A stretch of 64,000 bases of DNA from assembly GCF_029227915.1 (NCBI RefSeq), contig NC_079887.1, forward strand, positions 6,262,001-6,326,000, given 5' to 3'. Positions 1 through 64,000 of the stretch are shown one piece after another (the stretch's first letter is position 1; every line of letters starts with the position of its first letter). Under the pieces are notes generated by a model. That model worked only from the letters and a program-made list of their open reading frames with translations. It was not told the DNA's origin and ran no database searches. The translations under genes and the position numbers were made by a program. This stretch comes from Hydractinia symbiolongicarpus. Taxonomy: Eukaryota; Cnidaria; Hydrozoa; Anthoathecata; Hydractiniidae.

Positions 1-98
1 GCCATGCGCAAACTTTTGGTTATATACTCCTTATTCCCTGCCGTTGTATTTTTATATAATCGAACCACAGCTTCATAAATATATTTACAATATAACTT

Positions 99-3000
99 TT
101 ATTCACCATCTGCACTTTCACTTGAATCTGAGTATATTTCACTGTCCTCAGAGTAATACGCGAAATCTATCGTTTCGTCGTCTTCGTACATCACTAGCAC
201 ATCATTCGCAAGTGGATTTTCAATATGAACGAAACTATTGAACAGAGCTTTATTTCGATTTAAAGTATCGCTCACGCGGCCCATAACTTCACTGATGAGA
301 AACTTTTCGGCAGGCTTGTCGCATGTTTCCAAGTATTGTTTTAGTATTTGAAATTGCTCTTGCCAATAATCTATAACGCATGACATTTCATGTTTTACAA
401 AACCAATCTCTTCAGACGCTCGTTGCTGTCTCAAATATAATTGGACGCAATTTTTCTTCACATTTTCTGGAATTATTGACGTTTTATAAAATAACAAGTA
501 TTGCAATATGCACGTGAAATTTGCGTAAAACTTACTAATTATACTAAATTATAAAAACATGGAAACAAGAATCACTTAAAAAAATGACGAAATACGGCAC
601 ACGAGTTAAACACTAGCATGGATTGAAATACTTTGGTAGACAGCTGAGTTCACATCCAATATTTCACTGTATTTGAGGTTAGAATAGCTCTCGTTTAACT
701 CCTTCCGTATGTCATTTAATCCGTCCAGCTGATTCTTTATTTCTCTACACACTTTATTTATTGGGGCGCTGAGACGATTAGCAATTGCAGATCCATCTAA
801 GAGAGAAATCCAAATAGTTTGATTATAGTAAGAGCTATTACGCCGTAATAAACTTAGATTAAGAAGGTTATGTTTTTTAAAAAGAACCACGTATCAAATT
901 TGAACGATTAACGATGGAAGGTTTAGTCAGTAACAAGTCATCAAATCATGGTAATGTGAACTAAGGACAATTGAATAGTTCATTAGTACCTCCGTAGCGC
1001 TTTTTTAATACCAACAACATCATTCGTTCTGATACCCCGTGGTATAGTATATATATATACTATATAAATGGCTTCATCTTGTGAGAATTGCAAGGCGTTT
1101 TTATGTTCGAATCGATATTCAGGAGTGCTAACGGTCCAACGTGCAAGAATGTTATGCTTCTTTTCAAGACTTTTGAGAGTGATATCAATCCTAAAAATCG
1201 CAGATGTGGTTATTTTTTATTTCTGATATATATGTTATATTACTTCTTATACAATATAACAGCGCAAACTTTAAACCTTGCTGCTTTAGAAATATGGCAA
1301 GCTCGATCTGATAGCTTTTCACTCATCAGTGACAGGCGCTTTTCTTTCCAAAATTCTTTGAGCTTTCGATAGTAGCACTGAGTCCATTCAATATCTAGAT
1401 CAATTTGAAATCAATAGTGACTATCGCTTATTCTCGCCTACGCGCGCCCGTTTAAATTACTAAAAATTACCTTTCGCATTTGAAGGCTGTTTTGTTACCG
1501 CTTCATCCTCCTCGCTTTTCCAAGCATTCAACACGTCTGATGTGATACTTACTAAGAATACAATTGACAAACAAATTATATATAGGCTTTAAAAAGTACT
1601 TTTTCTAATTAAAATTCTCTGCCCTCGATGTTTTAACAAAAATAGGTTTTTAAATATCTTTCTGCGTTCGCAAGTTTGACGCAGAAGTATTCTTAAAGAT
1701 AACGATTTAAAATATGCACATGCGTAAAAAAAAACTCTGAGAAAAGAATAGTTTTCTTAGCATTCCCTGTCTTAAGGTTGTAGAACATCTTCACTAAGTA
1801 ACATACCTTGAAGTTTTGAGCATATTGCATCAAGTTCATCACAGCACGACTTCATCGTTTTATTGGCTTTTTCATAAAGATTTACCAATGTATTTCCTAA
1901 ATTAATAAACCTTTTATAAATACTACATTACCTAATCATGTTTACCTCTTTTGCTTATTCTACCTATGTATACCTATATTGCCCATTTTGATTGATCCAA
2001 AATGCATTAAAGCGTCACCCAGTAAATCCATGCGATGAGCGGGGGTCATCTCTTTAGTAATTTTGGAAAACGAGCGCAAGTATGACCAAAGTCTTTCCAT
2101 TAATTCTCCGTCCATGAGACCAAATGACTCTAGTCTTCGAATGGAGTTCTTTATCTAGGTATACATTACATTGAAGTAACAATATTATGATCTTAAGCAC
2201 TTAGACAAGTGATAATAATTACCTACCTGGCAATTACCGTTGTGACCATACGAATGAAACAAAGGTATACCAAAATTGAAATGTTTGTACTTCGTCATGG
2301 TTTGTTTTTTCTGTATAAAAATTGTATTATAAAACATTGTTTTATCACTCTTCTGTTAAAGAACCGCTTTCTCATACACTTGATATTTGAAAGTTTTTGT
2401 AACTAACGTCTAAGTGTCGCTTTAAAACACATGCTATGTCGTATACTATATGCACATCTAATTCTTTTCCATTAGATTCTTGCAAAATCTTATCTAACAG
2501 CATAACAGCATAATCCAACCTGAAAAATGTCAGTTTTTTCCTTATATGAAAAAAAACAAAATTTCCCATCATATAAAAATCATGAACATATCTACACAAT
2601 TTAACCAAAAATAAGTATATGCTTAACCCACCTTTCCCCATGGCACATATTTAAAAATAATTTTGGATATTCATGTCGACACGACATGCCAAACACACCA
2701 GTAACACTGAGCTTATTTGTCTTCCGCTTAGAACGGATGTTGTTGCCAGCTTGAAAATTACTGCAATCCTAAAAAATATATCACATATATATACATATAT
2801 ATATGCACATAATGTCACATACATAAATAACATTTTTGTTGATTAAAGTTAAGTGTTTTTGTACAAATATTTTAAATATATATATTATATACTCACTTTC
2901 TTTGTTTTCCCTGATGAATCGTCGTATTTCTCCATAAAATTAACAACTTCAGTATCTGCAACAAACAACTGCTCTGACCGTATTGGCATCTTTTTTGATT

Positions 3001-4469
3001 TAGAAGAAGATTTTTTCAAGACCAACCCAAAATTGGCATCCATACAATAAAACAAGCTTCCATTTTTCTAGATTTATTCACAATTAAATATATATAAACT
3101 ATTCTAACAAGATCCTAAAGTTGGTAGTAAAGTTTATAATTGCTACATAAGCTTATTCCTACCTTTGGGCAAGCTGCACATTTCCTAAATCCAGAATAAT
3201 TTGGACTTACTGTCTTCAAATTAAGTAAGCCATAGCGAAATTGTCTAAATTGGTCAATTGCATCTGTTTTCAAAAAGCGATAAAGACATTTTCTCTAGAA
3301 AAATGATTAAAATTACACAAGCTCTAATTATTATAAATGTTTCTTTGACTCACATTTAACTCACACACACAATATTGCAACCGACTAACTAACTGGTGAT
3401 CAAGAATTCCACTTTTCCAAGAAAGTGCATCACAAAAAGATAATAGTGATATTTTCCCTTCTAATTGCAAAGCTATGAAGGTGAAAAGTAGTTCCATAGA
3501 TACCGCTGTTAGTGGTTTTGTAGGAGTTGCAGGCCACACATTGTACTGCACAAGAGAATTCAGTTCTTCATCACATGAACAAAAATACACACAACATTCT
3601 GCAAATACCCTAAATGAGAAAATTTATGTTTTAATTTTAATAACATATATATATAGTACAAATACGGTTGCTTAGTCTTGTATATATATACAAATTGTTG
3701 CAAATATATGTATATATATACTAACGACTTTCACCAATAATTGTCATATTACGAGTATATCTTGACAAACACATTTGTACATGTTGCTGCACAACGTTCG
3801 GGAGTATTTGTACTCTTTTACTTCAAAATGATTCTAAAACCCAATGAAAAGAATCAGTACATATTTTTTGTTACACACAAAGCCACAAAGTTGCATCCAT
3901 ACCAAAAATATAAACCTATTATATCAGCCCTAAAATAAAGTTTTAGTTTTGCATGTAAAAGGCTGAGAGTAAACACTGTGTAATAAATCATAGAAATAAC
4001 TCACAGTAATTTCTTTCTTGCAATGAAATGGAATACTGCTATGAAATTTTTTGCAACAACTGCTGCAATAAGTAACATCTGGACCACATGATTCACACCA
4101 TACACAAGCTGTATTTGAAAAATCTACACCACATTATACACAATTGGATGAAAGCATAAGATGATACTTATTTCCATATGCCAATATAGTATCTTCAGTT
4201 TTTAATTTCCATTCTTCAATTTCCTTTTCTTTGGTCTTTTCGTACAGTCCAGTTTTAACAACAGCTTCGCCACTTATTAGAAACTCACAAGCATTGTGAA
4301 GTTCTGCATCAAAAATATTGTTGCTAGAAGATGAAGGTTGACTTATTGTGATATCATTGTTGGTAGATGGCTGATGTGGTGCACTCTTATAAACTTTTTT
4401 AACTCTGCCATTATGCAACCGACTGCCAACTATTCTAGCACCCTTACGTTTGGTTTTTGCAAATGGCAT
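99..4469 (-). CDS. KDZ-type transposase gene, 13 exons, first exon damaged
   Basis: Exons that join in phase: 3163-3294, 2897-3067, 2632-2768, 2408-2519, 2227-2289, 1974-2154, 1807-1896, 1277-1394, about 1036-1169, 632-796 and 99-466. Before them come 3354-3609 and a first exon 4005-4469. In order the product shows a Lys/Arg-rich N-terminus, a cysteine cluster (CxxC pairs, about 4020-4145), a WPATPTKP segment, a CxxC pair (CAACPK), CMDANFGLV, GVFGMSCRHEYP, YDIACVLKRHL, PLFHSYGHNGNCQ, GLMDGELMERLWSY, a helical tail and an acidic C-terminus. These are the hallmarks of Kyakuja-Dileera-Zisupton transposases, an RNase H-fold family; the Asp of MDANF, the Asp of YDIAC and the Glu of DGE are the likely catalytic triad. 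Oddities: an in-frame TAA at 4134-4136 inside the cysteine cluster, and the strong donor GTGAGT after 4005 (phase 0) does not match either exon-2 acceptor. The gene is therefore a recently damaged transposon or host copy, or has another first exon. The 1036-632 junction is my weakest. Confidence 0.8.
4134..4136 (-). other. in-frame stop codon in the KDZ cysteine cluster
   Basis: The N-terminal exon reads ...SSNCV, then TAA, then CGVDFSNTACVWC in the same frame. Homology-type conservation (paired CxxC, then HxxxPFHC) continues directly after the stop, so this is a nonsense change rather than the natural end of the protein. Confidence 0.7.
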
Positions 4470-4499
4470 TGTTAATAATGTATATATATTATATTTAAC

Positions 4500-5241
4500 A
4501 TAGATCGCTAGGAAAAAAAAAGGTATTTTTTATTCATAATGTCAGCCAACATTAATTTTTTATACTGCACACTATTAAAGAATATGTTTTTAGCCAAGTT
4601 CCCAATCATAATTATACTCTCCTCATGTATAACCTCCTTTGCTTTGAATAAACTTTCACTTTAGGAGTCGGTGACAAAAAACTTTCATAATGATTACGAG
4701 GGTGCTGATAAGCCCCAAATGCCCGCATAAGAGAGAGTTTGGGCAACTTTTTGACTAAAATTTATGATTTTCACCCAAAATTCTCCAAACATTTCCACAC
4801 ATTCCTAAATTATTCCCGAAATACAAAATGGCGCTTTTAATCCTGTTGAGCTGGCCACAATAAAAGACAACCCTTAAAGTAAACAGAGTTCCTTTTTTAT
4901 ATAATTTTTGCTGATAAATCTAGCTAGCTAGCTAGCTGCTAGATAAAATATGCCACTCATTTTCCGAAAGTTTCTTGTTTCCATTTTTAAAAATTTAATG
5001 CCAATCCGCTGCTGAGAATTGAACATCACAGTACTAGACCTAAAGAAATGGTAATTTAGAACTTGCCTAAGCACATTAGTAAACATCCACTTCACATTAG
5101 ATAAGAAGTAATTAGCACCTAATATGTTGTAGCAGAGAGGGAGGAGGGAGAATCCAAACCAAACCTACTAAACCAACTTTGCAAAACCTGTGGAAAACCT
5201 ATGGGAAGAGGTTCTTAAAGAGTTTTAGTCTAACTAGCTAG
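4500..5241. other. non-coding interval with a degenerate MITE end
   Basis: Apart from a fragment at about 4699-4830 there is no coding signal. That fragment (GAGGGTGCTGATAAGCC, then Gs and Cs in a CCCGAA/CCAAA pattern and an AAATGGCG motif) matches the left half of the 6735-7223 element, so it is an old partial copy. TAGCTAGC simple repeats occur near 4920 and 5230. Confidence 0.5.
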
Positions 5242-5487
5242 CTAGCATCGAGCTATTCTATAGTTGTGAAAATAAAGCGAATCCCTAAAGTAAATTAAGG
5301 CAGATAAATGTGGAAAATAAAACTGAACACGCTCGTTGGGAATGGGTTCGTTCGTAGCATCGCTGTCATCTTTTTTTACTTTACTTTTCTTAGATGTATA
5401 ATTTCCGGAATTAAGCTTGTTCGGTAAACTTGGTTCAACTGTAAAGCGATGGGGAGCGGTATCAGTTGTCTCCAGAGATACAGACAT
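5242..5487 (-). CDS. possible upstream exon, unknown product
   Basis: An open frame of 81 codons starts MSVSLETTDTAPHRF and contains a Lys-rich stretch (KKSKVKK) followed by acidic residues. Its codon use looks more protein-like than the surrounding sequence, and it lies upstream on the strand of the KDZ gene. It could be that gene's true first exon, spliced past the damaged one, or an unrelated exon. I recognise no domain and no continuous splice partner. Confidence 0.25.
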   Translation of the reverse strand: MSVSLETTDTAPHRFTVEPSLPNKLNSGNYTSKKSKVKKDDSDATNEPIPNERVQFYFPHLSALIYFRDSLYFHNYRIARC

Positions 5488-5489
5488 AC

Positions 5490-6734
5490 AGCTGTAAGCG
5501 ATGACAATCGTATCACAGTACGCAACTGTTACCGATGTCTATAGATCACAGTTAACAGAAACGGGTGAAACTACCTATATCTCGTTCGAATTTTATCACA
5601 TGGCTTAGTCACTTCTGTTTCGTTACAAATGTATACAAACGTTACAAACTGATATTTTCGATTTTTAAAATTTTTAAAAAGTGCAATTTATCCCTGCGCA
5701 TGCCATAGTTAATGCATTTTTAAAAAACGGTGTTTTTTTTAATTTTTGCGGAGAGTAGCGGAGTGCGCGCCAGCGCACGGAGCGTAGCGGAGCCTATTTC
5801 CTCATTATATAAGCCAAATATAAGGGAAAAGAAGTACGATGGAGAGTATATAGCATTTCTATGCGATTTCGTCCCTATACATCCGAATTATAAAAATTCA
5901 AACAAAAAATCACAGTAATCCAGCAATTTAATGTGGTCATTCTTTGGTACAGTTTATAGTAAGCGAGACAACGTGTTTATCAAGGAGCAAAGCGATGGAG
6001 TGTTTGTTGTTTTTTAAAGATGGTGCCAAGCGGACGAACTGATATTTTCAAGAAAACGAAAGAGGGAAGTATGAATAGCTAGCTAGTATATCACTATTTT
6101 TTACATGTAATGAACCTCTTCTCACCCACACCTAACTAGCAAATAACTACCAACATATGTGGCAAAATAAGCTGGTATAACACTACCAAATTGGCTAGCT
6201 AGCAGCATAAACTAGGTAGTTAACCAGCACAAAACTGTTTTTCTCACTAGCTACTTATCTGACATAAAACTGGCTACTTGGCCGGCATAAAATTAGCTAT
6301 GTAGCTAGATTTAAATGATCCTTAAGACATATTTTCTAGTCATACACATACTGCACAATGAGTTAATTATGCTCTAATTAGGAAAGTACCATCAAATATC
6401 TACAATTATCCACAAAATATGTTGGTTCTAACAATTTTAGACAAAAAACTAAGAACCAAAAGTTTAGCCAAATCAGCAAAAGAACATTGGTATAGACATA
6501 TATTCTTTTTAGCAGAAGAGCCTGGACTTTTTTTATAAATAAAAGAATAAATGCAACCTCCATAATGTGTTTTTTGCAACCTTGTCCATAGTATTTATTT
6601 TAAAAAATATAGTGAAAATGGAAGGTTATGTAGAGCTATCACTATTTTTCACTTTTAGGTCATTCACACCCCTAAAAAGCTCCCTAACTAAAGCATAAAA
6701 CATAATTTAGTGGCTCAGATTTTCTAGCTAAATA
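5490..6734. other. non-coding interval
   Basis: I see no gene. A short GC-rich block at about 5748-5795 holds repeated GTAGCGGAG and GCGCGCCAGCGC words. TAGCTAGC simple repeats occur at about 6080 and 6195. Confidence 0.5.
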
Positions 6735-7223
6735 AAGAGGGTGCCGATAAGCCGCAAACGCCTGCATATATACGGGCGAGTTCGGGCGACTTTTCGAATT
6801 AAATTGACGTTTATCGGCCGAAACCGCCCGCACTTTCCCGAACACGCCCGAACTCGCCTGGAACATTCCCGAAATGCAACACCTTGTAACATAAACATGG
6901 CGGACGACAGTTAAAAGAATGCGTTTGAAGAGAAAGGAGTTAATAAAGTTTATATATAAGTTATTTATCAAGTAAATCTTATCACAAATCATAAAAAACA
7001 GTTCTTTTAAGAACTTCGCTATCACATAGTTAGTTCATTTTAATTTTTATACTTTTTTAAATAATTCTTCGAGAGTCATTTGTGGTGAATCTTTTTTTTT
7101 TCGGGCATTGTTCGGGACTATGTGGGTTTTTTCAGGCAAATACCTGACCTTTTTTCAAAAAGCCGAACTCGCCCGAAAACGCCCGCACTTTTTACGGCGT
7201 ATGCGGCTTATCGGCACCCTCAT
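6735..7223. mobile_element. hAT-type MITE, 489 bp
   Basis: The two ends are inverted repeats: GAGGGTGCCGATAAGCCGC at the left and its exact complement at the right (19 bp, plus one A and one mismatch outwards). The element is flanked by the same 8 bp, GCTAAATA, at 6727-6734 and 7224-7231. An 8-bp target-site duplication is characteristic of the hAT superfamily. The interior repeats the pattern CGCCCGAACTCGCC on both strands and has no transposase, so this is a non-autonomous copy. Long GC-rich subterminal inverted repeats could fold into a large hairpin. Confidence 0.85.
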
Positions 7224-7319
7224 GCTAAATATACCAAACTAGGTGCCATATTTTTTAGTAAAAAGACTGTCAGCATATATAAGATGCACATGTAAAGTTT
7301 TTCATATATATATAATCAT

Positions 7320-7388
7320 GCCCTGTTGGTCTAATGGCTATGACACTCATGCAAATGAGAGATCCAGGTTCAAATCCTGGACAGGGCT
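7320..7388 (+). tRNA. tRNA-like element without an anticodon (tRNA-Glu-type body)
   Basis: A perfect 7-bp acceptor stem (GCCCTGT with ACAGGGC), a D arm GTC/GAC with the A box TGGTCTAATGG, and a perfect 5-bp T stem CCAGG/CCTGG around TTCAAAT (B box) are all present. The anticodon arm is a perfect 5-bp stem CTCAT/ATGAG (7346-7350, 7355-7359), but it closes on only four bases, GCAA, instead of seven. The element is therefore three bases short exactly where the anticodon should be. It cannot decode. It is a tRNA pseudogene or a tRNA-shaped pol III unit; no T-run terminator follows closely. Confidence 0.75.
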
Positions 7389-7759
7389 AGGAAAAACATT
7401 ATCTTGCACTTACAACAACCAGGTAAATGTTTCGCCTTTTTCGTGGACTTCTCTAATTATTTCTATATCTTGACTTTTTAATGTTGTTGTCATTGGAACC
7501 AAGTTAACTTTTAATCTCAGATTTATTAAAAATTGATAGTTTTTTTGGCGTTATGACCGATTGTTTAAATATTTGTATTGGCACATAATTCTGCTAACAT
7601 GATTCACTGTATATATATTGACCGGATATAAATTTGAGAGCTTTGTTTGAGCTACTGAATTTGAAATATTTGCATCTCAATATTTTCTATACTCCTGGAT
7701 TAATATGATACATATCTTAGATCTATCGAGTCTTTGAGTTGTAGGGGGATTCTCTATTA

Positions 7760-7996
7760 AGGTGCCTGCCCCTGCCTTGCCGTTCCCTTGCCTTGCCTAA
7801 CCCTGCCTTGCTGATTCCTCTTTCTGTTTCCTTGCCTGCCTTTGCCTACCCTTCCTGTGCCTTTTCTGGTGCCTGGCTTCTATGCCCTTGCCTGTGCCTC
7901 TATGCCTTGCCTACCCCTGCCTTGCTGATTCCTCTTCCTGTTTCCTTGCCTGCCTTTGCCGTGCCCTTTCCTTGCCGTGCTTTGCCTTGGCAACCT
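7760..7996. repeat. CCTTGCC minisatellite
   Basis: An irregular array of CCTTGCC, CCTGCC and CCCTTGCC words contains a longer duplicated unit (TTGCTGATTCCTCTT... at about 7808 and 7922, roughly 114 bp apart). It is strongly pyrimidine-biased on the plus strand and far richer in GC than its surroundings. Open frames through it on both strands are a by-product of the repeat. Confidence 0.8.
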
Positions 7997-9600
7997 CTCC
8001 GCAACACTTTCTATATTGATTAGATGTTTTGTAAATAGGAAAAGTAACTTTTCCAGCATCCTTAAATCTTTTTGCAATAGCCACACAATAAATTGCGATA
8101 AACTACAATTTAAAAAGAAAACGAAACTTATCAACATCAATTAGTTTCACTGCCGTTGGAAGAATATTCCTATCTGCTTTCCCGAATATGGTTCGGTTGT
8201 ACAAATTAATTTCTAATGTAGCGAAATTGTATTGTGGTGGACTTCGTTCCGGCAAAAAGAAAACTACGCCAGTGAATCGGTACGCCGTTGTTGCAAAACT
8301 GAGTGACAAAGTAATCTATGTTTTGTTCCGAGTTTTGTTCCGGCAAGAGTGGGAAGGAGGAGAAAGAGGGTTAAAAGCTAAGGCCTATATCCCTGCAAAC
8401 ATTCACACCTCTGGTTCTTGATGGACAAATATTTTGCTTAGCTCTTTGACTATCTGTCTTTGTTTGTACGGCGTGCGCGGGTGCACCACAGGATTGGTAA
8501 GAAAAGATGTATTAGCGTGAGTTTAAACTCAAAATGAAACAGATGTTGTGGTAAATACGTGTGAGGACCACATTAAGAAAATTATTTATACGGAAGATAA
8601 CACGGTAGACGAAAGAGTTGAATTTTTTAATCTACAAATACAAAAACCGACTAAGCCAATCACTTCTCAGTAGACAAGTGTATGCATATAGAAAGACTGC
8701 GTACAATATGAGTTTCAAAAGGTACAGTACAAGTCAAGTGATTTAAACACATTTAATGGATGAGTTAAGGTTAGTCTGAAACAGGAATTTTTTAGTATGT
8801 GGTAAATTGGTCTAATGTGATTACTTTGTAAGATATCCTTAATGATGATACGAAACTAAACTATACGGTACCACACTATGTAGCTGAATAAATAATAAAT
8901 AAAAAAAGACAAAAGAAATTGTAACAGCAGCGGATGTGTCTAAAATTTAAATTTCCTTTCGCAACTTTTGAAACTCTGAGAGAAGAATATTTAAAAGTTT
9001 CATTTGAAATAAGGCTAAAAAGATGACAAAAAGTAGACACATCTATGTATGTACTGAGAAAAATGATAGTTTAGAATATTGCTCAGAAGAATGCATAAAA
9101 ACCTGCATAACTTCGTATCCCTTAAAAGTCACTATTTTTGATTTTTGAATAAATTAGCAGAAAAAAATTTTGTTCATAGAAAACAAAAAAACAAAAACGA
9201 CAAATACACTTCTCAATAAACTAACGAGTGCTGAGCTTCAATTTCGACGCTTCAAGTAACTACATAGTCTACATAGGCTTCCATTCTCTTAAATTTTTTG
9301 ATTCTTGTTAGATTCTAAATAAGAGCATTTCTTTAAAAATCATACTGTTTTAAAACAAAATTTATTGAATGTCACGAGAGTCATAAAACTTGCTTTGTCT
9401 ATTTATCACAAATGCTAATTGTTAAGATGCGTTTGTCTGAGGTAGGTTTATAAAAATTAAAAGCCTGTTTTAAAAGCATTACAGGCCACAAAAAAATATG
9501 TTCGTTTTTATGGTGAAGAAAAAAATGACTACTGCTTCTTCTAGGCTAAACTACAATACAATATACACATTATTAAAGCAAAGTGGTTATCTTAATCTTC
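7997..9600. other. non-coding interval
   Basis: Several short open frames overlap near 7950-8420 on both strands (for example 8188-8421 plus and 8103-8309 minus), but none has a recognisable domain or consistent splice sites. From 8420 to 9600 I see nothing. Confidence 0.4.
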
Positions 9601-9639
9601 CTTCGATATCGCCGAAAAAGTTAGGTCTGATATGTTAAA

Positions 9640-10160
9640 TTTTTTGACGTTACGGAACGACGTCAATAACACTACTCTAAATTCAATATCTTACCTTAAA
9701 TTAATGAAGCCATTACGACGCACTTAAATCTTGAGTCGAAATAACTTGGAAACGAGGTGGTGACGTCAATGATTTTTGTTGGCGTATGTAACTAGCAACC
9801 ACCTAGGGCAAATTTAGGTAATTTTCCCAAGCCTTGGTCCCCAAATACGTTTCGGAAATAGACGGGTTAATGACGTCATCAAAAAACCTTTAAACCCTAA
9901 TATCTCTGCAACCGTTTGTCAAAAGTGCATGATTCTATACATTCTCTTGATCAGCGTTTTTAGATCTATACTATGAAGGCAACAGTTATTTAAGGTATTT
10001 CAAAAAAAAATTAGGTTTTGACGGGTCTTTGCTACCGTCAGCAAAATTTTTAATCCCCGATACCTCCTTGGGCGTTCGTCGAGAACATATGACCCATACA
10101 TTATTTTGACCAGCGTTTCAACCCCTACACATTACAGATAAAGAATAAACAAATTTCGCA
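9640..10160. repeat. probable dispersed repeat with TGACGTCAT words
   Basis: The block has a higher GC content than its flanks, repeats of GACGTCA (about 9658, 9762, 9872) and phrases such as CTGCAACCGTTTG and GACCAGCGTTT that recur in slightly altered form (TTGATCAGCGTTT near 9948 and TTGACCAGCGTTT near 10108). It contains no open frame. I judge it an old transposon-derived repeat; no end sequences are clear. Confidence 0.4.
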
Positions 10161-11690
10161 TTTTTTTCACCTTCACTGCACTGCTAAAGTTAGCAAAATA
10201 TCTAAAACAGCTTTCCTTTTATTGACCTTTTGACTAAGTGGATTTCTTCACGGGCTTTATCGACTAGTATTCTATAATCCGAAGATTGGGGTTGTCATCT
10301 TTAGTACGTAACTCTTGCGTTGTTGTCAAGACACCGTCTTCTAGGGTGTGTACAAGAAATTGAAAATAATAAAAATTTGAAGGTCCGATACAAGGGCAAT
10401 TTTCTGGTGGGCAATTCATGGAAGGTAAGATTCAAGTCGATGTGAAGATTTTTAAAATATCTCGCGAAATTTTCTTTCGAAAGAAATCACTTTTCTTCCT
10501 TAATAAGTCTTTTTGTGTCTGCTATAAGATAAAACCTAGATCTTAACGCATGTGAATTTGTTGCACTGAAAGCGGAAAAAAGCAGAAATAAGAAACAAGC
10601 GTAATTATCCAAACTAAAAACGTGCTTGTGGTTTATAAGACGAGAAAAAAAACTAATTAAAGGTTTCTAAAAATTCTATCACGCCAAATTGTGAGTAGAG
10701 GAAGTATTTTCCTGATGTGAATTAAATCCTTCACTCGTGTCTTCCATAGGAAATCCATATCGCAATCGGAATAGTATTAAAAAAATTCTGTGTGTGTATT
10801 TTCCACCACATTGTTTATTATTTTGCCTCCAACTTCCAGAATGCATTGCGCAATCGTCTAAAAATTCGATTGCATGACTTCTTCTGTGTCCGAATTTTTT
10901 AATGTCCGAACCTTTTAATTGCGTTAAAAATCTAAAATTTGCTTAATGTATTCACCAGCCTTATTGTAATGAAACTAGTTCGTGTTCAAGACTATTGACT
11001 TTTGATATTTTGAGAAAATAGCGCTTAGCGCTTACTACAGGTAAACCATGTCGCCAAACCTTATAGGTGTAATGCTCTCTCCTAAAAAAATTTTATTGCA
11101 AGTTTTCTTTAAATAAATACACCAGAAATAGTCCGTTGTTACCTCGTCGAGCTAAAACAATCACAGAGCGCAATTTAATTTTTCCAAAATTCATTGTCAG
11201 TTTAAATAAAAAAAGATCCCAGTGGGAGAACATCGTCATTTCCCTGACGTCTATAGGGCGTGCCAATTAGGACCTAAAGCTCCGTTCAATATTGAACGTT
11301 ACGGAACATCCAAGCCTGACGAAGGAAAGTTAAAGGACGCTCGCTGAATAGGAGATACCAGAGGGTTAATAAGAAATGCAAAGGTAAAAAGTAAAAAATA
11401 TATCGTGTTTCTATTAACTGGAATCCTAAACTCTGCTGTTGGCTTCAAAATATCGCAACTGTTGTATGTCTCATTAAGACATGTTGTATGTCTGTATGTC
11501 TCATGAGCATGTTGTATGTCTCATTTATAAACTTATATTTTATTTAGACAGTAAGGCACTGCATTTAGCAAAAGAAAGCTTATTTGAAAATTTTGCTGCA
11601 GCGAACTGTAACTTTCAATTTTTAGCTAGCTAACAGTAGCCAGAACCCCAGGTGCAGCTAAGTAAAAATCAGTTTGATGCAGATACATTC
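10161..11690. other. non-coding interval with a small tandem repeat
   Basis: I see no gene. A short tandem repeat of CATGTTGTATGTCTCAT-type words lies at about 11460-11525. Confidence 0.5.
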
Positions 11691-11747
11691 GTCTTTATTT
11701 TGGCAGTTTTCGTTTTCATATTGACATTATATATTGACACAAATAAA

Positions 11748-11834
11748 ACGAAAACTCTCAAAATGTAAACGAGAACTCTTAAAATAAAAACGAGAACTCT
11801 TTAAATAAAAGCAAGAACTGTCAAAATGTAAACA
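11748..11834. repeat. 21-bp tandem repeat, four copies
   Basis: The unit AACGAGAACTCTTAAAATAA and variants recur four times. The same family lies upstream of the second dermatopontin-like gene at about 24732-24800. Its position about 520 bp upstream of the TATA box could be regulatory, but nothing shows that. Confidence 0.65.
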
Positions 11835-12355
11835 AGTCTACTAATTTTAGTTTGGATTTAGGAGAAGAATTTCGTACTTACTTTTTAATTCAATGGGTTT
11901 TGCAAAATTTGTCAAAAAATTGTTTTTTAAGCACAATATTCTTGCGTTAATTTTCAATAGTTTTTTGTTTTGAATGACTTCCGCGGAAATAATACCAAAA
12001 AAATATTTTGTTGTTGTTTTTTCTCTATTAATGCCTTGATTCTGATGCATCATTATTTGCAAAACCAAAGAACTATACCGTTCCCTAGGCACAGTATATC
12101 TTTGTCAAAACGGATTAAAAGCTATTGCAATAGAAACTGAGTATCAGTCTAATTACCAATTCAAATTCAATGGTTTAAAAAAGAAATGTTTGAACCATAC
12201 ATTTCACATACTTTTAAACAGATAATGGTGTTTTTAAAGACTTTAGTCTAGCGAAACTTGTTAACTAGTTTCATAGTCGTCATAGATTGAATTAATATTA
12301 ACAAAAGGGAGGTCACAAACGATGACATTAATTATTGTATTTTCGATAGATTGCC

Positions 12356-12363
12356 TATAAAAA
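12356..12363 (+). promoter_or_regulatory. TATA box of dermatopontin-like gene 1
   Basis: TATAAAAA sits in a block (about 12330-12430) that is almost identical to the block upstream of gene 2, while neighbouring sequence has diverged. It lies 18 bp before the first ATG of the leader exon. If transcription starts about 30 bp downstream, that ATG would be very near or inside the cap region, so the true start site matters for the uORF. Confidence 0.6.
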
Positions 12364-12373
12364 CTCAGAAAAC

Positions 12374-12413
12374 ATGAAGAATCTAAATCAGTTGGTGTGG
12401 AAGAGAAATCAAG
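12374..12413 (+). promoter_or_regulatory. leader exon with conserved upstream start codon, gene 1
   Basis: A 40-nt open segment (MKNLNQLVWKRNQ plus one base) ends at the strong donor GTAAGAG. Spliced to the exon at 12651 it continues out of frame with the main protein and stops within that exon, overlapping the signal-peptide codons. The 13-residue peptide is identical in gene 2. It is either an overlapping uORF, or a sequence lost if the mRNA is capped by trans-splicing at the 12650 acceptor. Confidence 0.5.
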
Positions 12414-12650
12414 GTAAGAGAAAATCTTCTAGATTTGTTTTGTTATTTTAAGGAAATATTACATTAAAAAATGACGAAGAAATCTAATTAATTTTAAATT
12501 CAATTTTTCACTGTTTATGAAAACAAAGTAAAATATATTTATACCATAATAAGAATACATTAAAAAACTTTAAAATGAGAAAATAAAGTTTTGCGAAATT
12601 GATGTGAAAATAAAACTATACCTGCAAAATCACTTCAACAATTTTTTTAG

Positions 12651-13860
12651 ATGATGTTGATCAGCATTTTCGCATTATTATGCATCAGTGGAGCATATAG
12701 TCAATGGATAAACAATTGGGACCAAACTTTTACCTACTCTTGTCCTAATCGTAAGTATTTATCTATCTATTGTAAAATGGCTACTGTAAAAATTTCATCA
12801 TTAAAGCTACTTGACTATGCACTTGTTAATATCAATTACTACACCTCAAAACTGTTTTTTCTTTTTCAGACAAAGCAATTAATGCTCTTATAAGTTATCA
12901 CAGAAATCAATATGAGGATCGTCGATGGAGACTACCTTGCCACAAGTCGTTCTCGCAAGGCGTATCGCACTGGACCAATCATTACGTCAATGATTTTGAC
13001 ATGCCCTTCCAATTTGTCTGTCCACACAACCATGTCATCACTGGAATGAGTGGGGTACATAGCAACCCACATGAAGATAGAAGATATAAGTTCAGATGCT
13101 CGTTGTACGTGGGAAGATATCAAACGGCTTGCGAATGGACAGGCTACTTGAATCAGTTTGACCAATATTTGCATTATGTTGTTCCAAGTACGCATTTCTT
13201 GACAGGAATTAAGAGTTACCATGTAAATCACTACGAGTACGTATAATTTTTAGTTAAATTAGACTTGCGCTTAATTGCTTGCTAAAATTATTTACTTACC
13301 AGGGACCTACTTCTTAACGATTGATTTGCGCGGAGGACAATGTTAATACAGTGTTAGCAATAGAAAAACCTATACAAAGTACGATGTGTTTTTTAAGGCT
13401 TTACAAAAACTTAATCAAAAAAAGAATTTATGATGCGTTTTAATTGAACAACAACTTAAAATCTATGTTAAGTCGAATAAAGGCCATATATTAAATCTTT
13501 TTTTCCGGAAGCAATTGTTTATGTTCTTGCACTTGGACTTGCCCAGTTTTTCCCTTTTTCCAGCCAATTTGAACAGCGAACCTAAAAACTGGATAACTTA
13601 ATTACCGACAAGGTATTAGGCAGAAACTTTGCTGACGTGCTATAATGGTCCAATTATTACTGCATTACGGGCAACGAGGATTGGTTTTTACAGCAGGATA
13701 ATTATAAAATTGAACAAGGCAAATTTAACATCTTCTATATGGTATGCACATCTCACTGGCCGCAGAGGCTAGGATTCTATGTTAATTCTATGTTAATTCT
13801 ATGATATTTAGGGATCGTCGATTTGCTGCTTACATTTGCAAGTTTGTGGCGTCGCGATAG
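12651..13860 (+). CDS. dermatopontin-like secreted protein 1
   Basis: Coding exons 12651-12750, 12870-13236 and 13812-13860 join in phase and give 171 residues. A signal peptide (MMLISIFALLCISGAYS) is followed by QWINNWDQTF and a first conserved cysteine. The mature part has three copies of the dermatopontin-type repeat, each ending in a DRR motif: YEDRRWRLPC, HEDRRYKFRC and YEDRRFAAYIC, plus aromatic-rich DFDMPFQFVCP and WTGYLNQFDQ. Dermatopontins are small extracellular, Tyr-rich matrix proteins that bind collagen, proteoglycans or carbohydrate. The last exon is short and its acceptor follows ATTTAG; without it the frame would stop after HYEYV. The start was chosen for the signal peptide and because gene 2 shares it. 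A secreted matrix or innate lectin-like role is inference. Confidence 0.9.
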
Positions 13861-15050
13861 AAGCAATGATGAGCGGGAGATTACAGTGTTTTTTGAAAAA
13901 AATTTGTGTCGTAAAATTAATGCTGTTAACAAATGTATTTTTCTCTCTGTCATGACACATTTCCTTCCATATATCAATTTACATTACCCCCCAAGACTTT
14001 TAAATTGATACAAAAGATAAAAAAGTTTCTCATTATATTGTTTGTTATTATTATCTCAAATGTTGCATTTTTACATGCACACACCGTGCGCACGGTTATC
14101 CAATCTGGCTTTTTTTGATAATCATGAGTTGAAATTTACTTCACATAATCAAAGTTTTTAATATAAGCTTTTTCTCTACTGCAAGCAAGACAAAATTTTG
14201 CCGCCAAAACTGAGTTGGAATTTCAGCACAAGAAAAAAATAATTCATGCAATCACTCCGTTAGTTGATTGTTTTAACAGAGCTTTGCAAGTCCGTAAAAT
14301 GCCGAGAATACATCTGTCATACATATACATCCCGTCACTTGACTATCACTATTATGTGAGATTCCAATTTCTGTCTTGCTAAGTTAAGCTTGGTTTCTTA
14401 GATAGCAAAGCTATTTGAAAATTATATTACCTTTAACAACCATAATTTAACTGACCAAAATGTGTGTACTAAAAGCTGATAATAATGTGTTATATATTTT
14501 CTAGCCAGGTGGCTCAGTCATGCTCGCAACATGCAGCATAGCAGCATGGAAAATGATCCCGAATATTTTTATGGCGGCCGTTTTTTGTAATTTGTTGTTG
14601 TCTGCGTGTCCAAGCAAACTTTCACATCTTGAAACCTCAAAATATGAGAGTTTTGGTGAATGTTTTTAATTTACTGAAAAGATAGAGAGTTTGTATTTCT
14701 TTGCTACCGTGCATGAAATAGTTTTAACGAAGCAAGTCCTTAATTTTAGACGTGGAAAAATACAAGTTTTGTTTGATGCTTATGGATTGTAAATGTATGC
14801 TTGGATAGGGCTTTGAGCTGAAAAAGTATAGGCCTTCTTTTTCATTTCCATTAATTTGTTTTCTTAAGTTCTAACATATTTCATAGTCAAAATTAGCACA
14901 AAGTTTAGGCGTAATTCTCTATGTAACTAGTAACTTTATGACATAGATAGCTAGCTAGCTAAATAGAAGATGATGATTCTTGCTGCTCCCTGTTTCATTT
15001 GAAAGAGTGCTACCTAGCAACTAGGTATAAAAGTTTGAACATGCTTGATG
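13861..15050. other. non-coding interval
   Basis: The first 270 bp are the end of the segmental duplication. After that I see no gene and no clear element. Confidence 0.5.
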
Positions 15051-15569
15051 GTGTATAGTGTCAGGCGTATTAGACACGTTCTTCGTCAAAAAAATTTAGA
15101 TTAGCGTCACTACTTGCTTGGCATTTAAAGGTAGTGCTGAAAAGCCTAAACCAAAAAATATTATTCAAGGAAAAATATAGAAATCCATTTAGCATTGAAG
15201 ATGTGAGAGATGCTCACCAAAGCATTTTTCAAAAAAAAATGTGCTATTAAAGATTAATTGTCAGAATTTGGGCGAAAAATAGGAGAATCAAAAACAAAAA
15301 AAGGGGCAGCGAAAATCGGTGAAAATTACCACTGGAAAGGATTTTAGATATTTCTTCAGGAAAACTTTTGCGACTGGCTGCAAAGGTGAAGTTATTTGCG
15401 TCTGAAAAGCCTGCTGTTTTTTATATAATTACTCGACTAACACTTTCAAACTACGATGTCATTATGAACTTAAAAATAAATATGGCATTGCTTGTAACTA
15501 ATGATATATTCCATACGTTATATTTATTTCTAACTTTTTTGCATGTACTTAAACTTTTCGAGAATGCCC

Positions 15570-17260
15570 CCTAAACGGCAGTCAAATCCAAAGCAGAGAA
15601 ATTTAAGTTTATTGGAGAGTTTTTCTGAAAACAGTAAACTTTATGTCCATATGATTAAAAGTTAGAGGAACAAAGTGTAGGGATTAGTGTTCAAAAAGCA
15701 AAATTTGCAGAACAAAACTAGACAGTTCAGAATTGAAATAGACTTATTAAGAAAAGTCCTATACACATTTCAAATCTCGATATTCAAGCAATCAAATTCA
15801 TTCCAGCAATCAAAAAAGGTTAATCTTAAGTAAAAACCATGGAGCTGAAAAAGTTGCATTTTCCATATCAACATCTGATAACCAAAAGAAGAAAGGCTAA
15901 CCTACTTCACCTGAATTGCAAAGAAAAGTGAAACACACGGTTCATAATTTTTCATCTTACGTTCCTTCCGATGATGAATTTACCGCTTATTCGTTTGGAC
16001 TTGACCATCATATTCCTATTAAGTCAAGAGATGTTTCCATAGAAGTAGAATTTGAACAAAAGTGAAACTGTTAGAAGACAAGAAACTTTTAAAGCATGCA
16101 GTGTTAGCTATTCATGGTTCATCTGATGAAAATATGGATTTATTGGAAGCAGGATTAATTGATACCCCCACTAGTTAATTTAAATCTGATTATATTGCTG
16201 AAAAAGTAATGAGCTCCAACAAGTCTATAGTAAAGTGTATAACTAAAAATGTTGTTGAGAATTGGTCCCGTATTACAAATTAGAAGAAAATTTAATGAGA
16301 TCGATAAATGTCTAGCTATCATATAATGGACAAAACGAAGCATTTGAGCTTAAGGAAAGCTAACAAAAAATCATCCAGAGAACAAAATATGTCCAATTAT
16401 GTTACTTTTTAGTGTTGGTCCAAATATATTCGTGAAGTAGACATTGGTGTTTTGATAGACATTGACAATTTGACCAAAGGTTTTGAGAAAATGGATGGTT
16501 TGTATCGTCTGTTAGACCAAGATGCCCTGCGACTTGCAATATTTTTTTTAAACGTTATTCAGTTCAGATAGGAAGACAAGCTTATAGAATTCCTGTTTTC
16601 AAAGAACGACAGCGAGTCATTTTTTGTTTGTCTTGCCATCGGTGGGAGATGGTGTGCGTGGAAATGGTTTTTCGTATTCGATTTCTTATTTCTAATGTTA
16701 AGTTTTTAGAAAGTCAAACATGTATAATAGCACCTCTTAAAGGTAATGTAAAAGTTGAATTCAAATTAACTGAACTCCCAGATATTTTTCAACTTTGGCG
16801 AATGTTAGTAAAAGTGAAGCAAATGATTATAAGAAGAATTTTGGCTATTAAGTTCAAATAATTGGTTTCCTTTCAAAGATTCTAAACGAACTTCCGATGC
16901 TGTGAAAGTGGTTTTAAATAACAGATTTGGCAGTGAAGCCACAAAGCGCACAGCTTTAACTAATTTTTATATCTACGTCATTAAAAAGCCGACAAGAATT
17001 TCGGCCTTTAGTAGTTGAGTATGTTAGTTATGCAAAGTGCGAACCCCTACATCTCAAAAACGGTAAAAGAGATTTTTATCAAAACTCTTAAAGTTACGGT
17101 TGCACGATCAAATTTGTCCAAAATCTTTCAAAGATGTAAGCAACCGAAATTTATTGTTCAAATTTATTGTGTTTGTGCACTCAACCATGGGTTGCAATTA
17201 CTTTACCAGAATGTTCAATGGTCTAAAAAAATAAAAGTTGAGTATTAAACAACGTAGTGG
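15570..17260 (+). pseudogene. decayed protein-coding remnant, probably a retroelement
   Basis: Reading frame jumps between frames but protein-like pieces persist on the plus strand: MPPKRQSNPKQRNLSLLESF (about 15565), NFSSYVPSDDEFTAYSFGLD (about 15947-16008), GRQAYRIPVFKERQR (about 16573) and RFGSEATKRTALTNFYIYV (about 16923). The second piece resembles the NLSS..L...E...L..GL segment that precedes reverse transcriptase in several animal retroelements. Stops and frameshifts are frequent, so it is not functional. Family assignment is weak; a decayed host gene is possible. Confidence 0.35.
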
Positions 17261-17577
17261 AAATAGAAACAAAACCTGTCTTTAAAGTTTTATCTTGTGC
17301 CAACATAAACAGAAATATATTCTTGACCATGTTGAAACACAGCGCTCAACTTTTCAAGTGACTTGCGCATAAAAAAAGACTGGGTAAATAATTTAATAGG
17401 CGAGGCTAGTAAAACCACTACACCCCCGGATTTTTAAACTTATTTCCTAGCATTATTTTTAATGAATTATAAAAATAATTCAGCTTTTTTTAAGAACATC
17501 TAAGTTTTAACAGAGCTTAAATGTGTTTTATTTTTACAGAATTCAGGACAAAATTGTTCTTATTAGGTTTGAACATA

Positions 17578-17735
17578 CAATGGAATCTCTCTATCTCGAC
17601 TTCTCTCTATCGTGAACTAAAGTCTCTGTCCCATTGTGGTCCGCCTAAGGTACTTTCCTTTCTTTATCTCGAACTTTCTCTATCTCGAAAAACGTTTTTG
17701 ATCCCTTGCGTGTTCGAGATAGAGAGATGCCGCTG
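17578..17735. mobile_element. pogo/Tigger-type MITE, 158 bp
   Basis: The ends are imperfect inverted repeats (CAATGGAATCTCTCTATCTCGA at the left, CAGCGGCATCTCTCTATCTCGA reading inward from the right) flanked by TA on both sides. Internal TCTCTATCTCGA words are repeated on both strands. TA target sites and CAGTGGAATCTCTCT-type ends are typical of Tc1/mariner-related pogo/Tigger elements. It encodes nothing. Confidence 0.75.
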
Positions 17736-20700
17736 TATTTATAATAATCTTGATCTTTGAAGTGTTTTTTATTAAGTTAAACAAGTTATATATATATTTC
17801 ACAATCATATTCTCTTATATTTTAGCGATTTTTTCGATTATTTCGTCGCGAGAAAGCCTTTCTTCTGGTGCAACTTTAAGTTCCAGCTGACGCTTTTGTT
17901 GGTCCTTCCTGCTCTCCTTCTTTTTTTTCGCCAGCGCGGGCATTAATTTTTTTTATAATATTCGACAAGTAGTTGTAATTTTTCTCCTTCTTTTACAACC
18001 TTGGCCACTAAACGTTTTGTTGGCTTTAAATATGCCAGAATAGTGGCTTTATCTCTCCCTATTCATCTTTCGCGCATTTCTAAAGAAAGAAAATTCTAAT
18101 ACAATTAACTTCCTTGATTTAAGCTTGGTTTCCAATAAAGACCATAACTGTTGTGCAACTGTTATACAACAAGATATAATTTATGGGAAACCAAATCTTA
18201 AAAAATGTAAAATTAATCTTACCTGACCACGATTAACATTGATTATGATCGAGTTCCAGCTGAAAATGTTGTGTTCCAGCTAACATTTTCTCCATATGAT
18301 AAAAGGCTCTTTTTGGAAGATACCGATTTTGAGAGAATGACTTACCTCAAGCATAGTTGTATAAACTGGTTCAGTTATTTTCTCAAAATCTTTCATCAAT
18401 AATCAATAATTCAGTAAACATTTTTATTAACTTTGAGTGTACCTGCAAGCCTATGATTAGCCATTTTTTTCTTCGCACGTCATTGTCAGACAATGCATCA
18501 ACCTTTCTACCAGTTCCTAGGCATTCCCCTACATGTTACTATGGACGATAACGATGGCTGGTGCCCATTTTCTTAGGATTTTTGAATGTAAGGAAAAATT
18601 CAAATGAAAAACGCAACATAAAGCGTATCACCGAAAAAAACTAGCTGATTTAGGAACCTTTTCCTTTGGATTCCTTTACAACTTATTTAAGAATTCATTT
18701 TCCAATACACCATGGATCAAATTGATGACGAATTTTGATGGACCTAGGTTTATAAAGATATGTTAGAATTTTTATATATTGGCATTGGCCAAGTGTTTTA
18801 ACCACGACGCACCTCAACAAAAATAACAAATTACCGTGGATCTGTCCTCATGACTTTCTTAATTGACGCGTGCCTATCGATTGATTGGAGGAAAATTTGC
18901 AGATTGAAACAGTTTTGACTGGTATTGATGCAACAGATAAGTGCTTCTTTTCCATTTCCTGAGAACTAGAAACTTCCTAAAAATTTCCAGACTTGGTGCC
19001 ACGTGCGCTTTAAAAATAATTCCTTTACTTTTTGTCTTATTTGCAAACGGGGGTGAAAATTATTACTTCTCTTCATTTTGTGCTTGGATTAAAAAGAAGA
19101 ATCAATATATTTTGTTTTGATTTTTTCTGTACAGATCTCTACGTCATGCGGTACATATTATAACAACCTATTCGTTTTAAAGATCATAAAAAAAGTAGCG
19201 TCCGTTGAAGCTGAGAGAGCAGGAAAGTTTGAACTTTATTTAAATAATATTGTTAGCTCTAATGATTATTTAAAGTATTAAGACAGCAAATTTTTTTTAC
19301 TTTATATACTTTTATGCTCAACTGAGTAAACTATTCTTTTTTAGCAGACACTACCTTTAACAAAAACTCAGAGGCGGCAGAAAAAGATTTCACATTTCGC
19401 TTTCGCGGTAAAGAAAGCCGCTAGATTCTCAAACATTTTCCAACTAATCAGCATACTGTGATCAGAAATTGTTACATAGATTCTCAGAGGAGATTGTATC
19501 AAATATGTTACCAAGCCATGCAGATCCGTGTTATATTATCAATTTTCGTATGAATAAAGTTTTTCAGCACTGATCTTTACTACTGTAAAAATCTTTTTGT
19601 TCATTCAATACAAATGTTAGTCCTAGATTTTGGACCTTATGTAATAATGTGCCAGCCAATGCTCAAGTAACTCTTTAACAATATGGTTTGGGATTGGAAT
19701 GCAATTTTATGCAGGGTCGGAACCAAAAATAGCAGCAAATTTCTCGCTACGCGCAAAATACTACTCTCCAGTGTTGATGGCCAACTATATTCTGTCATGA
19801 GTTCATGCAACTTATTTATTTACGCGATAATAACAAAATATAATAAGAAATATACCATTACCTGTGGGCTCATATTCAGAGAACAAGTACTGATTGCCAA
19901 CTCTGTGATAGTGTAAAAGTGAAGACAGTTACCAAAAATATAGTTGATTGTAGTTGATTTTAGTGTTACTTTTTTACAAACATTTAAATTATGGCATATT
20001 TTAGTGCACATTCCGTAGATTTGTGCATACTTTTCGACCCTTTTAATCTTGAATTTTGATAATACTGAAAAATATAATTGGTTCGTGTACAAATCTTTAG
20101 TTAAAAATTTCCAGCTTTGAGTTGCATTAATATCTGATATATTAGCAAGGAATGAATTAGTTAATATTTGTGCAACTTTTGCGGAAACTATATAGTAGAT
20201 GATACTAATATTCAAAGTTTTATGCCAATATTTTTTAGTTACAGTTAAAAAACTATGCTTTTCAACAGGGCTTTTTTCTGACTAAAAAAGTCACCATTTC
20301 AGCAACTCCATTTTTAAATGCTTTTTTTTTCTCGCTCAGAAAATTACTACGAGCAGCGCATTTCTGCATTCTTTTGTTGAGAAAATATTGAAGTTTATTG
20401 TTTCAGACTTTGCATGGATAAATTTTGGTTACTTGCTATATTTTGACGACTTTCGTGTGAATTTAATTTTATGGAATTTTTTATCTTTTAATTTTGTCAT
20501 TTAAGTCTCAGTTCACACTTGCAAATTTTAAGTCAACATCGTCGTTTATTTTTTATTTTATTTTTTTCGGCTTCCATATTACATACATGGTCTTCAGCCT
20601 AAAAAGAATTATAAAAGTAAGCATATATTAAAAGCATACTAACATTAAAAAAAATTCTAGTTAAAATTTTAAGTAGATAAAATATAAATACACACATATA

Positions 20701-20800
20701 TATAATAATATTAACACTGCACACAACCACATAAGGGAAAATGACTGTGGAAAGAAAGAAAAAGGGGTCGTAGACTTATGGAGGTAAGTTAATCCTATAC
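17736..20800. other. non-coding interval with a few short open frames
   Basis: A 43-codon minus-strand frame at about 17825-17955 (MPALAKKKKESRKDQQKR..., ending RDEIIEKIAKI) is Lys/Glu-rich and could be a terminal exon, but no splice partner is clear. The rest, including open frames at 19683-19916 and 19820-20215, shows no domain. I see no RNA gene. Confidence 0.35.
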
Positions 20801-20812
20801 ATTCACATAAAA

Positions 20813-23290
20813 TCATACGTCGTTTACACATTTCGCATAAGCTTTGTCAAGGTAAAAAGCTTTTGCTTTTTTTGAAAATATGCATATTCGCAAACTCACT
20901 GGAAGTTCGTTAAAAGTGTTATACACTTGCGCTTCAAATGTTTTACTCTGAGTTGTCGAACTTGCCATATCTTTGTTATTACCTTGCAAACGTAACGAAC
21001 GACGATTCCCATTGATTGTACTCCTTTTGACGTTAATGTACTCAGGACAGCTTTCGGTTCTGTATAAGTATTTATGCACCAATTTGACAGTAGAGAAATG
21101 GAAACGTTTATTGATGGGAAGCCAACCGAGTTGGTGTACTTCTGAAAGACCAGAATATTTCTTCAGTACGTATCCAGCACAAATATTTTGCAAGCCCTGT
21201 AACCTTCTCAATTGATAATATGGCAGCGGCTGAAATACCACAGTACAATGATCCATTTTAGATAATATTAGTGTTTCGACCATGTTCTTCCTTACACTGA
21301 ATGGTGCAAACCTTTTCAGTTTCTTCATTTGCGCTAGTTTTACATAAGACCTTGTGAGAAGACCGTCAACATGCACTGACCAAGAAAGATGCTCATCAAA
21401 ATGTACACGAAGTATCTTCCAAGATTTCACGCGTTCGATTTCAATTCCATCACACGTGATGGAGAACACATTTTCGTTTGACAGTCGGTGTCTGCTACTT
21501 ATTTTCTGTGTCGAGAAGAGCAATTTTACCGTTTTGTTGGCGTTAAAAATAAGGTTTGATTTCTTGACCAATTTCGTATCGACTTTACATCGTCTCCAAC
21601 AGATTTGCTTAACGTGGCTAATTTTGCTGTTTTACCTGATGTGTAGATTGTTTTATCGTCAGCGTATTGCAGCGTTGAACATTTGTGATTGTAGACATGT
21701 AAGTCAAACCGGACCGAGAATATTACCTTGCGAAACACCCGCTACTACTGTTTTTAGCTGTGACATCTTATCATCAATCTGAACAAACTGCCTACGATCT
21801 TGCAGACAGCTGGTAAGCAGTTGTAAGAAAGATTTTGAAAAATTCAAATGATGTAATTTATTTAATAGCGCTTCATATTTCACATTATCGAAGGCTTTAG
21901 AATAATCTCCGGCAACACAAATTGTAACGTCTCAATTATTCGTAGCTTTTACAATGTCATCACGTAACTTAAGAAGAATGTGGGCACATGAATGTCCCTT
22001 TCTGAAGCCAGGTTGTGTTTGTGAATATATAGATTTGCTTTCAATATAATCGCATATTTGTTGCAAAATAACACGTTCCATAACTTTGGAGAAAATTGGT
22101 AAAATCGACACAGGTCTGTAATCAGACACACATGTTAGGTTATTTTTGGGAATTGGGCATAATCTTGCAGTTTTCCATAAACTCGGAAACAACTGTTTGT
22201 TAATGCAGTTATTGGTAATGTTTGTGATTGGAGAAGCAACAATGTCGGATACAGGTTTCAAGTACTTATAAGGGATATCATTGTACCCTGTTGAACACTC
22301 ATTGCGGATTCCTTGTATAGCTTTTAGTACTTGGTCATAAGTGACATTTTTCAGTTAAAATTTATTTTCTTTGCTTTCATCTTCAGGAAACGAATAAATA
22401 AATTTTAATGGTGCATGTTCATTGGTGCAACTGAGTATCAACTGATTAAATATTTCCAATTGTTCGTCTGGATCATCGACAGCGTAAACTAAACTGAATG
22501 GAAGTTTGGCAAAATCTTGTTTGAAGTTGTTAATGTCAAGATTTTTCTCTATCCGTATATACTTATATTAAGGTTCAAATCGTTGTTTCTTTATGTTTAC
22601 CACGACGTATGGCGCGCCATGATCGGTTATTTCATTACACGGTAAAACATTTACTGCCATTAATTTTGACGGTATGTTAGTAACGATTTGATAAATAAGC
22701 GTTTTATTATGTCTGGTTGCCACATTAACGTGTTGATGAAGACCAAACGATTCAAATACATCCGTGTACTTTTTCACTGTAAGGCAGTCCCTGTTTATCA
22801 TATCAATATTCAGGTCTTCTGTCAGTATGACAATTCCGTCCCATTTACTCATTATTTTCAGCAAGAGGTTATCTAACTTATCTAACCAGTCACGTTTTTC
22901 GGATTTAACTGAGGGGGATGATAAAATGGTAGGAGGAATTCTTTTTTTTCCTTTTATTTCCAACCACAGATGTTCAATCGATTCATCAAGTTTTCTTATA
23001 TCATTTCTCACCTTATAAGATATACCCTCCTTTGAATAAAATCCACCTCCTCGTCTGCTATCTCTTTTTTTATATTCAAAACTATACCCAGGAATGTTGA
23101 CATGCTCCAGCTAATACAAATTATCTTTCAGCCATGTTTCAGACAGACTGATTATATCAAACTTGTAGGTTGTTCACATAACTTCAAACTCACCAAATGT
23201 GACATATTGCGCGGGTGTTCAAATAAGCTTTGCTTGTATGATTTTGATACTCGTCCAGAGTTTGTAAGTGGTAGTTTGAATCCGTACTTT
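20813..23290 (-). mobile_element. non-LTR retrotransposon (CR1/jockey-like), broken
   Basis: Read on the minus strand it starts in an endonuclease domain (SLSETWLKDNLY at about 23130, then RRGGGFYSKEG, and ILTEDLNID with Asn-Asp at about 22820), continues through a linker, and enters reverse transcriptase: CPIPKNN, SDYRPVSILPIFSKVMERVI, QPGFRKGHSCAH (about 22000-22150), then the catalytic YADD at about 21655. A C-terminal 252-codon frame (20813-21571) carries the usual post-RT region (LGWLPINKRFHFST). The reading frame is interrupted between endonuclease and RT (stop near 22357), around 21900 and near 21570, so it is inactive. The 5' end and any ORF1 are missing or unrecognisable upstream of about 23290. 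Confidence 0.9.
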
Positions 23291-24650
23291 TAGAAATGTT
23301 TAAGCTAGTGGTACTGCTTAAAATCCTATCTTTCGATTTGCATAATTAACGATACAAGCAAATACCTTCGCGATACAACACTGACGAATATTGTCCTGAG
23401 GATTATTATCATAGAAATCACTTTCAGAGCTATTAAAACTGTATGTCCTTATGCAAAGCGATATGGTAATTAAATTACAGATAAAAATAACTTTTCGGTG
23501 GGCAAACTCCATCGCAGGTGTTGCGCCAATTTCAAGGCACAAGATGCAACTTATTGAAAGTTTAAAATAACAACAATCACGAAAAGAACCTGTCAGCTTT
23601 TTTCACAGCACAATGTAAACTCCAGTTAACAATCCAACGTTATATAACAAGATCAAAGCAATCACCACTGTTTTGCAACTTACTATTTTACTTCCTTCCA
23701 CACTTTTTGTCTATAAACTTTCAAATAATTATAATTTGCGATGTTTATCAATACAGTCATATATCCAAAGCAATTTTAAAAATTTCCAAACACCAATAGC
23801 CCTGTAAGCCAAAAGTAACCATAAATTAAACGCGATTAAGAATTTGTATTGACAAAATATATCACAATGTTCAAACTTTTAACTGCTTTACACATCCGAA
23901 CACGTCCGTCCGTTATCGTTTTTAAGCCGCATTTTTGTTTATATGGCTTATTACATCTTAAATTAAAACATTTTGTGTGGATTTATTTTCCCCGAATTGT
24001 TCCCAAAGATAATTCACATGGATAAAATTGATCCAATTCTGTCGAAATTTAGTAAAATTTACAGCCTGTATATAATTTGTCTCCTTACAATAAACGAGGA
24101 TAAATAGTTTGTTGTTTCATGTTATTGCATAGATAAAAGTCTTTTTTCTCACTTTTTTCAGTTTCTCTTTGTTTTTTTATTTAAAATGAAGTTGCAATAA
24201 GTTTTTTGGGGAAAGGCTATTACGCTTGTACGCATGTTTGACACAGTTTACCTGTGCTAACCGCTCAGTCCAGTGTCACGAAACGGCAACCTTAGTCTAC
24301 AACAAAAGATTTCTATATTTATAACATACGTTTATGCAAACAGTCGTTGGTAAGCGTGGATTGACTCACACATCAAAACAAGGACATGAAACGCTAACCG
24401 GATGTTTTATGGCCTTGACATTTAAATAACTCTTACTGGGGCACATCGGCTTTTTTAAGGGGTACGTTATTAAAAACCCCTTTTATTTAATTTAGTCAAA
24501 AGGGCTGAAAAGTGATTTTTCTGTTGCTGGTTGCGTTACGTCAACATAGCATTAGATTCATAATCTTATTCCCTCGTTAAGTAAGAATCCTTTGCTTATT
24601 AGTTTTGTCAAGTTTAAAAAAAAATCCAAATAAATGTCAAAACAAATAGT
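23291..24650. other. non-coding interval
   Basis: I see no gene or clear element; the open frame at 23318-23542 (minus) has no recognisable domain. Confidence 0.45.
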
Positions 24651-24664
24651 TAATAAATGGTGTA

Positions 24665-24800
24665 AAAAACGGTAAGTGACAAAACAAAAACGGTAAGTGA
24701 CAAAACCAAAACGGTAAGTGACAAAACCAAAAATAGAACTGTCAAAATATAAACGAGAACTGTCAAAATATAAAGGAGAACTGTCGAAGTGAATAGGAGA
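24665..24800. repeat. two adjoining 20-21 bp tandem repeats
   Basis: Three copies of AAAACGGTAAGTGACAAAACC pass directly into about three or four copies of AACTGTCAAAATATAAACGAG. The second family matches the array upstream of dermatopontin-like gene 1 at 11748-11834. Open frames on the minus strand here are translations of the repeat. Confidence 0.8.
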
Positions 24801-26104
24801 ACTGTGACACCTCGGGAACATCGGTAATACTGAATGCGAGTCCCCACAATTAATTGTCACTACAATATCACACACAGTATATTGCAGTGAAATCTGTATC
24901 TTACATCTTAACTTATGACAACATACGTGGTCATTTTATAAACATGATAAGGTCAAAATAACGATGCTATTGTAGATAAAGAACTCATTAAATTACACAC
25001 AGGAAAAAATAATAAGCCATTTCATAATAATTCAAATCATTTAAAAGGCGATACAAACTGCGTAATACTAACGAAAAAAATTTTTTTTATCGAACGCAAC
25101 AGATCTTTAAAAACACAATCACAGAAAAAATGCTTACATGTATAATTTTTCCTATCAACTATTGTATAATAAACTATCAATGGAAATCTCAACTTGGCTT
25201 TCTCTTATCGTTATTAAATGAATTATAACAAAAACACCCCATTCTATACGAAACTTGGCAAGGGTTATGCAGCAGTTCAATGACTTTTATCACAAATTGT
25301 TATTTTAAGTTTAGATTTAGAAGAAAAATGACGTACTTTATAATTCAATGGGTTTTGTTATGTACCAATATACCTTACAAAATTCTTTGAGGAAAATATT
25401 TTGTTGCTTTCTTTTCTCTATTATTGTCTCGATTCTAATGAATCATTGTTCGAAAATCATAGGACAATTTTTAAAGCGTTCCCCAAACACAGTTTCTATC
25501 TGTCTACTTACCAATTCAAATACACCTTTCCCAAATTAGCCTTTTTCAATGTGATTTTTGAAATCCTCACCTGAACTTGATAAAATGTGAAAATTTCAGA
25601 TTCATACAGGACCTGTCAAATTTTGTAATAATTGACCTATGCTTGAAGCAGTAGCTTATTAGTACAAGTCGAAATTTAAGAAGACTTTACCACCACCAAA
25701 ACATCATTTTAACATATCGGATTAAGTTGAGAATTTATCCACACACCAATTTAATGAGGCTGAATATGATCTTAAAGTCGAAACATCAAAATTCTGACTT
25801 TTTAAAAAACATGCAATTCGGGAACATGTGTTGAATTTTTAAAGAAAGAAATGTTTGAACTGCACAAGGAAGTGGCAAATGAAGTCATCCTTTATTGCTT
25901 CCTTTACACAGATAATTACCCGCTAATTAAATCTGTTTTGAAAGACTCTAGTAATCAAAGATCACTACGCACAAAACTTATTAAGTGGGAGTGAGTTTCT
26001 AGTTTCATAGTCGTCACAAATTGAATTAAAATTAACAAAAGGGAGTTCAGCAACAAAGACATTACGCGTCATAAAAGTTATTTTTGTATTTTCGATAGAT
26101 TGCC

Positions 26105-26112
26105 TATAAAAA
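26105..26112 (+). promoter_or_regulatory. TATA box of dermatopontin-like gene 2
   Basis: TATAAAAA lies in the block TCGATAGATTGCCTATAAAA shared with gene 1. About 40 bp upstream of that block the two copies differ, which marks this core as the retained promoter. Confidence 0.6.
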
Positions 26113-26122
26113 CTCAGAAAAC

Positions 26123-26162
26123 ATGAAAAATCTTAATCAGTTGGTGTGGAAGAGAAATCAAG
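26123..26162 (+). promoter_or_regulatory. leader exon with conserved upstream start codon, gene 2
   Basis: Same 13-codon peptide as in gene 1 despite two or three base changes (AAG to AAA, CTA to CTT), ending at the same donor GTAAGAG. Spliced to 27023 it again reads out of frame into the main exon. The base changes are silent in this frame, which is compatible with, but too few to prove, selection on the peptide. Confidence 0.5.
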
Positions 26163-27022
26163 GTAAGAGAAAATCTTCTAGATTTATTTTGTTATTTTAC
26201 TAACTACGTTGATTTTAAACTCTTTAAACTGTTTATGAAAAAAAGAGTAAAATATATTTATACCAAGAAAAGAATACAGTGAAAATGGTTAAAGTGAGAA
26301 AAGATTTTCAAGAAGTTGATGTTAATATAACACTAGCAACATCTGCAAAACCACTGAGAAGATTCTAAAATCAAAACTTCGAATTAGAACAAAGCAAACC
26401 ACTCTATTACAAATGCAAAAAAAGCTGCATTCTCAAGAAAAAATTGATATAACCCAAGCCTTTCTAGGAACAAGCTAGCATGAGATTGTACATTACTACT
26501 AAGTAACCTTTTTAATTAATTGTGTTTATTGTAACGTGTTTTCCTATCAGTACAACATCCTCTGCTAATGGCTTGGAGCAGAAAAGTATTTGACTGATTT
26601 AAACTTTTTTTTTTTAACTTTTCCGATATCGTTTTGATCACAGTAAATATTTCAAACGATTTTAAAGAGAATTTTACAATGAGAATTATCGTTCATTTAA
26701 TTTTAAAAACGAATCCATCATCCAAATATCGTAGTTTAGCGAAACTGAATCCGCGAAATATTTTAAGGCATTTATGTGGCGAACATAAATTCTAGCGATA
26801 TTGTTATTGACAGAATACTTCCATATACTGAATTGTAAAGCCATGCGTGTTGTGAAATATATTTCAAAACCTATGACTTTTGACAAAAATATGAATTTAG
26901 AAATCAAGCCATCGGAAAAAGTAATTTCTGCAAAAAAATGAAATGAAGTCAATTGGCAAATATTATTCCCGCACAACTTATTTCCTTCAGTAAAGTACAT
27001 AGATTAATTTCTTTTTATTCAG

Positions 27023-28470
27023 ATGTTGTTGACCAGCATTTTCGCATTATTATGCATCAGTGGAGCTTATAGTCAATGGATAAACAACTGGGACCAAACT
27101 TTTACCTACTCTTGTCCTAATCGTAAGTATTTATTGTATATTAAAAACTGTAAAAATTTTTGCGTATTTGTCATAGTTGGAGGCTACTTGACTATGTTTC
27201 ATGCTAATACCAATTACCACATCTCAAAACTGTTTGGTGTGTTCTTTTTCAGACAAAGCAATTTATGCTCTTGTAAGTACACACGATAATCATTATGAGG
27301 ACCGTCGATGGAGACTACCTTGCTACAAGTCGTTTTCGCAAGGCGTATCGCACTGGACCAATCATTACGTCAATGACTTTGACAAATATTTCCAATTTGT
27401 CTGTCCTCACAACTATGTTATCACTGGAATGAGTGCATTACATAGCAACCATCACGAAGATAGAAGATATAAGTTCAGATGCTCGTTATACGTAGGAAGA
27501 TATCAAACTGCTTGCCAATGGACAGGCTACTTGAATCAGTTTGATCAAAGTTTGCATTACCATGTGCCAAGCACGCATTTCTTGACAGGAATTCAGAGTT
27601 ACCATAGCAATCACTACGAGTAAGGATAATGTTTTCGCTTATTTGTTTATCTGTTTGCCGAAATTATTCACTTACCAGGGACCTACTTCTGAAACAACAG
27701 CAATTTATTTACGCAGTAGACAATGTATGTCTAGTGTTACCAATACATATGTTCTTTCAAAACTTCACAGAAATTTAATCAGAGAGAAAACGTATGAGCG
27801 TTTTATTTAAACACAATTTAAAATCTATTGGAATAATATTAAAAATTTTCTATAAGCAATCAATTATGTTCTTGCACTTGGACTAGCCAAAATTTCCCAG
27901 CCAATGTTAATAGCGAAATTATGGACTAGATAACTTGATTGGAGACAAAATTTCCCAGCCAATGTTAATAGCGAAATTATGGACTAGATAACTTGATTGG
28001 AGACAAAATTTCCCAGCCAATGTTAATAGCGAAATTATGGACTAGATAACTTGATTGGAGACAAATTTTAGGCAGAAACTTTGCTGACGTAGCATAGTTT
28101 TCCAATTATTACGGCCTTACGAGCGACGAGTTTTGCTTCTTATTGCAGGAAAGTTATTAAATTAAATAAGACAATTTAGTATTTTTTATCTGCTCTGCAT
28201 ACCTCACTGGGCGCAGGGTAATGGCCAGGATTTATTTTATTTTCCATCAATAAAAAAAATAGTGGTTTACTTGATAATCTGTCACAGGGTTGTGAAATGC
28301 AACAAAGTTTTGATGTGTTATTATGTTAATTCTCTGTTAATTCTATGTAAAAATATGTTAATTCTGTAACAGCTCTCTCTTCATTAACTGAGCTAACTTA
28401 ATTTTATATTGCTTTATTTAGAGATCGTCGATTTTCGGCTCGCATTTGCAAGTTTGTGGCGTCACGATAG
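27023..28470 (+). CDS. dermatopontin-like secreted protein 2
   Basis: Coding exons 27023-27122, 27253-27619 and 28422-28470 have the same lengths (100, 367 and 49 nt) and phases as gene 1, giving 171 residues. Signal peptide MLLTSIFALLCISGAYS, repeats YEDRRWRLPC, HEDRRYKFRC and YEDRRFSARIC, and the C-terminus CKFVASR are present. Differences from gene 1 cluster at a few sites (for example HNYVITGMSALHSNHHE for HNHVITGMSGVHSNPHE), mostly conservative, so both copies look maintained. The role should be that of gene 1, an extracellular matrix or lectin-like protein; expression may differ because upstream sequence has diverged. Confidence 0.9.
27888..28063. repeat. 58-bp tandem repeat, three copies
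   Basis: The unit beginning AAATTTCCCAGCCAATGTTA and ending in CTTGATTGGAGACA is repeated three times with no visible change between copies, in the last intron of dermatopontin-like gene 2. Gene 1 has a single diverged unit near 13550-13610. The triplication is therefore recent. Confidence 0.85.
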
Positions 28471-31400
28471 AAGCAAGCCTGGATATTAAGGCGTTTTTTG
28501 AATATTTTTTGAGCAATAAAATTAATGCTGTTACCAAACGTAATTTTTTTCTGTCGTACTACATTCCCATCCATACGTTATTTACAATACATATTTACAT
28601 ACATTATATTCTTTGATAATAATTTGTGATAATAAGTTGCGTATATACATGCACACATCATGCACACGGCTATCCAATCTGGCGTGTTTTTCTCGATAAG
28701 ATCGGGTTGAAATTTTTTTTCACATAATTACAGTTCCTGATGATATTTTGTCCCTAGCCTCTCCTCCACAAAAAAAAAAGAAAAAAAAGAGGGAAACTAA
28801 GGCAGAAATAAAAAGTTACAGTTTTATCATCTAATTTAAAAACATCGTAGTTTTTTTTCGCAGGGATGAGTGTGCTGTGTGCTGTGTGTTGCGTCTTTAT
28901 TAAACCACAGACCACCTTAATAAAGTACTACAAACCAAACCTTAAAGTGTTTGCTAAAGTTGGTTAAACTGTTAATTTAAAAAAAGAAATGTGTAGCTAC
29001 AGAAGCAATTTTAGGGCTCTTTGCATGGTATTTTTTTTAAAACATTATAAATCTTATTAAAATACAAGTCGTCTTAAGCGGTCCTGCTTTTTTCATTCAT
29101 ATACGCACATTCATACGGAATATTGGAAGCACTTAGACATTTCAATAACAGTAATCTTTTTGATTGCCAGGTAGCCATATTTAGTCTACGGCTACATAGT
29201 GTCATCATGCGATATTAAAGATTACGCCTCATGTAATGGCAATCAGTAATATAAAATAACAAGATAAAATAAATAATTTGTAACTTTTTTGCTCCACGTA
29301 ATTAATTACTATTGTCAGCAAGAAAGGAAAGGTGTAACGTCAATTTGCATAAACTTACTTGAAGGTTATTTACTGCGATTTAACCCTATTGCGTTTTTTT
29401 ATGCTCATATATAATAGCCTTTCCGAAATAGAATGACACTTGGCAGAAATGTAGTATGTTGTGAAAAAACGGAATGAGTGCAGCAACCCTTTGCTGATGT
29501 CCAAATATTTTTAATTCTAATCAGATTTCTACCGGGAGATATTTTACTTTATTATACCGATTAAAACCACCTTTTTATAGAAATATAAGGAATAGTTTAC
29601 AGCAATTGTCAAAATTTATGATTCCACGAGTTCTAGTACCAAACATTTCGGCAGTATTGTGTCTAATAGTTTTTTTATGAAAACACAGTAACAGCTAATG
29701 CAACATGGCGGAAAAGAGTTAACAAAAAAACAGCAGGAGGTACCATATAAGATAATTTGGGTAAAAGGCTTCTTTGGGGTTGAAGGAATCTATTATTTAT
29801 TTATTTATTTATTTATTTGATTTATTTATTTATTTTGCTTATAAATTATTTACTTTGTATATTTATTTTATTGATCAACAACCACATGGTAAAAACTTAA
29901 CTACTTCAAGTTTGAGTTGGGTCGTGCAAGCAAGCTAGATGTAAGCTATTTCCTCCTTTACTCTCTGTTCCAACCTAAATTTTTAACAACAAGTTTCTAA
30001 CAAGAAGTCTTAAAAAAATGCTTGGCGCTTAAATATAAAGTAACATATATTCATATTAACAATATTGATCTAGACCAATAAATATTTACTAGCTGCATGC
30101 CCTTGGAAGAATCCACTTTTTTTCTCATTTAATCCATGTAACGGATACACATACATCAAAAAGTAGACACAGCAGTGTTAGTTTTACAACCCTTCTTATT
30201 CAATGATCCTAACCATGTGCATGGTAAAAAGCTAAATCTGCAAAACTATATCTTTGCTTTGTCAAAAGTACATCAGGGAAGAAAGTATACTAAAGGCTTT
30301 CAAAAACCCTAACATATTTCGTTAAGCCGGTAGTCCTTGCAAAACCTCTCAAATTTTTCAAAATTTTGTCATAAATATATTGTTTCGAGAAAACAGCCCA
30401 AATGTCCCGTTGCGTAAAAACAATGCAACACTTCGAATTGAATATATTTCAAACGATCGTAACGTAACATTTGTAAACATTTGTTTAAATTTTTTTAAAA
30501 TTTAAGTTAATCACCGCACGCTGTAGTGTTGACTGTACTTTAAAGAGACGTATTTCCATATCGATTTGGTTCCGCGAAATATGCATGTGAAAATGCAGAA
30601 TAACATGAAAACGAGATTACTTGTGAACAAATTTCGGGATGCTGGTTGTTTACATGCAAGTTTGAAGAATGTACCAACAAAGTGTTGACTTTGACAGCTT
30701 TTAACTGGCAGTTTCACATAATCGTAGTTAATACAGTTATAAAGAGGGTATTGGTAGTGGTAGTGTGACAAAAAGTTCAAATATTGCAGGTTTAAGGTCG
30801 TATCTTTTTTGTATATGTTAGGTACCTAGACCTAAAACCTAGCCACGTTTTTGAAATGATGTGAATACATTTTTATTTTACTGTCTCCAAGTGAATTTAG
30901 AACTGAAATTCAATATACAGTTTACTAAAGCTCAGTGACACTCTAAATTACTCTGATCAGTTTAAAAAATTGGTGGATGGTATTTTCATAAGTATTTTTT
31001 CCAGGGTTGAAGTTATTATGTTCCCCCTCTTCTGTTTGGTTTTATTTTTATTTAATGTTATCAATGGAAAGACAAAAATACAGATTAGCTATGTAAATGA
31101 CTAATAACTTACAAACATATTCTTTTTTATCTAAAAAAGACTGGTAAGTTGTTTTTCTACTACAGCACCTATAAAATGTTCACTATGTAACTGCTCTGTC
31201 ATTTATTCTTGATTAGATTTGTTATCTTTGTCTAGAAACTTATTACATTTTGCTGGGACTAACTTTGGGTAGAAACTAAAAGCGCACTTATATGGACCAA
31301 GTATTAATTTACGGACCAAGTAGTGATTTAGCTACTGTACTCGTTTTTCAAAAATCTTCACCCTAACCTACGTCTACCTTCATCAATCTGCCCAAACTTC

Positions 31401-32425
31401 ATGAAGGTAAACGTAAAGCGTTTATTTAAAAAATAAATTGATAAACTCTGCTTTCCTTGCTATGAATATTTTTTGAGTCAGTAGCCTCAGTAAGAACATT
31501 ATAAACACTTTATTCCATGGTATTGTTGGAGGTTTCTTCTTTCCAAATATAAAAAACACGCTTGGTGTAGTGCCACAGGTAAACTGTACCCTTATGTCTC
31601 TTTCACCAATTGATCGAAAGATTCCATAAAAATACAAACAATAGAACGATTTTATTCTAACATAGTTCTGAACATTTCTTTTTGCCCACTGTGTATAGCT
31701 TTGTACCAACCTCAGATATTCTGTGCTTCCAGAGTTGTAGCTAGTTGAAAGTATTTTTAAAACTGTCAATACCGCACATACCCTATAATAGAATTAAGTG
31801 GGGTTGTAACAATATATTTCAACTAATTCGTACTTCTTTCCTAATGGGTGCAACACCAGTGAAAGTTCATAACTAATTTTCCATAGCCAATAAAAGGAAT
31901 ACTCATAATGTCTTTACTCTTAATCAAATGATAAAGTCTTAACACTCACTCGACAAACATGTCTCATATTTTTTCTTACTTACTTAAAATACGCCGGGTA
32001 TGCGGTGATAAAAAGATGGTCAGTACCAGGGCCGTTTTTTTCTCATCGTTTTCGGTATAAAAAAGATAAAAAGAGCCCTGGAGTCGAGGTTATGCTAAAC
32101 AAAGAGCAGCTTTAAATATATATTATATTTTGTGTTTGGATGTTTAGATAATATATGTATGTAAAAAATTGCTGAAAACAGCCAGGTGGAAAATGACGTT
32201 ACCATTTTTATTAGTTTACCAGAGGTATTATATATCACCCATAGGAATTTTGAAAATTGGGCAGAGGTTCGAAAGGTAGGCCTACTTTTTCCGTGTCACT
32301 TAAACCCAACCTGAATAGGCTAATGGTTATGGTCAAGTTATTTCCAAAGTATTATTTTAGATTATATCCTGTTACAATTTGTTGAGATTGTATGACACAC
32401 GTTAGCCAATATTGTCCTTAAAGGG
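28471..32425. other. non-coding interval with a TTTA microsatellite
   Basis: A (TTTA)n tract lies at about 29790-29835. Open frames at 30511-30780 and 31422-31769 (both minus) lack recognisable domains and splice context. I see no other feature. Confidence 0.45.
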
Positions 32426-32428
32426 CTT

Positions 32429-33172
32429 AACCCTATTCGGTCCAGGGTTTTTTGAACATACTATGACCGGGGGGTGGAATCCACCCCCTCCCTCAACAAC
32501 TTTTTATAAGGTTGTTCAAATTGAATCAGACTTGGCACAGTTATAGTACGTCATAAAAGGAACAAAATGGCAGCAATAAATTTTTGCTTGAGTAAACACA
32601 TTTTCTGTGACGTCATCAGAAGCTTGAAATTTGTTAAAAATGCCACTATCTGCCTAAAATCTCATTACTTTTGTTCCAGAGCGAATTTTTGCATTCCATT
32701 TGAAGTTTCTGAAAGTTAAATAAAAGTTATTTAACATATTTTCCGGTTTTTACGCGGACCGCATAAAGAAGTACCAAAAATTGCCCAAAAATCCGGTTTT
32801 TCCAATTTTTGTGTAAAATCCGACAAAATCGGAAAATCGGATTAATCACGTGTCCAAATAAGGCACAAGGATTCTTCTTAACAAAAAAAGTTGTGTTCAA
32901 TGTTTCAAGTTCTAAGAATAATTCAACAGGAGTTATTAAATTTTCCCCAATATAAGGATTTCATAGAGATTTTTAGGAGTAGTTTCGAGTAATGGCCAAT
33001 ATCAAAGCCTCTGAAAGGTATGAGACCTAAAAATTTGGCATTCAGGTGTCTAATAAATTAATATTGAAACTCAGTAAGTTTCATAGCCATGTAACATAGA
33101 TATAAAAAGTTGTTAAAAAAACCGTCAGTGGGGGCGAAATCCCCCCCCCCCCCCCCCGAAAGAATAGGGTCA
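32429..33172. mobile_element. dispersed TIR element, copy A
   Basis: The block starts ACCCTATTCGG and ends GAATAGGGT, so its tips are short inverted repeats. Inside are a CCGGGGGGTGGAATCCACCCCC palindrome (about 32466-32488), CATAAAAGGAACAA, a TGACGTCATC word, a CCGGTTTTTAC segment and a 17-bp C run near the right end. A diverged second copy is at 38299-38810, which shows that it is a dispersed family. No protein is encoded. Superfamily and target-site duplication are not clear. Confidence 0.65.
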
Positions 33173-33645
33173 ATGTTTGATGATTTGATAAACAGGCATT
33201 GGGTAGAGATACATCAAAGTTTGACTTTTCTGTTATTTCAGTGATTTCTATTCTAAGCCATTATTAAATAAATTATAAAGACCAAACTTCATTGGAATAC
33301 TAAAGTTAAAACAAATTACAAATTATGTTATTTATATTTATGTCTGTTGTAATGTTCGGTTAGTTGCCAAGATGAATTACTTCCTCTGAGGTAATTCCTT
33401 CTGATGTATTGTGTAACACAATACTTCCTCTATACACCAGCAAGAGACCAATTTGTTCTTTTGCATTGTAAAGGATAAACTGTTTGAGATGGTTTTAATA
33501 TGTTTTCACCAGAGATATGTTCTCAAGAAATGTTTATTTCTTTATCAAGACAAGACTTTATCTCGCACAGAATCAAGCAGAGTTTTTAAATTTATTAAAT
33601 TTCGACGTGGATGTTTCTCTTGTAATAATTTTCTCAATTTAAAAT

Positions 33646-34601
33646 TTAGTAATGATGGCCTTTTGCTTTGCAAGAGCAAAATTCAGAATGTCCTTGATGG
33701 TTTGGAATGTTTATTCCCGCCACTGCTTTTGGCAAGCCTGCATACATCCTTTCAAGCTCCTTCTCCATTTGTGTTGAAGAAAGCTCAGGAACTGCTTCTC
33801 TTCCATGAGCATTTCTTAGGTCCGCAGCAGAAGTCTTCGTTCTTAGTCCAAGTTGAGATTTAGGCTGGCACAAAGCAGATGCAGTGCTTTTGGATCTGTC
33901 ACCCAAATTCATATTTATGTTTAAAGGCTCTAGCGTAGCTTTGCATTGAGCTATCTGCCTGATTGGACGTTGCGTGTCATTTTCACCTCTACTCGTTGGA
34001 CCTTTTGCAGAAGATTTTTGCTGTCCAGCTTTCTGTGTTAGTATAACTTGTTTGGTAACATTCTGTGCTGTTGTTGGTGTTGTTTCCTTATTTACTGGTT
34101 TACGTTTACCAGCTGTGTCATCTTGAGTGTTCGGAGCAGCTCTGGTTGTAACAATTTCTTTCACAACCTTAACTTCTCGAACGGTTGTACTGACTGGTGG
34201 TTTAACAAGCTGTTTTGGTTTGTTTTGGTCGTTTTTCTTCGTTGTTGTAGTTTTTGTTGTTTTTAGTTGAAGATTGTTGTTATTATCTGACCTTTTCGGA
34301 AGCACTGGGCTTGATTGTAAGACGATGGTGAATTTCTTGCCAGTATCTGTTTCGGCAACTTGTTTCCTTCTGTGTATAAAACAGGTGACAGGTTATTTTT
34401 AAAGCCAAAATATGTCATGAATTATTTAGAAAGCTAAAAGCACACGAACTAACCACACATATGTTTTATTGCTAAATTCCAGATCAGAACATTTGTACAG
34501 AAATGTAGGACAAAATATAAAGTACTTTTACATAAATAGAGTGTAAATAAACACAGTAAAATATAATTATAACAAACTTACGATGTTGTTAACTTTGGCA
34601 T
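33646..34601 (-). CDS. unknown basic low-complexity protein, two exons
   Basis: Exon 1 (34582-34601) is only 20 nt, ATG plus six codons (MPKLTTS split), and ends at donor GTAAGT. Exon 2 (33646-34369) follows acceptor ACACAG in matching phase, giving 247 residues. After KKFTIVLQSSPVLPKRS the protein has Asn runs, Lys/Thr-rich stretches and many polar residues, typical of disordered sequence. Near the C-terminus there is a better ordered helix (MEKELERMYAGLPKAVAG) and a Cys-x-Cys-rich end (FCSCKAKGHHY). I recognise no family. No signal peptide or membrane segment is visible; Lys-rich patches suggest a nuclear or cytoplasmic protein, which is inference. A third upstream exon cannot be excluded. 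Confidence 0.6.
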
Positions 34602-36738
34602 GACACAAGTTTTTCAGAACTTTCTTTCCTCTTTAAGGAATGTTACTTGATTAAAAACCTCTACTCTCTTTTAACTATGTCACAAATTCTTAAATATTTT
34701 TTCCTTTATTCACACAAAAACTTTGATAAACAACAAGGTATTTTAAGTTATAATCTTATCAGGCAATCAATCAGCTTATAGAATAATGTTAATTGGCAAC
34801 CCATGGTGAGATTTGTTTCGTTAATAATGCGCGAATATGTTCTATTGATTGAAGGTATTTTTTATGTTTTTAAGTCATGACGAAAGATACGTCGCCATCA
34901 CTTATAACTGTGAAGGAGGGGGCGAAACAATTATTAGTGCTAGACAATCCTCCAGGAAACGCACAGACATCACCTTAATTTTACTCCTTTCGAATTTTTT
35001 GACGTTCTCTTTAAGATAAGTTCTTAGGAAAAATGTTCCTCTGTTTTTTCTCTGTTTACATCTTCAAGTTTTCTATTGCATTCACCTTATCAGTTTAAAG
35101 ATTTATGACACTTCAAAAGAAATTTAATAACCCTATTTATTCAGCTAAAAAAGGATAACAATGTGTTGACAACACCTACGTTTATACAAAACAAATTCAC
35201 ACGAACGGCATGCAACAAATGACGTCACGACAGAAAGACTGACAAATCAGTTTTCGTTTTCAGACGCAAGCTAGAAATTGCGTTGTTGTTGGCTAAGTTA
35301 ACTGGGTAGATAATGTTATTTGTAGTGGGATCGCGAGATAAGAGTTACATATGTTTTATGTTCGTGTTCTCACTTTTCCATACAACAATAAAATAAACAC
35401 TAAAATGGTTAATAACTAAATTAGGGTCTTTCATTTCCGACAAACCGGAGGTAGAATGGTACCGGGTCTTGAAAGGGGTATTTTATTTAAATCCATCTCC
35501 CTAATAATAGTCTTCGTCCTTCTGTTAGCTTGTAACGCGAAGTCCTTTATGATTCGGACAAATGAGAGAAACGGGGAAATATTTTTTTAAAAACACGGTT
35601 CGTGGTCTAGCATTTTTTTGCACGCCTAACTTCTTTCAGCTCTCAAAAACAAGTATAAATATTGTTAAAATTTTGCTGTGTGGTAAATGGCGAGCAAGGC
35701 GCCTATATATTTAATCAATGTATCTTTACTGCACTCAGATGTCGTTATAGGGACCGAAGGTGTTAAACGGTCAACGCTGGAGTTATTATGATGCTCAGTG
35801 TCTTTGATCCCAAGATGGTAGCTACGAGTAGCGACAGGCAAATTTATGTGGATTTTACTGAACAGTTGGATTTCGGAAAAATGTTTTCACGAAGTGAAGA
35901 TTAGTGATAAAATGAAAGCAAAATATCAAATCAAATATTATTATTATTTAATGTAATGGTTTACAGAGCAGGAAAGGATATAATAGAATTGGTTGTGCTA
36001 ATACATCAATTGCAAAGTGTTTTTTTTAGTATAATGCCGCTACAGTGAAGGCATCGCTAATTAAATTAGAGTTTGTGCTTGAATATACTAACATACAACT
36101 TACTACGTTGTTCTACTGATAAAACAATGTGAAGAAATGCTCTAAAGCTCATCAATATACTTCACATAGCAAGAATATATAGCTTTTCAAGGATAGGTAG
36201 CTAGCTAGCCATGAACACAGTTAAGTTCGAGTAATTTGGACAAGGCATACGGATTTATAGTTCGCTTGTTCACTTTTGTTTGCACGAAGTTTTAGTCCGT
36301 TCTAGCTATTAATTAGCCCAGGCGTGCGGTAACATTTTAAAACACAAACTCATTCTCATGATGTCATAACATGAAAATTAGTAAATCGTCATCCAAGTAT
36401 TTCTGTATTACACAAAAGACAGTGTCTTAAGTGACGAGTTGCAGGTGACGTAATGATGTGATTTCAAGATGAGGACAATGCGCATTCGTGCGCAGGGACA
36501 GGAAATACAAACAACTGATTCTACGCAATGTCTTGCAGATTGTTCTTGAAAAAACAAAAGAGTAATTAAAACAATTAATCCAGAACCTCTTTGTATTTTG
36601 TATTCCTCAAAACTATACAAACTAAAATAATCATTTTGTTTTTATGTGGTCCTGTTATTTCCGCATCCCGCCTCCTTGTCCCCTCAAACCCACGCATGCG
36701 CGTACCTAATAAAATTTTATAAACACTGGCAGCTTGTG
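34602..36738. other. non-coding interval
   Basis: I see no coding sequence or clear element. A TGACGTCACG word (CRE-like) is at about 35220, about 620 bp upstream of the start of the 33646-34601 gene. Confidence 0.4.
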
Positions 36739-37702
36739 CGATGGACTCTCTATAACTCGAACAGCCACACGGGGAATCGGAAACCGTTCGAGTTATAGAG
36801 AGGTTTGGGTAATAGAGAGTTTTTGTATAAATTTTGTATAAAAGACAAATTAAGCATGAATGGGGACGAAATATTTCTTCGTAAAAGATAAAATCTTAAC
36901 CTTGTAGGCTAAGAACAGACTGAATAAAAAAATGCAAATATTTTATCTCAAAGATTTATTCTTGGGAAGAAAAGAAATCCGAAATTGGATTTTGTTATCT
37001 TGCATAAAGGACATCTTTTTACACAGTTTGATTTAACTCCTTTAGTGATTGCATCATTGCCTCCGCGAGTTTGAAAAGAGACTGAAGTCTTCAAGAACAC
37101 TTATAGCTTTCCGCACTTCTTAGTTTGTTGCTTTGGTTACTATATTCTTCATACTCTTCGTAGTTACTTTCTTCATCCTCTTTGTTTTTTTCTTGGGTTC
37201 AGTTACTTCAACAATCATATTAGCAGTTGTTAGTCTGTCATGCGATGTGGTTACTTCGATGTCCACATATTCGCCGGTTGAGATGTCAGTGTCGCTTTGG
37301 TCGTCAGCAAACTTTTCTTTAAAACTGATAAATTAGCATTCACAGTCTAAATAACGTCTTCTTTTTCATCTTGCACATGTAGATATGAAACATTCAAATC
37401 AGTTAAAACTCTATTTATGTTTACAAAACCAAAACAGTGCAAAAAAACTGCTTGTGTAATAAAAAGTTCTAAATACATGTTGCAACGTTCAAGTTATAGA
37501 GAGGAAAGTAGGTGAGTAAGTAAGTAAATACCCGAAGAGACCAAAAAAACGTTCGGGTTAAGGAGAAATTTGAGTGATAGGGGTTTGAGTAATAGAGAGT
37601 TTTTTATGAGAGTTTATTAAGAAATTCCCACCGTGCCAGCTAAATTGTTCGAGTTAAGGAGAGATTCAAGTTATAGAGGTTTGAGTTATAGAGAGTCCAA
37701 TG
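36739..37702 (-). mobile_element. Tigger/pogo-like deletion derivative with transposase tail
   Basis: The right end reads inward CATTGGACTCTCTATAACTC and the left end has the same word (ATGGACTCTCTATAACTC), so these are terminal inverted repeats. Internal CGAGTTATAGAGAG words recur on both strands. A TA follows the right end; the left flank is mutated. On the minus strand about 37050-37340 encodes the tail of a pogo-type DDE transposase: acidic residues, Lys-rich PKKKTKRMKK, then TNxEVRKAISVLEDF, the EAxxAIxxLxxF pattern at the end of Tigger transposases. The DNA-binding and catalytic parts are missing, so it is non-autonomous. Confidence 0.75.
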
Positions 37703-38298
37703 TATATACATCAGATCATGTGTAACACAGTTCTGTTACTCATGACATATATGAATTAAAAGAAGTAGTTCAAGTAATGTCTCTAGGTCTACATGCAGTT
37801 CATCAACATGACTTTGTATCACATACACAATGTCAAGATGTACTTGACATGAATTTCAAGATGTACTTGACATGAAGGAAAGCAAAGTACTTTGTAATGT
37901 GTCGATATCTGGTCTCATTATATTGCGTATTTCTTCAACATGAAAAGCCATGCAATGTAAACTGGACCTAATATTATAATTGTATAAAATCGATCGACAG
38001 TGCTCTTGCCATATCGTAAAAATTCTTGACATTTGACATGCACATAGAAGAAGCATCAGAAATTTTGAGAACGTTAAAGCAGTAGTACTGAGAGTGTTTC
38101 ATTCCACAAATAATGCAAGTAATTTGTAATTTAAAACAAGACACTAATTAAGTTGGCAGTCAAGCAGAAACAGAAATATAATACAACAAAGTAACAAAAT
38201 AATTCTCACGATACATTAATTTCACTAAAAATGATTTTTAAAGATTTGTTTCTCAACTTATTTAACTTTTCAGCATGACTAACTCCATTTGGTGCGTG

Positions 38299-38810
38299 GT
38301 TTCTTAAAAATATTATGACCGGAGTAGTGGAGTGGATTGCTCCCCAGTAACTTTTACAATTGAATCAAACTTGAAAGTTGTAGCATCTTATAAAACCAAA
38401 CTAGGTCATAAAAGGAACAATACGCCAACATTAAATTTTGGATGATGGTAACACTTTTACTGGAGAGCTGAGATAAATCTACATTTACTTAAGTTATAGA
38501 AAAAATTTAACTTTCTGTTGGAAGTTTCTGATTACTAAGTAAAAGTTGTTTTACAAGTCTTCCGGTTTTTACAATTCTGGGTAATCGGGTTTGTTACATG
38601 TTCGAAACTTTGTAAAAAAAAAAATTGATAAATTAAATTAATTTTGTAAGTTTAAAGTTCAAAGATTATTCCTAACGGAAGTTATAAGCGAATTTTAGGA
38701 TATCATGGACATTTAACTACACTACACGTGTCGAAAAATACTCAATATTTAAGTCACTGGGAGGTATGGGACCTGAAATTTGCCAGATAGGTGTCTAATA
38801 GTAAATATGA
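38299..38810. mobile_element. dispersed TIR element, copy B (partial)
   Basis: It aligns with copy A from TATGACCGG through CATAAAAGGAACAA, TCCGGTTTTTAC and GGTATG(A/G)GACCT to CAGGTGTCTAATA (38790). The outer tips are lost, the right one where a LINE begins. Divergence is substantial, so the family is old. Confidence 0.6.
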
Positions 38811-39412
38811 AATCATCATTCATCCTCATTCTCGGCTTAACGTCCGTTTTCCATGCTAGCATGGGTTGGACGGTGTATATTAATGACCCTCTTCCAATCT
38901 GATCTAGACTGTGTTAGATCTAAACTCAACTTCCTCTGTAGCAAGTCTGTCCTTATAACCTCCTGCCAAGTCTTTCTCGGTCTGCCTCTGGGCTTTGCCT
39001 TAAGAACAATCAAGTCTCTACACTTTCTTACCCAATTATCCTCCTCCATTCTTTCCAAGTGCCCCAGCCAATTCAATCTTCTTATCTGGATAACATCTTT
39101 AATTCTACGGAGACTTAGCCTGCTTCTTAGCTCATCTGAACTGTCTCTCAGACTGGCGTTACACATCCACCTAACCATTCTCATACCATTCCTTTCTAAA
39201 CGGTCAAGATCTTCACTGCCCATGTCTCACTACCGTACAACATAACACTTCTTACACAGGCCTCATACAACCTACCTTTTACCTCAATTGACAGGACTCT
39301 GCTAGTCAATAAAGGAAGTAACTCTCTGAACTTTTTTCAAGCAGAACATATCCTGCAAGTAACACTTCTTTCAACACCCCCTTCACTGCACTCCAACATA
39401 TCATCTAATTAA
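38811..39412 (-). mobile_element. 5'-truncated LINE, 3' part of reverse transcriptase ORF
   Basis: The minus strand encodes the C-terminal part of a LINE protein: KKFRELLPLLTSR, KGRLYEACVRSVMLYGSETW, then after a one-base frameshift LDRLERNGMRMVRWMC, RRIKDVIQIRRLNWLGHLER and PRGRPRKTWQEVI. The RRLxWxGHxxR region is typical of RTE/CR1-type LINE C-termini. A TGA replaces the usual Trp before KKF. The 3' end carries CCATGCTAGCATGG, then GAGAATGAGGATGAATGATGAT. The element abuts dispersed repeat copy B, as if inserted into it. A second copy of the same family is at 61688-61950. Confidence 0.85.
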
Positions 39413-42180
39413 CAAAAGTAAGAAAAAAAAGTAGGAAAGTAGGCAAACATAAATTGAAATTAAAAATCAAAACAACGTCAGCATTAGTTTTTTTCTTTTA
39501 CGTATTTACCTTTTTTCATATTTTCGTTAGTTGCTGTGCTACGTTTTGTTGTCATATGACTTGTTCATCTCAGAATTCTATTTTGGAAAAGCAACACAAT
39601 TATTAATGGGACATGAGGCTGATTTTCACAAAGGTACCTGAGGAGAAGTATGAATTCACCTCAATTTATTACTTTAATTTAGCTTCCTACAAATCTTGCT
39701 TCTTTTTTTCCAATTTAGCGTAAGGAAAAAAAGAAAAATTTTTGAGTCAATACTGACTGCAATCATAAGACGGGGGCGCCAGTAAATAAAAAAATGTGCT
39801 TAAGTGTTTCTACAGTTTTTAATGTCGTGAGTTTATCAATCAAAATTTATTGACTCCGTGACGGGCATTTGGTGCGCAATTCAAAAACAGTCACAATTAG
39901 CTATCAATACCTTTACACGCTTTCGCTTACCCTTCATTCGCCGACTTCAAGTATATTTCTATCCTGCAAGTCAGTAGGCTGTGTTTTATTCAACTGACCA
40001 TTAGTTTTTGAACTTTTATTAAAACTTATTCCGCAAAATGGCATAACTAAACGTGTACTTTAGCTGCACACGAGAGAAGGACAGGCGTGAAGAATATTTT
40101 TGAAAAATATGGTGCATCTTACATGACAAACCATGTGTTTTATTTAACCCGAAATTACAACTCAATGTTGAAATTTTCATGTCAGATAAGTGTTTTTGCC
40201 CAGAATCTTTACAATCACTTCACCCTTTATTTTTTTAGCCACTATTACGGGAAAGTTTTTCTTAACAATATGTCAAGGTATATCTGTACTAAAACGCATT
40301 ACGTATGTATGTGGTCACGGTGGATTGTTCGCCTTTTACTAGTAGTAAAAATATAAGAAATGGCATTTAGGTATTATTCAGCGGAACAGACTTGATTTTA
40401 GATTACGAAGAAGGCATTATTTTATCTTTCCTTATATGTAGCCATGTTGATGAAATATTTTTCGTTGTGTAAACAACATATTTTTGATTAAATTCCTCTT
40501 ATAGACCTTGTCAAAATTAAAGAACTTGTTAAGAAACTTTTTCTGTTAAAGAAACTTCAGAATTGAAGAAACTTTTACAAGTTGACCATTGGCTTGATTT
40601 CTTATAAAAAAAGGTGGAATTTTAAAAGTTTTCAGCGCTCAATATTTCTTCCTGTCCTGTTACAATATTAAATATCTTAAATTTCATTGTAATGGACAGC
40701 ATGGACGTTTATTAAAATTAATCAACGCTATATTTAAAAAAGAAAACTACGCAATCAAGCTGTCTCTAATTAGAAACTAACAATGCATACTGCTGCTAAT
40801 TATGTCACACAGGATATTAATTTGATGATCGCCATGACAATTCTTTCAACAACACAACGTAATTAGTCTTATTGTAATATTTTCTTTCAGCATTTCTCTT
40901 CAAACCTATTATGGATGTACAATGCTTAATGACGTTTTTTTCAAGATAATTTCTTTTATAAATGTTACGATTCCAGTTGGATAAAGAACTAGTTTAAAAT
41001 TCAAACAACATAGTCACAGCGAGATTATATTTTTTGTGGAAATAAGCTAACACAAAAATATGTCAGCTTGGAAAGTGACGCTGTCAAAAACTGTCATTAC
41101 ACACCCGAGGTGGGTTTCTTATGTCTTTTAAATGTGTTTATGTGTTTTAAAATATATTTACATGTTTCTCATTTAGCTATATTTTTATTTCATGCTGATT
41201 TTGAATTTTCTGCTTCCCTGTAACAACTTACATGAATAGTGGTTTTACTTTTGATAACATACATATATAAAACTCCAGGAGTCAACTTTGACTTTTTTTG
41301 CCGATACATAACTAAAGCTAGTATTTTAAAATGCTGATATATATCTAGGGAACGCTCGTCTTCGACATCTTCCTCCTCTTCGTCTACCTCGTCTACTTCG
41401 TCTACACCATCAGTGACGTCTTCATCATCAGTGACGTCACAGTCAACCACAACGTCCAAAGTGCCGATGAGGATTGCGTATCAAAAAATAACTGTTGGGC
41501 ACATGCGACCGAGTAGGAACGGCGTTAATGAGAAACCTTTGGCTTATATATCTTCAACATTGGGAATCTTTTGATTAGATGCCAATGATCTTGGGAAGCT
41601 AGGAAAAGACATGTTAACAACAAAAAGCAACAAAACAGAGAACTTCGTATTGCAATTTTTAAAGATATTTTCAATTTTTTATTAAAACATGTAAATATAA
41701 ATATATTATATGCTTTATATGGATACTTTTTAAAAAATAAATAAATAAATTTCATTAATCATATGCAGTTAATCTTATGGTTTCTAAGTAACATTATATA
41801 ATCTTGTTTGTCCCGCCTTAGTGATTTTTTTAACGATTACATCGGTTATCGCATAAAACATAGTCATAGAAAATGACTATGAGAAAAACTAAAGATACTT
41901 ACAGTTATCGAAGATACTACGAAAACACGTTCTAACAAATTTTTGCATATCACAAGGAACAAAAACTTGAATGAACACATAATAATACATCTTATAAGTT
42001 TTTTTAATATGTTTACGTAATTAAAAGACATTCCTTAATCAAGCCAGCATGTTCTATGCTGGGCTTGTGTTTAAAAGCTCAACTATACCGATTTGATTTC
42101 TAAAGAACACGACGTATAAGCGCTGTGCAAAATAAATGTTGCCGAAGTTATTTACCCTACAACATAAATTCCATGTTTAT
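39413..42180. other. mostly non-coding interval
   Basis: The only notable piece is a minus-strand frame at about 41340-41459 rich in Asp/Glu (DVTDDEDVTDG, then DEVDEVDEEEEDVEDE) with repeated GACGTCACTGATG words. It may be a short acidic exon or a degenerate repeat. No partner exon is clear. Confidence 0.35.
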
Positions 42181-42181
42181 A

Positions 42182-42310
42182 CAGTATTCTCTCCAATTAA
42201 CGGACACTCTAAAAGGCGGACACCTCTGATTAGCGGACACTTTGGTTATACACCGGCCGTTTTCTAGTTAAAGTCTCATAAAAAACTTTCCAAAAAGCGG
42301 ACATTCTAAT
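42182..42310. mobile_element. Tigger-type element end (left)
   Basis: TACAGTATTCTCTCCAATTAACGGAC begins at about 42180, followed by repeated GCGGACA words. It resembles pogo/Tigger ends in which TA, then CAGT, then GCGGAC-type repeats occur. The opposite-facing end at 46182-46321 has the same words, so both may belong to one 4.1-kb element or to two solo remnants. Confidence 0.5.
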
Positions 42311-43517
42311 TAGTAGACAACAATTTTTGCACCAAAATGCAAAAACGACTTTTTTTCTCTCCAGTTAGCTAACAGTCCAAAAAAATCAAAAGTGGGCAAA
42401 GAAAAATAGACAAAAATGAAAAGTTTTCTAACATTTCAAACAATTTTGATGAAAAGTTTGAAAATTGTGGCCCATAATATGGCGTACTCCAAGAGTTTTC
42501 CCAAAAAAAGTGAGACAGGGGCTTTTTTAGACACTTTTTTTTGTTATAGATTATAAGAGAAGTCCCCCTCTCCTTATGTATTGAAGTCAAAATGTGAGCA
42601 ATAAAGATCAATATATTATGCCCATATTGTTAATTAGAAAACGAATAACAGGCTAGAGGAGGAATAAGGGAAAAAATAGTGAATTGAATTGCTAGCTAGC
42701 TGTATTTAATAATGCAACTCGTTTTGGATAATGCCTCTAAATGCTACTTACCTGTCTGTCACGTAGGCTAATTTTATGCGAAAAAAAATAAACGAAATGG
42801 CACTGTATGGAAAATGTACGACAGTCAAAATTGTGACACTAGGACGTTTTTTCTTTTTTTGCGGTCATGTAAGGACAAAATAAAATTGAAAATATTTTAT
42901 GTCTTTTCGAAAGCAAGGTAACACCTTTGCTACGGCCAAATGTTGTTTATTTTACGTAAATTTACTTGTTTTCTTGAGTTTAAAACCTTTTTTAGAACCT
43001 TCTTTTGTTTGGAGCCTTTTTTTTACCTCTTTATTAAAAAGATGCGAGAAAAAAAGGGCTGGTCCGACGCCATATTAGCTTGTCCTATATGGGCTAACTA
43101 TAGTTTTTTGTGTGATAAGAAAGTCGCTGGATCTATTTTTATTTTTAAAGTCTCGTAGTTTATCCTTTTGTCCCTTTTCTTAATTTTTTAAATCAGGAAG
43201 GGCTGTGTCTTACAAGTGGTTTAGGTTTTTAAAGCATTTGAACCCCGTGTTGCTTATAAGATGTTGCTTGTAAAGAAAAAATATCGTGGAATAATTGCAA
43301 ATTTGATTTGCCATAGTATAAAATTTATTACGTATTATTTTTCAACGCTCAGAAGAAGCTTTACCCATTTAAGATATGTATTATATTACGCATTTCCCCT
43401 CTTAACGAGAATTATTTCATACAAGTTTCATATTATACACACGTTCCATACACTACTTAAAAGTAGCTTTATATAGTTTTATATAGTTTTATATAGTATT
43501 GAAGAGTAGCTTTATTA

Positions 43518-43707
43518 CTATTTGTATTTCGCTCTAAATATTTCTTGACTTTGACTGCCAGTGACTGCTAAATTATTCGCTACTCTTTCTAATTCTTGTT
43601 GAAGTTGTAAAATGTCTGCTTGCAAATTCTCCATGTTTTTATGTAAAGTTTCTTGAAAATCTGACTTGATTGTCTGCAACAGGACAAATTCTTCGAGTTC
43701 GTCTATA
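43518..43707 (-). CDS. possible terminal exon encoding a coiled coil
   Basis: After the acceptor TTTTTATAG a phase-1 exon reads ELEEFVLLQTIK, then a heptad-patterned stretch of about 40 residues (LQADILQLQQELERV) and ends FRAKYK, stop. It is clearly protein-like, but its phase does not fit the last exon of the channel gene upstream (phase 0 or terminal). It is either an alternative C-terminus reached through an exon I did not find, or part of another gene. Confidence 0.4.
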
Positions 43708-44008
43708 AAAATCAATTTAATAATATAAGATAAATGAAAGAAATTTCTGTGTTTTATGTGGAGAAATAAAAATAAAAAATATAAAGGGTTTGAGGCAAAA
43801 TATAGATATATAAACTAACAACTAATTCGCCGGAATGCGCGTAGATGAAAAAACAGTTACTTCAACATATATCTTTTAAATTAATTTTATAGAACTTCTG
43901 TTAACAATAGGTAGTAGTGATCTATTGTTAGCATCGTCTATCAATGTCAAAATTGCTATTATCATTTAGTTGTGTAAAAAGAGATTTTAGATCACATCCG
44001 TAAAAGAA

Positions 44009-44583
44009 AACTCGCGTTGGAACCAAATTATAGACAATTATATTAAGTAAAGATAAATATCTCCTATAACATAGGTGTAAATACGATGCAGTACCATAGA
44101 AAGCAGATGGGCAAGAAAATAAGGGCATGGGCAGGAACATAAAAAATGATATTGTTTTCCAGCTCTTTAAAAACTGATCCAGCAATCTAAAGAAAGAACA
44201 TTCAACTCTCCGATATACAAGAAAGCCGAGCGGCTACACGGAACAACTATATTTTGACTCAACATTTTTATCTTTTCAAAAGAGAAATAATAAATAACTC
44301 GCGTTGGAACCAAATTATAGACAATTATATTAAGTAAAGATAAATATCTCCTATAACATAGGTGTAAATACGATGCAGTACCATAGAAAGCAGATGGGCA
44401 AGAAAATAAGGGCATGGGCAGGAACATAAAAAATGATATTGTTTTCCAGCTCTTTAAAAACTGATCCAGCAATCTAAAGAAAGAACATTCAACTCTCCGA
44501 TATACAAGAAAGCCGAGCGGCTACACGGAACAACTATATTTTGACTCAACATTTTTATCTTTTCAAAAGAGAAATAATAAATA
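44009..44583. repeat. perfect 287-bp tandem duplication carrying an exon
   Basis: The unit starting AACTCGCGTTGGAACC is present twice head to tail (44009-44295 and 44296-44582) with no difference that I can see. Each copy contains the acceptor CTTTCTTTAG and the last exon of the channel gene, so that exon exists twice. The identity implies a very recent event, or an assembly join of two haplotypes. Confidence 0.9.
44064..44186 (-). CDS. duplicate last exon of the channel gene
   Basis: Second, identical copy of the 123-nt terminal exon (IAGSVFKELENN, membrane segment, stop) with its own acceptor. Because the exon ends in a stop, using either copy gives the same protein; only the 3' UTR would differ. 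Confidence 0.7.
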   Translation of the reverse strand: MAGSVFKELENNIIFYVPAHALIFLPICFLWYCIVFTPML

Positions 44584-47500
44584 ACAAGGAATTATTTTTA
44601 CCACTCCAGCTTTTATTTAAAAAAGACTTTATGCGAAAAGATAATATAAGGGAAAAATGATGCGGAAAAAGTAATTCTTTGCTTAGTTGCATGTTTTTTC
44701 TTTAATTTTTATTAAAAAGAAAATGAAACGGTAACCATTTCATCATTTGAACGCATGGAGACTTCCTTGGATCTAATTAACAGCAGCAACAAAAGAAGAT
44801 TTGAAACAATCGCTTTAGTCATAATAACCCAACCCATTCTAGAAACTGCGTGTTCCATAGTTAAGGAACCAAGTATCACCATCCAGGACAACAGAATTTT
44901 CAGAAGAAAAATCGACAGGCGTGATCGTGTGCTAAAAGGCGTGATCAGGTGACTAAAAAGCGTGATCATGTGACTAAAAGGCGTGATCATGTGACTAACA
45001 TAGAAAGAAAGAAAAATAATTAGTTAATAAACACATTAATTTATTTCCATTATGGGGAGGAATAAATAAAACACGACTTCTTTTTTATTCTCTATCATTG
45101 AGTTGGTGTATCTTTACGATATCATGATGTTTGTACTACTGATGAAGTCCTGGTCGTACTCGTACTAAGCCTAATTGGCTTAAAAAGCCCAGAAGAGAGG
45201 GGAGTTACCTACTTTATTGCCAGAAATGTTAGCGGGAGCAAACTTTGGTGGTTCCGCGTTTTTTCAAAAAATTGCGAAATTGAATCCAGTGAATTACCAT
45301 GTTATTTCTCGATACGCAAAAATGAATTATACGAAACTGTTACAAAGTCTTGACCTGCTAAAAAAGTTTTCGCAAAATTTTAGAAGGTGGTAGACTAACT
45401 AAAATTACTAAAGCTTATGTTCCACTATTTTAGACTTTTTACGGTTTCGGAATATAAGCCATGAAGTATATAAATGTAATAATATATAATTCGGACTAAA
45501 TGACGCCATCCAAATTTTTTTATCCTAATTTCCACCAATGTGCTATTTGTGCCAAATATTGTGGCAATACAATGCCTCTTTTCTAACTTTCAAAGGGGTA
45601 GGTTTCTTACTTAGTCCCAAAAAGCCTAGGTACGAATGGCGTTCAAATTTGACAGGTATACAAGTAAATACTCTAGCATATCAAGTAAGGAGTTACACAA
45701 CAAGGAATGCAACATCACATCGACTTTTGCGTACATAGTCAAGCTAGCACGCACTTTACTGAAAACAGTTCATTACCTTTTTTTAATGGTTTCTTCAAAA
45801 ATAATTTTTCTCTCAAAAAACCGATCGCACACAATGTCACCATGGTTATACTAAGTGATATTAAAATAACTCGTAAATTCACGGTTGATGGTGAAAGCAA
45901 ACTTTGCGAACTTTCCTCTATTGTAGAAATTGTGAAATTCGTCTAAACATAAATGCTCATGATATTATATTTCAAGTGAGTGATTTTGCAAACAACATAC
46001 AGCCAGGTAGATTTTGCGAGAGCGACACTGTATACAATGACGGAGCAAGCAGGTATTATAAACTTAACAAGCTTTTTTTCTTTAGCCCTTCAGTACGTAA
46101 AGCTTGGCTTAGGAACTGTGCTTTACACAGAGATTTTTCAAGGGGAAATGTCATTTGGTGGGAAAAACGTGTCCGTGTTATAAAGTGTCAGCGATATAAC
46201 TGTCCGTCTTATAGAAATTCTTGTGAGAGTTTGACCTGAAATAAGTCCGTCCCAAGGAATAGTGTCCGTTATATAGTTGTGGCCGCTTTAGACCATGTCC
46301 GCTTTAGAGAGATTCCACTGTAATATACTTACCCTGAGAGGAGGTAACAGTTTCCGAATGTTATCATAAATTTCACCCTGCGTGCCCAGTACATGCTGAG
46401 TCAAGCAATTCCTTAACTTTACGGTTCGTGTCCGCAACACGGCACCATAAGCGCTTACATCCTCAATTACTGTCTGAATTCTGTAGTTTTTGAAATGTTC
46501 TTGGTAATAACTGGCTGTAAATATTTCGATTATTCCACCAGTAAGATCTTTATGCACTTTCAGCGCATGTATAAATTGAGAAACATCAGTGTAAGCTAAA
46601 CAAAATATTTCGTATTTAAGTTTTCATTTTCCACATTATTTTGGAGAAGAGGTGGCTCGTGGATAAATCCTCTTTGTTGCCCGTCCTTTATTTACCGCAT
46701 TTAGTGTGTCTCGCTATGTAAACGGGTATTATAATATAGCAACCTCGTCTCCAGGGCATCTTGTATCTCTTCTAACATTGGACAGCGATGCGATCGTCCC
46801 GAGATAAAAAAAGAGACAACAGGCGCTGGGAACGAGGTATTATAATACAGATGTTTAACTAGTCTCTTCATGTGTGAGTTATAAAAAAGAAATATATGTA
46901 GAAATAGCTAGAGTGGGCGTGTTAAGGTAGCTAAAGTGGCCGTGTAGAGGTAGCTAGAATAGGCGTGTTAAGGTGGCTAGAGTGGGCGGCAAAAGGTAGC
47001 TAGAATGGACGTGTTGTGGTACCTAAAGTGAGCGTGTACAGGTAGCTAAGATTCCAATGAAAAGGTTACAAACATCTTACCACATCTTATCGCGAAATTA
47101 ATTAAAATAACGAAACTGAACTAATTTCCGTGTAAATATATAATGTAGTTTTTGTCCTGGCGGCGTTTCATATGTCCAGGGTTTTTAAGGAGAACCTTAC
47201 TAAAAATAATACCTTCTGGATAACCGTTCTTCTGCACGATTACTTTATGTTCTTGTGATCCTCTGATTACTCCAATCTACACAAAAAAAAACATACAATA
47301 TATCATTTCCTAATAAATGATCGTCTCTCGTAGTTTACAGTTAAAATTTTCCAACTTTTTTTCTGAAAGTGGAGAAAAAACTAGTTACGAGAAAACAGGG
47401 AATGGCAGCAGAGGGAAATCAATTTATTTTTAGTTTGACGTGGAATTGCCTTTTCTTTCCATCATATTAATGTGAAAGCACGACCTATCCGCAAGCACAA

Positions 47501-50500
47501 TCACCCCGAAGCGATATCTATCCGCAAGCATAGTCACTTCAGAGCGATATCTATCCGCATGCACAATCATTTCGGAGCGATATCTATCCGCAAGCACAAT
47601 CATTTGGAAGCAATATCTATCCGCAAATGCAATCATTCCGGAGCGATATCCATCCGCAAGCGCAATAATTCCGGAACGATATATATCTGCAGCATACTTG
47701 TTCCGAAGCGATATCTGTCTGCAAGCACAATCACTTTGGAGCGATATTTATCCGCAAGCACAATTATCCTGGATCTATATCTATCCGCCAGCACAATCAT
47801 TCCTGAGCAATGTATATATATATATATCCGCAAAGTATGAACATGGTCTGATGACGCTCTTTTTTCCTGATAATGGCTATAAGAACTCAAGCTACAAAAC
47901 AGCTCATTTCGCGCAGACGAAAACAAATAAACATCAGAAGTTATAATAGAAAAGCAAGTGAAGAAAACGCACCTCTGATCCAGCGATATCTAACTCAGCA
48001 CTGAAGCATTCTGACACAAGAACTGACGTCACTGTTGCTGTATACGCTGCTATAGCAACACTGCTGCATAGCAACCACATGTAACAAATAATTCGACTGA
48101 GTAATCGAGTGGGTAAAATATCTCCGTATCTATAGGAAAAACATGCACGAAATGGTCATATAGGAAATAAATTTGTAAATTTCTCTATATTCTTCAATTT
48201 TTGCAAATATTCTAACGTAACAAAGTTCAAAAATTTAAATGGTAAATAATTACATTTGAGCGATTACTAAATATAGATTATGAGGTTAAGGTCATGCTTT
48301 ATTTTTATACTAAGCATGTTTTATTCTAGTGTGAACCCTCCTAAGAGGTTCTTTAGCCACTTTGCTGTCCCTTAACATTAAAAAGTTTCTCTTTTGTTAA
48401 AGCTTCGAATATTGCAAACAAAAGCGTTTAATATGACGTTAACGTGACGTTTAATGTGACGTTCGTTAGTTATACCATGGATACAAACAGTTGGTTTATC
48501 TAGTAACAAATTCTCAAATGTCGTTTCCATTGATCACGAGTTTCGGTAGATTTTTGTTTTGCTAAAGTTCTTTACATATGTTTAATTTTGACGAAACAGC
48601 AAATCGGTCAACCATAACTCAACCAGATCTTGTTTCAGTAACAAAGGAGAAGTAAAATCTGGAGAGTATAGAAGAAAGATATCAACGGGAGAGAAAATGA
48701 AAAAGCAACCAGGAAGCCACCCTCACGGATGCTAAGACAGATCTTGATTAAGGAACGAGAGTAAAATAAAATCTTGAGAGCATAGAAAAAAAATATCAAG
48801 AGGAAGAATAATGAAAAAAGCCTCCGAGAAGCCGCCCTCTCGGATGCTAAAACAGATCCTGATCAAGGACAGGAATTGAAATAACATTTGAAAAGTACAG
48901 GGGGACGATATCAACGATAGAGAGATAATGAAATCGCATCCGAGAAACCGCTGTCTCGGATGCGAAGAAAGATCTTGATCAAAGAACGAAAGTAAGTTAA
49001 CATCTGAAGAGTATAAATAGACGATATCCACGGGAGACATTACGAAAAAACATCCAAGAAGCCGCCCTTTCGGATGTTAAGACAGATGCTGATCAAGGAA
49101 CGGAATTGAAATAACATCTGGGTAGGACGGAATGACGATATCAACAAGAAACAAATAATGAAATTGCATTCGAAAAGCTGCTGTCTTGGATGCGAAGATA
49201 GATGTTGATCAAAGAATGAATGTGAGTTAACATCTGGAGGTTATAGAGAGACGATATCCACCGGAGAGATAGTGAAAAAACATATGAGAAACAGCCCTCT
49301 CGGATGCGAAGACAGATGTTGATCAAAGAATGAATGTGAGTTAACATCTGGAGAGTATAGAGAGACGGTATCAAGGGGAGACATAATGAAAATACATCCG
49401 AGAAGCCGCGCTCTTGGATGCTAAGACAGATCCTTATCAACGAACGGAATTGAAATAACATCTGGGAAGTACAGAATGACGATATCATCGAGAGGAAGAT
49501 AATGAAATGCATCTGAGAAATCACCCTCTCGGATGCTAAGGCAGATCTTGAGCAAGTAAAAGAATTAAATTAACATGTGGAGAGTATGGAAGGATGACAT
49601 TAACAAAAGAGATAGAGAAATTGCATCCGAGAAGCCTCCCTCTCGGTTGCGAAAACAAATATTGATTAAAGAACGAAAGTAAGTTAACACCTGGAGCGTA
49701 AAGAAAGACGATATCAACAGGAGATATAGTAAAAAAGCATTCCAGGTGTTCTCTGGGACGTTGTGGTAGATTGCTTCAGCAGTTAAATTGAAATAACTGG
49801 ATCACAGAAAGAATATTAAATTTTGTTAAATAAGGAAGGTGAATTAATAACTGGATAATAGGAACCGAATTAAAGCAAGAAAGATAATAAAAGTGCATCC
49901 GAAAACGTTTTATCGGATACTAAATTAGAAATCGTGATTAAATACAAAAGCACAATGTTAGAGGTAAGTATAATTTATAAGATTTCTTTTAGATACTTTG
50001 AGGTGTTTTGAATTAACAAAAATGACAATTAATAAATTATCAGCAACGATAATCTAAGCAATAACAGTTTTTAATTTTTCTATTGATTCACTGACTGTTA
50101 AAGCTACTCGTCTTTACTAATATACAAGAGTAGTGTATAATCGTGACAGGTACTTTCTAAAGCCTTAATTTCTGACCTTTATTTCTTTAGAAACTCGCAT
50201 CGAAAGTTTGCAGGAAATCAACTGGCAACATATTTAATTAATTGATTGATTGATCGAATATGGAAGTGAATAAAATTTCAAACGTTGTTCAAGTGACGAC
50301 ACATAATAGCGCATATTTCGAAAGTGCCACTACGAAGAGCCTTGTGCTTATTCACAACGAGACATCTTGTGCAATTGAATTCTTTTTCGATTATAACAAT
50401 ATTTTTTTTTCAATTATAACGATCTCAAGAAATAAAGGACACTCTTATCTCGACCCTTTTCTAAGTCAATATTTTTAATATTTTCTCGAATATTACTGAT

Positions 50501-53500
50501 TGACTTGTTGACTGCAGAGTTTTGACTGTACCACCTATAGCTTAGTGGTAGAGCAGGACACCTTCAAATGTCTTGACGTAGGTTCGATTCCTACTTGGTT
50601 TTACAGTTGAAATTTTTGCATACCAGCCAGTTATGACGTAATACTGTGAGAAATTATTTTCTCCTTGTAATCTTTATGCCCCTTCGTCAAGTTGCGTGAC
50701 ACTTTTGTGTTTATGTTTACGTTGTAAAATTGTAAAAAGAAAGATAATTAGAAACAGGTACTTCTATTTTTTTTGCCACATTATTTGGAATCGTCTTTGT
50801 TTTGTTTGTTTTTGTTTTTTCTTATTATGATTCTAATTCAGTATGTAGAAAATAGCCCCACAATCGCTGCCCACTTTTAAAATGAAGGGGGTCCTGGTGC
50901 ATTTAAAGCTCTTACTTAAACTACGAAAGCCGTGCAAATACAGAAATCGCTTAACTAGACAATCGTCTAAGACATCAATCCTATTTTCACTGAACGCTAT
51001 TCAAAAAGAAAAGATTTTCACTTTTATAGTTGATGGCATGACTCGGTCGGGGTTTAAATTCGCGACCTTACACAGGCAGCGAACGCTCCACCACAAGGCA
51101 AGGTAATAAAACACTCAGATACTTGAATATCTTATTAAAAAATCGCTTTTATTATCAAGATATATGTGCCTATATGTCATTTATGTGCCTAAAAGCAATG
51201 TCACTTATATTCTGTGCGTCTTCGATTGGGGGGACTAGTTGTACACACAAAATTACTCGCTGTTATATACTTAATTCGAAATCTATTACGCCTAATCTAA
51301 TATGTTTTGTATAAAAATATCAAAATTTGAGTAGGTTTGTCATTAACCCGATGTCTCCATTGTTTTAAACAATAGATCTGTTGTTTTGAATCCCGAAAGC
51401 CCGGCCGAAACTCTTACGGAGCATATTATTGGTAAAAAATGTGTAGGTACACTATTCTCACTTTCTTTTAGGCCTACCTACCCGAATACACCTTTCTTCT
51501 TGTTTTCCTTTTTTAGCAACCTTCAACACTCGTTAGAGTAACCGCTCCCACCCTTTTATTTATTTTAGTTATAATGTATCAACATACGTTTCTTTATAAG
51601 AATATAGGTTTGTAAGAATATCAGGCTGATCTTTTAGGAAAAAAACAATTTGCCTTTTGTTTAGAACAATAGAGATACACAAAAAGAAAGAAAGAAGAAT
51701 AATGACCAGTCAGGTTGGAATTTTGATATTTTCATAGAAAACGCGTGTATACCGTGAAGCATCAAATTTTTCAAATCGTTGTCTTAAAAAATTTTTTTAA
51801 CTACCGTTGTCGCCCTATTTTGCTCCTTCAAATTTGTGCAAACGTAGTGGCTACCTTTAGCCTGTTTTAATTTCTTTTTATGATCTCTTAAAAGTTCATT
51901 TAGTAAACGGCCAGGTTAACTTAACAGGTTTCAAAACCTAGCATTACTTTGGTCACAGGCCAAGTAGCATACACTACTTTGTTTTTCCAAGTGTAAATTT
52001 AACAAGTATTGGATGTGTCGCTATTGTGAATGTATTTTAGTTGCACCTTTTTAATAACGAGATAGTTTATGCAGCTTCTTGTTTGGAATAACGCGATTTT
52101 CTTTATAAGCTAAAATTTGTTTTGAAATTTAACATCAAAATGTGACGTCAAAGTTTTACTTTCCTTTAGAAATTAAAATCAAATCCAAATAGACGCTAAA
52201 GAAAAAGACGTTTTATTTTTTTTTATTTTTTTTTTATTTTTTTTTTTGTTTATTTATTTTATTTTTAAATTTAATTTAAAACTTAAAATGTAAAATTTTT
52301 ATTTTATTTTTAAAAAAGTTGAATTAGGTTGGATATCTATCACGAGATCCTCCACCTCATTCTCCTTCTCCTCTGCCATTATATCAACAACCGTCCAACA
52401 TAATTTTGCATTTCCCGGTAATAAATGAAAAGGATCTCCCAAGCAGTCAATGAACTTTCAATATCAAAATAGGCACTAAACTGTCAAACTGATAATATCT
52501 TCAATATTCCCGTCTCGTTCGTTCTCGTTCTATTCGTTGCACATATAAGATGATCAAAGGCGTAATTTTGAAAGTTGTGTTTATCTTTTGAATCTTTTGC
52601 TTTCCAAAAGGCTATGTTTACGTAAAACGCTTGTTGTGTTACGCTTCTTATAGATTAAACGCAACAAAAAATTTAATCTGACTTTAACTGTACTACTCTG
52701 ATCTGTCTGATTGCTATATTTATATTCGCATCGGTTAAGATAGAACACTTTTAGGTGAGATGAAACACCTAAATGTTTATAACTTCTTCGTTATTTAAAA
52801 AACCATAAATTAAAAATATTGCTATAGAAAAGAAAGAAGCTACAACTAAGAACAATAATGACGTTTTTAACAGTCGTTATCACATATAAAGTTAGTTAGT
52901 TTAGCTCGTTATATTGGATTACACGCAAAACAGAATGCAAGTAGGTTTAAAGAGCAAGCTTGATATTATGCAACTTTTAAAATGGATCAGAGTGTAAATA
53001 TGCAAAAATCTGGTATACGAAACAAAATAGAATAAGGGAAGACATATGAACTCTATAAAGCACCTGATTGGGAGCTATAATTTTAATTTCTTTTAGCTAC
53101 CAATGTATAAATTAACATTCGTACCCGACAGTTGCCAAGGTAATGAAAGACCACCAGATTCCTTCCCATAACTCCTTCAGCATCTCCTTAAAACTTCTAT
53201 CTTCACCATATTTCTGTGGCAGAATTTCAACAATCCAGAATGCCACTCCAACATTGATAACCCAAACAATGAGTAAGGATACTAGAGGAAGGCTAGCCAC
53301 AATACTTTTTTTGATGGCTGCCCCAGCTGAACCTTTTCGAAGATTGTAAAGAACTGATCCTGGTGATTCCACTAAAGAAGGGAAAATACATATAAACACA
53401 ACGATAATGCAGACTTGTGAGTTTTTAAAAGTAAATAAACATTTTTCAATTCATGATGTAAACACTAAGTTGTGCGAAATTTTAAGTATTTCACATGATA

Positions 53501-54366
53501 AGTAACCTTGCAGAATACTTACCAAGGCTTACAAATGGAAAAGCGAGAAAATTATCTTTATCAGGAGCTGTTCTGATTGGTAAGACAATATCCAAGGAGC
53601 TGTTGAGAGAATTTTCCACTAAAGTTATATATTCAAAAAACTGAGCAGAATAAACCAGAGTGACGTTGTTCCTGCAGCATTTCACTAAGCCTTTCTCTAA
53701 AATATCGACCACTGGCCCTGTTACTAAGTCTGCAGTCTCATTATATACAACGTACGGTGGGGTCTCTTTCCAGCCGATGTAGATTTCACCAGGACATTGG
53801 AAAAGCTTAGGAAGAGGACATCCAACTAAAAAAAATTAGAAAGATCACGCATACAATATTAACTCTATGATAGACTTTCCTGCATATTTTCCAACACAAA
53901 GCGTGACTGGTTTTGATCAAGTTTACTGAAAAATAATGTTGATAGATGCCTAGAAAATTGTGTTGGTGGCTATGTTGTAAGTTGCCAGATCTTGTGTCCT
54001 GATTATAACCTATTTAAATGTCAATTTCAAACGTGTCCAAAAGGTGTTGCTTTTTTGAAAAACTAACACAGACAAGAAAAATAAATTTTCCACCAAATGG
54101 AATACTAACCACAAACCAATTAGATTGTTCAAAACAGATAATTGCTGCACGCATGGCAATATAAAGACCATTCTCGTTCCCAGAATTCCCAAAGACCCCT
54201 GGGTTCGAGAATGCATAAAGATGTTTATATTTTTTTTTAGTGCAGGTTAATTGTTTAGAGGTGTATGTCTTTGAACATCCTACAAATTATTTTTTAGATC
54301 TATACAAGAACAACAAAATGACTCACCAAACACCACCAAGTTGACAAAGAGGAGAAATTTTATCAT
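44351..54366 (-). CDS. ionotropic-receptor-type channel with K+ filter (GluR0-like)
   Basis: Exons 54327-54366, 53523-53825, 53125-53371, 47973-48129, 47213-47276, 46333-46595 and 44351-44473 join in phase throughout: 398 residues. Residues 1-16 are a signal peptide (MIKFLLFVNLVVF). S1 follows (YIGWKETPPYVVYN, GPVVDILEKG, LDIVLPIRTAPDKD, FPFVSLVESPG), matching the first lobe of receptor/periplasmic binding domains. M1 is about 138-161. The pore helix WEGIWWSFITLA leads into TVGYGD (195-200), the potassium filter. M2 (about 210-235) ends AYTATVTSVLV, like the SYTANLAAF gate of glutamate receptors. S2 spans 237-358 (IGVIRGSQEH, GGIIEIFTASYYQEHF, AYGAVL). A third membrane segment (371-394) ends the protein. 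There is no amino-terminal domain. It should form a ligand-gated potassium channel in the plasma membrane. The receptor Arg that holds glutamate appears to be Lys (TAPDK), so the ligand may differ. Confidence 0.85.
44919..44998. repeat. 21-bp minisatellite, four copies
   Basis: Units of GGCGTGATCATGTGACTAAAA, intronic in the channel gene. An open frame on the minus strand (44712-44990) runs through it and encodes hydrophobic leucines, but no acceptor in phase was found. Confidence 0.8.
46182..46321. mobile_element. Tigger-type element end (right)
   Basis: Reading inward from 46321: CAGTGGAATCTCTCTAAAGCGGAC, followed by GTCCG words, with TA just outside. The tip is only 11 bp from the donor of channel exon 6, so the element sits at the very start of intron 6. 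Confidence 0.6.
46903..47055. repeat. about 24-bp minisatellite, six copies
   Basis: Units of GGTAGCTAGAATGGGCGTGTTAA-type with substitutions, in intron 5 of the channel gene. Confidence 0.75.
47485..47815. repeat. 33-bp minisatellite, about ten copies
   Basis: The unit is GCGATATCTATCCGCAAGCA plus a variable 13 bp (CAATCATTTCGGA and similar), in intron 4 of the channel gene. As 33 is a multiple of three, it creates repetitive open frames on both strands (AISIRKHNH, VLADRYR); these are not genes. Confidence 0.9.
48600..49950. repeat. 115-bp satellite array with one hairpin per unit
   Basis: About ten to eleven diverged copies spaced 114-117 bp (marker TCTCGGATGC at about 48838, 48955, 49298, 49527). 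Each unit contains GCATCCGAGA, then 8 bp, then TCTCGGATGC, a 10-bp inverted repeat able to form a stem-loop; arms co-vary in some units (GCATTCGAAA or CATATGAGAA versions are weaker). The array lies in the long intron 3 of the channel gene. Confidence 0.85.
50531..50602 (+). tRNA. tRNA-like pseudogene
   Basis: A box TAGCTTAGTGG and B box GGTTCGATTCC are canonical, the T stem GTAGG/CCTAC is perfect and the D arm AGC/GAGC is good. The acceptor stem (CCACCTA against TTGGTTT) has at least three mismatches and the anticodon loop has eight bases (CCTTCAAA), so it is unlikely to be a functional tRNA. It may be the head of a tRNA-derived SINE, though no body is evident downstream. Confidence 0.6.
51000..51105 (-). 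mobile_element. tRNA-derived SINE (minus strand)
   Basis: Reverse complement begins GCCTTGTGGTGGAGCGTTCG, with a tRNA D-arm/A-box shape, followed by CTGCCTGTGTAAGGTCGCGA, then TTTAAACCCCGACCGAGTCA, a degenerate B box and its downstream GAGTCATGCC. This tRNA-head organisation is common in invertebrate SINEs. The tail towards 50950 is not clear. Confidence 0.6.
51106..53100. other. intronic, no further gene
   Basis: Rest of the long third intron of the channel gene. A T/A low-complexity tract with runs of TTTTTATTTTT lies at 52205-52315. I see nothing else. Confidence 0.5.
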
Positions 54367-54369
54367 ATC

Positions 54370-56985
54370 ACTCTCGTGAAATGGTTATTCACACGCTATG
54401 TAATTTTGATGAACAATATACCGGGCCCACGTATCTTCATAAGAAAAAAAACGTCTGTTTTATTTCAATCTTTTTTATCGCATGTTTGTGCATATAAAAG
54501 CGAATGGTTATCTTTAAATAAAAATAACAACAGCTTTTTTAGTTTTTGTTGTTCAAAATGAAGTGATCGTTATTAATTTATGAACATAGCAACTTCGCTT
54601 CTTTTACACGAATCTATGTCTAAAATCTCTTGTGATATTTGTCCTCTCGTGGTAACCAGGAGAGGTAAAAAATTAATATTAAATGATATATTTTTTATTA
54701 GCAAGCGTCTTGTTTTTTATATTTATCTATTACTTATGTTCGTTTTTATTTTTGTTTATTTTTATATTTAACTTTTATACGTTTAATTTGATTTTTAGAA
54801 ATACCTCGTGAGCTAAGCGCAAACAAGAAACAATCCTATTATCTAAAAAACGAACAAAACATCAGAAGAAATTCATTCAATCCCACTTAGTCTAAGTTCA
54901 AGCTACGTAAAATCCACAGCTTGGCAAAATGGAGACAGGAATATTCCATGGCTCCAGTGTGGGCTTTCAAACATGAATTTTAATGCTGTTTTTAACATAA
55001 GTTTTTCATTTCAAATTATTGTGACCATGAGAAACTTTCTTTTATACCTTACATTTATAATTTTCCTGCTTAATTCATGATATGTTATTTTAACAGGTTC
55101 TCAATGATAAGTCTAGTTATTTGTCTTCTGTGAGTTTCCTGGTCTACAAAGGTATTTAGTTAGATAGCATTATTACATATTTTTAATCTTGTAACAATTA
55201 AATTTATTGAATTTAATAATGTAACACTTTTCTACTTAATATACCTTTGTTTACGAAAAAAAAATACCGATCTAAAAATATATCTATCTAAAAAGACATT
55301 TTTGGAAAAAATCACGTAGTATGCCACGCCTCTTTTTAAGTGTGCTGTTTTATGATAGACTTAGTGTTACGGTAGCTTTAGGAGCGTTGAAATAGTTAGC
55401 AGCCTGGGTGGCTGAGACTGGATAAGTTACGAAATGCCTGCTACGATTTGCTACATTCAACTCGCGAGTTGTGCTTTACCTTCGGTTTTAATAAACTGAG
55501 TTGTTAATTACGAGTTGGTACAATAATTTGGACGTGTTTTTTAATATAAAATCCACGAGTTGCACCACAAATTTTACAAGTTGTTTTTAAAATCCGAGTT
55601 GAAAAAATATTAGGTAGCGAGTAAACATTAGCGTGCGCGTTACTTACGCTCTTTGACGTAAGTAACATGTGGTTTCAAAAATCGCGAATTAAGCGTTGTC
55701 GAATAATGTTTGGTTTGTGTTTTTCTTTTAAAAAGCATATCAGATTTTGAAAAAAAAATTGGGTTTTCTTTATTCTTGAACAACATCAAGATAGCTAAGA
55801 ATAGATATCCACTGAGATAGCTAAAAAATAGATATTTAACGATGTAGCTAAGAAAAAATACCGAGATAGCTAAGAATGGAAGATATCTATCAGGAATAAA
55901 TACGAAGATAGCTACTTAACGGAAAAGTAAATATAAATCCAAGTTTTCCGCGTAGAAATTTTAATAAAATTTATCACAACAATTTTATAATGTGAGCATC
56001 AGATTTTGCCGAAAAAAAAAATAACAAAAAAAGCGTCAGGCTTAAAATATTGTCTTTAGAAGGAAGAACAACCCGAGTCTGAAGAAATTTTACAGGATGT
56101 AAATACTTTTTCAAGGTAATAATTGTCTGCCATTGTTTCTCTATTTTTACTCGATGTTATAAATTATTAATATCTAACAGAATTCAAAAAAATATTGGAT
56201 AGAATACTCTCAAATCCTTTTTTTTCGGTATACTTTCACAGCTGATGCTGCCGTCTTACAAAAAGCTGACATCAGCATAAGGTTAGATCTTGCTCATTCA
56301 TAACTTGTGTCTTAATAAAGGACAAGTTTGTTTTACCATTAAGTCGCAAAAACTAAAAAAACAATAACTTTTGTGTTTTAAAGTTTGATTTTTTTGAGTG
56401 ACATTTTTGGTCAATGTTTGTGTTGTGTTTAACAGAAGCCTGAACAGGCATACATTACCTTTTACATCAAAACTGACCTAAATTTTTATTAAACCAAAAA
56501 AGACGGAACAAAAAAAGGATGCCTCAAAAGAAAAAACAACTAGTGGTTGAAAAAATCCAATTTCCCACTTTACGATCGGTAGAAGCACGGCAGTACTGTC
56601 AATATCGAAACGAAGCTCCCCCCCCCCCCCCCCCGGCCATCAACACCAGTGGGAAGGCTTTTGTAATTGGTCACCGTGTCATCAAACATTGATTTTGGGA
56701 CGGGGTAAAACTTACTAATTGTTTCTTACTGACTACAGATCTATGTTGTGAACTAATGGTGGAAAAATAAACAGAAGAAAAAAATAACGCGACGAAATTT
56801 AATATTAACAGCAGTATTATTTACTCGAAAAACCCGATAGTCAAAACATTTTTTCTTTTTATTTGGTCACTCAATCAATCAACCTTCTTCATTTCCCTAA
56901 CCTAACTTCATGAAAGGTAAAAACAACAAAGTGTATAAATTATATTATTTCTTGAAAATAAAAGAATAACGAGAAAAATGAACAT
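54370..56985. other. non-coding interval between channel gene and UBXN4
   Basis: Contains repeats of AGATAGCTAAGAATAGATATC at about 55790-55920 and a 16-bp C run at about 56617. Short open frames at 54376-54771 show no domain. The channel promoter should lie here (genes are on the same strand, UBXN4 3' end facing it), but no TATA box is convincing. Confidence 0.45.
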
Positions 56986-56990
56986 AAAAT

Positions 56991-59900
56991 TTACATTTGC
57001 TGAGTAGAATTTCCATTCCACGTGGCATTTTCGTCATCGTCGTCGTGACGTAGTCGACCGATGTTACCACCCAGTTGACGTCGCCGGACAGATGCCGCCC
57101 TGCGAAGAGAAATATATTGTTATAATTTCAACGCTAGATATTCCACGTCAAAATTCTTTTCATAAAAAAGAGGCAACGGTAATTATTAGTTCAAATTTTG
57201 TGAATTTGATTTGCATGAGACGAAAAATGCAATATATGCTACCTTAACTTAATAAAATATGATTTCGCGATAATTAAATTTTGCCTGAATTTATTTTTGC
57301 GATAATTAAATTTGCCAATGGCTAATTTCTATTTATTGCATAATTTAGCATGCTTAATGTTTTTATTCTATACGCTTTTTCGTACGAATACCAAATTTCT
57401 AACCAGGGTTGTCATTATTCTTGTCTCTTCATTGTCTCAAACAATAGATCTCTTGTTTCAAATCTGAAATCCCACAATAAAATCCTTTACAAATCATATT
57501 TTTATAATAAAAAAAGCCTATAGCACAAGTTTACGGCTATTCACCAGTTGAAAGCATTTCGTTCTCCATAACATCAAAGCCTATGTTCCAATCAGACTTA
57601 TAAGATTCCATTAAAGTAGGTTAGATTTTCTATCGTGTTGAAATACACTCATATAACAGTCCTTTAATACAGTAGTGGCATGGCTAAAACGCTTAAAACA
57701 AAACAATCGTTGAGGTAAAAGTTCATCTCTCAAGGTTACGTAACACTAAGATATAATTCACAAAATTGCATATAAATAATTTCCGGAAGATATTTACCGA
57801 AAGAAAGACAGCGATTGTCAACACCTCTCAAATTCTCTCAAATACGGTACATGCGCTAAAAAACAACACATACCTCGCAGAATCAGTAGATTGTTCTGCT
57901 GATCTATCTTGCGATGAAGCATCCGTTTGAGTGTTAGTTTGATTATTTGATCCAAACATGGAAAGGATAAAGTTAAATAATGCAATTAAAGGTGATAAAA
58001 CAAACATAATAACATTGAGAGGATTTAATGATGATGATGATGATGATGGTGCAGCAGTTGAAGCACGTCCCTGAAAAAGAAAAAGAAATGATCATTTTAA
58101 AAAAATTCCCTTATTTAATACTGCGTTTACACTTCCGGACTTATGACTCAAGTTACTAAATATAGAAATGTATACCGATTGCGTTTCATTAGCTTTTGCA
58201 AATTTATACAGTTTCGGCATAAATACGATAGAAAAATAGTTTTCGAAAAGGGTTTTTCAAAATTTGTTTCAATCCAAAACCATCGCTCGAATCATGTTTC
58301 AATGTTTATTGACAAAAACGCCTTTGACATACATGAAGGTGACAATTTTAAAACTTTTTGTTCCTTACAAGGTGTAAACAGGTGGAAACATTTCGATTAC
58401 TTAATTATTAAGTTTCTGTTTGATTTGGGATGTTTTCTTCAAATCTGTGTAAATGCACAAGTGTAAACACAGTATAAAACTACAACTGTACATCTCTACA
58501 CACTATCTTGTTATCGTCATTACAGTGGTAAACATTGGAGCTTGGGTCATAAAGCTATTGTTAGGACAATGAAACTAAAACCGTTATTTACAGCCATATG
58601 ACTGGTTTGATGACCAATAGCAATATAGCTGTACTGCAATAACACACTGCTCAAATTTCAAGTGCTTTTAAAAAAAATTTCGACGGGTTTTATTTCGGGT
58701 ATTATTTCGGCTTTATATTCAGTAAATTAGCATGCGTAAATTTATTTGAGCTGCAGAAAGTCCTGTTATGGTGATAATATTGTGATCAAATGCTTTTTAA
58801 TTTTTGATATCTCTTACGAGCTGCGGTTTGGTGAAACAAAATAGAACCAAGCGCATCAACAGGTTTTCAACTTTTAAAAGTTTACTCTGCATCATTTTTT
58901 AAATGGAAATCTATTTTCTGTCTAGCTCTTACAAAAGCTAGGTTAGCTACATCAAAAAGAAAATTGATAAATGTCCATGAAGTTCACCATTGTTGCTGAT
59001 CAAAAACAAAATGATATTACCGGTGATACAATGATCGAGCCATTGGGAACCAATTGCAGTTCACGTAGGGTACTGGACGCATGTTCAGATGTAAATTCCC
59101 GTTTCGGGTAGACAGTTGTTAACCGGATAACTGGAAAATTTCCTTTCACTTGCTGTAAAAAAAAGAAAAATTATTACTACAGCAAGATATAACTGTAAAG
59201 TTGTGGACGTGATTGATTAGCTGTCCAGTTCAGTACCAAAGTGAAAGATGAAACCACGTGATTTCTGTTTGTCAAAACAAAAGGGAAAACAGAAAAAAAT
59301 TGCTGTTAAGGGGGAGGGCAGGCAACGGGGGAGTAACGCCTCGCAGTCAAAATAAAACAGTGAGCGTATGTACTTACCTCCTCAGCAAAGGCACGTACTG
59401 TTGTAAACATCGCATCTGCTGGAAAGGTATTTGTAACGGTGGACCCATCAGGCAAACGGAATTGTAGACGGGCGGTATTGCTACGGCAAGAAAGAAGACA
59501 TTGATTAGAACGAAACTTTCTCACTCACTGCGGCAAAATTCTGCAGCGTTTTGCTACGTATTATATATCATAGTACAAGAAGTAAAAAAAAATTGAGTAA
59601 ACGTTTTATGTAAACATATTTACGGTGGCGTTTATTTAAGAAGGTCGCTTTCGGGATAGACTTATTTCAACAGTGACCCTTTTTTTAAATGTCCAAACAA
59701 TCTTCATGATTTACTCATTTTTTTTATTTTTTTTGTTTACAGATTTTTTTTACCATTTGTCGAAAATATGGAACTTAACACGTATACGACAATGGTTTGA
59801 CCTATTATTTAAATTGCTGAGTCAATCTCCAGTTAAAAATGTATAAACAAAAATTATTATTTATATTTTTTCTAACAATATGCTTTTAAGTTTTTTGAAA

Positions 59901-62900
59901 GATCTAAGGTGCATCAAACGCTGTTGAAGGAAAAATATTCAGAATAAAATATTTTTCCTTTAACAAATTCCAGCTTTAACAATTTTTACCAGACATGAAA
60001 ATTTAAAAACAAAACAAAAATACTATCGGAAATTAGAGCTTGCGCAGTACAGTATTACAAATATCGTCATAAATTTCTACGCAAAGTTTTTGAAGCAATA
60101 ATTTTTCCGCGGAATTTACCTTAATGGTAGCAAAAAAGCAAATAAAAAACAAAGCGGGGTATGAACAAGTGGGGTGTGAACAAGCGGGATATGAACACAC
60201 AGGGTATGAACACGCGGGTATGAACACGCGGGGTATGAACAGCCACGTGGACAGTCACATATATTCAATACCTCTCAACTTTAACTTTTGCTGTTTCTTT
60301 CTCCTCGGCACGTTTCTTTATAGCACTTTCCCTCTCTTTTTTCTCTTTTTCACGTTTGGCATTTTTCTCCGCTCTGTCCAAACGGATTTGCTCCTTAACT
60401 TTTTCTCGGGCTGCTTTTTCGTCAGCCTTCTGTTTTGCTATCTCTTTCGCCAGGTCTTTAGTTTGACGTTCAGCAATATTACGTTTTGCCATGCTTAACT
60501 CCTTACCTACATCTCGACGCTTACGTTCCTCCTCTTTCAAAGTCTAAAAAGGGAATATTATATGTGTTTTGCTTCTGAGATGGAAGAAAGAAAAGTACCA
60601 TAGTGTGGTTATTCAAAAGAAAAAAAAAGGATTATTGGGTATATTTTCTATGTGTATTTTTGAAAAGCTCTATGGCGATATATACACTTTTAGTGAAAAT
60701 TTTCCACGAAAAAAAGCGTAGTTTTACTAAATGTATATTCTCACTATATATATATATATACTTTTGATACGCAATACCCAATATTTTTCCATGATTAGAA
60801 TAGGATATAGAAAATTTTAAGTATATTAAAACAAAACTGAGCGCATTGTGAATTTGAAAGAGCAGCTCGAAAACAAAAATTATATATTTTCACCTCCTTT
60901 GCTTTCTCTGCTTTTATGTCTCTAGCTTTCTGCAATAACTGTTCTGCTCTTTCTTTTGCTGAGTTGCTAGTATTGGCTGAGGGTGGTTCATCTTTTGTTG
61001 GTTTGTTTGCTTCTGACATCTCACTGGTGTGCGTCTAAAACATGTTTTTATGCATATAAATACTACATCATTGTTTTAACCCACTTCAACTTGTAAAAAA
61101 TTCTGACTTTTCGCTCATCCAGTTTGAAATCGCAATTAGTACATATCCAATCGAAGAATATGTTCGAAAAAACGAATGTTCAAATTGAACAGCAGTTTAA
61201 CGAAACAAAAAAACCCGAAATTTGTTTAATAAGCAAAAGTTCAAATTAACGACATCCAAGTAGCGGATGTACATAAAATGTATATTAAATACAAAATGAG
61301 ACAACCAAAATCGTTTTTTACAGTCTTTCCTGACTTTAACTTAGCTAAAAATTGACTGTGTTGACTAATTTCCTCCTTCATGCTGGCATAGATTTGTCCC
61401 TAGCAAGTTGCTCAAAGTTGATACGCGATATGAAAATTTGGACGGCTGTTATTAAGTAAAAGTGTATATATTATCTTAGCCTTGTGGAGAAATAAACAGT
61501 TTTTATACACAACAAAAATATCACATTCATACAAACCTGGTTAGATTCATTACGAGAAGTTTCATGAACTGTCTGATGGCTTATGTTAGTGCTGTTAGTC
61601 TGTTCAACTTGGAGAATTTTCTAAAAAAGTTTTTAGCTACTAAGAACATTTGTTTTCTGTCCAGCCACATACAGATACTTTAATGTCACAAAGAATGGAG
61701 AGAATGGAGGAGGATAATTGGGTAAGAAAGTGTAGAGACTTGATAGTTCCTAGGGCAAAGCCCAGAGGCAGACCGAGAAAGACTTGGCAGGAGGTTATAA
61801 GGACAGACTTGATACAGAGGAAGTTGAGTTTAGATCTAACACAGTCTAGATCAGATTGGGAGAGGGTCATTAATATACCCCGTCCAACCCATGCTAGCAT
61901 GGAAAACGGACGTTAACCTGAGAATGATGATGATGATGATGATGATGAAAGATCAATTTAAATCCTGTAAAAATCACAATGCGAAAATGATAAATCGCCG
62001 ATGTAAAATCTGTACGTTTTTTTTTATTTTATTCGTTTTACACAGGCTATTTATGATTTAATTCTAAAATAAATCAATTTAACAGTTTGTTGTGTTGCTG
62101 TTTTTAAAGAGGGTAGCTTTGTTATTCTGTTTGATGAAATCTGGTTTATGTTAGGAAGACAGAAGAAAGTTTGCAACACACAATCATATCGCGGTATAGA
62201 TTTGTTTTTGAGGTTCATATAAAAATAACGTTATTCAGGTTTTATCACTATTTTTTTAATAATAAATTCTACACATCTTGTTTAAACTTTATGTGTGCAG
62301 GTGTGGCAATTCTTTGGTAAATGTTAGGAAAAGTAAATATACCTGGATTCCTTTCTGAAGTCTCTGGAAGAGTTCTTCCTTTTGTAGAACACCAGGAATG
62401 ATGTCAATAGGCATCCCTTCATTGTTTATCAAATATGTCGATGGAATGTTTAAAATGGGATCTACTTGAAAGTGAAAGAAAAACTAAGACAACAAAAGAG
62501 CCCAAAATAAAGAGGAAAAAATCTTAACATAAATTAAGACTTTCAAAGGACACAAAATGATTTTTTGAAAGTAAAAACTAACATCAAAAACTTGTAAGAA
62601 AATTTGCAGGGTTCAGAATAAGTACTTGTTTCAAGATCTGTGAAGCCTACATAATATTACACAGTTTTTTTGCTAAAATAAGAAGTGTGTAGCCAATGGC
62701 AACATGAAAAAAGGATACATATAGATGAAAACTGTTTCCCCGCAACACTATCAGCTGAGACGTTTATGGCGACGCATGTATCAGGCGAACAGATAGTTGC
62801 AACCTAATGAATTAAACAAATCAACACCATTGTGTTCCTTTGTGTCCCAATGTACAAACACATTAATAACAAAAAGGCAAATTATTTCCAATACATACTT

Positions 62901-63116
62901 CATCATTCAACCACACTGATTCCATTGTTTTTGATTCATCATTGTCACCTTAATATAAAAAAACTCCAATGTTCACATGCTTAACTATTGGGGCAATAAT
63001 GTGTATGTTTATTGGCGATGTGACTATTACCTACCATTCACAAAAACAATGAACACTTTTTTCTCCTGAATTGCTTTCTGAATTGCCACAGATATCTCAC
63101 CACTGAACCAATTCAT
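56991..63116 (-). CDS. UBXN4: UBX domain-containing protein 4 (UBXD2/erasin)
   Basis: Eleven exons join in phase: 63035-63116, 62899-62948, 62719-62803, 62343-62461, 61537-61620, 60894-61034, 60272-60543, 59378-59480, 59021-59152, 57874-58070 and 56991-57099, giving 457 residues (the human protein is about 508). Residues 1-125 are the thioredoxin-like N-terminus (MNWFSGEISVAIQKA, then a PSTYLINNEGMP segment). Charged, helical residues about 180-277 (AKEIAKQKADEKAAREK) precede the UBX domain, about 280-356 (ARLQFRLPDGSTVTNTF, VYPKREFT). A hydrophobic segment 371-395 is the ER-membrane hairpin, after a short Ser run. The end, ENATWNGNSTQQM, is the conserved C-terminus of the family. UBXN4 anchors p97/VCP at the ER and promotes ER-associated degradation. 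The start is fixed by homology of the MxWF N-terminus. Confidence 0.97.
58121..58472. mobile_element. TA-flanked MITE, 352 bp, in UBXN4 intron 9
   Basis: Ends CTGCGTTTACACTT and, inward from the right, CTGTGTTTACACTT, both bordered by TA. This is the pattern of Tc1/mariner-like non-autonomous elements. The 107-codon plus-strand frame inside it (58143-58466) has no recognisable domain and is probably fortuitous. Confidence 0.75.
60156..60240. repeat. 15-16 bp minisatellite, about six copies
   Basis: Units of GGGGTATGAACACGC with single-base changes in intron 7 of UBXN4, only about 30 bp from the exon 7 donor (60271). Confidence 0.8.
61688..61950 (+). mobile_element. 5'-truncated LINE fragment in UBXN4 intron 4
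   Basis: Plus strand encodes RMEEDNWVRKCRDLIV, RGRPRKTWQEVI and RSDWERVINI, then the same 3' end as the 38.8-kb copy: CCATGCTAGCATGG, AAAACGGACGTTAA, GAGAATGATGATGATGATG. It is in the opposite orientation to UBXN4, which avoids placing its polyadenylation or stop signals in the host transcript. The 5' break after about 61688 reflects truncated reverse transcription. Its frame is still open, so it may be fairly young. Confidence 0.85.
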
Positions 63117-64000
63117 GCTTTTTTGTATAATATATTATGGATACTAATACTTTTGAATTTTGCTTTTATTATTTGTACTATAAATATTTTCTTCATTAGT
63201 AATACATCATAGTAAATAATGTAGAGAACAACTTATATTTTGTTGATGATAAGTGCAGTCACAATGTCTCATATTACTATAGTAATTATGGCTCACAAAA
63301 ACACAATGTTGCACACCAAATCTGAGTGCATTGTAGAGTACAAAACAACTTTTGCAATTGATATACAACTGCAAATCCACAGTAAAAATTGTTGGCAACA
63401 TTCTTTGGAATTGACGACATAAACATGGAGAAAAAAATATATACACCATCTTCCAATAAACAAACAAACTACATAAATTGCTCTTTTAAATATCAATAAC
63501 AATAACAAAAAATTGGTGAATATTGTACTAAAAAAAATTCATGCGGTATATATGCAGCTCTATAACACATGAATGGCCCAACATTTAACTTGTTTATAAA
63601 CATAATAAGAAACAATGTATAATTAATAAACATTTGAAATGAAAGTACTAAATTTCCAATTCATGGGATACAAAAATTAAAAATCAAACTATAGGAGCCA
63701 GAAGACAAAGTATAATTTCTTCTTTTGGAAGGTAACAAAAAATTCTTGTCAGTCCCTGTCAGTCAAGAAATCAATTTTGTGAATCACAAATTTATACTAA
63801 AAACACTTTACTGTAAACTATTGTTGTGCTGTAAATCAAAAGATGAAGTAGACTATAAAGACTGTTAAACTTTGTTGGATCAGAGGTCTATTTTGGTTAG
63901 TGGTCTCAAATCAATTACTTATAGTCTTCAAAAATCCTCATATAAAGAATTAAAACATTAGGATGATCATTAAAATGAGTTATGTAGACTATGTAAAAGA
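63117..64000. other. upstream region of UBXN4
   Basis: No gene is visible. It should contain the UBXN4 promoter and any 5' UTR exon; no TATA box or CpG-rich block stands out. Open frames at 63207-63508 lack domains. Confidence 0.45.

Follow-up and report, generated by a model that had tools for sequence, protein, structure and literature searches.

What kind of ion channel is encoded by a gene whose product places a potassium selectivity filter between the two binding lobes of an ionotropic glutamate receptor (iGluR)? The question is raised by a locus in the hydrozoan Hydractinia symbiolongicarpus, within a window of 64,000 nucleotides (RefSeq assembly GCF_029227915.1, contig NC_079887.1, positions 6,262,001 to 6,326,000). 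We consider it likely that the gene encodes a ligand-gated, potassium-selective, hyperpolarising receptor subunit with an iGluR fold and a K+ filter, probably chemosensory, and belonging to an animal family found in corals, anemones, scyphozoans, hydrozoans and one annelid.

Such a plan has a described precedent. AvGluR1 from the bdelloid rotifer Adineta vaga is a K+-selective, four-pass receptor of eukaryotic iGluR architecture (PMC11479355, PMC12332018, PMC12226733) with glutamate and other amino acids as its agonists (PMC12226733), and its plan has been described as a presumed evolutionary intermediate (PMC11479355, PMC12332018); in the excerpts of the literature used here, it is the one K+-filter animal glutamate-type receptor cited. 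As judged from that description, four passes and a K+ filter are likewise what the Hydractinia protein has, so that the single gene belongs to an already known kind and the novelty that a sequence-only reading had implied for lobes, K+ filter and terminal helix together falls away. What is new is the breadth of the family, its expansion, the members bearing CUB and Ig domains and the non-conserved ligand-carboxylate arginine.

Gene structure

The full gene lies on the minus strand and comprises eight exons encoding 474 residues (Table 1), against the seven exons and 398 residues of the sequence-only reading. Exons 1-6 of that reading stand: their borders are AG/GT throughout (exon 1 having a donor only), they join in frame, passing through the filter between TVG and YGD, and they are matched by the nearest public protein, P0001. 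The proposed seventh exon does not stand, since P0001 runs instead from exon 6 into the true exons 7 and 8. The error is explained by the hydropathy of the spurious stretch, which scores as a membrane segment (2.22, compared with 2.48 for the true M4). Its start is present in both copies of an exact tandem duplication (44473 and 44186), one of the repeat arrays carried by the long introns. Exon 8 falls beyond the part of the window that the sequence-only reading had assigned to the gene.

Table 1. Exons of the gene and neighbouring features, in positions of the window
Feature	Position	Strand	Content
Exon 1	54327..54366	-	Start codon and signal peptide; P0001 match
Exon 2	53523..53825	-	S1 lobe of ligand-binding domain; strands and helices in model
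Exon 3	53125..53371	-	Last part of S1, M1, pore helix, start of filter (TV plus most of G)
Exon 4	47973..48129	-	Remaining filter (YGD), M3 with AYTATVTSVLV, start of S2
Exon 5	47213..47276	-	S2 lobe
Exon 6	46333..46595	-	S2 lobe
Exon 7	45777..45942	-	Post-S2 link and true M4 helix (379-407 in model); overlooked in the sequence-only reading
Exon 8	43518..43702	-	Cytosolic coiled-coil tail (helix 413-473 in model) and stop codon
Full gene	43518..54366	-	Eight exons
Spurious last exon	44351..44473	-	Open, hydrophobic segment of intron 7 that P0001 lacks
Tandem duplication	44009..44585		2 x 287 bp, 100% match; in intron 7; contains the spurious exon

P0001 has 474 residues (source 'lgn', four contigs, the longest of 1,984 nt) and was recovered by the homologue search at 95% identity over 98% of the query. 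Aligned with the eight-exon model it is identical at 454 of 474 positions and spans every junction, including the joining of exons 3 and 4 on which the sequence-only reading depended, and none of the 20 listed differences falls in the filter. Because the coding exons stretch over about 10.8 kb of genome and the contig measures at most 1,984 nt, the most plausible reading of P0001 is a spliced RNA from a close relative, the type of contig being judged from these lengths. Among the places listed in the search of the Hydractinia genome there was no second near-identical copy, the next best having 30-35% identity, and the 19 homologue matches include no NCBI-named Hydractinia protein for this locus. 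On a 425-residue read-through model, which ends with 12 intron-derived residues, Pfam gave Ion_trans_2 (E 3.7e-11) and Lig_chan (E 8.1e-9), both above the curated cut-offs, so the gene signal is not a matter of chance. Bacterial contamination was rejected as a source, because the gene contains introns, has cnidarian relatives and sits in an animal assembly on a contig of 28.4 Mb. Elsewhere in the window, a tRNA called by ARAGORN at 7320 was set aside as it had no Rfam match at the gathering score.

Fold, topology and filter

For P0001, which matches the window protein at 96% identity, the AlphaFold model (pLDDT 85) predicts a two-lobe binding domain, M1, a pore loop, M3 and M4. The two lobes are a high-confidence prediction in two distant family members, the structure models being of monomers only. 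An S1/S2 domain split by the pore is supported alike by this model, by the fold matches and by the profile alignment. The predicted order is M1, a re-entrant P loop and M3, followed after S2 by an M4 of eukaryotic type; the pore helix leads into a TXVGYG-type filter (TVGYGD). The claim of an animal receptor with binding lobes, an inverted TVGYGD pore and a terminal membrane helix is supported by the model, the profile alignment, the fold matches and the counts of membrane segments. In these counts the last hydrophobic segment is present in 116 of 119 animal rows and in none of 76 prokaryotic rows; they cover 119 of 130 animal rows, 76 of 79 prokaryotic rows and 23 of 24 open reading frames (ORFs) from the Hydractinia genome, rows being dropped where the motif was missing or fewer than 150 residues followed it. 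The GluR0 core heads the fold matches for P0001, tied with others. The 50 fold matches listed for P0001 do not include the AvGluR1 binding domain, which does appear in another structural match listing.

The protein can be compared with several known systems. Prokaryotic GluR0 and GluR0-like channels likewise have binding lobes split by a TVGYGD pore, but they lack a helix after S2, whereas the Hydractinia protein has M4 and sits on a separate branch. Conventional animal iGluRs (NMDA1, AMPA and cnidarian types) have the S1-M1-P-M3-S2-M4 plan in common with it, and their SYTANLAAFLT motif in M3 aligns with AYTATVTSVLV, which shows only partial identity to the SYTANLAAF type; however, their filter is of the non-selective Q/R/N type. 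Kv-type potassium channels share the pore helix and filter, whereas in the Hydractinia protein there is no voltage sensor, the pore is inverted between binding lobes and M4 is added. Protostome chemosensory ionotropic receptors (IRs) resemble the family in their diverged pocket and lineage expansions, but are non-selective for cations and not known to carry a K+ filter.

Distribution among animals

The gene belongs to a large cnidarian family, which the sequence alone could not have revealed. A two-sequence profile found 142 proteins, of which the best 120 were examined, and the named animal matches listed were all cnidarian (Oculina, Stylophora, Acropora, Montipora, Pocillopora, Porites, Nematostella, Actinia, Actinostola, Exaiptasia, Rhopilema and Hydractinia), the others being unnamed or prokaryotic. 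A third search, with ten ORFs from the Hydractinia genome as query and limited to the best 120 of 288 proteins and to the 8,000 candidates with the most words in common, extended the list to Clytia, Dendronephthya and the annelid Owenia fusiformis, whose protein (P0163, 514 residues) has the same four hydrophobic segments and TVGYGD. Many animal-assigned rows are unnamed and were assigned by similarity; with that reading, 90 of 98 animal-assigned matches, from corals, anemones, jellyfish and hydrozoans, carry TVGYGD. Two of the remaining eight are fragments starting at most eight residues from a filter-type motif, and six are without the motif, two of these (P0032, P0041) being long. Some coral and anemone members among the matches listed (P0056, P0059-P0062, P0064-P0066, P0070 and P0071) have a CUB domain, mostly together with Ig, ahead of the binding domain.

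Database labels include 'uncharacterized protein', 'hypothetical protein', 'Potassium channel domain-containing' and, once, 'glutamate [NMDA] receptor subunit 1-like'. No functional account of any family member was found, nor, among the matches listed from the open-licence PMC literature, a description of a cnidarian K+-filter iGluR. The excerpt of a Hydractinia single-cell study reports enrichment of iGluR signalling terms in one neuron type (PMC12464821), and these terms may or may not concern the genes described here.

Expansion in Hydractinia

A protein search of the Hydractinia genome listed 44 places, six of which lie in the window gene. Beside the window gene there are at least 25 ORF loci, at least 21 of them full length in a single open frame. 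These lower bounds come from 24 ORFs read with a filter-type motif, 20 of which are full length from methionine, together with L031 (444 codons, full). The four incomplete ORFs are L021, cut by the fetched stretch, L023, an exon piece, and L016 and the second ORF of L012, each without one end. L011, L029 and L030 stand outside the count; L033, L034, L035 and L037 resemble ordinary voltage-gated channels by eye and were left uncounted, and L036 contained no ORF of 90 codons with the motif. Whole-ORF dN/dS was 0.20-0.42 in all seven paralogue pairs compared, some of which share members, and at the level of sequence the paralogues are under constraint. The 20 full-length ORFs form a set (SH-aLRT 99) that also takes in one row from Clytia and three unnamed ones, and the intron-bearing window gene falls outside this set, pairing with the unnamed P0162 (SH-aLRT 99).

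Conventional receptors are encoded in the same genome. A Lig_chan search found 43 places, sorted by eye into 17 of the K+-filter family, 21 in 20 regions that are candidates for conventional iGluRs and five others. None of the 20 conventional ORFs read contains TVGYG, so that one animal has both kinds of receptor. Lig_chan had no match in 14 control genomes, which says little, the kind of genome not being given.

Ligand recognition and mechanism

In the preferred reading the protein would be a subunit of a channel at the cell surface; its extracellular two-lobe domain would close on a ligand, the closing lobes would pull on M3 and open the inverted, TVGYGD-lined pore, and K+ leaving the cell would hyperpolarise the membrane. 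Hyperpolarisation on ligand binding, as the sequence-only reading had it, can soundly be inferred. M4 and the coiled coil on the cytosolic side would contribute to assembly, presumably of a tetramer, and a chemosensory role would be the likeliest use.

The amino-acid ligand that had also been implied is doubtful, because the arginine of S1 that holds the ligand carboxylate does not appear to be conserved in the animal family. In an alignment of 76 rows (76 of 137 proteins), which has gaps and is locally loose, all 14 prokaryotic rows have the arginine at the aligned column, compared with 7 of 62 animal rows. Placing it one column earlier gives 18 of the 62 (some rows have both), and in 22 an arginine lies within the four letters that end at the next column; loose as the alignment is, the pattern is not one of conservation. 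Other alignments comprised 46 and 40 rows. At the aligned column both P0001 and the window protein have Asn, with Lys two residues before it in P0001. The lobes also diverge much faster than the filter, mean pairwise identity among the 20 paralogues being 0.242 for S1, 0.278 for S2 and 0.263 for M4 as against 0.595 for pore helix and filter. Taken together, the missing conservation and the divergence make it probable that ligand recognition departs from the usual mode for amino acids.

The same two observations would suit a protein whose two-lobe domain has lost ligand binding, be it a K+-permeable channel that opens with no ligand present or a subunit with a regulatory or chaperone role; the binding domain could indeed be non-functional, or the subunit an obligate partner. 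Such a loss is nevertheless rather unlikely, given the confidently predicted two-lobe fold in distant members and dN/dS below 0.5 across whole ORFs in the seven paralogue pairs. Protostome IRs, moreover, have a diverged pocket and still bind ligands. That the channel is gated by amino acids as AvGluR1 is, with other pocket residues replacing the arginine, seems quite improbable: the canonical arginine is not conserved here, although it is present in every prokaryotic row and, by eye, in all 18 conventional Hydractinia ORFs in which the printed sequence reaches the site. A decaying or mis-joined gene without a product might be suspected from the long introns with their repeat arrays and exact duplication and from the lack of a named Hydractinia protein among the 19 matches, yet it is hardly credible beside a public protein that is nearly identical across every junction and leaves the filter untouched.

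Relationships and origin

The family is distinct, by its sequences, from both the prokaryotic GluR0-like channels and the conventional iGluRs. A tree of 81 rows sets the 58 family rows apart from all others by a single branch (SH-aLRT 100). After realignment with the filter columns removed (74 rows), 42 family rows still stand together (SH-aLRT 99), as do 14 conventional iGluRs (13 from Hydractinia and GluA2; 97), which means that the grouping is not caused by the filter. Support for the prokaryotic side was 79 in the first tree and 45 in the second, both being quick trees without bootstraps that do not fix the root or the order of the three groups. The Owenia row is a long branch whose placement inside the family is unsure. 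Recent transfer from bacteria is disfavoured by the presence of M4 and the separate branch.

It is possible, though we would stop short of calling it probable, that an ancient lineage of the iGluR fold, its K+ filter either never lost or regained, persists in cnidarians and in at least one annelid, and that hydrozoans made of it a large set of fast inhibitory chemoreceptors opening a K+ pore directly to outside chemicals. The family would then represent a surviving relative of the stage with a K+-passing pore that has been proposed for the forerunners of animal glutamate receptors.

A cnidarian-wide family with an annelid member would turn a rotifer oddity into a broad animal class and suggest a direct ligand-gated K+ route to inhibition. 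It would also offer many sequences in which to test how changes in the iGluR pore alter ion preference, and such tests are practical because Hydractinia is established as a research animal.

Relatives of the receptor

The class of animal K+-filter receptors, to which the window gene belongs, extends beyond cnidarians and rotifers, since P0163, a protein of the annelid Owenia fusiformis, has TVGYGD together with the full plan (S1-M1-P-M3-S2-M4). Among the matches listed in the homologue searches, anthozoan members with added domains (P0056, P0059-P0062, P0064-P0066, P0070, P0071, P0164, P0174) have, N-terminal of the binding domain, either CUB, mostly plus Ig, or, in P0174, fibronectin type III. 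Judged from sequence, these domains would be additional extracellular modules carried by K+-filter receptors.

In the regions fetched after a search of the Hydractinia genome itself, K+-filter receptor ORFs are clustered, each as one uninterrupted frame, and in the tree these frames and a Clytia row form one set. This pattern would be accounted for if an old retrocopy had later expanded in tandem.

Introns and surrounding sequence

Features of the window and receptor ORF clusters elsewhere in the genome
Feature	Position	Strand	Location or evidence
Receptor ORF clusters (L012, L013, L016-L022, L031)	C13:7.74-7.85 Mb, C5:21.36-21.37 Mb, C7:7.88 Mb, C4:24.85 Mb		own-genome search
Tandem duplication	44009-44585		intron 7
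Minisatellite, 33-bp units	47485-47808		intron 4
Minisatellite, 114/230/344-bp units	48649-49740		intron 3
tRNA-like sequence	50533-50599	+	Rfam RF00005, 46.5 bits
Cysteine-cluster ORF, type linked to KDZ transposases	3324-3623
Reverse-transcriptase fragment	21932-22354
Similar ORF stretch	38837-39226
Similar ORF stretch	61644-61916
Dermatopontin-domain ORF	12830-13246		Pfam DERM, E about 4e-35
Dermatopontin-domain ORF	27192-27623		Pfam DERM, E about 4e-35

The tandem duplication, with a 287-bp unit and copies that are 100% identical, is either an assembly artefact or very recent. The tRNA-like sequence sits within intron 3, on the strand opposite to the window gene, and an ARAGORN tRNA scan of the window made no call there.

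A Pfam search with the first of the two similar ORF stretches returned no match. The two are closely alike, with RPRKTWQEVIRTDL common to both, and are probably copies of a single repeat. The window also holds two dermatopontin-domain ORFs.
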